The position numbers were made by a program, and so were the translations under genes. From Chloroflexota bacterium (GTDB taxonomy: Bacteria > Chloroflexota > Anaerolineae > J102), in assembly GCA_013151415.1 (NCBI GenBank), contig JAADII010000019.1, positions 1-46,707 of the forward strand: a stretch of DNA of 46,707 nt. Reading direction: 5' to 3'. Each line of letters starts with the position of its first letter. Positions within the stretch are counted from its first letter, which is position 1. Of the stretch, positions 1 to 46,707 are shown one piece after another. Below the pieces are notes generated by a model. The model did not search any database and had not been told where the DNA came from. It was given only the letters and a program-made list of their open reading frames with translations.

Positions 1-88
1 TGGCCGGGAGTCGATATTGAGGAATATAAGCGCCGTATCCAACAATGCCCACGGCGCGAGAGGGCTTGAGAAGCGTTTGTTTCGACAT
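1..88 (-). CDS. Hydroxymethylglutaryl-CoA synthase, N-terminal fragment
   Basis: Partial gene running off the left edge; the first 29 codons are visible. After a short lead the protein reads VGIVGYGAYIPQYRLP, the N-terminal strand typical of archaeal-type HMG-CoA synthases, which condense acetyl-CoA with acetoacetyl-CoA to HMG-CoA in the mevalonate pathway. ATG at 88 is the only reasonable start, but no clear Shine-Dalgarno precedes it. It lies directly downstream of HMG-CoA reductase on the same strand, and that pairing supports the call. A thiolase-fold KAS III relative has a similar N-terminus; the neighbour makes HMG-CoA synthase more likely. The catalytic Cys is outside the window. Confidence 0.72.
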   Translation of the reverse strand, partial: MSKQTLLKPSRAVGIVGYGAYIPQYRLPA

Positions 89-137
89 AATTTCGATATG
101 AACGATTCAGGAATATATAACCATAACCTCGATATTT

Positions 138-165
138 TGTATATATGCCGGACATATTGGCGCAA
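138..165 (-). promoter_or_regulatory. Possible promoter of the HMG-CoA synthase gene
   Basis: On the minus strand TTGCGC (165-160) is followed after 16 nt by TATACA (143-138), in an AT-rich 93-nt gap between reductase and synthase. Transcription would begin about 40 nt before the ATG at 88. The -35 lies in a near-palindrome, TATTG-GCG-CAATA (155-167). Weak match, so tentative. Confidence 0.3.
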
Positions 166-181
166 TACCGAATAGTTTTAC

Positions 182-324
182 CTATACCTTATCATTGTCG
201 CTATCTCGGTTTTTAATCCTTTGCTCTTTTACTTTCTCTCTCCGTTTGTGTAGTTTCATGTGCCCGCGCTGAATGCCCTCGGTCGCGAGCGCGCGCAACG
301 CGGCCAGATTTTGCGCCAGACCGC
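182..324 (-). pseudogene. Displaced C-terminal end of HMG-CoA reductase (frameshifted)
   Basis: In the frame next to the main reductase frame the sequence reads GLAQNLAALRALATEGIQRG and then HMKLH, the highly conserved C-terminus of class II HMG-CoA reductases. It includes the catalytic histidine (codon 260-262) of the GHMxLH motif, and the frame stops at 182. The break lies at about 319-325. The upstream frame ends AEILVAAV and this frame resumes at GLAQN. Relative to the family's AAVGLAQN, four bases appear to be missing next to a GGT repeat. It is either a real inactivating deletion or an assembly error. Confidence 0.8.
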
Positions 325-1392
325 CGCGACCAAAATTTCCGCCAGGCCGCGCGCGTCGGGGTCGCCTAAGAGTTTGAGCGCGGCGCGAGCCGTGGGATGG
401 CGTCGCGTCATGCCGCCGATCACGCCCACGGCCATGGGCATTTCCAGGCGACCGCACAACGCGTTTTCCTCGACGCGCCACTGAGTCAACGAACGGTAGC
501 GTCCATCGCGCGCGGCGTACGCATGTCCGCCGGCTTCGATGGCTCGCCAATCCTGCCCTGTGGCCAAGGCGACCGCATCGACGCCGTTGAAAATGCCCTT
601 GTTGTGGGTGGCCGCGCGGTAAGGATCAGCCAAGGCGAATGCATTGGCCTCGAAAATGCCGCGCGCCACGGCAGCGCCGTGAAATTCGGGAGTGTCGAAA
701 GCCGTCACCGGGATGCGACACTGGGCCCAGGCGCGGCGTTGGTCGCTGAGATTGGTGAGGATGCGCAACAAGGCTCGACCGCGGGTCAGCGCTTCGAGCC
801 GCGGGGCCAGGGCCTCGGCCGCGGTGTTCACCGCGTTCGCCCCCATGGCGTCGCGCACATCCATGCTAAGATGAACGATGAGCATGGGGCCGGCCTCGGT
901 TTCGGGCAAAAACCGCACGGCAAGGTCGAGCGGGCCGCCGCCCAGCCGCCGAATGGTGGGGTGCAAAGGCTCGATTTCGGCCAGCAAGACGCGCTTTTCA
1001 GCCAGAATTCGCTCGCGAGCCCGGTCGGGATCGGGGACATCCAGCAATTGCACCTGCGCAATCATCACAGGATCGTCGCTTCCTGTGATGAAGCCGCCGC
1101 CAGCGCGGGCCAACCGCGCGGCGTTGGCCATGGCCGCCACCACCGAGGGCTCTTCGATGACCAATGGCAAAATGTATTCGCGGCCATTGATGATGAAATT
1201 GGGCGCGACCGCGAAGGGAAGCGCGTAAAGCCCAAGCACATTTTCGACAAGCATGTCCGCGGTCTCGATATCCAAACCGCCATCCAAAGCCCGAAGTTCA
1301 CGCTCGTCGAAACCGGCCCAGGTTGCAATGATGCGGCGTCGTTCGCGGGGCGGCTTACGATAAAAGCCCTTTAGTCGACTGCTGGATGTCAT
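256..1392 (-). CDS. 3-hydroxy-3-methylglutaryl-CoA reductase, class II (frameshifted near the C-terminus)
   Basis: This enzyme interconverts HMG-CoA and mevalonate with NAD(P)H and is cytosolic. Seen motifs: EEPSVVAAMANAA (catalytic Glu about residue 80-81), DAMGANAVN (181-189), THNKGIFNGVDAVA with catalytic Lys265, GQD (Asp281) and GGMTRRHP. These are class II hallmarks, and no membrane domain is present. The open frame ends after 378 residues with an aberrant tail; the true C-terminus with the catalytic His continues in another frame to 182, for about 404 residues if repaired (family about 430). The start ATG at 1392 was chosen because an in-frame start near 1485 would sit inside the promoter. 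No good SD is visible. Transcription continues toward HMG-CoA synthase. If the frameshift is real, the enzyme lacks its catalytic His and is probably inactive. Confidence 0.88.
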   Translation of the reverse strand: MTSSSRLKGFYRKPPRERRRIIATWAGFDERELRALDGGLDIETADMLVENVLGLYALPFAVAPNFIINGREYILPLVIEEPSVVAAMANAARLARAGGGFITGSDDPVMIAQVQLLDVPDPDRARERILAEKRVLLAEIEPLHPTIRRLGGGPLDLAVRFLPETEAGPMLIVHLSMDVRDAMGANAVNTAAEALAPRLEALTRGRALLRILTNLSDQRRAWAQCRIPVTAFDTPEFHGAAVARGIFEANAFALADPYRAATHNKGIFNGVDAVALATGQDWRAIEAGGHAYAARDGRYRSLTQWRVEENALCGRLEMPMAVGVIGGMTRRHPTARAALKLLGDPDARGLAEILVAAVWRKIWPRCARSRPRAFSAGT

Positions 1393-1477
1393 GAGAGGAA
1401 TCGTCGTTCTGAACGTCGAAGTTGGAGAACGATTGTGAATGAAGGGGCGACAGTCCTTTGGTTTACGTTGGTCGCAA

Positions 1478-1507
1478 AATATCACTATACCATCGGCCCT
1501 CTGTCAA
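1478..1507 (-). promoter_or_regulatory. Promoter of the mevalonate genes
   Basis: On the minus strand TTGACA (1507-1502) and GATATT (1483-1478) are separated by 18 nt, a good sigma-70 arrangement. An overlapping extended -10, TGG-TATAGT (1492-1484), lies between them. Transcription would start about 80 nt before the reductase ATG at 1392. The promoter sits just downstream of the ppx stop, so the reductase need not depend on ppx read-through. Confidence 0.55.
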
Positions 1508-1517
1508 AAGCTATCAA

Positions 1518-3053
1518 TCATTCTTGCAACCACACGCCGCCCACCAATTCCACCTCGAGACCGAGGGCCGAGGCGAGCACATCGATGTTGCGCCCCGCGT
1601 CCCACAGCTCCATGGCCGCATCGCCCGCAGCCAGCACTTCGATCTGAAGCCAGCCTTGGTCAAGATCGAGATGGCAGCGCACATCGCGAATGACCTGACG
1701 TCGTCCTCGCTCGAAATACTCGGCCAGCCGAAGGATGCCGGCCATGATCATCAAAGCGCGAACGTCCTCTTTTTCCAACCAGGGTGCAAGATTGCCCGGC
1801 TTGGGAACGCCTTTGCTGCGATGATATCGGGTGAGCAATGCAATGAGAGCCAGCTCCCGCGGCGCATAGCCCGACAAAGCATGGTTGAGAATAATGTAGC
1901 TGGAATGCTGATGATGATATTGATAATCGACGATGACGCCGATGTCGTGTAAGATGCTGGCCGCCCACAGCAGATCTTGATAGCTTTCATCCAAACCGTG
2001 CGCCGGTTTGAGATCATCGAACATGCGTTGAGCCAGAAAGGCCACATGACGCGTGTGCGTTTCATCGAACGCGAAATTGCGCGCGAGGTTGTAGACGCTG
2101 AACTCGCGCAGATCATCGATGATGGGCCGATTCTGCTCGACGAGAAAACGTTCATAGAAAAGGCCCTCGCGCAACCCCTGACGACTGATCACAACGGCAT
2201 CGAAGCCGCTATGTTGCAAAATGACGCTATAAGCCAACGCGCCAGCATGAATAATGTCGGCCCGGTCAAAGCGCAAACCAGGGATCGCGGTTCGTTTTTT
2301 CAATGTAAGTCGCCAGAGATGCTCACTAATGGCATGAAGGTCTTGCGCTCGAAAACGATAGTTGGGCAGGATGCGCACAGGCAATCGTTTTTGCGCCTGG
2401 TCGATTTGGGCCAGATTCCGGATAGTGCCCCCCAAAGCCACCAGACAATCGCCGGGTTGATGGCGAAACCAATCCAGCGGCGCCAGCACTTCGGTGGTGA
2501 AAGCCTTCAACGCCTCCACCTGTTCGGGCCGCACCTTGTTTGGGGCCAGAAATAGCTCGGTGAGTCGCAATGCGCCAAGAGGAAGGCTGACCGAACGGGT
2601 GGGAAAACCCTCGCGCACTTCAACCACCTGAGCGCTGCCGCCGCCCAGGTCCACCACGAAACCCTCGCGCAACCCCGTGGCGTTGATCGCGCCCAACGCG
2701 CCATAAAAGCCTTCTTCCTCGCCACTAAGCACGCGCAAACGCCAACCGGTGTTGGCCTCGGCCCGGGCCAAGAACGAGGCTTTGTTGGCCGCGTCGCGCA
2801 CCGCGCTGGTGGCGACGGCCGTCACCTCTTCCACGCCCTGAGTGTCGCAAAAGGCGCGAAACATGCGCAAAGCGTTTAGGCTGCGCTCCATTGCGGCCGC
2901 GCGTAGCACATTGGTGCGGCCCATGCCCTCGCGCAAACGCACCACCTCGCGCACTTCGTCGGCCAGGCGAAATCGACGCCCGGGCTCGTATTCATAAATG
3001 ACGAGCCGCGTGGTGTTCGAACCCAAATCGACAATGCCGGTTTTTAGCGTCAT
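1518..3053 (-). CDS. ppx: Ppx/GppA-family exopolyphosphatase with C-terminal HD domain
   Basis: It hydrolyses terminal phosphate from inorganic polyphosphate and/or converts pppGpp to ppGpp in the cytosol; sequence alone does not separate Ppx from GppA. The N-terminal half is an ASKHA ATPase fold: GIVDLGSNTTRLVIYEY (residues 6-22) is phosphate loop 1 and VDLGGGSAQVVEV (about 133-145) is phosphate loop 2. The C-terminal half carries an HD-type helical domain with SILHDIGVIVDYQYHHQHS near residue 368. At 511 residues it matches the long two-domain form. ATG at 3053 starts directly at the fold. The gene follows glpX on the same strand after a 288-nt repeat-bearing gap, so it may be separately transcribed. 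Confidence 0.9.
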   Translation of the reverse strand: MTLKTGIVDLGSNTTRLVIYEYEPGRRFRLADEVREVVRLREGMGRTNVLRAAAMERSLNALRMFRAFCDTQGVEEVTAVATSAVRDAANKASFLARAEANTGWRLRVLSGEEEGFYGALGAINATGLREGFVVDLGGGSAQVVEVREGFPTRSVSLPLGALRLTELFLAPNKVRPEQVEALKAFTTEVLAPLDWFRHQPGDCLVALGGTIRNLAQIDQAQKRLPVRILPNYRFRAQDLHAISEHLWRLTLKKRTAIPGLRFDRADIIHAGALAYSVILQHSGFDAVVISRQGLREGLFYERFLVEQNRPIIDDLREFSVYNLARNFAFDETHTRHVAFLAQRMFDDLKPAHGLDESYQDLLWAASILHDIGVIVDYQYHHQHSSYIILNHALSGYAPRELALIALLTRYHRSKGVPKPGNLAPWLEKEDVRALMIMAGILRLAEYFERGRRQVIRDVRCHLDLDQGWLQIEVLAAGDAAMELWDAGRNIDVLASALGLEVELVGGVWLQE

Positions 3054-3075
3054 GACGCGGGCTGCTTGGTAAGTC

Positions 3076-3110
3076 GTCCAAAGTCCAAGGTCCGAGGTCC
3101 AAAGTCCGAG
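3076..3110. repeat. Five tandem heptamers GTCCRAR
   Basis: Five consecutive 7-mers, GTCCAAA, GTCCAAG, GTCCGAG, GTCCAAA and GTCCGAG, differ only at purine positions. They are intergenic between ppx and glpX. A degenerate three-unit copy lies at 40758-40778. It resembles the short tandemly repeated repetitive sequences known between genes of filamentous bacteria; function unknown. Confidence 0.85.
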
Positions 3111-3146
3111 GGCCGGTCGGACAGGTCATGTCGTGATGAGCGGCCA

Positions 3147-3220
3147 GACCAATATAGACCATAGGACCAACATAGACCAAAAGGCCCATCGTCTATCTTG
3201 GTCTATGGTCTACGTTGGTC
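3147..3220. repeat. Inverted arrays of a GGTCTAT-type short repeat (imperfect hairpin)
   Basis: The left arm (3147-3180) contains GACCAATATAGACCATAG and further GACCAA units; the right arm (3191-3220) contains GTCTATC, TTGGTCTATG and GTCTACGTTGGTC, roughly its reverse complement. About ten bases separate the arms. The same style recurs at 10698-10760, with traces at 7999-8030 and 18790-18820. It lies upstream of ppx and downstream of glpX and may fold in either transcript. Confidence 0.7.
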
Positions 3221-3341
3221 GGCGCAAACGATTTTCATCTGTTTCGGCGTGCGCCTGCGCACCGTAGGTCTGCTTTGAAGAAAGGATCAAAAAAAACGAA
3301 CTTCGAGCGCGACGGTGCGCGCCATGCGCGATGGCAAACCA

Positions 3342-4334
3342 TCAGCCAGGAACATAGCTCACATTGCTGTACTGCATCAGTTTGTCCCAACGGTGACGGG
3401 CTTCGATGATGCGCACCGTGCCCGAACGCGACCGCATGACCACACTGTGGGTGGTGGCTCCGCCGCCATAGTATCGGACCCCACGCAACAATTCGCCGTT
3501 GGTGATGCCGGTGGCCGCAAAGAAAACATTATCTCCACGCACCAAATCCGAGGTCTTAAGCACTTTATTGACATCAATGCCTTCGGCCAAAGCCCGACTG
3601 AGCTCTTCTTCGTTTCGCGGCCATAGCTTGCATTGAATTTCACCGCCCAAACATTTGAGCGCCGCCGCGGCGATGACAGCCTCGGGGGAGCCGCCAATAC
3701 CCATCAATGCATCGATGCCCGAATCGGGCATGCAGGTGGCGATGGCGCCGGCCACATCGCCATCGCTGATAAGCCGGATGCGCGCGCCCGCTCGACGCAC
3801 CGCGGCGATAAGTTCGGCATGACGCGGGCGATTGAGAATCATCACGGTCACATCGCTGATATGCTTATCCATGACGCGGGCGATATTTTGCAAATTTTCC
3901 TCCACAGGCGCCTCGATATCCACTGCGCCGCGAGCGCGCGGGCCCACGGCGATCTTATCCATGTAAACAAAATGATAGGGGTAATACATGGTGTCTCGTT
4001 CGGCCACGGCCACCACCGAAAGCGCGCCATTGCCGCCTTCAGCCGTGAGGCGCGTGCCGTCGATGGGATCCACGGCGATATCCACCTTGGGCGGAGCGCC
4101 CGTGCCTAAATTCTCGCCATTGTATAACATGGGCGCTTCATCTTTTTCGCCCTCGCCGATGATCACGACGCCATCCATGGCCACAGTGCTCAACACCAGA
4201 CGCATGGCGTCGACCGCGGCCTGATCCGCGGCCTCCTTATCCCCCCGGCCCATCCAGCGTCCTGCGGCCAATGCCGCGGCCTCGGTTACGCGCACCAGTT
4301 CCAATGCTAGATTTCGATCAGGAAGATCACCCAT
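3342..4334 (-). CDS. glpX: Class II fructose-1,6-bisphosphatase
   Basis: It dephosphorylates fructose-1,6-bisphosphate to fructose-6-phosphate for gluconeogenesis; some class II enzymes also act on sedoheptulose-1,7-bisphosphate. The 330-residue protein has the family length. It shows [15 protein letters not shown] (about 54-68), the metal-site DPIDGT near residues 86-91, VAVAERD, and [19 protein letters not shown], the GlpX signature. ATG at 4334 is set by an AAAGGAG Shine-Dalgarno about 9 nt upstream; a longer upstream reading frame lacks homology. An extended -10 promoter lies at 4413-4418. It is monocistronic or weakly coupled to ppx across the repeat-containing gap. Confidence 0.95.
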
Positions 4335-4412
4335 ATGCGCTGCTCCTTTGCAGTGAATGGAGTGAATGAAATGAGTAGTTAAACGATCAGGATCATAAGA
4401 GAGCCTGAATTC

Positions 4413-4443
4413 ATTGTAGCACAAGCGGCCTGCTTATCTGTAA
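4413..4443 (-). promoter_or_regulatory. glpX promoter (extended -10)
   Basis: The minus strand carries TGC-TACAAT, an extended -10 (hexamer 4418-4413). A weak -35, TTACAG (4443-4438), lies 19 nt upstream. It gives a leader of about 70 nt that ends in a strong SD. Confidence 0.5.
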
Positions 4444-4517
4444 CTCGGGCCAAGCCCAAAAATCATGCCAATGCCATTCGCGGCCTTCGCGAAAGGGGGA
4501 ATCGAAGGGGGTGGTGA

Positions 4518-4556
4518 TTGACGAAGCGCGAAAAAAAGTGGTATATTGCGCAATAT
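4518..4556 (+). promoter_or_regulatory. terC promoter with overlapping palindromic operator
   Basis: TTGACG (4518-4523), an 18-nt spacer and TATATT (4542-4547) preceded by TGG form a strong extended promoter. The perfect 14-bp palindrome ATATTGCGCAATAT (4543-4556) covers the -10 and the start point. A dimeric repressor bound there would block initiation. A near relative with one extra central base lies at 154-167 next to the possible HMG-CoA synthase promoter. Confidence 0.6.
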
Positions 4557-4637
4557 GGCCATAGGGGCTCATGAGCCAAAGGCCAACGCGCTCGCAGAAG
4601 CTCCACACTTTGAAAACCAAAATCATTAGGGGTTATC

Positions 4638-5546
4638 GTGACGCCCACCGAAGTCTTTTTCATCGTCATCCAGCTTATTTTCCTCGAGGGCATCCTCTCC
4701 ATCGACAACGCCGCGGTGTTGGGGGCGATGGTGTCGGTGTTGCCCGCGAATGAGCCTATCCCCTGGCCAAAATCTCTCAGCTTCTTGCACGGATGGGGTG
4801 ATCGGGCATTGGGCGGCCAACGAGCGGCCGCGCTCAAAGTTGGCCTATTGGGCGCTTATTTTGGGCGCGCCATGATGCTCTTCATGGCGGCTTACATCAT
4901 CAGAAACCCCTGGTTGCGCATACTCGGCGCGCTCTATCTGCTGAAGCTCGCGATTTCGCACTTGGCCGAAGGCGCGCATGAGGAAGAGGAAGAAGTCGAG
5001 GGTATGATGAAAAAGGTGTCGGGCAAGGGGTTTTGGTCGGTGGTGCTCTCGGTGGAATTGGCCGATCTGGCTTTTAGCCTGGATAATGTCGTGGCCGCGG
5101 TGGCGCTCAGCGATCATATTTACATCGTGCTTTTGGGCGTGGCCTTGGGCATTGTCACCATGCGTTTCGCGGCCCAAGTGTTCACGCTCATGATCGAGCG
5201 CGAACCGGTTTTGGTTCCCACGGCATATATTCTGGTGTTCAATATCAGTTTGGAGCTGCTGGTTCAGGATGTGGGCGAATTTTTGCACAAGGACATTCAT
5301 TTTGCGGCCTGGCAAAAATTCATCATTTCGGTGAGCACGCTGATTTTGGCCGTGGTCTACGCGCATTCGCCATTTTTGCAGCGCCTTTTGAGCCCTGTTT
5401 TACGCGCGTTCAAGCGCTTGTTCCGCGTGCTCGATCACGTTTTCAACCTGCTGTTATGGCCATTCCGGATGGCGCTTCTGGGGATGATCCACATTGTTCG
5501 CTCCGCATACTTGCTGTTTGCAAAGCCGGGAGCCGAACGTTTGTGA
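4638..5546 (+). CDS. TerC-family integral membrane protein
   Basis: A polytopic membrane protein of 302 residues. TerC relatives are linked to tellurite resistance and to metal efflux (Mn in the MntX/Alx/YceF-like group); the substrate here is not determinable. It has the paired acidic membrane motifs of the family: LEGILSIDNAAVLGAM (Asp22) in the first helix and LADLAFSLDNVVAAVALSD (Asp about 147) in the second half, consistent with an internal duplication. An acidic loop, HEEEEEVEG, near residue 115 could be cytosolic. GTG at 4638 follows a TTAGGGG SD at about 6 nt. The gene is convergent with the class V aminotransferase. The palindrome on its promoter suggests repressor control, fitting a metal-responsive gene. 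No yybP-ykoY riboswitch was recognised. Confidence 0.85.
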   Translation: MTPTEVFFIVIQLIFLEGILSIDNAAVLGAMVSVLPANEPIPWPKSLSFLHGWGDRALGGQRAAALKVGLLGAYFGRAMMLFMAAYIIRNPWLRILGALYLLKLAISHLAEGAHEEEEEVEGMMKKVSGKGFWSVVLSVELADLAFSLDNVVAAVALSDHIYIVLLGVALGIVTMRFAAQVFTLMIEREPVLVPTAYILVFNISLELLVQDVGEFLHKDIHFAAWQKFIISVSTLILAVVYAHSPFLQRLLSPVLRAFKRLFRVLDHVFNLLLWPFRMALLGMIHIVRSAYLLFAKPGAERL

Positions 5547-5604
5547 GTTGGGCGGGGAACTGAGATAAGGGCCTGCTCGCGAGACGACGCGCAAAAGGCG
5601 CAAC

Positions 5605-6786
5605 TTAGCCCAAAATCTCCTTCAGGGCTGCGGCCAGGGCGTCGATCTCGGCCTCGGTGTTCCAAAAGCCTGTAGAAACGCGCAGACAGCGCATATGGGG
5701 AATCGTGCGGATGCGAACGCCGCGCGTCACCAGAGCCTGGTTTACAGCTTCGGGATCATCGTCATTGGTCAGACGAAAGTGCAGCAGCCCCGCGGCCTCG
5801 TCAGGCGTAAAAATGAGAATGCGGGGATTTTCGGCCAAACACTTTCGCGCATAAGCATGAAGATGAGCAATGCGCCCAAAGGCCCAATCCCATCCCACTT
5901 CGCTTTCCAACCACTCCAACGCGGCCAGCATGCCAAAGACGCCAGGAAAATAGATGCTGCTGTTCTCATAACGTCGCGCGTCCGAAGCCAGAACCATGCG
6001 TCCAAAACAATCCCAGGCGTTCTCTTGATCCGAAAGTGCAAAATACCCTGTAAAAGTGGGCGATAAAGCATCCATGGCTTCGGTTTTCACAAACAACGCG
6101 CCCATCCCCTCGGGACCGCAAAGCCATTTTTGCCCTGGCACAGCGTAATAATCCACACCCAATTCGCGCATCGAAACCGGGATCGCGCCCGCGCTTTGAG
6201 CTGCGTCCACCAACACGCGACATCCTCTTGCATGAGCGGCCTCGGCAATCTCCTTCAGCGGCAAGCGCGCGCCGTTGGCCCAACTCACGTGCGAAACGAT
6301 GAGCAAACGACTACGATGGCTCAAACCGTCATCGACGATATTGGCCGCGTCCGACGGCGGCGCGTCGAGCAGCCGCAAGGTGCGGACCTTGAGACCAAAT
6401 CGCTTTGCAGCAAGGTAGGCGGGCATAACGCCGCCCTCGTGTTCGAGATCGGTCACTACGATCTCCTCGCCTTCTCGCCACGGCTGCCCCCAAACAGCCA
6501 TATTGACGCCATCGGTTGTGTTGTGCGTGAGCGCAATTTCGCTGGCGTCGGCGTCGAGCAGGCGGGCGAAGGCCGCTCTCAATCCGGCCATTGCAGGTCG
6601 CTTCTTGGCAAAAAACGTCTCGAAACGAATGCGACCATTCGCCGCTTCGTCAAGCGCCTCGTGGGCCATGGCCTTGATGGCAGGCTCGGGCAAAGGGCCG
6701 CTGCTTCCGGCATTGAGATAGGCGTATTGTCGCACCGCGGGCAGGGCCGCGCGCACATGATCGAGATGATGGCTCTGGGTTTCCAT
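5605..6786 (-). CDS. Class V (NifS/isopenicillin-N-epimerase-like) PLP aminotransferase
   Basis: A cytosolic PLP enzyme of 393 residues. It begins with a typical YLNAGSSGPLPEPAIKAM segment, binds PLP through LVDAAQSAGAIPV and anchors it by Lys about 221 in VPGQKWLCGPEGMGALFV. LTHNTTDGVNMAVWG is the cofactor phosphate region. The class includes cysteine desulfurases, isopenicillin epimerases and EgtE-like lyases. No cysteine-desulfurase Cys loop and no iron-sulfur genes were seen nearby, so substrate is unknown. ATG at 6786 with GAGAAG upstream was preferred over a longer frame whose extra 78 codons look non-coding and overlap the promoter. Confidence 0.85.
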   Translation of the reverse strand: METQSHHLDHVRAALPAVRQYAYLNAGSSGPLPEPAIKAMAHEALDEAANGRIRFETFFAKKRPAMAGLRAAFARLLDADASEIALTHNTTDGVNMAVWGQPWREGEEIVVTDLEHEGGVMPAYLAAKRFGLKVRTLRLLDAPPSDAANIVDDGLSHRSRLLIVSHVSWANGARLPLKEIAEAAHARGCRVLVDAAQSAGAIPVSMRELGVDYYAVPGQKWLCGPEGMGALFVKTEAMDALSPTFTGYFALSDQENAWDCFGRMVLASDARRYENSSIYFPGVFGMLAALEWLESEVGWDWAFGRIAHLHAYARKCLAENPRILIFTPDEAAGLLHFRLTNDDDPEAVNQALVTRGVRIRTIPHMRCLRVSTGFWNTEAEIDALAAALKEILG

Positions 6787-6846
6787 AAGGCGCTTCTCAT
6801 GAAACTCTGGGCTTTGTGAGGGGTTGGTTGTCGATGAACGCTCAAG

Positions 6847-6876
6847 AGTATCCCAGAGATGCCGCGAAGCTTGCAA
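6847..6876 (-). promoter_or_regulatory. Promoter of the class V aminotransferase
   Basis: On the minus strand TTGCAA (6876-6871), 18 nt, then TGG-GATACT with the hexamer at 6852-6847. Start point about 55 nt before the ATG. Confidence 0.45.
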
Positions 6877-6912
6877 GTTTTCCCGCGGGGCGCTCGCGCC
6901 AGGCGCGCAGCT

Positions 6913-6941
6913 TTGCCGCTGACGCGCAACTATGCTAGGAT
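6913..6941 (+). promoter_or_regulatory. Promoter of the LysM-CAP gene, probably giving a leaderless mRNA
   Basis: TTGCCG (6913-6918), 17 nt, then TAGGAT (6936-6941) preceded by TGC. The expected start point is 6947-6949, at the ATG itself. The AGGA that resembles an SD lies inside the -10, so the message may be leaderless. Confidence 0.45.
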
Positions 6942-6948
6942 CGCTGCC

Positions 6949-7962
6949 ATGCGACAGTCGATAATTGTAGTAGCCATCACTTTGGTGGTTGGCATCTTGT
7001 CTCGAGGCGAGATCGTACATGCTGTCGGAACACCCACCCCTTCATCCACTCGCCTCACCGAAACACAGACAACATACCAAATATACACAGTTAAATCGGG
7101 CGACACCTTTTGGCGCATCGCCAGAAACTACAAAATTTCGCTCACAACCCTTCTCGCCGCCAACCCCACGGTCAATCCCGCCAGGTTGTCGATAGGTCAG
7201 CGCCTGCTTATTCCACAAAGCAAGGCGCTGCGCCGAACGACGCCCCGTTTCGCCGCGCGGGTGCGAGCCACGCCGCGGCCTTCACCCACCGCGCGCGGCG
7301 ATGTCATCACTTATGTGGTTCGACCAGGCGACACCATTTGGCGCATCGCCACCGAATATGGCGTTTCGGTCAAGGCGTTGATGCAGGCGAATCGTATTGG
7401 GCAACCCAACATGCTCGTGGTTGGGCAAGTGCTGGTCATACCCGGCCCTGCGCTCGCGCCCACGCCAACGCCCGCGCCGGCGTCGCCCACGCCGGTCGAA
7501 CAAACGCCCTCTTTCAGCGTCGCGAGCGCAACATCCACGCCGACGCCCACGCCGCTGCCGGCCAATATTGCCGATTGGCCTCGACGCATTGCAGAAATGA
7601 TCAATGAACTGCGGGCCGAGCATGGCTTGCCGCCCCTGGCCTGGTCCGATGCATTGGCGCGTGCGGCTCAAGACCATGCCAATGCTTGCGCTCGTCAAGA
7701 TTTTTGCAGCCACATTGGCCCTGATGGTTCGCGATTGCGCGATCGGCTGAAGCGCGTGGGGTATGAAGCTTCGTGGGCGGGCGAGAATTGGGTCTACGCG
7801 CACAACGCAGAGCGAGGCGTGGAATGGTGGTACGATGAGCCCCCTGGCGCTGATCCGCATCGCCAAAACATCTTGGCCAGCCATTATTCAGAAATCGGCG
7901 TAGGCGTGGCTCGGGGGCGGTGGGGCAAGTATTACATTGTCGCCAACTTCGCCCGACCTTGA
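6949..7962 (+). CDS. Secreted two-LysM protein with C-terminal CAP (SCP/YkwD) domain
   Basis: An exported 337-residue protein that probably binds peptidoglycan. Residues 1-25 form a signal peptide (MRQSIIVVAITLVVGIL). LysM 1 spans about 46-90 (YTVKSGDTFWRIARNYKIS) and LysM 2 about 121-165 (YVVRPGDTIWRIATEYGVS). A PTPTP-rich linker follows, then a CAP domain (208-337) with AEMINELRAEHGLPPLAWS, DHANACA, GENW and the IGVGVARG strand. Two Cys near FCSHIG may pair. ATG at 6949 begins the signal sequence. It stands alone between a divergent aminotransferase and a downstream amidohydrolase. CAP-domain chemistry in bacteria is largely undefined; related proteins act in envelope or spore biology. Confidence 0.88.
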   Translation: MRQSIIVVAITLVVGILSRGEIVHAVGTPTPSSTRLTETQTTYQIYTVKSGDTFWRIARNYKISLTTLLAANPTVNPARLSIGQRLLIPQSKALRRTTPRFAARVRATPRPSPTARGDVITYVVRPGDTIWRIATEYGVSVKALMQANRIGQPNMLVVGQVLVIPGPALAPTPTPAPASPTPVEQTPSFSVASATSTPTPTPLPANIADWPRRIAEMINELRAEHGLPPLAWSDALARAAQDHANACARQDFCSHIGPDGSRLRDRLKRVGYEASWAGENWVYAHNAERGVEWWYDEPPGADPHRQNILASHYSEIGVGVARGRWGKYYIVANFARP

Positions 7963-8073
7963 GTGAGACGGTGAAACCATCGGGTTGCGCCAGCGCCCAT
8001 CGTCTTATCGTCCACCGACCACCCAACCAATCTCGAACATTGGTCTTCGGACGCTCTTTGCAGCAGGTGACTC

Positions 8074-9417
8074 ATGCTCATTACCCATGCTCGCGTACTG
8101 ACTATGGGCGATGCGCCCGCCTTCATCGAACCCGGCGCCATTCTCATTCGAGAAGACGCCATCGCCGAAGTGGGGCCGAGCGGCGTGCTCGAACAACGAT
8201 ATCCCGACGAACCTCGTCTCGACGCGGCCGGCATGCTGGCCATGCCGGGCATGATCTGCGCGCACACCCATTTCTACGGCGCGTTTGCGCGCGGCCTTTA
8301 TATTCCCGGCCCGCCGATGAAAGACTTTCCCGAAATACTGGCGCGGCTGTGGTGGCCGTTGGACCGATCGTTGGACGAAGAGGGCGTGCGTTATTCCGCG
8401 TTGGTTCCGCTCATCGACGCGATCCGCTATGGCGTGACCACGCTTATCGACCATCACGCCAGCAATCGTTTTATCGATGGATCGCTGGATGTCATCGCCG
8501 AGGCCGTAGACGCCGCCGGAGTGCGGGCTTGTCTTTGTTATGAAGTGACCGATCGCGACGGACCCGAAGCGGCCCAAGCGGGCATCCGGGAAAATGTGCG
8601 CTTCATCCAGCGCATGAAAGCTGAACAGAACCCTCGCCTTGCGGCCACCTTTGGCCTGCACGCCGCGCTCACCCTCAGCGACGAAACTTTGGATCAATGC
8701 GTATCCGAGGCCGAAAGCCTGGGACATGAGGGCTTTCACATCCACGCGGCCGAGGGGCCGGCCGATCGCGAACATTCGCTGGCCAAATATGGCCTGCCCA
8801 CCATTGAGCGCCTGGCCCAACGCGGCATATTGGGTCCGCGCACCATTGTGGCTCACGCCATCGACATCGACGCCTGGGAAATGGCCGCCTTGCGCGAAAC
8901 CGAAACATGGGTCAGCCACCAGCCCCGCTCCAACATGAACAATGCGGTGGGCGTGGCCGACATCCCCACCATGCTGCGCGGCGGCATGAAAGTGGCGTTG
9001 GGCAACGACGGCTTCACCAACGATATGTTCGATGAGATGAAGGCCGCCTATTTTTTGCATAAGATCGCGCGCTCTGATCCGCGCACTCTGCCGGCCGACC
9101 AGTTGCTGCACATGGCCACGGCCCAAAATGCGGCATTGGCCGGGCAATTTTTCCCACGACCGCTAGGACGCCTTGAGCCGGGCGCGTTCGCCGACATTAT
9201 CCTGGTGGATTACGATCCGCCCACACCGCTTACCATAGACAATTTCCCCTGGCATCTTATTTTTGGTTTCGACGGCCGCCAGGTGGACACCACCATTGTG
9301 GGCGGACGCGTGCTCATGCGTCACAAGGAGATCCCGCATCTCGATGTCGAGCGCATCGCCGCGCGCAGCCGCGAGGTCGCCCAAGAAACCTGGGAGCGCT
9401 TTTGGGCGCAGGGATAA
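8074..9417 (+). CDS. SsnA-like amidohydrolase (Atz/Trz metal-dependent hydrolase)
   Basis: A cytosolic TIM-barrel metal hydrolase of 447 residues in the amidohydrolase superfamily. It shows the composite N-terminal beta domain (MLITHARVLTMG), the HxH motif AHTHFYGAF (63-68), GVTTLIDHHAS, the His in FHIHAAEG, IVAHAIDID and the metal-binding Asp in LGNDGFTNDM, ending with the refolded beta domain (GAFADIILVDYDPP). Overall it reads like SsnA, found beside molybdenum hydroxylase and purine catabolism genes; none are present here, so the substrate is open (deamination or dechlorination of an N-heterocycle is typical). ATG at 8074 has a weak AGGTG upstream. A repeat trace lies in the 111-nt gap before it. 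Confidence 0.82.
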   Translation: MLITHARVLTMGDAPAFIEPGAILIREDAIAEVGPSGVLEQRYPDEPRLDAAGMLAMPGMICAHTHFYGAFARGLYIPGPPMKDFPEILARLWWPLDRSLDEEGVRYSALVPLIDAIRYGVTTLIDHHASNRFIDGSLDVIAEAVDAAGVRACLCYEVTDRDGPEAAQAGIRENVRFIQRMKAEQNPRLAATFGLHAALTLSDETLDQCVSEAESLGHEGFHIHAAEGPADREHSLAKYGLPTIERLAQRGILGPRTIVAHAIDIDAWEMAALRETETWVSHQPRSNMNNAVGVADIPTMLRGGMKVALGNDGFTNDMFDEMKAAYFLHKIARSDPRTLPADQLLHMATAQNAALAGQFFPRPLGRLEPGAFADIILVDYDPPTPLTIDNFPWHLIFGFDGRQVDTTIVGGRVLMRHKEIPHLDVERIAARSREVAQETWERFWAQG

Positions 9418-9444
9418 GCCGTCGTCAGGCTGTTTGAGAAAAAT

Positions 9445-10566
9445 TCACGATTCCTGAGCGAGCTTTAGCGCCCGAAGATAGGCATCGGCCACAGCCTGGG
9501 GATGAAAACGCTCGCGAGCGCGGCGCGCGGCCTCCTGGCCCAACGCGGCCGCGTGAGCAGGATCGGCCAGCAACCGCGCCAGCGCCGCGGCCAGAGCCGC
9601 GGCGTCATCGCTCGGGGCCAAATAGCCTGTTTCGCCAACCGCGACCATATCGGCCAGTGCGCCCACATCGGTCGCGACCACTGGCCGCCCTGTGGCCATG
9701 GCCTCGGCCACAATCATGGGCGCATGCTCTTCGCGAGAGGTGAGCAGTAAAATTTGCGCCTCTTCCAAAGCCGCGCGAACGCCCACCTGATTCGTTGGCC
9801 CGCGAAAACGCACGGCCTGGCCCAGCGCGCGCGCCTGCTCGCGCAGGCTTGCCGCGTAGGTCTTATCCACCACAGCGCCCAAAATGTCCAGGGTCACATT
9901 TGGGAAATCCACCCGCACGCGCGCCAGGGCCTCGAGGGCCACTTCAACGCCTTTGCGCGGGGTGAGATTGCCCACCAAGAGCAATTTGTGGGGAGAGGGA
10001 GGTCGGGCGGGTTCGAAGAACAAGGGGGCGATGGGGTTGTCGATGCGATGGAAGCGGGCGGAGGTGCGCCGGCGATAGAGCCGGATGACGCGGTCGGAAA
10101 TGGCCACCAAATGACGAGCGCGGCGCAACATGCGCCGCTCCAGCCACACTTCGTATAGTGTCGCGGCTCGAATGAAAAGTCCGCGTCGGGTCCAAAATTC
10201 ATTGGCCGGAAAGCCATGAATGGTGTGCAGTGTGGGAAAACCGCTATCATAGCCGGCCAACGCGTATTCGGGTTGGTGGCTAGAGATGGCGTCGGGCCGG
10301 ATCTCGGCTAAAATTGGCGCCAATAACGCCGAAGTGCGGACCATGTTGGGCACGATGCGCGAGCCCGAAGCGGGGACGTTGTGCATCACGTATCCGGGCC
10401 CCTGGATAACGCCAAAAGGCACGTCTCGACGATGTTGAATGAGATGCAGTTCCACATCCGAGCGGGCCGCGTAAACATCGCGCAAGTTGGCGATGACGGC
10501 CTGGACCCCGCCTTGCGGCGACTTATTCACCGGGAAATGCCCCAAAATGGCTATACGAAACGGCAT
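9445..10566 (-). CDS. GT4-family glycosyltransferase
   Basis: A GT-B glycosyltransferase of 373 residues. The N-terminal domain begins RIAILGHFPVNKSPQGGVQ, with the sugar-acceptor glycine loop. The C-terminal nucleotide-sugar domain has LLLVGNLTPRKGVEVALEAL and the E-x7-E motif in SREEHAPMIVAEAMATGRPV. It is last in a minus-strand set after lipase, methyltransferase and another GT4, separated from that GT4 by a 189-nt gap carrying octamer repeats. Donor and acceptor cannot be told. ATG at 10566 was chosen because homology begins there; an upstream frame adds six residues. Confidence 0.88.
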   Translation of the reverse strand: MPFRIAILGHFPVNKSPQGGVQAVIANLRDVYAARSDVELHLIQHRRDVPFGVIQGPGYVMHNVPASGSRIVPNMVRTSALLAPILAEIRPDAISSHQPEYALAGYDSGFPTLHTIHGFPANEFWTRRGLFIRAATLYEVWLERRMLRRARHLVAISDRVIRLYRRRTSARFHRIDNPIAPLFFEPARPPSPHKLLLVGNLTPRKGVEVALEALARVRVDFPNVTLDILGAVVDKTYAASLREQARALGQAVRFRGPTNQVGVRAALEEAQILLLTSREEHAPMIVAEAMATGRPVVATDVGALADMVAVGETGYLAPSDDAAALAAALARLLADPAHAAALGQEAARRARERFHPQAVADAYLRALKLAQES

Positions 10567-10697
10567 GAGTTTGATCCAAACCAAGCAGACGAACAGGGCG
10601 CATCTGGTCTATATTCCTCACCACCGACGCGACCGACCTCAGGGGCTATTTGCGAAACAGGCGTCACGGGCGGCAGCCCGCTGACACCCATAAAAAG

Positions 10698-10760
10698 GAC
10701 GATGAGACCATAGGACGAAGAGACCATGGCCGAACCTAACCCCATTGTCCTATCGTCAAA
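10698..10760. repeat. Octamer array GACSAWRR with partly inverted partner
   Basis: Four tandem octamers, GACGATGA, GACCATAG, GACGAAGA and GACCATGG (10698-10729), are followed by GTCCTATCGTC near 10747-10757, roughly the reverse complement of part of the array. It is intergenic between two glycosyltransferase genes and repeats the arrangement at 3147-3220. Confidence 0.7.
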
Positions 10761-11883
10761 GCAAAGTCTCATAAAGCGCCAGCGTGCGATCCACGACGCG
10801 CTCCAGGCGATGGCGTTGGGCAACGCGCCGCGCACATTGTCCCCAGGCTTGGGCCTGAACAGGATGAGCGAGAATATGATCGAGGGCTTGAGCCAGCGCG
10901 ACGACATCGTCCGGCGGAACAATCAAGCCGTTTTCCTTATGCGCAACCATGTAGGGAAGGCCCCCCACCGCGGTCGCGATCACCGGACAGCCCGCGGCCT
11001 GCCCTTCAGCAACGGCCACAGGCGCGGTCTCTTGCCGCGAGGCCAACACCAAGGCTTGGGCCTGGGCCAGCTCGACCCGCGTCTCCTCCGCGCTCAAGCC
11101 GCCCAGAAACTGCACGCGCTCTATCAACCCAAGGCCCTGGACCAATTTTCGACAACGCGCGACGTATTTGGGCATGGATTCGATCTCGCCGGCAATGCGA
11201 AGATGAGCCTGAGGATGCCGTTTGGCCACCCGCGCAAAGGCCCGGATCAACACATCGATCCCTTTCCTGGGAATGACGCGGGCCAGGGTGAGCAAACGCC
11301 CCTCTTGCGGCCGCGGCTCGATCTCAAAAAATGCGTCGTCAATGGGATTCTCGACATCATGCCAGACAAGATGAGGATGTTCAGAAAAAGCCTCGCGCAC
11401 ATAAGGATTGATGGCGATGCAATCGCGCGCGCGCGTCAGCACTTTCTTTTCCAACGCTGCGTCGTATTGCCAGGCCAACCACTGCTTGGGATGACGGACG
11501 CGACTACGCGCGGCCTCCATTTTCACCACCCCATGCACGGTGATGATCTGTGGCAACTCGCTGTCGAGAGCGGCCGCGGCGTAGTAGCCTGTGCCATGCG
11601 CATGAATGACATGAGGCCGAAAAGACATGGCTGCATCGACCAGAGAAGCCCGCAAGCGAGTGTGCCAACGCGTGCGCGGATAACGGGGCACTGGCACGCG
11701 ATAAATTGTGATATCGCCGCCCAGCTCAACGCGGTCGGCCACTCCAACATGAGCGCTCACCACGCCGACCTTAACTCCGGTCCGGCGCGCCAACCCCAAA
11801 GCCAGGGCGTGCACCACGGCTGTCACGCCGCCGGTGATGGGTTGATTGGGAAAAGGATATGGGCCAAACAGAAGCACGCGCAT
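10756..11883 (-). CDS. GT4-family glycosyltransferase
   Basis: A GT-B fold glycosyltransferase of 375 residues. The N-terminus reads MRVLLFGPYPFPNQPITGGV; IHAHGTGYYAA lies in the acceptor domain. The nucleotide-sugar domain has LLTLARVIPRKGIDVLIRAF and the acidic motif in SRQETAPVAVAEGQAAGCPV. The first Glu is present and the second (in AVAEG) is spaced normally. It lies 53 nt downstream of a methyltransferase and upstream of a second GT4, suggesting joint work on one surface glycan or glycolipid. The two GT4 proteins are not close copies. The substrate is unknown. Confidence 0.88.
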   Translation of the reverse strand: MRVLLFGPYPFPNQPITGGVTAVVHALALGLARRTGVKVGVVSAHVGVADRVELGGDITIYRVPVPRYPRTRWHTRLRASLVDAAMSFRPHVIHAHGTGYYAAAALDSELPQIITVHGVVKMEAARSRVRHPKQWLAWQYDAALEKKVLTRARDCIAINPYVREAFSEHPHLVWHDVENPIDDAFFEIEPRPQEGRLLTLARVIPRKGIDVLIRAFARVAKRHPQAHLRIAGEIESMPKYVARCRKLVQGLGLIERVQFLGGLSAEETRVELAQAQALVLASRQETAPVAVAEGQAAGCPVIATAVGGLPYMVAHKENGLIVPPDDVVALAQALDHILAHPVQAQAWGQCARRVAQRHRLERVVDRTLALYETLL

Positions 11884-11936
11884 GAAGATAAAAAATTGTG
11901 TATTGGGTGAGGCGATCCGTCCGCATGCGTTGGCCG

Positions 11937-12695
11937 CTACGCCTCGGCCGCGACAACGCCTTCGTGCAGATCAAAGGTCATGAAAGGGGGGCGACCTTGA
12001 GGATTGAGAAACTCGCGAGCCGGGCCGCGGCTGCTCCGAAGCATCTCCTCAAGGTGTTCGCGAGTCTCCGCATCGACATTCATGCGGTCCATCCAGGCGG
12101 CGAAATCCATCGGTTTGATAAGCCGCTCCACATGCGTCACCCGCAATCCGGCCTGCTTCACAAAATCCACCAAGGTGGCGAGCGGGTGCATCCAGCCATG
12201 AGAGGGGTCGCGCAGGGCCTCGAACGCATTTACATAAGCGTTCGCCGCCCGATCATCGGGCCCCACATTGTCCACCAACACAAGTCTGCCGCCCGGCTTC
12301 AGGGCTCGCGCCCAGGCCCGAATGGCCGCGGGCGGATCGGAAAAGTGATGAAGCGCCACGCGACAGGTGACGAGATCGAAAATCGCGGTCGCGAAAGGAA
12401 GAAACTGACCGTCTCCTTGCATCCAAGAGATATGATCGACGCCTTGTTCGCGAGCGAACGCGCGCGCGGCCTTCAGCATCGGCCCCGTGATGTCTAGCGC
12501 CACCACGCGCCGAGTGCGCCGAGCAATGGCCAGGGCCGAATGGCCGCCGCCCGACGCGACATCCAGGGCCAGCCAATGGGGTTGGGGTTTGGCCAAAGCG
12601 ATCATCCGTTCGAGGCTTTGGCCACGCGCGTGGACCGCAGAACGGACATAGCGTTCGGCGTTCGCGCCAAACTGCTGACGCACAAGCTCGTTCAT
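11937..12695 (-). CDS. SAM-dependent methyltransferase (UbiE/Methyltransf_11 type)
   Basis: A soluble class I methyltransferase of 252 residues. Motif I is ALDVASGGGHSALAIA, the motif II acid is VALDITGPML, motif post-II is GDGQFLPFA, motif III lies around ARALKPGGRLVLVDNV. RVALHHFSDP is typical of small-molecule methyltransferases of the UbiE/YcgJ group. Its ATG overlaps the stop of the upstream lipase by 4 nt (ATGA), a strong sign of translational coupling. Two GT4 genes follow. A lipid, quinone or sugar-lipid substrate is possible; nothing here fixes it. Confidence 0.85.
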   Translation of the reverse strand: MNELVRQQFGANAERYVRSAVHARGQSLERMIALAKPQPHWLALDVASGGGHSALAIARRTRRVVALDITGPMLKAARAFAREQGVDHISWMQGDGQFLPFATAIFDLVTCRVALHHFSDPPAAIRAWARALKPGGRLVLVDNVGPDDRAANAYVNAFEALRDPSHGWMHPLATLVDFVKQAGLRVTHVERLIKPMDFAAWMDRMNVDAETREHLEEMLRSSRGPAREFLNPQGRPPFMTFDLHEGVVAAEA

Positions 12696-13609
12696 GACTC
12701 GCGGCTCACCACCGGTGGAGCGTCGTCTCCGAATCGGCGCGGGTTGGCGCCGCGCCCTGGTTTCGCGAAAAGCTGCTCATTCATCCAGGCGATCACATCG
12801 GCCAAAACCCGGTTTCGTATTTCGGGCAATTCGTTGTGCAGCTCGTGATAACCGCCCGCATAGCGCCTAAAGACCACCTTATCAGGACAGGCGGAGGCTG
12901 CATCGATGACGGCTTGGCGGTCAATGGTGGTGTCTTCTTCGCCCAAAATGACCATTACCGGCATCTTCAACAAACATAACAAACGTCGGGCCTCGCGCCC
13001 TTTTTGGATGCCGGTGTAGGCGAAACGCATGGTTACGGTGTGATGCACCAAATCATCGTTTCGATACGCCCTTTCGGCTTCAGGATCATGGCTGAGCGTG
13101 AAGGGCGCGTCGTCATGACTGGTTTCGATGGTGAGCCTGGGCGCAATCTTTGCAAGCGCGCGAGTCAACATCAGTTTGACGCGACTGAAATCGGGGCCGG
13201 GCCCATATCCTGGCGCGGAGATGAGCGCGGCGTCCACCTTATCGCCATAACGAGCCAGATAGTGGGTGGCTATCATACCGCCCAAACTGTGCGCGTACAT
13301 GGCTAAGGGCAGGTCAGGATGCTGAGATCGCGCGTAAGTCACCACCTGGTCTAGATCGCGCAATACATCGTCGAACCGCTCATAATCCCCCCGAGGGCCT
13401 CCTGAACGACCATAACCGCGATGATCATGGCCATAGATGACATAGTTTTGGTTCAGGAACGCCTCCGCGACATGAGGATATCGGCCGGCGTGCTCGCTGA
13501 GACCATGCACCAAGACCAGGATCGCGCGCGGCGGTTGTTCCGGCGTCCAGACGCGAAGAAAAAGCGAGACGCCATCTGGTGCGGTGAGGGTGGTTTCGTG
13601 GCAAGGCAT
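12692..13609 (-). CDS. Alpha/beta hydrolase, monoacylglycerol lipase/lysophospholipase type
   Basis: A 305-residue serine hydrolase. It carries LVHGLSEHAGRYPHVAEAF (oxyanion region), GHDHRGYGRSGG, the nucleophile elbow AHSLGGM (GxSxG-like HSLGG), the acid in ILGEEDTTID and the His in GGYHELHNE. These are the marks of the PldB/monoglyceride lipase family. No signal peptide is seen. ATG at 13609 begins the family homology; the long upstream frame overlaps a promoter and the previous gene. It heads an apparent operon of lipase, methyltransferase and two glycosyltransferases, which suggests a role in lipid or glycolipid turnover. Confidence 0.88.
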   Translation of the reverse strand: MPCHETTLTAPDGVSLFLRVWTPEQPPRAILVLVHGLSEHAGRYPHVAEAFLNQNYVIYGHDHRGYGRSGGPRGDYERFDDVLRDLDQVVTYARSQHPDLPLAMYAHSLGGMIATHYLARYGDKVDAALISAPGYGPGPDFSRVKLMLTRALAKIAPRLTIETSHDDAPFTLSHDPEAERAYRNDDLVHHTVTMRFAYTGIQKGREARRLLCLLKMPVMVILGEEDTTIDRQAVIDAASACPDKVVFRRYAGGYHELHNELPEIRNRVLADVIAWMNEQLFAKPGRGANPRRFGDDAPPVVSRES

Positions 13610-13659
13610 GAGAGGATGGGGGAAGCGGGAACGAAGAGTGACAAAAAAGGGGCGCTCCC

Positions 13660-13689
13660 ATTGTAATACCCGGATCGAAGATGAACCAA
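13660..13689 (-). promoter_or_regulatory. Promoter of the lipase-methyltransferase-GT operon
   Basis: On the minus strand TTGGTT (13689-13684), 18 nt, then TACAAT (13665-13660). Start point about 45 nt before the lipase ATG at 13609. It supports the short lipase start, because the longer frame would begin upstream of the promoter. Confidence 0.5.
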
Positions 13690-13712
13690 ATCCCCTCGAC
13701 GCTGCATTTGAG

Positions 13713-14573
13713 CTAAGGAAACGCCAGCAAGCCAAAGGCGCGAGGCTTGCGAATGACGCGCCGAAACCCGGCTTCTTGCAGTCGTCGCGCCACACTCTTT
13801 GTTGTATTGCGTCCCGATTTGCTGCTCGGATCGCCCACATAATGAAAAAGCCGGCCGCCCGGTCTCAGTAAGCGATGGAGATGGCGATAGAATTCGGTCG
13901 AATAGAGATGACCGGCCAGGCTAAAACGAGGCGGATCGTGCAAAATGCGGTCGAACGACGCGTCGGGGAAATCGAGCGCGTAGTCGAAGCAGTCGCCGAT
14001 GAGTTGGATGATGTTGTCGCGAGTGAACAATTCGCGCGACCAGGGATTTAGACGGGCGATCTCAAGCACGGTCGGGTCGAGTTCCACCGTGACCACTTCT
14101 TCGGCCTTGCGCGCGGCGAAAATGGCCGTATAACCCAGGCCCGTGGCCGTATCCAACACCCGTCCAAAGGGCGCCAGGGCCCTGATCTTGCGTCGCGTAT
14201 CCTCCATAGGATCGACGCCCTTGATTCGATGCATGGTGATGCCCGAAATCAACAACGTAGGCGCGGTCTGCGTGGGCATGAGACTGTAGGCGCGACCAAA
14301 TTGGTCTGAAAACGCCTGAATCTTCGACGCGCGTTCAGACGTGATGCGGAAACAAGCCTGAGGATTGGCGAGAATGCGCTCAAGTTCGGACCATAATACG
14401 CGCATGCGGTTGGGAAAAACCACGCCTTTCTCCTCCAGCCGAACCATCACTTTGCTTAGACCCAGGTCGGGCGAAATTTGCAGGGCGTCTTCACCGCGAC
14501 CGCGCGCCTGCAACAACGCCTTGGCTTGCGTCGCGGAAAGGACAACGTCGAAATCGTTGATGTGCTCAGCCAT
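13713..14573 (-). CDS. Predicted SAM-dependent methyltransferase of the COG2521 type
   Basis: A 286-residue protein with a helical N-terminal region and a Rossmann methyltransferase domain. Features: [19 protein letters not shown] before the fold, [16 protein letters not shown] (motif I), [20 protein letters not shown] (motif II region) and [16 protein letters not shown], a DPPR motif. The MHRIxGVDPmxDT stretch is characteristic of a group first called archaeal methyltransferases. The substrate is unknown; a DPP(R/Y) motif often marks enzymes that modify nitrogen in nucleic acid or protein, but this is only suggestive. Its stop lies about 100 nt before the lipase ATG, with a separate promoter between. 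Confidence 0.78.
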
Positions 14574-14652
14574 GTCGGGTTCTCACGCGCATCAAAGGGC
14601 TTGCACGCGGCGGCATTGCATTCGGGTCACAAACCTCTTCTCGTCTCCGAAG

Positions 14653-15591
14653 TTACGAGCCGCTCAAGCCGCGCACGAATGTATTCGTATTATACCGCAT
14701 ATAATCCAGATAGGCGCCTGCGGGACCGTCGGGCTTGCTCAATGAGCCGGTGTAAACCACATACAACTGAGCGCCCGTATCTTGAGCCACGCGTTGGGCC
14801 AGAGCGGGATTAACGGTGTTGCCCACGAACACAGCCGGAACCCCCAGCCTGCGAATTTGATCTTCTAATTGGGCCAATTGTTGTGCGGAAGGCTCAGCCA
14901 ACGAACTGAAACCGCCTGTGATGGCGTATTGCTCGAAGCCATATTGCCGGGCATAATAGCCAAAAATGGCGTGATCACTCACTATCTTGCGGTTGGGTTC
15001 GGGAATCTTGCCGGTTTGCTCGCGTATCCAAGCATCCAGCTCGCTAAGCTGGCGACGATAATCTTCAGCCCGATCTGCATAGGCTTCGGCGTTGTTTGGG
15101 TCGAGCCTCGACAGGGTTTGCTCGATATGGTTCACCCATATGATGACATTGTTTGGATCGGTCCAGGTGTGTGGATCGACCGCGCCTTCATTACTGCTAA
15201 GCGATAGCGGAGGAACGCCCTCAGATAGGGCCACCACAAGCTTTCCCTCGGCCCGAGCGCTATCGATCAGGCTTTTTAGGGCCTCTTCCAAACCGAAACC
15301 GTTGACAAAAAGCACATCGGCGTCGGCCAACGCGGCCGCATCTCGCGGCGTGGCTTCATAACCGTGCGGATCAACGCCCGGTTTTATCAACACCGTAAGT
15401 TCGATCGCGTCGCCGCCCACCTGTGCGACCACATCTCCCACAATGGAATTCGTGGCCACCACCTTGAGGCGGTCGGCGGAAGCCGGCGCCGAGTTTTTGG
15501 CTGTTTGGGCTGAGGCGCAGCCCGACAGGATAAGGAGCGCCAAAACAAAGGCCGGCGCGATGTATCGTCTCATTCGTTGTGAAATCGACAT
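14653..15591 (-). CDS. Metal (Zn/Mn)-binding lipoprotein of the ZnuA/TroA family
   Basis: An extracytoplasmic solute-binding lipoprotein of cluster A-I that delivers Zn or Mn to an ABC importer. The signal peptide ends in LILSGC (lipid-modified Cys25). Candidate metal ligands: His76 in GVDPHGYE, His141 in VDPHTW and His207 in VSDHAIFGYY. The fourth ligand, usually Asp in a (Y/F)xDSLS motif, is replaced: here YTGSLS (Gly282). The usual Glu in the FVExxVNP segment reads FVGNTVNP. No permease or ATPase gene is nearby, so it is an orphan binding protein. ATG at 15591 begins the signal peptide; it lies divergent from an aminotransferase. Confidence 0.88.
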   Translation of the reverse strand: MSISQRMRRYIAPAFVLALLILSGCASAQTAKNSAPASADRLKVVATNSIVGDVVAQVGGDAIELTVLIKPGVDPHGYEATPRDAAALADADVLFVNGFGLEEALKSLIDSARAEGKLVVALSEGVPPLSLSSNEGAVDPHTWTDPNNVIIWVNHIEQTLSRLDPNNAEAYADRAEDYRRQLSELDAWIREQTGKIPEPNRKIVSDHAIFGYYARQYGFEQYAITGGFSSLAEPSAQQLAQLEDQIRRLGVPAVFVGNTVNPALAQRVAQDTGAQLYVVYTGSLSKPDGPAGAYLDYMRYNTNTFVRGLSGS

Positions 15592-15735
15592 GATTTTTGC
15601 ATTCTCCAGAGAGAGCGCCCGCAAAACGGACGCGACGCGTAGGCGACGGTCTGGCTTTTGTTCTGACCGCGCCGGAGTAGTTTTGCATGATTTTTGATGA
15701 TCGCAGAGCCGATCCGTTACGAAGCGCGCATGCGG

Positions 15736-15766
15736 TTATGCGGGAATGTTTTGGGGCAGGTATAAT
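15736..15766 (+). promoter_or_regulatory. Promoter of the class I/II aminotransferase
   Basis: A perfect TATAAT (15761-15766) precedes the ATG at 15826 by about 60 nt. The -35 is weak (TTATGC, 15736-15741, 19-nt spacer). Short CGCAT/ATGCG arms flank the -35. Confidence 0.5.
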
Positions 15767-15825
15767 GGCGTTTTGAAACACGCCAACGCCTATCAACATG
15801 ATCTCAATCTGCGAGGAAAGCCCCC

Positions 15826-17085
15826 ATGAATGAAATCGCGATCCCCGGTTTTCGGCGCGTGCCCCGAACGGGCGTTATCTATGTCATGCATCGTTCGCGA
15901 CAACATGGCTATCATCCCCAAGATTCCGAGTGGGCGAATTTGGGTCAGGGCATGCCCGAAACCGGACCTTTGCCCGGAGCGCCTCCGCGCGTGGAGGAAA
16001 TTCGCATTGATCCGAGCCATCAGGAATATAGTCCAATCACGGGTGATATAGAACTGCGCCAAAAGGTGGCCGATTTGTACAACACGCTCTATCGTCAGGG
16101 CAAGGCCTCGCAATACACCTGGCGCAACGTGAGCATTGCGCCGGGCGGTCGCGCGGCGCTCACCCGGTTGGCTGCGGCCTTGGGCAATATCAACATGGGA
16201 CATTTTCTGCCCGACTATACGGCTTATGAAGAATTGTTGAGCGTGTTCAAAGCCTTCATCCCAATCCCTATTCTGCTGGATCCGGATGAAGCCTATCAAG
16301 CGCCTCTTTCGCATCTGAAGAAAGAAATCTTGGGCCGAGGGCTGAAAGCCTTGTTGGTGAGCAATCCTTGCAATCCCACCGGCCAACTGGTGGAAGGGGA
16401 GCGGCTGCGACTGTGGGTGCAGATGGCGCGAGATTACGGCTGTTCGCTCATTTTGGATGAATTCTACTCGCATTACATCTACACCGATTATGGGAATGGT
16501 TTTCCGCCCAAGATGGTGTCGGCCGCGCATTATGTGGAGGACGTTAACAGCGATCCGGTGATCCTGGTGGACGGCCTCACCAAGAACTGGCGTTATCCGG
16601 GCTGGCGATTAAGCTGGACCCTTGCGCCGGAAGAGGTGATTAATGCAGTGGCCAGTGCGGGCTCTTTCCTCGATGGAGGACCCAACCATCCTTTTCAAAT
16701 TCCGGCTTTGGATTTGCTGGAGCCGGAATATGTATATCAGGAAACGCAAGCCGTGCAAGCCCATTTTCGCAACAAACGCGATTATATGATCGAGCGACTG
16801 CGCGCGATGGGCATTGTGGTGGAGGTGGAGCCTATGGGAACCTTCTATGTATGGGCGAATCTAGCGCGGCTGCCCGAGCCCTTGAACGATGGATTGGCCT
16901 TTTTCCGAGCCGGATTGAGCGAGAAAGTGATCACCGTGCCCGGCATATTCTTCGATGTGAACCCCGATCAACGACGTTCACACGGTCGCTATGGCAACTA
17001 TGCCCGCATTAGCTTTGGCCCGGAAATGGAGGTGTTGGAGCGAGGCCTGGACGCCTTAGAACGAGTCATTGAAAAACGGCGCTAA
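15826..17085 (+). CDS. Class I/II PLP-dependent aminotransferase
   Basis: A fold-type I aminotransferase of 419 residues. Seen: YSPITGDIELRQKVADLYN, the cofactor-binding SNPCNPTGQ, ILDEFYSHY with the Asp that contacts pyridine N and the Tyr for O3', the Schiff-base Lys in VDGLTKNWRYPGWRLSW and the substrate Arg near NYARISFGP. The SD GAGGAAAG lies about 6 nt before ATG at 15826. The start departs from classic aspartate aminotransferases (IPGFRRVPRTGVIYVM). Likely an amino acid aminotransferase; the specific substrate is not readable. It is monocistronic, ended by a hairpin shared with the convergent pepA. Confidence 0.9.
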   Translation: MNEIAIPGFRRVPRTGVIYVMHRSRQHGYHPQDSEWANLGQGMPETGPLPGAPPRVEEIRIDPSHQEYSPITGDIELRQKVADLYNTLYRQGKASQYTWRNVSIAPGGRAALTRLAAALGNINMGHFLPDYTAYEELLSVFKAFIPIPILLDPDEAYQAPLSHLKKEILGRGLKALLVSNPCNPTGQLVEGERLRLWVQMARDYGCSLILDEFYSHYIYTDYGNGFPPKMVSAAHYVEDVNSDPVILVDGLTKNWRYPGWRLSWTLAPEEVINAVASAGSFLDGGPNHPFQIPALDLLEPEYVYQETQAVQAHFRNKRDYMIERLRAMGIVVEVEPMGTFYVWANLARLPEPLNDGLAFFRAGLSEKVITVPGIFFDVNPDQRRSHGRYGNYARISFGPEMEVLERGLDALERVIEKRR

Positions 17086-17100
17086 ACGAGCATATTAGTA

Positions 17101-17144
17101 GAGAGGATGGGACGTTCCTGAGCCGCTCGCCGTCCCATCCTCTC
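17101..17144. terminator. Bidirectional hairpin between aminotransferase and pepA
   Basis: A perfect 14-bp inverted repeat, GAGAGGATGGGACG (17101-17114) and its complement (17131-17144), with a 16-nt loop, lies between convergent genes. Neither side has a strong T-run, so intrinsic termination is likely but not textbook. Confidence 0.65.
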
Positions 17145-17169
17145 ATGTCATCAGGGCTTCGGCCCGACG

Positions 17170-18696
17170 CTATGCGCCTTGCTCGCCCCAATCGCGCAAG
17201 AATTGCACCAAAAGACGAACGCCGAAAGCGGTGGCGCCTTTGGGGTAAAGCGGTCGCGCCTTTTGCGCCCAGGCCATATTGGCGATATCGAGGTGAGCCC
17301 AGGGATAACCTTCGGTGAAGTGCTGCAAAAACTTGGCGCTGGTGCTCACGCCCTGATATTTGGCGGGCGAGGTGGAATTTTTGACATCTGCGAAATCGCT
17401 TTTGATGTCTTCCATATATTCTTCATACATGGGCATGGGCCAGAGACGCTCGCCTGTGGCTTCGGCTGCGGCCAACAGCCGGTCGCGCAATGCTTCGTCC
17501 TCGGTGAACAAGCCGGCCGCTTTTGGCCCCAAAGCAATGCTAATGGCGCCGGTCAATGTGGCCAGATCGATCACCGCGCGAGCATTCTCATATTGCCCTG
17601 CATAGGCCAACGCGTCGGCCAAAATCATGCGGCCTTCGGCATCGGTGGAAATAACCTCCATGGTTTTGCCGGTCATGCCGCGATAGACGTCGCCCGGTTT
17701 TTGGGCGCGGCCGCTGATCATATTCTCGCACAAAGGCGCAAGACCAACCACATGCAGGGGCGTATCGAGCAACGCCGCGGCGCGTAACGCCGCAATGACA
17801 TCGGCCGCACCGGTCATATCATACTTCATCTTCCACACCATGCCGGGATTGGCCACCTTCAATGAGTAGCCGCCGGTGTCAAAAGTGACGCCTTTGCCCA
17901 CAAACACCACCGTATCCAATTCATCGGCACGTTCGCGATTATGCTCGAGAATGACAAATTTGGGCGGTTCATCGCTGCCCTTGGCCACGGCCAACAAGAT
18001 GTTCATGCCCAACGCCTCCATGTCTTCGCGCTCTAAAATGCGACAGTGCAAACCCACCTCATTGGCCATTTGTCGAGCAGCCTCAGCAATGAAGGTTGGC
18101 GTGGCGATGTTGGACGGCGTGGCCGCAAGGTCGCGCGCCATCATAACGCTCTCGGCAATGATGCGCCCGCGCCCGGCCCCGCGCTCGATCGCGGGAATAT
18201 GATCCGGATTGAATTCAACGATGAGCAATTCATCCACGCGTTTCGATGGCTCCTCCTCGCTGGCCTGTCGGGGCATGCGGTAGCTTTCCAACATGCTGGC
18301 CTCAACCACCGCTTGGGCCGCGTCTTCGAGATCAAGTCCGCCTATGCCGCCGCCATGCACAATGGTGGCCACGCGCTTGCAACCGATTTCTCCGGCCTTC
18401 TTGATGGCCCTGGCCGCGGCGTTTCGAGCGGCCTGAAGGTCGAAATCTTCGCGCGCGCCCAACCCGACAACCAGCACGCGAGGCGCAGGAATCGCGCCAA
18501 AAGTGTGAAGGAGCGTGGTCTTGCCCATTTCACCTTGACAGTCGCCCAGCGCAATCAACTCCTGGATGCGTCCGCCTAGCGCTTTGTCCACTGCGCCGGT
18601 CGCGCCAGCGGGCTTTCTTACGCCCTCAAACAAATTGACGATAACGCAGTCGGCCGCAGTTTGTTGAATACCGCCCTGTTCAACAGAAATATCCAT
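17170..18696 (-). CDS. pepA: Leucyl aminopeptidase, M17 family
   Basis: A two-metal cytosolic aminopeptidase, normally hexameric, that releases N-terminal residues from peptides. The 508-residue length is standard. Active-site blocks: VFVGKGVTFDTGGYSLKV (metal-binding Lys and Asp), KYDMTGAADVIAALRAAALL, the catalytic STDAEGRMILADALAYA (the family usually has NTDAEGR; here Ser replaces Asn) and GAISIALGPKAAGLFTED. ATG at 18696 has a good AAGGAG SD. It is convergent with the aminotransferase and faces a long gene-free region upstream. Confidence 0.95.
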   Translation of the reverse strand: MDISVEQGGIQQTAADCVIVNLFEGVRKPAGATGAVDKALGGRIQELIALGDCQGEMGKTTLLHTFGAIPAPRVLVVGLGAREDFDLQAARNAAARAIKKAGEIGCKRVATIVHGGGIGGLDLEDAAQAVVEASMLESYRMPRQASEEEPSKRVDELLIVEFNPDHIPAIERGAGRGRIIAESVMMARDLAATPSNIATPTFIAEAARQMANEVGLHCRILEREDMEALGMNILLAVAKGSDEPPKFVILEHNRERADELDTVVFVGKGVTFDTGGYSLKVANPGMVWKMKYDMTGAADVIAALRAAALLDTPLHVVGLAPLCENMISGRAQKPGDVYRGMTGKTMEVISTDAEGRMILADALAYAGQYENARAVIDLATLTGAISIALGPKAAGLFTEDEALRDRLLAAAEATGERLWPMPMYEEYMEDIKSDFADVKNSTSPAKYQGVSTSAKFLQHFTEGYPWAHLDIANMAWAQKARPLYPKGATAFGVRLLVQFLRDWGEQGA

Positions 18697-19023
18697 CTAA
18701 CTAACTCCTTGTTGGGTGATAAAATAACGATGAAAGACAAATGATCGTGCGATTTAATCGGGTTGTTAATCTTTGAACCCTGTTCTGCAATCATCCGTCC
18801 TCTATCGTCCACTATAGCCAAAACCACCTAAGCTGGCAATGTGACCGAGCGGTAAGAAAGCGCTGTGCAATGGTGCGCATATTGAGGCGCTCAACGAGGC
18901 GGCTCGCGCCAAAAGGTGCGCCAAAGTTTTAGAGCCATGATCCAACATGGTGCGCGCCTCTCAAAGGGATGCGTTTCCATTTCGGGGTGAAAAGTTGCAC
19001 GTTATTGCAAAGGCGCGTCAGCC

Positions 19024-19082
19024 CCGAAGCCATCGCCGCCGTCCATTATGGCCGCGGTGATGAGCGTTGGCGATGGCTTCGG
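19024..19082. repeat. Perfect 14-bp inverted repeat with 31-nt loop
   Basis: CCGAAGCCATCGCC (19024-19037) pairs with GGCGATGGCTTCGG (19069-19082). The loop itself contains a GCC/GGC pairing. No T-run follows either arm, so it does not look like a simple terminator. Confidence 0.75.
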
Positions 19083-19150
19083 TCTATGGCCTCGCCATGA
19101 CGCTTCTGAACGCGTTCCCTTTTTGAAACGCCCCCCTCTCAAACCCCCGG

Positions 19151-19180
19151 TTATCAAAAATAACAGGAAGATGCTATAAT
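19151..19180 (+). promoter_or_regulatory. Promoter of the SLT-dsbB-coiled-coil genes
   Basis: TTATCA (19151-19156), 18 nt, then TGC-TATAAT with the hexamer at 19175-19180. Start point about 75 nt before the SLT ATG. Confidence 0.55.
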
Positions 19181-19260
19181 CTTCGGCAAACGTCTAGTCA
19201 CTTTATTGCGTCATCAACGTCCACGAATAATAGGATGCAAAAACGCGACGACGCCACAAC

Positions 19261-19719
19261 ATGGACTACGAGGAGATCTTCGCCAGAGTTGCCGCCGAAT
19301 ATGGGCTCGACAAACACCTGCTTGCCGAGTTGGCCTGGCGCGAAAGCCGCTGGGACCCCCTCGCTGTTGGCAAGGCCAACGACATGGGCGTCATGCAAAT
19401 CGTTCCTCGCACCTGGGAAAAATGGTCCAAAATCGTGGGCGTTTACGATCCGTTTGATCCTGAAAGCAACATTCGCGTAGGCGCCGCCTTCTTGGCCGCG
19501 CTGCGAAAAATGCTCAAAAAAGACCTGAACCTCACCGGCGATCATTGGATGCTAATGGCCTATAATTGGGGGCCTGTCAATGTTCGCAACCTGGTCGAGG
19601 CGGGCAAAGGGTGGGAAGACGCTCCCCAAAAACGGCGCGATTACGCGCTCGACATTCTACTTGGCGCCGAAGCCCGCGCGCTGGCGGCGGCCGAACCTAT
19701 CGACAAATCCTCGAAGTAA
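19261..19719 (+). CDS. SLT-domain lytic transglycosylase-like protein
   Basis: A 152-residue single-domain protein of the goose-lysozyme-like SLT fold, which cleaves the MurNAc-GlcNAc bond. Motifs: [13 protein letters not shown] with catalytic Glu28, [15 protein letters not shown] (the GLMQ motif) and [10 protein letters not shown] (the AYN-x-G motif). The usual set is complete, so activity is plausible. No signal peptide or TM is visible, which is odd for an enzyme acting on the wall; phage-type or holin-dependent export is an alternative. ATG at 19261 has no strong SD. dsbB follows 34 nt later on the same strand. Confidence 0.85.
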
Positions 19720-19753
19720 AAATTCTTTTATCACTCGCAACGCTTCATTCGCC

Positions 19754-20206
19754 ATGACTCTCACCACCGAACGCATCAGCCTGATCATTGCGCTCATCGC
19801 CGCCTGGGTGGCGACGCTAGGCAGTCTCTATTTCAGCGAAGTTCTCAAATTCATACCGTGCACTTTGTGTTGGTATCAACGCATTCTCATGTATCCTCTT
19901 GCGCTGATCATTCTCGTGGCCGCGTTACGGCGAGATCGGGGCGTTCCAGCCTATGTGTTGCCATTCTCCATCTTTGGCATTTTCGTATCCAGCTATCATT
20001 ATTTGCTTCAAAAAACCGACCTGTTTCAAAAGGGCGCCGTCTGCACGTCCAACATCCCTTGCACGGCCACCTGGATCAACTGGTTTGGTTTTATCACCAT
20101 TCCATTCCTTGCCTTGACCGCGTTCATCATTATTACACTGGCCATGTTTGTGTTCATCACCGAAAGCCAATACGCGGAGGCGTTGGAGGAAGACGCCGAA
20201 GAGTAG
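19754..20206 (+). CDS. DsbB/BdbC-family disulfide bond formation protein
   Basis: A four-helix membrane quinone reductase of 150 residues that reoxidises a DsbA/BdbD-type thiol oxidase outside the membrane. It has the first Cys pair in [11 protein letters not shown] (Cys36, Cys39) and the second pair in VCTSNIPC (Cys97, Cys103), the redox centres of the family. Four hydrophobic segments are evident. The preferred start is ATG 19754; a longer frame begins inside the SLT gene. No DsbA partner is adjacent. The SLT gene is 34 nt upstream and the coiled-coil protein 10 nt downstream, so the three probably form one transcript. Confidence 0.9.
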
Positions 20207-20216
20207 GAGCGTTGCC

Positions 20217-22037
20217 ATGACCACCGACTCATCCCCGCATTACGACGACCCGGTCTCCCCCGCGCGGGACGATGCAGCCTCGACCGATGATCAAGCCATT
20301 CGCGTAGGCGCAATGGGCGCTGTTTTTCCACCGGTCGAGGAGGAGCCCCTCGCGAGCGAGCAGGCGCAACCCGAGCCGATGAAGCCAACGTCGATCCCAA
20401 TTCAAGCAGCATCCGCATCGCAAGAAGCGCTCTCCGGCCCGCCAGAGCTAGAGCCGCCCAGCCTCGATGTCGAGCTGCCCATCGCGCCCACGGGCAAGCC
20501 GCGTCCGCCCTTCGCGGCCGTGAGCGCCCAACCCGAGCCGACCAGCGCCGATATCGAAGCCGCGGTGGAAGAGGAATTTCGCGCGCCCGAATCGGCCGAA
20601 GAGGCGCCAGCCGAGGTCGAGGTCTTGGCCGAAGTGCAAAAGACAACCGCGCGCGCGAAGGAGGCCAAGAAACCGGTGGAAACGGAGGAAAGAAAGAGAA
20701 GCCAGGCCGCCATGGCCGCGGGCGCAGCAGCCGCGACCGCTCGCAAACCCGAAACGCCCGCGCCGGTCATCGAGCCGCCGCCATCTCCACCCCCCGCGGA
20801 AACCGGAGAACAAGCGCCACCGCCGTCACCGCCGCCCGAATCACAACCAGATGATGACGCCGACGCGCGCTTTGGTTGTCTGCGAGACGTTCTCGTCATG
20901 GGCCTGGCCCTGTTGTTGGGCGCCAGCGCGGCCTTGCTCGTCCTTTACGTCATCAACGGCACGCTCGATTATGCCCAACATCCGCGTTTCAAGCTCTTGG
21001 AAAGCGATGTCGCCACCGTGCGCCAGGATGTGCACGCGCTTTCCGGACAAATGTCGCAAGCGCAAGAAGACATCGTTCAGCTCGATGCGCGCTTGAATGA
21101 TGTAACCGCTCGCACCGACGCCATCGAAGCGCGTTTGGACTCCATCGACCAGCAACTCATTGAGCTGAAAACCAGCATCGATGAACTGAACGATGGGATG
21201 GACGGAATCGACGAACGGGTGAAAACCCTCGCGGCTCGATTGGACTCGATGGAGGAGCAACTTACGAGCATAGACCAAACGCTGACCGAGTTGAACGAAC
21301 GTCTGAACCAGACCGAAGAAGGGGTTGATCGGCTGGATGAACGTCTGGGACTTACCGAAGAGGAAATATCCGCTGCTCGCGAGCGGCTTCAAGTGGTTGC
21401 AGAGCGTAGCCAGGAACTGCAAGGCGTGGTGAAGGAAATGAGCGCCCAGCTGGCCGAAGTCGAAGATGCAGCCGAACGATTTCGACGTTTTGTTAGCGGC
21501 TTGGAAGCGCTGTTAAACAGCATGACCGAGCCGCAAACGCCCGAACCCTCTGCAACCATCACGCCCACCTTGTCCATCACTGCGCCCGCGCCCCTCACTC
21601 CCACAGGCGTCGTCACCGAAACCGCTTCGCCCGTCGAGTCGCTCCAGCCTCTTGAGGCCACGCAGCCGCCGACCGAGTTGTTCGACGGCACGCCTGCGCT
21701 CCGGCTTTTCCCGCCTTTATCGCCCCTTTATCGTCCCAATCCCGGGCTCGCGCATATTTTTGGCCTGGTGTGGGAGGATGTCAATGAAAACGGCATCCCC
21801 GATGAAGGCGAGCGCCCCTTAGCCGACGCCGTCGTCACGCTCCACAATGCTCGCGGCAAAGAATTGGCCGTTGTGATCACAGACGAAGATGGGCGTTATC
21901 TTTTCGCCAACCTCGAACCGGGTCTATATATCGTGGTGGAGAGCGATCCCGAGGGGACCGAATCCATCACTCCCAATGCGGTCACGGTTAGCGCCCGCGA
22001 AGATGGGTTGGTGGAGGTGAACTTCGCGGATCGGTAA
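20217..22037 (+). CDS. Membrane-anchored coiled-coil protein with C-terminal SdrD-B domain
   Basis: A 606-residue modular protein of unknown function. Order: an acidic, Pro/Ala/Glu-rich, presumably disordered cytosolic region (1-220); one TM helix (about 225-247, LVMGLALLLGASAALLVLYV); a long coiled coil (about 256-435) with repeated I/L-D-x-x-L units such as LDSIDQQLIELKTSIDEL and LDSMEEQLTSIDQTLTEL; a Pro/Thr-rich linker (436-510); and an SdrD-B/Cna-B-like beta domain (511-606) with VWEDVNENGIPDEGERP and DEDGRYLFANLEPGLYIVVE. The topology suggests a rod extending from the membrane and presenting a beta domain outside. A TAGGAGC SD precedes ATG 20217, 10 nt after dsbB. The beta domain has no Cys, so the link to dsbB is not obvious. 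Confidence 0.8.
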   Translation: MTTDSSPHYDDPVSPARDDAASTDDQAIRVGAMGAVFPPVEEEPLASEQAQPEPMKPTSIPIQAASASQEALSGPPELEPPSLDVELPIAPTGKPRPPFAAVSAQPEPTSADIEAAVEEEFRAPESAEEAPAEVEVLAEVQKTTARAKEAKKPVETEERKRSQAAMAAGAAAATARKPETPAPVIEPPPSPPPAETGEQAPPPSPPPESQPDDDADARFGCLRDVLVMGLALLLGASAALLVLYVINGTLDYAQHPRFKLLESDVATVRQDVHALSGQMSQAQEDIVQLDARLNDVTARTDAIEARLDSIDQQLIELKTSIDELNDGMDGIDERVKTLAARLDSMEEQLTSIDQTLTELNERLNQTEEGVDRLDERLGLTEEEISAARERLQVVAERSQELQGVVKEMSAQLAEVEDAAERFRRFVSGLEALLNSMTEPQTPEPSATITPTLSITAPAPLTPTGVVTETASPVESLQPLEATQPPTELFDGTPALRLFPPLSPLYRPNPGLAHIFGLVWEDVNENGIPDEGERPLADAVVTLHNARGKELAVVITDEDGRYLFANLEPGLYIVVESDPEGTESITPNAVTVSAREDGLVEVNFADR

Positions 22038-22074
22038 GCGTTTCATTTCCACGGTTCGCCCTGGTGAAAAATCA

Positions 22075-22108
22075 TCGGCCGCGCGCTCAACCCACGACGC
22101 GCGGCCGA
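22075..22108 (-). terminator. Rho-independent terminator of the phosphoribosyltransferase gene
   Basis: A perfect 11-bp stem TCGGCCGCGCG (22075-22085) and its complement (22098-22108) with a 12-nt loop. On the minus strand it is followed by TGATTTTTC. It may also help stop the convergent plus-strand transcript. Confidence 0.7.
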
Positions 22109-22171
22109 AAACCACGAACAGCCCGCAAAAAGAGCAAAAGGCCAGACGCGCGTCTGGCGGAGCATCCGCCA

Positions 22172-22675
22172 TCAAGAGAGCACCAACTCAGGCCCGGGCG
22201 CGGCGAAATCGGGGCCCCGATCGATTTCCCAGGGATACACAATCCATTTGTCGGTGACCGCGGCGTAAAAATCGGGTCGGCGGGCGCGAAAACGAGAGCG
22301 GTGCGGTTTGTAGTGCAAAACACAGGTGCGAGCTTCGCCGCCGGCCATTTCCACGCGGCCGCGCACCGCGTTGATGGTGCGACCGCTATCCCACACATCG
22401 TCCACCACCAGCGTCACCCGTCCGCGCAACAAGGCGTCCGAAGGAAACTGCAAGAAGGTGGGCCAGGCCAATTTCCCAATCTCGGGGTCTTTGGGAAACT
22501 CCACCGCGGCCGTCAACACATCGCGAATGCCCAGCGCTTCGGCCAACATGCCGCCAGGAATGATTCCCCCGCGCGTGATCATAAGCAATACATCGAACTG
22601 TCCGGCGATCTGGGGCAATAAATAATCTATAAGTTTTTCGACCTCCCGCCAGGTCAGCTCTTCACGTTCGATCAT
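22172..22675 (-). CDS. Phosphoribosyltransferase (purine-type, Gpt/Hpt-like)
   Basis: A 167-residue type I phosphoribosyltransferase. The PRPP loop is VTLVVDDVWDSGRTI; the PPi loop region is LLMITRGGIIPGGMLAEALG. The hood region ends with WIVYPWEID. The pattern best fits xanthine/guanine or hypoxanthine phosphoribosyltransferases that salvage free purine bases to nucleotides in the cytosol; the base is not certain. ATG at 22675. It is last in a minus-strand run and has a clear terminator. A 6+6 dyad, ACGCAA/TTGCGT (22689-22702), just upstream of the start could be an operator. Confidence 0.82.
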   Translation of the reverse strand: MIEREELTWREVEKLIDYLLPQIAGQFDVLLMITRGGIIPGGMLAEALGIRDVLTAAVEFPKDPEIGKLAWPTFLQFPSDALLRGRVTLVVDDVWDSGRTINAVRGRVEMAGGEARTCVLHYKPHRSRFRARRPDFYAAVTDKWIVYPWEIDRGPDFAAPGPELVLS

Positions 22676-22792
22676 GATAATGACATGGACGCAAACTTGC
22701 GTAATGCTCGCGAGCGCGATTTCAAGGGATCAGACTCAGACCATAAGAAGCGCCAATCCAGAAAGGCGTTTGGGGCTGCGACGAGATGTGAT

Positions 22793-23182
22793 TCAAGATC
22801 TCGGTTTGGGTGGGTTCAATTCGACTATACGCGCGCCAAGAATGCCGGCTGCGACGGTCATGATAAAGACCAAACCATCGAGAACGAAGGGAGAAGAGGC
22901 GACAAAGAAATGAAACGCGCCCACCAGCGCGCCGATGAGCGCGCCATGCTTGACATGATTCGCCGGGAGTCCGCGCAAGGCTACAAACGACCCCCAGGCG
23001 CTGCCAACGCCGAACATCACGCCCACGACGACCGCAAAACGAGAGAGGCTCTGCACCTCTTGGAGGCTGTCAGCCGGACTAAAGCGAATGACCAAGGCGA
23101 TGATCAGGCCCGAACCAAGAATGGCGAAACCAATGCTCGCGGCCGCGCCCAAAAGCGCCCGTAGCCAGAATATCTCTTTCAT
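22793..23182 (-). CDS. Small polytopic membrane protein, function unknown
   Basis: A 129-residue hydrophobic protein with about four TM segments: LRALLGAAASIGFAILGSGL, SRFAVVVGVMFGVGSAW, a third around GALIGALVGAFHFFVA and a fourth around LVFIMTVAAGILGA. Its ATG overlaps the stop of the upstream TPR gene by 4 nt, implying coupled translation. I recognise no family. The coupling to a TPR protein suggests a membrane partner for it. Confidence 0.7.
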   Translation of the reverse strand: MKEIFWLRALLGAAASIGFAILGSGLIIALVIRFSPADSLQEVQSLSRFAVVVGVMFGVGSAWGSFVALRGLPANHVKHGALIGALVGAFHFFVASSPFVLDGLVFIMTVAAGILGARIVELNPPKPRS

Positions 23183-24024
23183 CTTCGCCTGGCCCGATGA
23201 GAAACGGCCAATTTCAAACGCAAGTCCTTCAAATCTTGCTCATCGGCCAGGTGCGTCTCGATTTCGTCGAAATCGGCCAGGTGTTGCTCCAATTCGGTCT
23301 CGCCCTGATCGCGACGCCGGGCCTCGCGATACAATTTTTCGGCTCGCTCGCGATCATCCTGCAACCACGCGGCCAAAGCCAAATTGTAGCGGGCGCGCAG
23401 GAAGTCGGCGTCGCGTTCCAGGCAAGCCTGGAAATCGCGCTCGGCCGCCTCATAGTCGCCCAAAAGCAATTGCAAATAACCGCGATTGTTATACGCTTCC
23501 GCGTAATCGGGGTTCAATTCAATGGCGCGAGCAAAGGCGGATCGGGCCTCGGGCAGGCGCTTTTCTTCATAGTAAAGGTAACCCAGCGAAGCAAACACAT
23601 CGGGGTCTTCGGATCCCGCATCGGCCGCAGCCTGGAGCGCTTTCATGGCTTGCCGACTTTTGCCCGCGCGATAATAGTTGGTTCCCAACGCGGTCTGAAA
23701 TTCGATATTCTCGGGCTCGGCCGCGGCCGCCACGCGCAAATGCTCCTCGCCCTGCGGCAGCAAGCCCATTTCGGTTTGCAAAGCGCCCAAATGGTAACGA
23801 GCCTCGATATTGTCGGGGTCGAGTTGCACGGCTCGCTTCAACGCTCGCAAGGCGTCGCGCGGCTGCTCCAACGCCAGATAGGTCAGGCCCAATGCCGTCT
23901 GCACCGGCGATGTGTCGGGCAGATTTCCAACCTGGCTGCGCAAGGCTTTGCGCGCGGCCTTTAGATCCTCTTTGGCCAAAGCAATGACATCGTCTAATGC
24001 GGTGATGGTTGCTGTTTTTGTCAT
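23179..24024 (-). CDS. Tetratricopeptide repeat protein
   Basis: A 281-residue soluble protein made mostly of TPR units, each about 34 residues: ARYHLGALQTEMGLLPQGEE, ALGTNYYRAGKSRQAMKALQ, ASLGYLYYEEKRLPEARSAF, NNRGYLQLLLGDYEAAERDF and RYNLALAAWLQDDRERAEKL, ending in a charged C-terminus. TPRs bind other proteins; no catalytic domain or signal peptide is seen. It follows the GT2 gene by 65 nt and overlaps the next small membrane protein by 4 nt. Role unknown, likely scaffold or adaptor at the membrane. Confidence 0.85.
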   Translation of the reverse strand: MTKTATITALDDVIALAKEDLKAARKALRSQVGNLPDTSPVQTALGLTYLALEQPRDALRALKRAVQLDPDNIEARYHLGALQTEMGLLPQGEEHLRVAAAAEPENIEFQTALGTNYYRAGKSRQAMKALQAAADAGSEDPDVFASLGYLYYEEKRLPEARSAFARAIELNPDYAEAYNNRGYLQLLLGDYEAAERDFQACLERDADFLRARYNLALAAWLQDDRERAEKLYREARRRDQGETELEQHLADFDEIETHLADEQDLKDLRLKLAVSHRARRR

Positions 24025-24089
24025 GATGATGGTTTATGATGGAGTGATGATACGCCTTTGTTTGTGTGGAAAGATGAACGCTCTGGGCC

Positions 24090-24881
24090 TCAATTCACCG
24101 CGCCTGGCTCTGGGGGCGCAGGCGCGATAGAGCGATGGTTATACAGACCGCGCAGATCGTTTACGCGGATGCGGATCACATCCCAAAACATCTGCCATGT
24201 ATCGTGAATGGGATCCACGCGGCTGTCCTCGTCGAAATACCAGTTGATCGGCACTTCGGCCACCCGCGCGCCGTTTTTGATGGCCAGATAGAGGGCCTCC
24301 ACATCAAAAGTCCATCCGGTGATGCGCTGTCGCGAGAAAACATCGCGCGCGACTTCGCGGCGGAACATTTTGAAGCCGCACTGGGTGTCGTGAAAACCGG
24401 GCACGGCCAATACGCGCACAATAAAATTGAACACCCGACCCATAAAATGGCGATAGTTGGGCTCGTTATAACGCATCGCGCCCGGCGCTTCGCGGCTGCC
24501 GATGGCCACGTCATAGCCTGTGAGTTGGGGCGGCAAGAACTTTTCCACCTCGACGATGGGCATGGAAAGGTCTGAATCACAGATGAAAAGATATTCGCCC
24601 CGCCCGTGCAACATGCCTTCGCGCACGGCCGCGCCTTTGCCCTTGGCGCTATGAAGCACGCGCACGTTCGCGTGCTCGCGCGCGTAGGCTTCCGCCACCT
24701 CGGTGGTGCGATCAGTGCTGCCATTTTCCACGACCAGCACCTCCACCTCATAAGGAACCGATTGTCGCCAGCTTAGGATTTCATCCAATGAGCGGGGAAG
24801 CCGGTTTTCCTCATTGTAGGCGGGAATGATAATGCTGAGAAGAGGACGCTTGGCGTCGCGTTCGGAAGGGAGAGTTGTCAT
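24090..24881 (-). CDS. Family 2 glycosyltransferase, dolichyl-P-glucose synthase (ALG5)-like
   Basis: A GT-A glycosyltransferase of 263 residues that probably transfers a hexose from a nucleotide sugar to polyprenyl phosphate on the cytosolic face. Motifs: LLSIIIPAYNEENRLPRSLD, VENGSTDRTTEVAE, KGKGAAVREGML, the metal-binding FICDSDLSMP, and CGFKMFRREVARDVF plus GWTFDVEALYLA, typical of the Alg5/DPG synthase group. No C-terminal TM is seen. It starts 3 nt after the DUF92 gene. Together they suggest polyprenol-phosphate-linked sugar metabolism, for which a GT-C enzyme would be the downstream user. Confidence 0.88.
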   Translation of the reverse strand: MTTLPSERDAKRPLLSIIIPAYNEENRLPRSLDEILSWRQSVPYEVEVLVVENGSTDRTTEVAEAYAREHANVRVLHSAKGKGAAVREGMLHGRGEYLFICDSDLSMPIVEVEKFLPPQLTGYDVAIGSREAPGAMRYNEPNYRHFMGRVFNFIVRVLAVPGFHDTQCGFKMFRREVARDVFSRQRITGWTFDVEALYLAIKNGARVAEVPINWYFDEDSRVDPIHDTWQMFWDVIRIRVNDLRGLYNHRSIAPAPPEPGAVN

Positions 24882-24884
24882 GGT

Positions 24885-25724
24885 TTACAAGAATAGGTTT
24901 CCCAGACCGGCGGCAAACAGCGCGCCGACCGCGGTCGCCATAAAATTGACGAAATCGTTATCCAACCAGGCATATCCTCGAATAAGAGAATATGGCCCGC
25001 GCTTGCAGACATGAAACGGCTCTTCGATGACCACGCCGCATGCTTCGCAGTAGTAGAGAGCCTGTAAGCTGGCTCCCAACAGCGAATCGACGAGCGCGCC
25101 GATAAAGCCGCTGAGCGTGCCCACGAAAGGCAGGAACCAATCCTGCAAGAACCACTGGCCAGTTGTCAAGAGTGAAGCGGCTTGCACCAGCACAAAGGCG
25201 GCGATGCCCATAAAGGCGCCGCCCGCGAGGCTGGCCAATAACCCTAACATGGTGACGCCGCCCGAACGGCCTGGGGGCGTCTCGGCCCGAACAAAAAGCA
25301 GCCGAGGCGGTTGGGATGAAAGCAGGCCGAGCTCGGTGGCCCAGGTGTCGGCGGCCGCCGCACTGAGCGCGCCGATGTAAGCCAGTGCAAAGGTAGGATA
25401 CCAGGCGCTTTCTCGCGTGACAATTCCAACGCCTATGGCGAGAAGGGCGGGAATGCCGCCATTCGCCATGGTTTGGGTGAATGTGCGCGGGCCGCGCTGC
25501 AAGTGTATGGCCAATGCGCGCTTCTCCGCTCCGCGATAGTGAGTGAGCGCGCTGCTACTCAGGAAGAAAAGGACCAACAACGCCGCCCAGGTCACGCCGC
25601 CGAAGCCGAGCACCAGACCGCCGATGAGGGTGGCTCCCACCGCGCCGCTTTGCGTCAACACGCCTCGTTGCCAGGCGATAATGCCGACCAAAGCGGCAAG
25701 GGGGAAGCTAATGAGAAGATTCAT
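24885..25724 (-). CDS. DUF92/TMEM19-family integral membrane protein
   Basis: A 279-residue protein with about six or seven TM helices. Signatures: GAVGATLIGGLVLGFGG, YRGAEKRALAIHLQRGPRT, AAAADTWATELGLLS, PPGRSGGVTMLGLLAS, FIGALVDSLLGASLQA and WLDNDFVNF, all characteristic of DUF92. A small loop with CEACG and HVC may bind metal and is usual for the family. DUF92 is related to VTE6-type phytyl-phosphate kinases, so a polyprenol or prenyl-phosphate kinase role is possible but unproven. Its ATG overlaps the upstream PH/DUF1648 gene by 4 nt and the GT2 follows by 3 nt. Confidence 0.88.
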   Translation of the reverse strand: MNLLISFPLAALVGIIAWQRGVLTQSGAVGATLIGGLVLGFGGVTWAALLVLFFLSSSALTHYRGAEKRALAIHLQRGPRTFTQTMANGGIPALLAIGVGIVTRESAWYPTFALAYIGALSAAAADTWATELGLLSSQPPRLLFVRAETPPGRSGGVTMLGLLASLAGGAFMGIAAFVLVQAASLLTTGQWFLQDWFLPFVGTLSGFIGALVDSLLGASLQALYYCEACGVVIEEPFHVCKRGPYSLIRGYAWLDNDFVNFMATAVGALFAAGLGNLFL

Positions 25725-26614
25725 GGCTGAAAAAGAGGAAAAAGCTTACGCATGACCAAAATGCCCACGATGGAGACGAGCCAGGCTCCACCCCAAAGCA
25801 AATACGCGGTCACGCGGCGATGACGATAGAGAACCAGGCCGACAACGGCGTTGAAAAACCAAATAAACAAAGCCGCGCCCGGCAGCAGGAAAAGCGCCGA
25901 ACGTGCGCTTACGCGGTCGGGAATGCCGGCCGAATCGAAATGAAGGGGCACTTGAGTGGGGATTTGCGGAAAATGCCAGACAAGATAGGCCAACAAGACC
26001 AGTGCAAATAGCAATCCGCCTCCCAACAATGCCTGGGCGACGCGATCGCGAAACAACCAATGCCGACGCCAGGGAGCCGTCTCCACCGACTCCTCCAATC
26101 GTCGCGCCACGCCAAATGAGCGTCGCGCTTCGACGGCATGGATAAAAGCTTGCCGCTCTTGCGGAGTGAGCAAGTATTGAGCCTGCGCCGTGATAAGCAA
26201 CAAGCCGCGAGCAGGGGCTTGGGTGGCGTAAGAAGTCAGTTCGCGACTTCGGTCTTTGGGCAGAATCCAATCAAGGGGCCAGGCCCACCATCGCCTTGGC
26301 GCGATCGATGGCGCAGGCTCGGTCTCGATGCGCTCGATGCGCTCCAAGGGAATGGTGATGGTGGAATCGGTCCAAAAGATAATCACCGCGTCGCGATCGA
26401 CCCAATACTCAAGACGGCGCAGCGCCCACAGGCGATAGAGAAAAAGAAGGCACAACGCCAGCAGCGCTGCCGTTATCAGCGCGATTATCACCATAGTCGG
26501 TCCAGGAGCGGTTTGTCGCAACACCGCGAGACCGACGCCAACGAGAAGGGCCAACAGCGCGACGAGGAGCCAGGCCGCAATGTGTGAACGGGGGATGAGA
26601 GGTCGAAAACTCAC
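25721..26614 (-). CDS. Membrane protein with bacterial PH-like and DUF1648-like segments
   Basis: A 297-residue membrane protein. The N-terminus has two TM helices (ending about residue 65) followed by a PH-like segment (VDRDAVIIFWTDSTITIPLERIERIE and GLLLITAQAQYLLTPQERQAF, each partly shown). The C-terminal half has further TM helices around PQIPTQVPLHFDSAGIPDRV, the hallmark of DUF1648. Its role is unknown; such proteins often sit with envelope or transport genes. It is first in the tight run PH/DUF1648, DUF92, GT2, and overlaps DUF92 by 4 nt. Confidence 0.72.
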   Translation of the reverse strand: MSFRPLIPRSHIAAWLLVALLALLVGVGLAVLRQTAPGPTMVIIALITAALLALCLLFLYRLWALRRLEYWVDRDAVIIFWTDSTITIPLERIERIETEPAPSIAPRRWWAWPLDWILPKDRSRELTSYATQAPARGLLLITAQAQYLLTPQERQAFIHAVEARRSFGVARRLEESVETAPWRRHWLFRDRVAQALLGGGLLFALVLLAYLVWHFPQIPTQVPLHFDSAGIPDRVSARSALFLLPGAALFIWFFNAVVGLVLYRHRRVTAYLLWGGAWLVSIVGILVMRKLFPLFQP

Positions 26615-26717
26615 GGGTTGGTTTCGTCGATGATCCGCGTAACGGCTTTGTAAACAATATCTGAGATCAAGCGATGCGTTGAACGGGCGATAAGATGAGA
26701 TGAGCGCGCGGGCATGG

Positions 26718-27479
26718 TCATTGCGGGAGCCAACCGCGGATGGTTTCGAGAAAACGATGTTGAGTCATATCCATGTGCAAAGGGGTGATCGACACATATT
26801 GCTCGCTCAGCGCCTGCAGATCGGTGCCTTCATCAGGATATCCCGTCGGCGGATCACCGCCAATCCAATAGTAGGGAGCGCCGCGCGGATCAAGACGTTT
26901 GATCAACACGTCGCGATAGACGCGACGGCCCAGGCGGGTGGCTCGAAATCCTCGTATATCCTCCCAGGCCACATCGGGCACATTGACATTGAGCAAAGTG
27001 TCGGCGGGCAAGCCATGCATCAAAACCATTTGCACAACGAGCACCGCCGCTTGCGCCGCGGTTTGCCAATGACGCGCGCCTTCGCTCACATCCAACGAAA
27101 CGGCTATGCCGGGCCAGCCGCTAATCGCGGCCTCCATCGCGGCCGCAACCGTGCCCGAATAGGTGACGTCGTAACCCAGGTTGGGCGTGCTGTTGACGCC
27201 CGAAACCACGACGTCGATGGGGTCGGAAACCAACCCCAAATGGGCCAGGGCCACGCAATCGGAGGGAGCGCCATTGGTGACCATGGCCTCCGCGCCATCC
27301 TCAAGGCGCACAGACCAAACGCGCAGGGGCTTATGCATGGTTTTGCTATGCCCGGCGATAGACCAATTGCGCTCTGGCGCGAACACAGTCACGCGGCCGA
27401 CTTCGCGCAACGCTTGCGCTAAGGCTAACAAACCCGGCGCTTCAACGCCGTCATCGTTGGTGACAAGGATATGAGGCAT
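26718..27479 (-). CDS. surE: 5'-nucleotidase SurE
   Basis: A divalent-metal nucleoside monophosphatase of 253 residues. The N-terminal MPHILVTNDDGVEAPGLLAL carries the metal Asp pair; VFAPERNWSIAGHSKT has the conserved Ser, and VSGVNSTPNLGYDVTYSGTV has the metal Asn. Homology starts at ATG 27479. It lies 53 nt downstream of the PBP gene. Usual roles are housecleaning of nucleotides and stress survival. Confidence 0.95.
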   Translation of the reverse strand: MPHILVTNDDGVEAPGLLALAQALREVGRVTVFAPERNWSIAGHSKTMHKPLRVWSVRLEDGAEAMVTNGAPSDCVALAHLGLVSDPIDVVVSGVNSTPNLGYDVTYSGTVAAAMEAAISGWPGIAVSLDVSEGARHWQTAAQAAVLVVQMVLMHGLPADTLLNVNVPDVAWEDIRGFRATRLGRRVYRDVLIKRLDPRGAPYYWIGGDPPTGYPDEGTDLQALSEQYVSITPLHMDMTQHRFLETIRGWLPQ

Positions 27480-27532
27480 GGGGAAACGCTCGACAATGAA
27501 CAATCAACAACCAACTCGTTCGACAACATCGC

Positions 27533-30500
27533 TCAAGGCCACAGACGCCATCGACGCTCTTGGGCGAAATAGGCCAAGCGCCACCGAAGAGCGGCTTCTA
27601 CGGGCTTGCGAGGTTCGGGGCCTTCGCCCTCTTCATGACGCACAAAGATGCGCACTTCCTCGCTCTCGGCCTCGTTTCCGGCCGCGTCGATAGCCACCGC
27701 CTTGATGACATGGGTCTCGGTGTAACCAGCCGTATCATGAATGATGCCAAAACCATTGTCAAACGTCCAAATCACCCGGTTCGGATCATTGGGATCCACC
27801 GTCACCTCACTTACGGCTTTTTCCTCAATGCTAAGAGAGCCGTCGGGGTTGGTGATCACGACCGTCTCCGTAATCACGCCCATCTCCGGATCGGGGATCG
27901 CGTCCTGCATCTCGATAATCCAGCGGGCGTTGTATGGCGCGACCGTGCGGGTGATGATGGGTGAATTGTCGAGATAAAAAACCACCCGATCCATGGCCCA
28001 GTCGTCGGTGGCCGCGACATTGATGTTCACCCACTCGTCATCTTCCATCACATACACGCGACCATTTTGGGGGCCAATGATGTTGACGGTGGGCGGATTG
28101 TTATCCACAGTGACGGGAATGGCGTTTTGGCGCACATTTCCGTTGTTTTCGATAACGCTCAAACGCAAGGTGTAGGGACCGTTGAGAGCGGTGGTGTCCC
28201 AATACTCCAAGACGTTACGGTCCACCTGATTGTAATGGTCTGGGCCGATTTGCACCCAATCGTTGGGCTGAAGCCCCTGACCATAGTGCAATTGATAGAG
28301 TCGAAAATCGCCGCCGCGCGCGTTGCCCCACACCTCGACAAGCCCTTTGACATAGCTAAAAGGCTGAGGACGAGCGATAATCACCTCTTCGTTGGTGTAT
28401 ACAGGGCCATAGGTGTCGTCGTATTCGCGTGGGGGCAGTTCCAGGAGCCCTTTTTCCGCCTGCTCTGCGGCCCAGTCCGCGGCGATGGGCGGGTAGACGC
28501 GATACACGCGCCGTTCGATGAGTTCGGGCGGCGTGTAGGGCGTGGCAAGCTTCCCATTTTCGCGGTTCACCTCGAAAACCTGCCAGGCGTTGTCATATTC
28601 GGTGGGCTCGGTTCCTTTGATAAACAGCTCCTTGGTGCGGTTGGGACAGAGATCCGTGGGCAGCAAACCGCTGTCCGCGCAGACGGTCACCCTCACCATG
28701 CCCTCCGGCTCCTCCCATTGCGCTACGGGCAGATCGCGATGAGCAAATCGCATCACGTCGTGAAATATGGGCGCCGCGCCCAACGAGCCGGGCACCTTTT
28801 CCATCGGCGTGTTGTCGGCATTGCCCACCCAAACGCCCACGGCATATTGCGGCGTTGCGCCCAAGGTCCAGGCGTCGCGGAAGTCGTTGGTGGTGCCGGT
28901 TTTGGCGATAACGGGACGGTCGGGCAGGGAAAGATATTTGGCAAAGGGGCCAAACGCGGGCGGCCGAGGCTTGGGATCGCTCAGCACATTCACCAACAAG
29001 TAGGCCAATTGTTCACTGATGACGCGATGCGCTTCGGGTTTTTCGAACTTCTTGAGCACATTGCCCTCGCGGTCTCGCACCTCCAACACCACGACAGGGT
29101 TGAGCGTGCGGTAGCCAGGGCGCAAGTCTTGGGCGGGCACGGGCTCGCCTTTCATAACGCCCAGGTTAGCGAGGGTGGCGAAAACATAGGTCATGTCGAG
29201 CAGCTTCACCTCGCCCCCGCCTAAAGTAAGGCTCAGGCCATAATAATCTTTGTTCAGACTGGTGATGCCCAAACGATGGGCCATATTAACCACATTTTTC
29301 ACCCCGGCCTGACTCATCACCCACACCGCGGGAATATTATAAGAGCGCTGAAGCGCAGTGCGCAAGCTAACCGCGCCATGATAGCGCCGATCATAGTTTT
29401 CCGGCGTGTATGGTTCGACCGCATCCGGGAACACTTGCCGCACATCCATGGTCACCGTGGCCGGAGTCAGACCTTGACTAAAACCGGTGAGATAGGTGAT
29501 GGGCTTGAACGATGAACCGGGCTGGCGTTCGGCCAAAGCGACGTTCACCTCGCCGTCGATGTCCGAGTTGTTGTAGTCTAGCGAACCAAGCATGGCCACC
29601 AACTCGCCTGTCTCCGGTTTGATCACCACCACCGCTGCATTGGATACATTCCGATCGATCTTCTTTCGCCCCTCCAACTCGGGAATGGGGGCTAGATCCT
29701 CACAGCCGGGGAGATCGGGGTCTTCGTAATTGAGATGCGCTATGCGCTGGCGAGCAATGCAAGTGACCGCGTTCTGCATCTCCACATCGAGCGTGGTGAT
29801 CACTGTAAGGCCATTGCGCCAAATAAAGAAGGGGTCTTCCGGCGTGTTGAACTCGCGCTTCACTTGATCCAACACATAGAGCGCAAAGTGAGGCGCAAGA
29901 TCATTTTCGAAACGCTCCAAAGCCGATTTACGCACATTCAGCGGCTGGGCGAAAGCTGCATCGGCCTGTTCCTGAGTAATGTAGCCCGCGTCCACCATGG
30001 CCTGCAACACCTTTCCCTGGCGACGCTTGGCGTCATCAGGCGCCTGAATGGGATTGAGGCCCGGGAACTGAGGCAAAGCCGCCAACATGGCCGCCTCGGC
30101 CAGATTCAGGTCTTTGGCCGGCTTGTCGAAATAAATCTGGGCCGCCGACTCGATGCCGTAACTGAAGTTGCCGTAGAAATTATTATTCAAATACCATTCC
30201 AGAATCTGCTCTTTGGGAAACTGCCGCGTAAGCTGCACGGCCATGAGCACTTCTTTGATCTTACGCGTATACGAGCGTTGATATTGCTCCTCCAACGTGA
30301 AGAAACTTTGCTTGATCAGCTGCTGAGTAATGCTCGAGCCGCCCTGAATCCGCCCTCCTTGCAAATTTTGAATAAAGGCGCGAGCAATGCCGCGAGGATT
30401 CACGCCGGGGTTGGTCCAGAAAGAGCGGTCTTCCAAAGCAATGGTGGCGTTGATGAGGTAAGGGCTGATCTGGTCCAGCGTCACATAGGTGCGGTCGCCG

Positions 30501-30805
30501 CGAAAGGGGCGCGGATCAATGGATTCGTAGAGCAAATGCTTACCGGTTCGATCATAGATCTTGACGGTTTCAAAGTGCTCTTGCTCACTCACAATGGAGC
30601 GAGGATCAGGCAAATCGCGCGTGAAATAGACATAAACCCCGCCCGCAACCGCGGCCACACTGGCCGCACTAAGAAACGTGAGGCCGGCTGAGAGCAAGAT
30701 CATCACCAAAAAAACGCGGAGCGCCTTCACCCATGCGGGCGCGCGGCCCGCTTGGGCTCGCCGGCGAATGCGTCGTGTAATGGCAATGCGCGTGGTTCGG
30801 TTCAT
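27533..30805 (-). CDS. Class A penicillin-binding protein with C-terminal Ig-like extension
   Basis: A bifunctional peptidoglycan glycosyltransferase/transpeptidase of 1090 residues, longer than typical PBP1a. A cytosolic basic N-terminus and one TM (about 28-60) precede GT51, with catalytic Glu about 121 in ATIALEDRSFWTNPGVNPRG and GGSSITQQLIKQ. The transpeptidase has SxxK in PGSSFKPITY (Ser about 431), SYN in LQRSYNIPAV and KTG in AKTGTTNDF (about 633). The C-terminal third continues past the transpeptidase and, from about 905, reads as an Ig-like beta domain (PPTVNIIGPQNGRVYVMEDD, VVFYLDNSPI) before an ERRWRLWP tail. It is followed by surE. Confidence 0.93.
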   Translation of the reverse strand: MNRTTRIAITRRIRRRAQAGRAPAWVKALRVFLVMILLSAGLTFLSAASVAAVAGGVYVYFTRDLPDPRSIVSEQEHFETVKIYDRTGKHLLYESIDPRPFRGDRTYVTLDQISPYLINATIALEDRSFWTNPGVNPRGIARAFIQNLQGGRIQGGSSITQQLIKQSFFTLEEQYQRSYTRKIKEVLMAVQLTRQFPKEQILEWYLNNNFYGNFSYGIESAAQIYFDKPAKDLNLAEAAMLAALPQFPGLNPIQAPDDAKRRQGKVLQAMVDAGYITQEQADAAFAQPLNVRKSALERFENDLAPHFALYVLDQVKREFNTPEDPFFIWRNGLTVITTLDVEMQNAVTCIARQRIAHLNYEDPDLPGCEDLAPIPELEGRKKIDRNVSNAAVVVIKPETGELVAMLGSLDYNNSDIDGEVNVALAERQPGSSFKPITYLTGFSQGLTPATVTMDVRQVFPDAVEPYTPENYDRRYHGAVSLRTALQRSYNIPAVWVMSQAGVKNVVNMAHRLGITSLNKDYYGLSLTLGGGEVKLLDMTYVFATLANLGVMKGEPVPAQDLRPGYRTLNPVVVLEVRDREGNVLKKFEKPEAHRVISEQLAYLLVNVLSDPKPRPPAFGPFAKYLSLPDRPVIAKTGTTNDFRDAWTLGATPQYAVGVWVGNADNTPMEKVPGSLGAAPIFHDVMRFAHRDLPVAQWEEPEGMVRVTVCADSGLLPTDLCPNRTKELFIKGTEPTEYDNAWQVFEVNRENGKLATPYTPPELIERRVYRVYPPIAADWAAEQAEKGLLELPPREYDDTYGPVYTNEEVIIARPQPFSYVKGLVEVWGNARGGDFRLYQLHYGQGLQPNDWVQIGPDHYNQVDRNVLEYWDTTALNGPYTLRLSVIENNGNVRQNAIPVTVDNNPPTVNIIGPQNGRVYVMEDDEWVNINVAATDDWAMDRVVFYLDNSPIITRTVAPYNARWIIEMQDAIPDPEMGVITETVVITNPDGSLSIEEKAVSEVTVDPNDPNRVIWTFDNGFGIIHDTAGYTETHVIKAVAIDAAGNEAESEEVRIFVRHEEGEGPEPRKPVEAALRWRLAYFAQERRWRLWP

Positions 30806-30916
30806 GGTTTTCAGAAATGAATGTCGCCGATGATCAAATATGTGCGAATCGCTGAGCAGAGACCTGTTTCGCGGCCTGCTCTTCGCTCATGTCGTTTCAG
30901 CGCCATCACAAAGGAT

Positions 30917-30940
30917 AAGGGCGGCTGCAAGACCGCCCTT
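30917..30940 (-). terminator. Hairpin between NUDIX and PBP genes
   Basis: AAGGGCGG (30917-30924) and CCGCCCTT (30933-30940) form a perfect 8-bp stem with an 8-nt loop. It lies downstream of the NUDIX gene and upstream of the PBP. On the minus strand ATCCTTTG follows, only a weak T-run. Confidence 0.55.
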
Positions 30941-31036
30941 GGGGTTTCAGACTTATTATTTTAGCACGGTGCATCGATAGAACCCAAACTATCTCGACAT
31001 CTTCGCGACCGAACCGACTTTGTCGCGGCGCCGACT

Positions 31037-31585
31037 TCATGGCCCGGATGCGGACGAAGCGTAACCCAAGGCGATAAGACGCCCGCGCGAACGATCCTCC
31101 TCCCAACAGGCCAGCGCTTTGCGGTTGGAAGAGAAGGCGATTTGCTCGGGCAGGGCGTCTGGCGGGAAAAAGGCGGCATCGTCCGCGTCGTCGCCGGCCC
31201 GAAGCCGGCCGCCAATAGGCCGGGCGTAATAGAAGACATAGGTGATGCTGGCCCAAGGTTGCTCTTCGCGAGCAACGCCTGCGGCCGTGAGATACCCCGT
31301 GATGAGCACCTCGATGCCGGTCTCCTCCCGCACCTCGCGGCAAGCCGCCTCCTCGGCCGATTCACCCCATTCCATGAATCCGGCCGGCAAATTCCACCAT
31401 CCTCGCAGGGGCGCGACCGCGCGTCGGGCCAACAGAATATGGCCGCGCTCGTCGATGACCGCGGCGCCCGCAACCGGCAGAGGATTGTTCCAATAAATGA
31501 ATTCGCACCTCGGGCACACCAATCGGGGGCGCTCGTTCAGGACCTGCATTTCAAGAAGGGTCGCGCAACGCGGACAATACTTCAT
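31037..31585 (-). CDS. NUDIX hydrolase with N-terminal zinc ribbon
   Basis: A 182-residue pyrophosphohydrolase. The N-terminal zinc ribbon is MKYCPRCATLLE with the second pair in LVCPRCEFIYW. The Nudix box is GFMEWGESAEEAACREVREE (GX5EX7REUXEE form). This combination resembles NudC-type NADH/ADP-ribose pyrophosphatases, but it lacks the long N-terminal domain of NudC; NAD capping or dinucleotide substrates are possible. ATG at 31585 is preferred over a TTG three codons earlier. It lies 119 nt downstream of ligA, with a ligA terminator between, so it probably has its own promoter. Confidence 0.9.
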   Translation of the reverse strand: MKYCPRCATLLEMQVLNERPRLVCPRCEFIYWNNPLPVAGAAVIDERGHILLARRAVAPLRGWWNLPAGFMEWGESAEEAACREVREETGIEVLITGYLTAAGVAREEQPWASITYVFYYARPIGGRLRAGDDADDAAFFPPDALPEQIAFSSNRKALACWEEDRSRGRLIALGYASSASGP

Positions 31586-31655
31586 GGTCGTCAAATCGCT
31601 GTGTTTCGAGAGAGCCTATGCTTGCAATAGTCCGACAGGAGGAGAAAGATCGAAA

Positions 31656-31682
31656 AGCCGGCATATTGTCGGCTCACCGGCT
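31656..31682 (-). terminator. Rho-independent terminator of ligA
   Basis: AGCCGG (31656-31661) and CCGGCT (31677-31682) pair around a 15-nt loop that contains a nested GCCG/CGGC. On the minus strand TTTTCG follows directly after the stem. It lies 23 nt past the ligA stop. Confidence 0.6.
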
Positions 31683-31704
31683 CTGTGGGCGGCGTCAAAT
31701 GCGA

Positions 31705-33795
<2,091 letters not shown>

Positions 33796-33907
33796 TCACA
33801 CAAAGGGATAAAATATCCTTGGCGCACTTGACGCTTGCGAGAGGTTTTGTCCGTATCGGCGTTGGCTCGCCTGCCGTTGCCTGCTCGGAAAAGCGCTGCA
33901 AAAATAC

Positions 33908-34618
33908 TCACCTCACCGGTTCTAGCACGTCGGCAATGATCCAACCAATGGTTCCGTCGTCATCTTGCACGCGCCACCAGGTGAAGCCGCTCGATTCTTC
34001 AGGCCCTCCCACAACCAACAACTCTGTGCCATCGAAGAGAATGGCCAAAGTCACATATTCCACGCCAGGACCTGTGCGAAAACGCACGCCTTCCGCTTCG
34101 GTGCCGACAATGCGCACCCGCACACCCACTTGAACGCCCGCTCCGACTGTGGGGGTGGGGCTGGCGGGGGCGCGAAGGGTGGGAGAGGGGGTCGCTTTGG
34201 GCGGCTCGGGCAAGACCGCCGGGGGTTCGGGCGATGAGGTGGGTGTGAATGTGGGTTGAATCACGCGAATGGCTGTGGGCCGAGGCGTTGGTTCAACCGG
34301 GGCGACCTCGCGCGCGATGACCGCGCGCAACGCCACCAACACCAAAACCAAAACAAGCAGCGCGCCGCCGACTATGGCCGCCAGGGGCAATTTGGGCGGA
34401 ATTTCCGGCGTCTCGGCCAAAACCTCGATCTCTTCATCGGTCAAAATCGCGCCGGGTTCATCATAGAGCTCCGTTTCATCATCCGAAGGGAGCTCGTCGC
34501 GGTCAAAGCCAGAAGCCGCCTCAGCACGCGCGCGGGCGTTTTCAACATCGTTTTCGAAGACGTCACTCGCATCGTCGCCTTCGACCGGGGGTTCCCATCG
34601 ATTAGCATCATCGGACAT
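33908..34618 (-). CDS. Membrane-anchored bacterial SH3 (SH3_3) protein
   Basis: A 236-residue protein. It has an acidic, disordered N-terminus (DDASDVFENDVENARARAEA), one TM helix (LPLAAIVGGALLVLVLVLVAL, about 78-98), a Pro/Thr-rich linker (PTPRPTAI, PTPTVG) and a C-terminal SH3-like domain with VRIVGTEAEGVRFRTGPGVE, LLVVGG and WWRVQDDDGTIGWIIADVLE. SH3_3 domains often bind wall or target envelope proteins. ATG 34618 has GGGAG at about 8 nt. Its architecture parallels the coiled-coil protein (acidic inside, TM, P/T linker, beta domain outside). It sits upstream of ligA with its own promoter. Confidence 0.85.
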   Translation of the reverse strand: MSDDANRWEPPVEGDDASDVFENDVENARARAEAASGFDRDELPSDDETELYDEPGAILTDEEIEVLAETPEIPPKLPLAAIVGGALLVLVLVLVALRAVIAREVAPVEPTPRPTAIRVIQPTFTPTSSPEPPAVLPEPPKATPSPTLRAPASPTPTVGAGVQVGVRVRIVGTEAEGVRFRTGPGVEYVTLAILFDGTELLVVGGPEESSGFTWWRVQDDDGTIGWIIADVLEPVR

Positions 34619-34670
34619 GTTCAAAACTCCCTTACTCTGAGAGCCGGGCCAAAAGTTGGTGACGAAAATT

Positions 34671-34702
34671 ATTATACCATTTTCAGCGGACGCTGCTATA
34701 AT
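34671..34702. promoter_or_regulatory. Divergent, closely spaced extended -10 promoters
   Basis: Plus strand: TGC-TATAAT (hexamer 34697-34702) upstream of the cyclodeaminase gene. Minus strand: TGG-TATAAT (hexamer 34676-34671) upstream of the SH3 protein. The -10 hexamers lie 20 nt apart, so each polymerase would occupy the other's -35. Confidence 0.55.
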
Positions 34703-34765
34703 CAGGGGCTAACCGCCATCTCCAAACAATGAATGAAAAACGCGACGAAAGCAAAGGAGTCATCC

Positions 34766-35413
34766 ATGAATCTCACTCGATTGCCCATCACCGAATTTCT
34801 CGAGCGTCTTGCAGATGGGGGCGCTGTTCCTGGCGGCGGCGCGGCGGCCGGATTGGCCGGAGCGCAAGCCGCCGCGCTGATTAGCATGGTCTGTCGGCTA
34901 ACTGTAGGACGAAAAAAATACGCGGCCGTCGAGACCGAGATGCGAGAAGCGCTGTCGCGCGCGGAAATGTTGCGCGCTCAGCTGACCGGGCTGACCGACC
35001 GCGACGCCAGTGCGTTCGACGGCGTGGCCGCGGCCTATAAAATGCCAAAGACGACCGCCGAAGAAAAAGCCAGACGCAGCGCGGCCATTCAAGCCGGGCT
35101 CAAACAGGCCACGCTTGTGCCATTGGAAACGCTCGAGGCCTGCGTCGAGGTGCTGGAGTTGAGTGAGATCGTGATCGAACAAGGCAACCCCAATGTAGTT
35201 AGCGACGCCGCCGCGGGGGTGCTGTTGGGCCATGCAGGCATGATGACCGCGGCCGTCAATGTGCAGATCAATCTCAACAGCATCAAGGATGAGCGCTTTG
35301 TGGCCGAACAGCGCCAGGCAATGGAAGCGTTGCTCAAGCGCGGCCATGAAGCGCGCAAACGAGCCTGGAGTGTGGCCGCGCAGCGATTGGGCATGCAACA
35401 AGAGCTCATATAA
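34766..35413 (+). CDS. Formiminotetrahydrofolate cyclodeaminase / methenyl-THF cyclohydrolase (FchA-like)
   Basis: A cytosolic folate enzyme of 215 residues, all helical. Typical of the FTCD-C/FchA family: FLERLADGGAVPGGGAAAGL (Gly-rich start), AALISMVCRLTVGRKKY, LTDRDASAFDGVAAAYKMP, and NPNVVSDAAAGVLLGHAGM. It could deaminate formimino-THF or open methenyl-THF in one-carbon metabolism; the two are not distinguishable by sequence alone and no histidine degradation genes are here. An AAAGGAG SD precedes ATG 34766 at 6 nt. It is convergent with the first histidine kinase gene. Confidence 0.9.
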   Translation: MNLTRLPITEFLERLADGGAVPGGGAAAGLAGAQAAALISMVCRLTVGRKKYAAVETEMREALSRAEMLRAQLTGLTDRDASAFDGVAAAYKMPKTTAEEKARRSAAIQAGLKQATLVPLETLEACVEVLELSEIVIEQGNPNVVSDAAAGVLLGHAGMMTAAVNVQINLNSIKDERFVAEQRQAMEALLKRGHEARKRAWSVAAQRLGMQQELI

Positions 35414-35428
35414 GTGCAAGAGCCGTTT

Positions 35429-35451
35429 GCGCTCGCCTCGCGCCTGAGCGC
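35429..35451. terminator. Small hairpin between convergent genes
   Basis: GCGCTC (35429-35434) and GAGCGC (35446-35451) with an 11-nt loop lie between the cyclodeaminase and histidine kinase stops. No clear T-run follows, so termination is a guess. Confidence 0.3.
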
Positions 35452-35504
35452 GCCCTCACTGATATGCATAGATGCAAGCCGCCGCCGTGGGAACGCTTCT
35501 CTTC

Positions 35505-37961
35505 TTAGGAGAAGGCTGTTTCCGGCACAGTGGCGCGGGGCGCAAGCGACATCTCTAAGGGCAGCATCACGATAAAACGCGAGCCAACGCCCACGCGGCT
35601 TTCCACCTGTATGACGCCATTGTGCAGCTCGACGGCCTGTTTCACCAGCGCCAGCCCCAGGCCCGTGCCTTTGATGCCGGCCTTATGCACCCGCTCTGAG
35701 CGATAAAACTTAGTGAACAAGTGCGGAATATCCTCTTCAGGGATTCCCAAACCATTGTCCTCCACTTCCAACACCAACGCGCCATCTTGCTGATACAACG
35801 CCACCCGCACGCGCCCTCCCTTGGTGCTAAATTTGATGGCGTTTCCCACCAGGTTATTGACGACGCTAACCAACAATTCTCGGTCGCCAAACAAAGGCGG
35901 AAGATCCGTCGGAAGATCCAACGCGATCTCAACGCCGGCTTGTTGCGCCTGCATCTCCAACCCCTTGACCGACTCTCGAACCAGCGCCACCATATCCAAG
36001 TAGGTCTTCTCGGGCCGATATCGGCCCGATTCCAGACGCGATAGGTCGAGCAAGTCGTTGATGATGCGATTCATCCGATCGGCCTCGCTCTGGATCACTT
36101 CCAGAAAGCGCCGCATCATGACCGGATTGTCTGCAAATTGCGTCATCAGCAATTCGGCGTAACCTTTGATGCTGGTGAGAGGCGTGCGCAGTTCGTGCGA
36201 CACATTCATGACAATGTTCGATTGCAGGCGGGCCACCTCTTTCAGTTTGGTGATATCTGTGAAGTTGATGAGATAACCATCGAGGATGGGGGTGACGCCC
36301 ACCAACAGATCGCGCCGCCCCTCACCCACGGCCAACTCCACCTCCACCGGCCCCACCGATTCTCCTGTTTCGATGGCTGTATACAACGGGCTGCCCACAT
36401 CCCACATCTCACGCGGGAACGCCTGGAGAATAAACTCGCCCAACAACTCGTGCGCATGATGACCGGTGATGCTTTCGGCGGCGGGATTGACGACGATGAT
36501 CCGCATGTCTTCATCCACCACGATCATGCCAGCAAAAGCCTGTTCCAGAATGATCTCGGTGCGCTCTTTCTCTTCCAGCGCCTGCTGATAAAGCCAGGCG
36601 TTTTGCACGGCGATGGCCGTTTGATTGGCCAGCGTAATGAGCACGAGTTTTTCATCAGGCGAATAATTGGCGCCCGACATTTTGGGGCCGAGCGCCAGGA
36701 GGCCAATGAGCATATTTTGAGCCACCAATGGCACGAACAGCTGGGTTTCCATGAGATCGAGATCTTCGATCTCTTGCGCCCACAGCGCTTTGAATCTCGG
36801 CGTGATATCGATTTGATGCCGCGTCAGAATCTCGGTGTGCGAAGCAAGCCATTCGAGCACCGGATGATCCGCGCGCATCTCAATGAATATCTCGTGAGGC
36901 AAGCCTCGTTGGGCCGCGAGATGAAATACGCCGCTCTCCTTTTCACGCAAGAAAAGCACGGCCTTGGTGATATGCATGGTCTCGACGATCTCGTTCAAAA
37001 TCAGATGGGTCAGACGGTCGAGATCCAGGATCGATGAGGCTGTGCGACTCAGGCGCTGCAACATCAGGCCGGCGTCATATTTCTCGCGAAAGAACAGTTT
37101 ATCAATCCAGAGTTGGGTGCGGCTTTGCAACGGTTGCATGGCCAGCGCGGCCACCGCCGCGACCAAAATGGATACAATGGCGATTTGGTAGCCGGCCACC
37201 AAACGAAACAAGCCCACGGCCAACAAGATGATGAGAAAGTAGCCCACGCCAATGATGATGGTTGGAACCATGTAGAGCAGCCCTTTGCGCACAACCTCGT
37301 TGATATCGAGCAAGTCATAGCGAAAGATGGCGTAGGCGATAAGGAGTGCATTAACCGCATTGGCCGCGACATCCACAGGAAAAGCGCCCAGTTCGCCCAC
37401 CAGGTTGGTGAATCCACCCACAAAAATGATGACCAAACCGAGCAGCACATACTTGATGCGGTTGCGCTCCACCGCGTCCCGGCTTTCACGCAACCCCTGA
37501 GCCAGCAACACCATGGAGAAGATGAGCAAAGGCAGGTAATAAAGCGCAAAGAACGGCGTCAGCGGCCCCAAAACAAAATGGATCAGCCCATCCTCGGTGA
37601 GATAAATATCTGTCACCATGAAGCCGAACCAGGAGAAGACGAACAGCACGGCCCACGCCCCAACGGCCGCCTGAAAGACCCATCTATACGCGCGCAATCC
37701 CCGAAACGCGCGCACAAAACTAAAAAACGCCAGGGGCATCAACGACACCCCGCTCAACATCACTTTATTCCAAAATAGTGCGCGCCCGGGCGCCATGTAC
37801 ATCATCAAGGCGCCCAGGCTCCACACAATCATGCTGATCAGGTAAACCGCGAAACTGCGGTTCACTCGTTTCTCAAGGCCGCGACGCCATGTTACGAACA
37901 GCAAAAAGCTGTACAAAGCCAGGGCGATTAGCGGCACCACACTGAGAAAGAAGATCAGCAT
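35505..37961 (-). CDS. Multi-TM GAF-PAS sensor histidine kinase (copy 1)
   Basis: An 818-residue membrane histidine kinase. The N-terminus is a His_kinase 7TM-like region (to about 225, including RYDLLDINEVVRKG) plus a further TM pair (about 235-290). After a linker (LWIDKLFFREKYDAGLML) comes a GAF domain (about 315-460), a PAS (about 470-575, VDEDMRIIVVNPAAES), HisKA with His589 in NVSHELRTPLTSIKGY and HATPase_c with N box NNLVGNAIKFS, DNGLGIPEED and GTGLGLAL. No receiver domain and no neighbouring response regulator. ATG 37961 has GAGGTGG at 6 nt, 16 nt after the GH3 stop. A paralogue of almost equal length lies at 40872; the kinase core is nearly identical. Confidence 0.9.
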   Translation of the reverse strand: MLIFFLSVVPLIALALYSFLLFVTWRRGLEKRVNRSFAVYLISMIVWSLGALMMYMAPGRALFWNKVMLSGVSLMPLAFFSFVRAFRGLRAYRWVFQAAVGAWAVLFVFSWFGFMVTDIYLTEDGLIHFVLGPLTPFFALYYLPLLIFSMVLLAQGLRESRDAVERNRIKYVLLGLVIIFVGGFTNLVGELGAFPVDVAANAVNALLIAYAIFRYDLLDINEVVRKGLLYMVPTIIIGVGYFLIILLAVGLFRLVAGYQIAIVSILVAAVAALAMQPLQSRTQLWIDKLFFREKYDAGLMLQRLSRTASSILDLDRLTHLILNEIVETMHITKAVLFLREKESGVFHLAAQRGLPHEIFIEMRADHPVLEWLASHTEILTRHQIDITPRFKALWAQEIEDLDLMETQLFVPLVAQNMLIGLLALGPKMSGANYSPDEKLVLITLANQTAIAVQNAWLYQQALEEKERTEIILEQAFAGMIVVDEDMRIIVVNPAAESITGHHAHELLGEFILQAFPREMWDVGSPLYTAIETGESVGPVEVELAVGEGRRDLLVGVTPILDGYLINFTDITKLKEVARLQSNIVMNVSHELRTPLTSIKGYAELLMTQFADNPVMMRRFLEVIQSEADRMNRIINDLLDLSRLESGRYRPEKTYLDMVALVRESVKGLEMQAQQAGVEIALDLPTDLPPLFGDRELLVSVVNNLVGNAIKFSTKGGRVRVALYQQDGALVLEVEDNGLGIPEEDIPHLFTKFYRSERVHKAGIKGTGLGLALVKQAVELHNGVIQVESRVGVGSRFIVMLPLEMSLAPRATVPETAFS

Positions 37962-37977
37962 TTCTTGCCACCTCAAC

Positions 37978-39582
37978 TCACACAGATTGACTCAATCTCA
38001 AAAGGTCGGCCACAATCTTGTCATTGGGGTTCATATGCGGCGGTTTGAGATGGCCGAGATCCGCGCCGGCGGCCTGACGCTCGAGGAAATAGGCATGGAA
38101 CGTACCGGGTGAAAGCAACGTCAGGCGCAGGGGCCGCACTTCGAGCATGTCCTCCATATCTGCATAGAAGGGATTGATATTGCGCAGGCTTTCGTGAACG
38201 CGATCGGCCGCCTCTTCAGCCGAAATGTCCTCCTTCACTTCCAGATATACGTGCAGCACAGGGCCGCCATCCAGGATCTCTTTACGCACCACCCATTCCT
38301 CATAGTCGATGCCCGTGTTATGAATCGCGCGCCAGATCATGGGTTCATCGATGGCGCCGGTGAATCCAGCCAGATCGATCAGGTCGTCGGTTCGTCCGGC
38401 CAACATCATCGATGGCAGATGGATGTTCTCTTCTTCATTGCGCAACGACACAAAACGCAAGAAATCGCGCATGCGATAACGCAAAAATGGCCCGCCATTC
38501 AAGCTCGTGATCACCAGCTCATATCGCTTGCCTGTGGTCACTTCGTCCAAAAGCACTGTTTTGGGTTGATAGAGGGGGTCTTCCTGACCGCGCAGCCATT
38601 CCTCTTCGGGAATGAATTCCAAGAAAATTGCATCGGGGAAGAAATAAAGGCCCTGCCGATCCCACGCCTGGGTGGCGCCCACCACGGCCAACTCGGTGGC
38701 GCCATAAATCTCATGGGGAACCACGCCCCAGTATTCGGTCACCTTCTCTTTGTAAATGGATGTGTCGGTTCCGCCGCAGAGAATGCCCTTCACGCTCCAC
38801 AAGTCTTTGGGCAACATGGCTCGTCCAGCCATGCGACTGCGGATCAATCCGCGTGCGAGTCGAGTGATGGCTTTGGGATGAAGCATGTGACGAGAAAGAG
38901 AGGCGCTGTTTGCGCCCTGAGCAAAACGCTCGCCCAATTTGATAAGCACCGAAGTAATGGACCCGAGCACGTCGATGCCGGTGACCAGGGCTTTCTGAAA
39001 GCTCAGCTCAAGACGTTGATGGAAGGTCAATTCGGCCGATTCCTCCAATGTGGGCACAAATTGAAAGGGAAAACGCTCGGCGAGGCTCAACAATGTCACG
39101 CCGCTGGCGTAGGGCGGTGGAGGCGCGTTGTAAACCATGACATCCCCCACCTCCAAACGGACCTCGCCTCGTTTGCTGGCCATTGAGAGCAAGAATGAAG
39201 AGATGACCCGTTCACCCGCGATGACGAACATTTCTTTGGTGTAAGGCACCCATTTATAGCTGCCTGTGCGACCAGACGTGTGCGCCCACATGTGCGGCTT
39301 GCGGGGGAGCATGTGCTCTTTATCTTGCGTCAGGTAAGGCTCGTAATCGGAATACGTGGTCAGAGGCACCGTGTTTCGAAATTCCTCGACCGTTTTAGGC
39401 GTCTCACCCTTCATCAGGATGTTTCCCAGTTCCGAACGGCCCACTTCCTGAAGCTGTTCCAAGAGCAAGCGCTCCTGGATTTGCATGAATTCGGGAACGG
39501 TTAGGTCGAGATGTCCGCAATATTGCTTCCAGACATCTTGACGACGACCTTGCTTCAACAGTTCGGCGACCTCTGTTGTCAT
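37978..39582 (-). CDS. GH3-family acyl-adenylating (acyl-amido synthetase-like) protein
   Basis: A 534-residue protein of the GH3 superfamily, adenylate-forming enzymes that in plants join amino acids to acyl acids such as auxin or jasmonate. Bacterial members are poorly known. Motifs: HTSGRTGSYKWVPYT (motif 1, close to TSGT-type), YGATELAVVGAT (motif 2) and FLRYRMRDFLRFV (motif 3, where the usual YRxGD Gly is Arg). An N-terminal NILMKGETPKTVEEFRNTVP is typical. GAGGAGG precedes ATG 39582. It starts 134 nt after a methyltransferase, with a folding leader between, and the kinase follows 16 nt later, likely as one transcript. Function here is unknown. Confidence 0.82.
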   Translation of the reverse strand: MTTEVAELLKQGRRQDVWKQYCGHLDLTVPEFMQIQERLLLEQLQEVGRSELGNILMKGETPKTVEEFRNTVPLTTYSDYEPYLTQDKEHMLPRKPHMWAHTSGRTGSYKWVPYTKEMFVIAGERVISSFLLSMASKRGEVRLEVGDVMVYNAPPPPYASGVTLLSLAERFPFQFVPTLEESAELTFHQRLELSFQKALVTGIDVLGSITSVLIKLGERFAQGANSASLSRHMLHPKAITRLARGLIRSRMAGRAMLPKDLWSVKGILCGGTDTSIYKEKVTEYWGVVPHEIYGATELAVVGATQAWDRQGLYFFPDAIFLEFIPEEEWLRGQEDPLYQPKTVLLDEVTTGKRYELVITSLNGGPFLRYRMRDFLRFVSLRNEEENIHLPSMMLAGRTDDLIDLAGFTGAIDEPMIWRAIHNTGIDYEEWVVRKEILDGGPVLHVYLEVKEDISAEEAADRVHESLRNINPFYADMEDMLEVRPLRLTLLSPGTFHAYFLERQAAGADLGHLKPPHMNPNDKIVADLLRLSQSV

Positions 39583-39608
39583 TATATCCTCCTCGTGAAA
39601 TAAGAGAG

Positions 39609-39673
39609 CGCCTCGTCATGTCGATGGCAAGGGTGTCGTCCGTAAACTCCCTTATCAAAACATGACGGAGGCG
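39609..39673 (-). promoter_or_regulatory. Structured leader upstream of the GH3 gene
   Basis: CGCCTCGTCATG (39609-39620) pairs with CATGACGGAGGCG (39661-39673) with one bulged base, closing about 40 nt that includes a nested AAGGG/CCCTT. It ends about 27 nt before the ATG. A T-run lies just upstream on the transcribed strand, not after the stem, so it is not a simple terminator. Confidence 0.45.
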
Positions 39674-39716
39674 ACCAAAAAAAGTTACCAAAAGGGCTTG
39701 ACGCATGACATTAGGA

Positions 39717-40493
39717 TCATGGGCTTCCAACCACAGCTTTGAGAATCAGCCCACCGGGATAGATGCGGCGCAGCGCGGCGAATTCCTCGGTTTCGATGGA
39801 GGAAAACCCCAGCGATTCCAGCAGCGTGCGCCACTCGCCGGTGGTGCGGACGTTGTTGAATGCCTCGAGTTCGGCCTGAGCGCGCGTGCGGGTCATTTTC
39901 AAGCCATAGGCGTTGATCTCGCCATCACCGCTACGTTCGGCCCTGCGCACCAACCAGTTATATGAGAGCAACAAACCGCGCAGCAGCAACCGTCCGGGCA
40001 GAGTGCGCCAAAAATCCGTCGCCCGCACATCGGCCATAATGAATCGACCACCCGGTTTCAGCACCCGCTTCACTTCCGACGCCAAAAGCGGCACATTCAT
40101 GTGGTGCGTGCCCAAACCGCAAATCGCCACATCAAATGAGTCGGTCTCCAAGGGCATTTCCATGCCCGAGCCGCAAACCAGGTGAATAGAACCATCGACG
40201 CCCAATCGCCTCAACTTATCGCGAGCATTGCTCAACATTTCTGGCGTGATGTCCAGGCCCACGATCTTGCCATCGCCCTTCATGCGGGGGGCCAGGCTAC
40301 GCGGTATTACACCGGTGCCGGTGGCGATGTCGAGCACCACATCGCCCTCATTCACATCGATCATGGCCAAGAACCGGTCGATGAACTCTTGATATCCAAC
40401 GCCCCAAAAAAGACGCAATTCCTGGTCCACCGTCTCTTCATAGCCGGGGGCCATTTCGGTGAACGCTTCGATTACGGCAGTCCGTTCGTCCAC
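39717..40493 (-). CDS. SAM-dependent methyltransferase (UbiE-like)
   Basis: A class I methyltransferase of 258 residues. Motif I is VVLDIATGTGVIPRSLA, the acidic post-I residue is in VGLDITPEML, GSGMEMPLETDSFDVAICGL is motif II/post-II and RVLKPGGRFIMADV is motif III. The pattern resembles UbiE/MenG quinone methyltransferases. A GTG at 40493 is chosen because AAAGGAG lies 5-6 nt upstream and the promoter is at 40576-40604; ATG codons at 40547 or 40553 lack an SD and would add up to 20 residues. It precedes GH3 and copy-1 kinase on the same strand. Confidence 0.85.
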   Translation of the reverse strand: MDERTAVIEAFTEMAPGYEETVDQELRLFWGVGYQEFIDRFLAMIDVNEGDVVLDIATGTGVIPRSLAPRMKGDGKIVGLDITPEMLSNARDKLRRLGVDGSIHLVCGSGMEMPLETDSFDVAICGLGTHHMNVPLLASEVKRVLKPGGRFIMADVRATDFWRTLPGRLLLRGLLLSYNWLVRRAERSGDGEINAYGLKMTRTRAQAELEAFNNVRTTGEWRTLLESLGFSSIETEEFAALRRIYPGGLILKAVVGSP

Positions 40494-40575
40494 GATACGC
40501 TCCTTTATTGAGTGCCAGGGCTGGATAAAGAAAGCGGGTCGCGCCATCCTCATCGGACAAGCCCGCCCGCCTGCA

Positions 40576-40604
40576 AGTATAGCACAAAACAAAAATATCG
40601 CTAA
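40576..40604 (-). promoter_or_regulatory. Promoter of the methyltransferase-GH3-kinase genes
   Basis: On the minus strand TTAGCG (40604-40599), 17 nt, then TGC-TATACT with the hexamer at 40581-40576. The start point is about 75 nt before the GTG at 40493. Confidence 0.5.
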
Positions 40605-40757
40605 TATTCCCCTTACCTGCTATCAGCCGCCAACAAAAGAGTAGGATAACAATCAATGATGTTGCGCTTTATTTGCATCCGCTTTTTTTGGCGAGCGCAT
40701 TGCTGTCACCCACTAAAGAGCTCCTCCCCATCACCGCCCACATCCCTTGCGTTCGAA

Positions 40758-40778
40758 GTCCGAGGCCCAAAGTCGGGT
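40758..40778. repeat. Degenerate three-unit GTCCRAR heptamer trace
   Basis: GTCCGAG, GCCCAAA and GTCGGGT, in the same phase as the array at 3076-3110. Intergenic. Confidence 0.5.
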
Positions 40779-40871
40779 AGGGCGCAGGGGAAGGGGCGAC
40801 AAGACGGTGAACAAGCGGATGACGGTCGCTTGCTCTATGGCGGCGCTGGTCGGTTCGCGACGCCTGTTGCA

Positions 40872-43313
40872 TCAAAGCGGGGCGTCGGCGCGCTCCTCAG
40901 TTTGCAAAGGAAAAACAACCGAAAAACGGGTTCCCATGCCCAACTTGCTTTCCACCTGAATGGTTCCATCATGCAATTCGACAGCCTGCTTAACCAAAGC
41001 AAGGCCCAAGCCGGTGCCCTTAATGCCGGCCTTGTGCACCCGTTCTGAACGATAGAACTTGGTGAACAGGTGCGGTATATCCTCCTCCGGAATGCCCAAC
41101 CCCTTGTCCTCCACCTCGAGCACCAGGGCGCTATCCTGCTGACGCAGCGCCACGCGCACCCGACCTCCTTTCATGCTGAATTTGATCGCATTTCCCACCA
41201 GGTTTTTGACAACGCTGACCAATAGATCGCGATCGCCCAACAACAACGGCAGGTTGTCAGGAATGTCTACATCCAACACCACGCCGGCTTGCCGCGCCTG
41301 CACCTCGAGACCCTGAACCGATTCTCGCACCAACGCGTTCATGTCTAGATAAGTCTTCTCAGCCCGATATCGACCAGATTCCAATCGCGAGAAGTCCAAC
41401 AAATCGTTGACAATGCGATTCATGCGATCGGCCTCGCTTTGAATCACTTTCAGGAAGCGCTCCAGTGTCTCCGGATCATGCAAGAACTGCGTCATCAACA
41501 ACTCGGCGTAACCCTTGATGCTGGTCAGGGGCGTGCGCAACTCGTGCGAGACGTTCATGACGATGTTCGACTGCAATCGCGCCACTTCTTTCAACTTGGT
41601 GATATCGGTAAAATTGATGAGATATCCATCTAGAATGCGAGTCACGCCCACCAAGAGATCGCGATGCGCGTCGTCCACGGCCAGCTCCACCTCCACCGGG
41701 CCCACCGACTCGCCCGTCTCGATCACGGTGTAGAGCGGGCTGCCCACATCCCACATTTCTCGCGGAAACACCTGAAGGATGGATTCGCCGAGCAGATCGC
41801 GAGCCGCGCGGCCCGTGATGCTTTCGGCCGCGGGGTTGGCCACAATGACGCGCATCTCTTCATCGACCATGATCATGCCCGCGAAAGCATGCTCCAGGAT
41901 GATCTCGGTGCGCTCTTTTTCGGCCAATGCCTGCTGATAGAGCCAGGCGTTTTGCACCGCGATGGCCGTCTGATTGGCCAGGGTGGATAGAAGCAGGATT
42001 TCATCGGGCGAATAGGAGGTGCCCGCCTTCTTTGGCCCCAACACCAAAATGCCGATCAACTTCTCTTGCGTGACCAACGGCACAAAAAGCTCCGCCTCCA
42101 TAGTCTCGAGATCGCGGCGCTCGTCGGCCCAAATCGCCTTGAACTGCGGCGTCATGTCCACCAACTCTTGCTTCAACGCCCGCTTATTTCGCGCCAGCCA
42201 CTTGACGATGGGATGATTGTCGCGCAAGACAATGCTCACATTCTCGCCCAAGCCGCGTTGCGCGGCCAGCTCGAAAACGCCGGTTTTTTCGCGTTTGAGA
42301 AAGAGCGCCAGTTTCTCGATGTGGATGGTGGCGGCCACATCATCCAGGATCATGCTTGCCAGCTTGCTCAGGTCCAATACGGATGACGCGGTGCGACTCA
42401 AACGCTCCAACATGCGGCCCGCATCGTATTTTTCACGAAAGAACAAGGCATCCACCCACGTTTGCAGACGGTTTTGCACAGGCTGCATAACCAGAGCCAC
42501 CAGGGCCGCGACCACCAGCGAAAGCACAAACAGCTGATATCCTGTTGTTACTCGAAAGAGCGTCACCGACATGAGGATGATCAGCAAATAACCAATGCCG
42601 ATGACCATGGTGGGAATGGCGTAGAGCATTCCCCGGCGCAAAATGAAGGTGATGTCGAGCAAGTTATAACGGAAAATCGTATAGGAAAGAAGAAGCGCAT
42701 TGACCGCGTTGGCTGCGATATCAATGGGATAGGCCCCCCATTCCTTCTTCAAATTGGTCAAACTTCCCAGCACAATGATCATCAACCCCAAGAAAACATA
42801 ACGTATGCGATTGTGTGCGACGTAATCTCGCGTTCTGCGCAACCCTCGCCATAGGTCCCGAGCGGACCAGAGCACAAAGAAAAAGTAATACGCGCCCAGA
42901 GGAATCGCGCCCCACTCAAGTTCATATTCCACCAGATGCGCCTCGGTGATATCGATGTTCGAGGCCACCGCTCCGCTAATGATAAGGGGAATATACACCA
43001 CCACATAAACCAAAGCGCCCAGAAGCAGCCAGCGCTCCTCCTCGCGGTTGCCCAAAAACTGCACAACGAATCCAAACACGGCCAACGGCATCAACGTTGT
43101 GCCGATCACCATCACCTTGTTCCAAAAATTGATATGCGATTGATCGAGATACATCATGAGCGCGCCCAGGCTCCACACCATCATGGCGAACAGGTATAAC
43201 GCAAACCTGCGATTCACGCGGCGAACGAAACCCTCGCGCCAAACCAGGTAGAGCAGAACGGCGTATAAAATGAAAGCGATTGCAGGAACCAGAATGACGA
43301 TGGGATAAGTCAC
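40872..43313 (-). CDS. Multi-TM GAF-PAS sensor histidine kinase (copy 2)
   Basis: A paralogue of the kinase at 35505, 813 residues from a GTG at 43313. The layout is the same: a multi-TM sensor (starting VTYPIVILVPAIAFILYAV), linker LFFREKYDAGRMLERLSRTA, GAF, PAS (VDEEMRVIVANPAAES), phospho-acceptor His590 in NVSHELRTPLTSIKGY, KNLVGNAIKFS, DKGLGIPEED and GTGLGLAL. The kinase core and PAS are nearly the same as copy 1; the sensor TM half differs more, notably in extracellular loops. The GTG start is preferred since it matches the copy-1 length and begins the first TM; a longer frame to 43574 is an unlikely extension. No SD is clear. No response regulator lies nearby. Confidence 0.88.
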   Translation of the reverse strand: MTYPIVILVPAIAFILYAVLLYLVWREGFVRRVNRRFALYLFAMMVWSLGALMMYLDQSHINFWNKVMVIGTTLMPLAVFGFVVQFLGNREEERWLLLGALVYVVVYIPLIISGAVASNIDITEAHLVEYELEWGAIPLGAYYFFFVLWSARDLWRGLRRTRDYVAHNRIRYVFLGLMIIVLGSLTNLKKEWGAYPIDIAANAVNALLLSYTIFRYNLLDITFILRRGMLYAIPTMVIGIGYLLIILMSVTLFRVTTGYQLFVLSLVVAALVALVMQPVQNRLQTWVDALFFREKYDAGRMLERLSRTASSVLDLSKLASMILDDVAATIHIEKLALFLKREKTGVFELAAQRGLGENVSIVLRDNHPIVKWLARNKRALKQELVDMTPQFKAIWADERRDLETMEAELFVPLVTQEKLIGILVLGPKKAGTSYSPDEILLLSTLANQTAIAVQNAWLYQQALAEKERTEIILEHAFAGMIMVDEEMRVIVANPAAESITGRAARDLLGESILQVFPREMWDVGSPLYTVIETGESVGPVEVELAVDDAHRDLLVGVTRILDGYLINFTDITKLKEVARLQSNIVMNVSHELRTPLTSIKGYAELLMTQFLHDPETLERFLKVIQSEADRMNRIVNDLLDFSRLESGRYRAEKTYLDMNALVRESVQGLEVQARQAGVVLDVDIPDNLPLLLGDRDLLVSVVKNLVGNAIKFSMKGGRVRVALRQQDSALVLEVEDKGLGIPEEDIPHLFTKFYRSERVHKAGIKGTGLGLALVKQAVELHDGTIQVESKLGMGTRFSVVFPLQTEERADAPL

Positions 43314-43488
43314 GTTGGGCGCTCGTGTCGCGAAAGCGAGCCGCCAGAAATGCGGGCCGCCAAGAAATTCATTCAGTGTGTGCGCATGCAAGAAACAGAG
43401 AGAATATCTTACCCCAAAAACCGGAGAAGCATAAAAATCGGCGCAGCAAATTTGCACAAATGCGAGTTTTATGCAGCAAACAGTCTCA

Positions 43489-43517
43489 TAGACAGGCTTT
43501 TTAACTCCTGCTATAAT
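43489..43517 (+). promoter_or_regulatory. Strong promoter of the secreted protein gene
   Basis: TAGACA (43489-43494), 17 nt, TATAAT (43512-43517) preceded by TGC. Near consensus at -35 (5 of 6), full match at -10 and extended -10, the best promoter in the window. Confidence 0.7.
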
Positions 43518-43539
43518 GAAGCGGTCTACCGCTCCGCAC

Positions 43540-43559
43540 GTCGATTCGCGAGAATCGAC
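43540..43559 (+). promoter_or_regulatory. Leader hairpin of the secreted protein gene
   Basis: GTCGATTC and GAATCGAC form a perfect 8-bp stem with a GCGA tetraloop of the GNRA class (43540-43559). It lies 22 nt after the start point and 34 nt before the ATG, so it could stabilise the mRNA. Confidence 0.65.
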
Positions 43560-43593
43560 CGCGCTCCCCCCCACCGCTCAAGGAGGACGAATC

Positions 43594-44577
43594 ATGAAGA
43601 CGTTGACCCGTTTGCTTTTCATCATGGCCGCACTTTTGCTCTTCTCTGGTGTTGTGTTGGCGTCGCAATCTGAGATGGAGCCATTCTCCACCACAGGTTA
43701 CACCACCAACCTCGTCCCACCCCCGGTCCCCATTCCCGGCCTTCCGCCTTTGGTTCCTTCGGATTTCGAATTCCTGCCCAGCGGACACATCAAGTTCCGG
43801 ATCGAGGCGCAAGGCGGACCCGCGGTTGATGATGACGCTTTGTGTTTGGCGCTATATGGCGCGCCCTGCCAAAGCCTTTGCATTGGCTACACCGGTCGGG
43901 GTTGCGGCGCGGCCGGCTACTTCGATGGCTCATTCACCTTCGAAGAATGGGGGCTGGTGGATCAAACCTTCGCCGGAGTGAACTACGGCGATATCACCAT
44001 GATCACGGCCAATGGACAGGCGCAGGTCCAATTTAGCGGCCAAGCCAGCGCCGCAGGCATTGTCACGGGCAGCTTCAAGGCCGACGACGGCGACGGAGCC
44101 TACGATGATCTCGAAGGCGAAGGGACCTATGTGGGCAACGCGGGGTACATTTTCACGGTGGATTATACGCCGTGCGGCGGTCCGGGCGGCCCGGCCTGCC
44201 CTGTGGACCGTTGCGCCGTGTTTGGCGACGAACTGAAACTGAAAAAGAAACGCATCGAATGGGAATTTGAGAACGAGGGTGAAAGAACGCTCACGCTCAG
44301 CAGCATCACCATCAACTGGCCGGCAAGCAATGGCCCCATCACCAAGGTGAAGCTGGATGGAAAAACCATCAGCGACGATATTTTGCCGCCCCCCTGGACC
44401 ACCATTGACCTGAGCAATTGGTCGGGCAAGCTTAAAGACATCCAGGTCAAAGCCGATGAGGATGCCAAGCTGAAATTCGAATTTCTGAGAAAGCCCATCA
44501 GTCAAGCGCCCAGCGATTACACCATCGAGGTGAAATTCGCCGAAGGGTGCGCGACCGCGTTTGTCGCCTTTCCATAG
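43594..44577 (+). CDS. Secreted protein of unknown function
   Basis: A 327-residue exported protein. Residues 1-23 are a signal peptide (MKTLTRLLFIMAALLLFSGV) with cleavage likely near VLASQS. The mature part has two regions: a beta-rich one with several Cys (LCLALYGAPCQSLCIGYTGR, partly shown) and a C-terminal one (from DELKLKKKRIEWEFENEGE) with alternating charged and hydrophobic strands and no TM, ending TAFVAFP. I recognise no family. An AAGGAGG SD lies 7 nt before ATG 43594. Strong promoter, GNRA hairpin, strong SD and strong terminator suggest high expression. It has Cys residues that could need the DsbB system. Confidence 0.78.
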   Translation: MKTLTRLLFIMAALLLFSGVVLASQSEMEPFSTTGYTTNLVPPPVPIPGLPPLVPSDFEFLPSGHIKFRIEAQGGPAVDDDALCLALYGAPCQSLCIGYTGRGCGAAGYFDGSFTFEEWGLVDQTFAGVNYGDITMITANGQAQVQFSGQASAAGIVTGSFKADDGDGAYDDLEGEGTYVGNAGYIFTVDYTPCGGPGGPACPVDRCAVFGDELKLKKKRIEWEFENEGERTLTLSSITINWPASNGPITKVKLDGKTISDDILPPPWTTIDLSNWSGKLKDIQVKADEDAKLKFEFLRKPISQAPSDYTIEVKFAEGCATAFVAFP

Positions 44578-44591
44578 AAGCCCGGCCCGAG

Positions 44592-44649
44592 CACCGAAGG
44601 GAGAAGGTGAGCCAAAACGCCTGGGCATGGGCGTTTTCTCCCTTCGGTG
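44592..44649 (+). terminator. Composite hairpin terminator
   Basis: An inner stem AAAACGCC (44614-44621) with GGCGTTTT (44630-44637) ends in TTTTC. An outer arm CACCGAAGGGAGAA (44592-44605) pairs with TTCTCCCTTCGGTG (44636-44649), overlapping the inner stem by two bases. The outer fold abuts the next promoter's TGG-TATAAT. Confidence 0.75.
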
Positions 44650-44656
44650 GTATAAT
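44648..44656 (+). promoter_or_regulatory. Extended -10 promoter of the GT-C-like gene, possibly leaderless
   Basis: TGG-TATAAT with the hexamer at 44651-44656 lies only 8 nt before the ATG at 44665. The -35 would be inside the terminator hairpin and matches poorly. Transcription would start at or next to the ATG. Confidence 0.4.
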
Positions 44657-44664
44657 GAGTTTCC

Positions 44665-46707
44665 ATGTCATCGCCGCCTCGAACAACCCATCCGGTTATG
44701 GAAACGCGAGCAAGACAACCAGCGCCTTTCGCCCCGCTACGCCATCTTGGCGTAGTGGGGCTGTTCTTTGCGCTCACCCTCATGCTCACCTGGCCTTTGC
44801 CGCGACAACTTGGCCAAGCCATCCCCGGTGATGCGTTCGACGGCTGGCAAAACTATTGGAATCTCTGGTGGGTGCGCACGGCTCTGCTTGAGCTGGGCGT
44901 TCACCCTTATTTCACGCCCCTGCTTTACCATCCCTCTGGCGTATCTCTCTGGTTCCAGACCATGAACATCTTCAATGGTCTGGCTTCCATGCCGCTGCAA
45001 TTGGCGGGAAACCTCTTTTGGGCTTACAACGGAGTGGTGTTGTTCAGCTTCACCATAGCAGGATATGGCGCTTATCTGCTGACCGTGTTTGCGTTGCGTC
45101 GCGGGGGGGCCAAACCAGGACGACCACTTTGGCTGGCGGGGATCTTGGCCGGGATCATTTATACTTTTTCGCCTTTCCATTTCGCACACTTGCTCGGACA
45201 CATGCAAGTGTTTAGCCTGGAATTCATCCCCTTTTACGCGCTCTACGCCTTGCGAGCGCTGCCAGACGACGGCGCTCGCATTCGCAGACGCGACGCGCTC
45301 ATGGCCGGGTTCTTTCTCATTCTCACCGGTCTTTGCGATTGGTATTTTGTTCTCTATCTGGCTTTTTTCACGCTGTTCTATTTGCTTTGGTTGCTTTGGC
45401 GACGACGACTAAGCGTTGCACACCTGAAAAACGTCGCGCTCATCGCGTTGCTCTTTCTGGCGGTCACATGGCCGTTGCTCGCCCCCATGGTGCTCGAAAG
45501 CATGCGCTACGACTTCATGCGCCCGCCAGCCGGCCAGATAGTGCAATTGAGCGCTGATGTATTGGGTTTCCTGTTGCCATCAGGACAACATCCAATATGG
45601 GGCGAGTGGGCTGCGCGGGCCAGAGCCGCGCTTCCCGCCAGCCCTTCAGAAAATACGCTTTTCCTGGGCGTCGTCCCCCTGTTGCTGGCCATCTACGGGC
45701 TTCGACGCGCGCGCCGCGCGCTCGCCTTTTGGGCGCTAACCGCCTTGCTATTCGCAATATTTGCGCTTGGGCCTGTATTGCACGTCGGCGGCCGGATCAT
45801 CATGCTGCCCAACGGCCAGCCTTTCCCCCTGCCTTATGCGCTGCTCTTGCGGCTGCCATTCATCGATATCGCTCGCACGGTTGCACGCTATGATCTCATG
45901 GTCATGCTTAGCCTGGGCGTGCTGGCCGCAGGCGGGCTTCACCAACTGGCCACGCGTCCACGCGGGAACAGCCTCGCGCTTCTCCTCATCGCGGTCACGC
46001 TCTTCGAGTTCTCACCCATTCCCTACCCGATCAGCCCGCCCGACACCCCGGCGTGGTATCAAACCCTGGCCGCGGATCCCCGGCGGGCCGCGGTGATGAA
46101 TCTGCCCATGGACTGGGATCGTCCCGGCTATTTGCTCTACCAAACGGTGCATGGCAAACCGCTCACCGCGGGCTACATTAGCCGCAACGATCCCCGCACT
46201 TACCCCCCTCGCATCCCCATCCTAACCGACTTCCGGCACAACGCGCCTGATATCAACTCGGTGGACCCGGCTCGATACGCGGCCACCATTTTCGAGTTCA
46301 TGGATATCGGTTGGGTGGTGGCCGATCGATACAAAATGCCGCCCGGCCCCACCCGCGAATGGAACGAAGCGTTGCTTCGCGCCATTTTCGCCTCGCGCGC
46401 GCCCGCGTATGAAGATGAACGTCTCACTGTTTACGAAACATGGCCGCCCCAAACACGGTTGCCCTTCATCGAACTCGGATACGATTGGGGGCCGCTTGAA
46501 CCCGGCCCCACGCGTCGCGTGCGCGATTCGGCCACCATCATCATTCATAGCCCCGAGGCCGGCGTCCGCACCCTGAAAATCATCGCCGCTCGTCCGGACG
46601 CCACTTTTCGCCTCATCGACGCGACGGGACGCGAAGTGGCGAAAAACAGCGCCGATTCTCTCGAAGCCTCGCTCTTCTTGCAACCCGGCCCAAACCGATT
46701 TACACTT
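44665..46707 (+). CDS. Polytopic membrane protein, GT-C glycosyltransferase-like (3' end cut)
   Basis: Open to the right edge, 681 codons visible. About ten TM segments follow an N-terminal cytosolic stretch: HLGVVGLFFALTLMLTWPLP, LFSFTIAGYGAYLLTVFAL, LAGILAGIIYTFSPFHFAHL, AGFFLILTGLCDWYFVLYLA, then LIALLFLAVTWPLLAPMVL and more, before a soluble C-terminal region from about 450. The early IPGDAFDGWQNYWNLWW, an acidic external loop after TM1, is reminiscent of GT-C enzymes that use polyprenyl-P-sugar donors. No exact family was fixed. The start ATG 44665 sits just after a -10. A polyprenyl-P-sugar could come from the GT2 at 24090, though this is inference. Confidence 0.75.
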   Translation, partial: MSSPPRTTHPVMETRARQPAPFAPLRHLGVVGLFFALTLMLTWPLPRQLGQAIPGDAFDGWQNYWNLWWVRTALLELGVHPYFTPLLYHPSGVSLWFQTMNIFNGLASMPLQLAGNLFWAYNGVVLFSFTIAGYGAYLLTVFALRRGGAKPGRPLWLAGILAGIIYTFSPFHFAHLLGHMQVFSLEFIPFYALYALRALPDDGARIRRRDALMAGFFLILTGLCDWYFVLYLAFFTLFYLLWLLWRRRLSVAHLKNVALIALLFLAVTWPLLAPMVLESMRYDFMRPPAGQIVQLSADVLGFLLPSGQHPIWGEWAARARAALPASPSENTLFLGVVPLLLAIYGLRRARRALAFWALTALLFAIFALGPVLHVGGRIIMLPNGQPFPLPYALLLRLPFIDIARTVARYDLMVMLSLGVLAAGGLHQLATRPRGNSLALLLIAVTLFEFSPIPYPISPPDTPAWYQTLAADPRRAAVMNLPMDWDRPGYLLYQTVHGKPLTAGYISRNDPRTYPPRIPILTDFRHNAPDINSVDPARYAATIFEFMDIGWVVADRYKMPPGPTREWNEALLRAIFASRAPAYEDERLTVYETWPPQTRLPFIELGYDWGPLEPGPTRRVRDSATIIIHSPEAGVRTLKIIAARPDATFRLIDATGREVAKNSADSLEASLFLQPGPNRFTL

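Follow-up and report, generated by a model that had tools for sequence, protein, structure and literature searches.

The gap between ppx (1518-3053, minus strand) and glpX (3342-4424, minus strand) in the 46,707-nucleotide stretch of Chloroflexota DNA analysed here, called the window below, contains a run of GTCCRAR heptamers beside an inverted array of GGTCTAT-type units. An earlier note on this DNA had read these as two families of short tandem repeats confined to gaps between genes, and the locus raises the question of whether such arrays are independent repeats, signals acting in RNA, or pieces of something mobile. The window was searched with nhmmer models built from copies elsewhere in its own genome (G000; 4.52 Mb in 197 contigs, 97.66% complete), using the reversed window as control. 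Two near-complete and two truncated copies of one element were found (Table 1), and the reversed window gave no match with these models. The GTCCRAR array described before is indeed in phase and consists of exactly five units (GTCCAAA, GTCCAAG, GTCCGAG, GTCCAAA, GTCCGAG), and the GGTCTAT-type units next to it form two mutually complementary arms; rather than two families, however, both arrays are parts of a single unit. The inverted design noted again at 10698-10760 belongs to the second near-complete copy (nhmmer E 2e-31). Two supposed degenerate traces, at 7999-8030 and 40758-40778, lie within the truncated copies, but a third at 18790-18820 gave no nhmmer match even at E ≤ 10.

Table 1. Copies of the element in the window and parts of the main copy (window positions).
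Feature	Position	Strand	Basis
Near-complete copy, GTCCRAR + GGTCTAY type, glpX-ppx gap	3064..3275	+	nhmmer (H2 model 3087-3275, E 2.6e-55; H3 model 3064-3253, E 7.8e-10) and fold
Left end, degenerate TGC-TTTGAAAATAG	3063..3075	+	sequence; unmatched at ≤2 mismatches
Five GTCCRAR heptads in phase	3076..3110	+	sequence
Hairpin arm 1, AGACC units	3147..3177	+	sequence, fold
Hairpin arm 2, GGTCTAT units	3190..3220	+	sequence, fold
Right end: TTTCATCTGTTTCGG, palindrome GTGCGC-CT-GCGCAC (3249-3262), terminus CTGC (3270-3273)	3233..3273	+	
Near-complete copy 2, GACGAT type, between two glycosyltransferase genes	10657..10767	-	nhmmer (H1 model 10654-10760, E 2.1e-31; H3 model 10656-10772, E 3.9e-26) and fold
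Truncated copy, GTCCRAR + GACGAT type	7964..8061	-	nhmmer (H3 model, E 3.4e-13)
Truncated, degenerate copy	40749..40840	+	nhmmer (H3 model, E 4.6e-5)

Motif counts in the window and the predicted folding of the two near-complete copies exceed those of shuffled sequence. GTCCRARGTCC (≤1 mismatch) occurs nine times in the window against 2.72 ± 1.72 in shuffled versions, and GGTCTATNNTGGTC (≤2 mismatches) ten times against 1.47 ± 1.35; in 100 shuffles, numbers as high as these never occurred for either motif. The main copy as a whole folds with a z-score of -4.68, equalled by none of 200 shuffles, and the second near-complete copy with -2.17 (3 of 200). A partial left end of a next unit (3274-3279) directly follows the terminus CTGC of the main copy. 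Elsewhere in the window we noted a 14-bp inverted repeat unrelated to the element (19020-19090; CCGAAGCCATCGCC ... GGCGATGGCTTCGG) and, at 20148-22037 on the plus strand, a gene for a long coiled-coil protein with a C-terminal SdrD B-like domain.

The complete unit is non-coding, approximately 110-210 bp long, and can be written as yTGY-TTTGAAAATAG, a hairpin of heptad words, and TTTCATCGGTATCGG followed by a palindrome and ..CTGY. In most cases TGC or TGT stands before its left end, TTTGAAAATAG. After this end come heptads, then a spacer, a hairpin composed of 7- to 8-nt words, and finally the right end, which closes with CTGC or CTGT. Three main interiors occur in G000, namely GACGAT words, GTCCRAR with GACGAT, and GTCCRAR with GGTCTAY, each of them with more than one palindrome type. 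The stems of the right end (CGGGC/GCCCG, CGAAC/GTTCG, CGAGC/GCTCG, GCGGGC/GCCCGC and GTGCGC/GCGCAC) covary: 82 of 101 distinct right ends are at least 80% paired in one of two registers, whereas redealing the 3' parts among them gave 60.4 on average and never more than 70 (0 of 1000 trials reached 82). The remaining 19 lack the palindrome, chance matches and degenerate copies being among them. Interiors fold more stably than dinucleotide shuffles, with a median z of -3.6 for 43 arms in G000 (29 at z ≤ -3) and -3.1 for 25 arms in the genus g5 (14 at z ≤ -3). The word period is 7 in both (z 19 in G000, where period 8 is also strong at z 17, and z 22 in g5). Other word blocks, such as GACGCGGATGAACACGGATTTCACGGATT, stand immediately after the left end at three G000 loci (L044, L050 and L071).

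Counts across the genome, one of the checks proposed in the earlier note, bear out a dispersed element. A search of G000 for three consecutive GTCCRAR units gave 15 overlapping matches at 10 places, and most GTCCRAR arrays in this genome form one end of the longer unit. The right-end pattern was found at 59 places at least, compared to one for the reversed control. One subtype with seven copies has a median identity of 97.7%, which, at the level of sequence, speaks for recent amplification. Among 61 genomes the pattern is abundant only in family f1, which judging from its sequences is Caldilineae of the Chloroflexota, and reaches at most four matches outside it. Right ends per f1 genome range widely (435 in G015, 217 in G004, 122 in G016 and 98 in G014; 0 to 4 in several others). 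In 301 Chloroflexota genomes only G000 exceeded ten matches, the f1 member G008 having exactly ten; the 299 genomes outside f1 had pattern counts of up to 9 each, with reversed controls of up to 7, and a few of these matches may be real copies. In the genus g5 the ends of the element are kept together with the 7-nt period and the hairpins, and the interior words differ (GGATTA, AATCAGT, ACGCATC, ACGCAAT, GACGTTT, CGCAAAG and ATCTGCG, besides a GAGCGAAG hairpin). At locus L203 (1323-1560), the same ends flank nested hairpins, with an outer stem of CGCAAAG type enclosing an inner one of GGCAAGTGGCAGG type.

How the units adjoin each other and their surroundings was determined from the ends. Exact head-to-tail junctions, with a left end after the right end, were present for 18 of 72 right ends in G000 and 18 of 44 in g5, counting right ends with 75 nt downstream and accepting degenerate left ends such as that in the window. 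The offset is mostly 39 with a 5-bp stem or 41 with a 6-bp stem. Neighbours fused in this way often carry different words, hence simple local duplication does not explain all fusions. Units mostly have (C)TGY as their left neighbour, and CTGY also terminates the right end.

The position of the copies was assessed in a sample of 304,169 bases, made up of the window and 20 stretches picked by contig number, using a cut-off of E ≤ 1e-3 for the element and a simple hexamer caller for genes (coding density 89.9%). Of 2206 element bases at 20 places (16 without the window), 303 overlap called genes, i.e. 14% in a sample that is about 90% coding. The claim that all arrays are intergenic is true for the four window copies, one of which has 5 of its 107 bases in a called gene. 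Likewise, 76 of 83 distinct copies in the loci examined lie outside called genes and seven inside. By GC skew no replication-strand bias was seen (12 of 21 and 9 of 18 loci; low power), so that insertion into lagging-strand DNA receives no support. Orthologous gaps were compared in the ten genomes, among those searched, in which glpX and ppx are adjacent; in the other genomes the two genes did not occur side by side on the locus examined. This is a comparison between species or genera. In five of them the gap is short (2 bp in G005 and G010, 15 in G002, 64 in G019, 71 in G016). In the other five it is long (223 bp in G018, 243 in G007, 288 in the window, 361 in G017, 526 in G004) and holds five different inserts. 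The insert of G004 is an oppositely oriented unit whose ends are the same but whose words differ, and that of G017 a heptad hairpin with, by eye, an end-like sequence; in the heptad or palindromic hairpins of G007 and G018, no ends could be recognised. A letter-exact empty site was not obtained, the gaps of G004 and G016, which belong to the same genus, being unalignable by eye.

From these sequence comparisons we conclude, with a probability of roughly 0.7, that the repeats form a family of non-autonomous, non-coding mobile elements with conserved ends and a hairpin of heptad words; as to its type, a REP/IS200-like non-autonomous mobile element is the best reading. The suggestion of mobile small repeats in the earlier note is supported by dispersed copies with common ends, an amplified subfamily, the intergenic enrichment, and filled versus short orthologous gaps. 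Its comparison with STRR applies to the interior with its period of 7, but overlooks the larger unit with its own ends which, at least in G000, surrounds the arrays.

One may turn this reading around and regard the heptad arrays and hairpins as primary, spreading by a process of their own (slippage, hairpin-templated repair or an unknown polymerase), with the conserved ends as a frequent neighbour that was caught up. Such an origin is supported by arrays that stand free of the ends: none of 16 distinct GTCCRAR arrays in other genomes, mostly of g5, had both ends, with a single weak left-end match among them, and three of the eleven in G000 have neither end recognised, although one of these (L006) resembles a truncated unit. 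The end-less inserts of G007 and G018 between glpX and ppx point the same way, as do heptamer satellites reported from other bacteria including Chloroflexus aurantiacus. On the other hand, seven of the eleven G000 arrays immediately adjoin a left end and are followed farther on by a right end (the window's array has the right end only), and the exact junctions and the covarying right-end palindromes also weigh against this origin. Further, GTCCRAR arrays above control level are almost confined to genomes that have the ends. We regard the primacy of the heptads as rather unlikely. Since heptad arrays do also exist alone, their capture by a mobile unit is nevertheless a live alternative to rewriting of the words in place. 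Free-standing GTCCRAR arrays were recorded at L356-L372, mostly in g5, some beside AATCAGT- or ACTGATA-type words; one of them (L369, G015) lies immediately next to the right end of a unit that points the other way.

Selection for a structured RNA or a regulatory element beside genes, such as a terminator, an attenuator or an mRNA-stability hairpin, would fit the stable hairpins, the intergenic location and the compensatory changes seen in the stem of the right end. The earlier note, too, had suggested that the arrays may act in RNA folding. However, the gaps occupied by the 83 copies resemble the background: 45 are co-directional, 14 divergent and 8 convergent (nine further copies lie at locus edges), compared to 74, 22 and 7 among the sampled gaps of 100 bp or more, without marked convergent enrichment. 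Of the copies between co-directional genes, 19 share the strand of these neighbours and 26 are opposite to them, i.e. there is no strand preference. At the main copy, the only place scanned for these signals, neither a promoter nor, between 2900 and 3500 of the window, an intrinsic terminator (GC stem plus T run) was detected. The words are not conserved between genera, nor is the presence of an insert at glpX-ppx, and in ten loci no Rfam family came near its gathering score (four weak matches with E values up to 1, each scoring well short of it). These observations speak against a structured RNA or regulatory element, which we consider very improbable, and a role in RNA folding finds no support in them. 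A classical MITE, moved by a DDE transposase via terminal inverted repeats, agrees with the element in size, dispersal, non-coding nature and the homogeneous subfamily. Yet in 73 and 44 rows inspected by eye, the left end TGYTTTGAAAATAG and the reverse-complemented right end (GCAGGCTTCACGG...) do not match; an early idea that the ends are inverted repeats of each other was dropped, as the likeness occurs only in some copies. In addition, no target duplication is apparent at 36 isolated copies, whose left and right k-mers are equal no more often than in shuffles (for k = 4, six versus 6.2 expected). Transposition of this kind is likewise improbable.

Among the short repeats known from other bacteria, the small dispersed repeats of cyanobacteria are very small and mobile and co-occur with heptad arrays, and the Nostoc tRNA-Leu intron has heptad stems, i.e. 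hairpins with heptad arms; our element differs from these in its sequences and ends. Heptanucleotides of this sort, the heptamer repeats or STRR, were reportedly described in Calothrix by Mazel in 1990. Heptamer repeats are of the GGGAATC type in Xanthomonas and Nostoc, TAACTGA in Beggiatoaceae and (GATAGRA)n in Chloroflexus (PMC4692102, PMC6749651, PMC4679880). The element shares with them the 7-nt period, degenerate tandem units, intergenic location and several words per genome, but in G000 its words are mostly held between fixed ends, its arms are complementary, and its relatives swap words while keeping the ends. Similar to MITEs, it is short, non-autonomous, dispersed and probably moved in trans, and it differs from them in the absence of terminal inverted repeats and of a target duplication at each copy (PMC10969869). 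REP and REPIN sequences are palindromes tagged by GTAG or CGTC and connected to RAYT transposases, the CGTC-tagged kind likewise being without a known transposase (PMC3733652, PMC3116915). High-copy extragenic palindromes, compensatory stems, tandem clusters, amplification within the genome and subfamilies of stem and loop are all shared with the element. In contrast to REP/REPIN, it is 110-210 bp long with two unlike ends and an interior of heptad words. The GTAG tag is absent beside its stem, where GTATC or GTGTC is found; CGTC follows the stem in many copies, though only of the 6-bp-stem subtype, and the core stems have 5-6 bp instead of the 8-9 bp of CGTC-tagged REPs. Whereas a REPIN consists of two inverted palindromes, each unit has, by eye, one palindromic end, and fused neighbours are arranged head to tail. 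Thus, the element works most like REP/REPIN, yet has neither the tag nor, as detailed below, the link to RAYT genes, and it belongs among the small non-autonomous repeats without membership in any one family. The literature searches brought up no paper on such elements in Caldilineae or Anaerolineae; one survey of satellites was among their results.

Candidates for an enzyme moving the element were searched for in G000 and its relatives. Despite near-identical element copies, no match to a Y1 transposase was found in G000, and relatives had 39 matches in 16 of 21 genomes searched. The element motif was absent near all 30 Y1 loci inspected out of these 39, unlike RAYT-linked REPs, and copy number did not follow the number of Y1 genes in 13 family genomes (Spearman 0.18, p 0.57). 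A Y1 transposase was consequently rejected as resident mobiliser. Reverse transcriptase genes were present in seven of twelve genomes searched, the g5 genomes G004, G009, G012, G014 and G015 having exactly one RVT_1 gene each. None was found in G000, G003, G008, G010 and G011; G000 and G011 carry element copies, and this candidate was likewise rejected. An autonomous copy was not detected either, as the loci examined contained no gene enclosed by a left and a right end. The mobiliser may have been lost from G000, may be missing from the draft assembly, or may be of another class.

For the favoured reading of a mobile unit with conserved ends, the following course of events can be proposed. An enzyme acting in trans would recognise both ends, above all the right-end palindrome, and the unit would be inserted just 3' of a (C)TGY site. 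Its own CTGY terminus would then serve as landing site for the next unit; the exact head-to-tail fusions would arise because a unit ends in CTGY, which is usable as the next target. Single-strand transposases of the IS200/IS605 type insert 3' of a short target, resembling the (C)TGY left neighbour of the element. Because there are no terminal inverted repeats and no target duplications of individual copies, a single-strand mechanism fits better than cut-and-paste by a DDE transposase; by analogy, an enzyme class like that of IS200/IS605 and REP elements is conceivable, though we hold it with less than even confidence. The heptad interior would be free to change its words provided that the period and the self-complementarity are kept. 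The arrays in the window would represent insertions, some old and others recent, which the gaps between genes can tolerate, and no regulatory function would have to be assumed for them.

Intergenic heptamer repeats have been noticed in several bacterial groups, and their origin is not agreed upon. In G000, they sit within a unit whose ends can be defined, whose terminal palindrome covaries and whose head-to-tail junctions are exact, and in relatives the words are seen to be swapped. Tentatively, and with some doubt, the element may be viewed as a mobile carrier whose ends are fixed and whose "heptad cassette" can be exchanged, with entirely different words within one bacterial family. If this is true, the two complementary arms must change jointly, by replacement or by rewriting. 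Either heptad hairpins would have to be captured ready-made from free arrays, or a copying process, such as slippage with hairpin-templated repair or a dedicated polymerase, would have to rewrite both arms and keep the 7-nt period. A vague class of repeats would in this way become testable for its movement, for the enzyme involved and for the joint change of two complementary arms.
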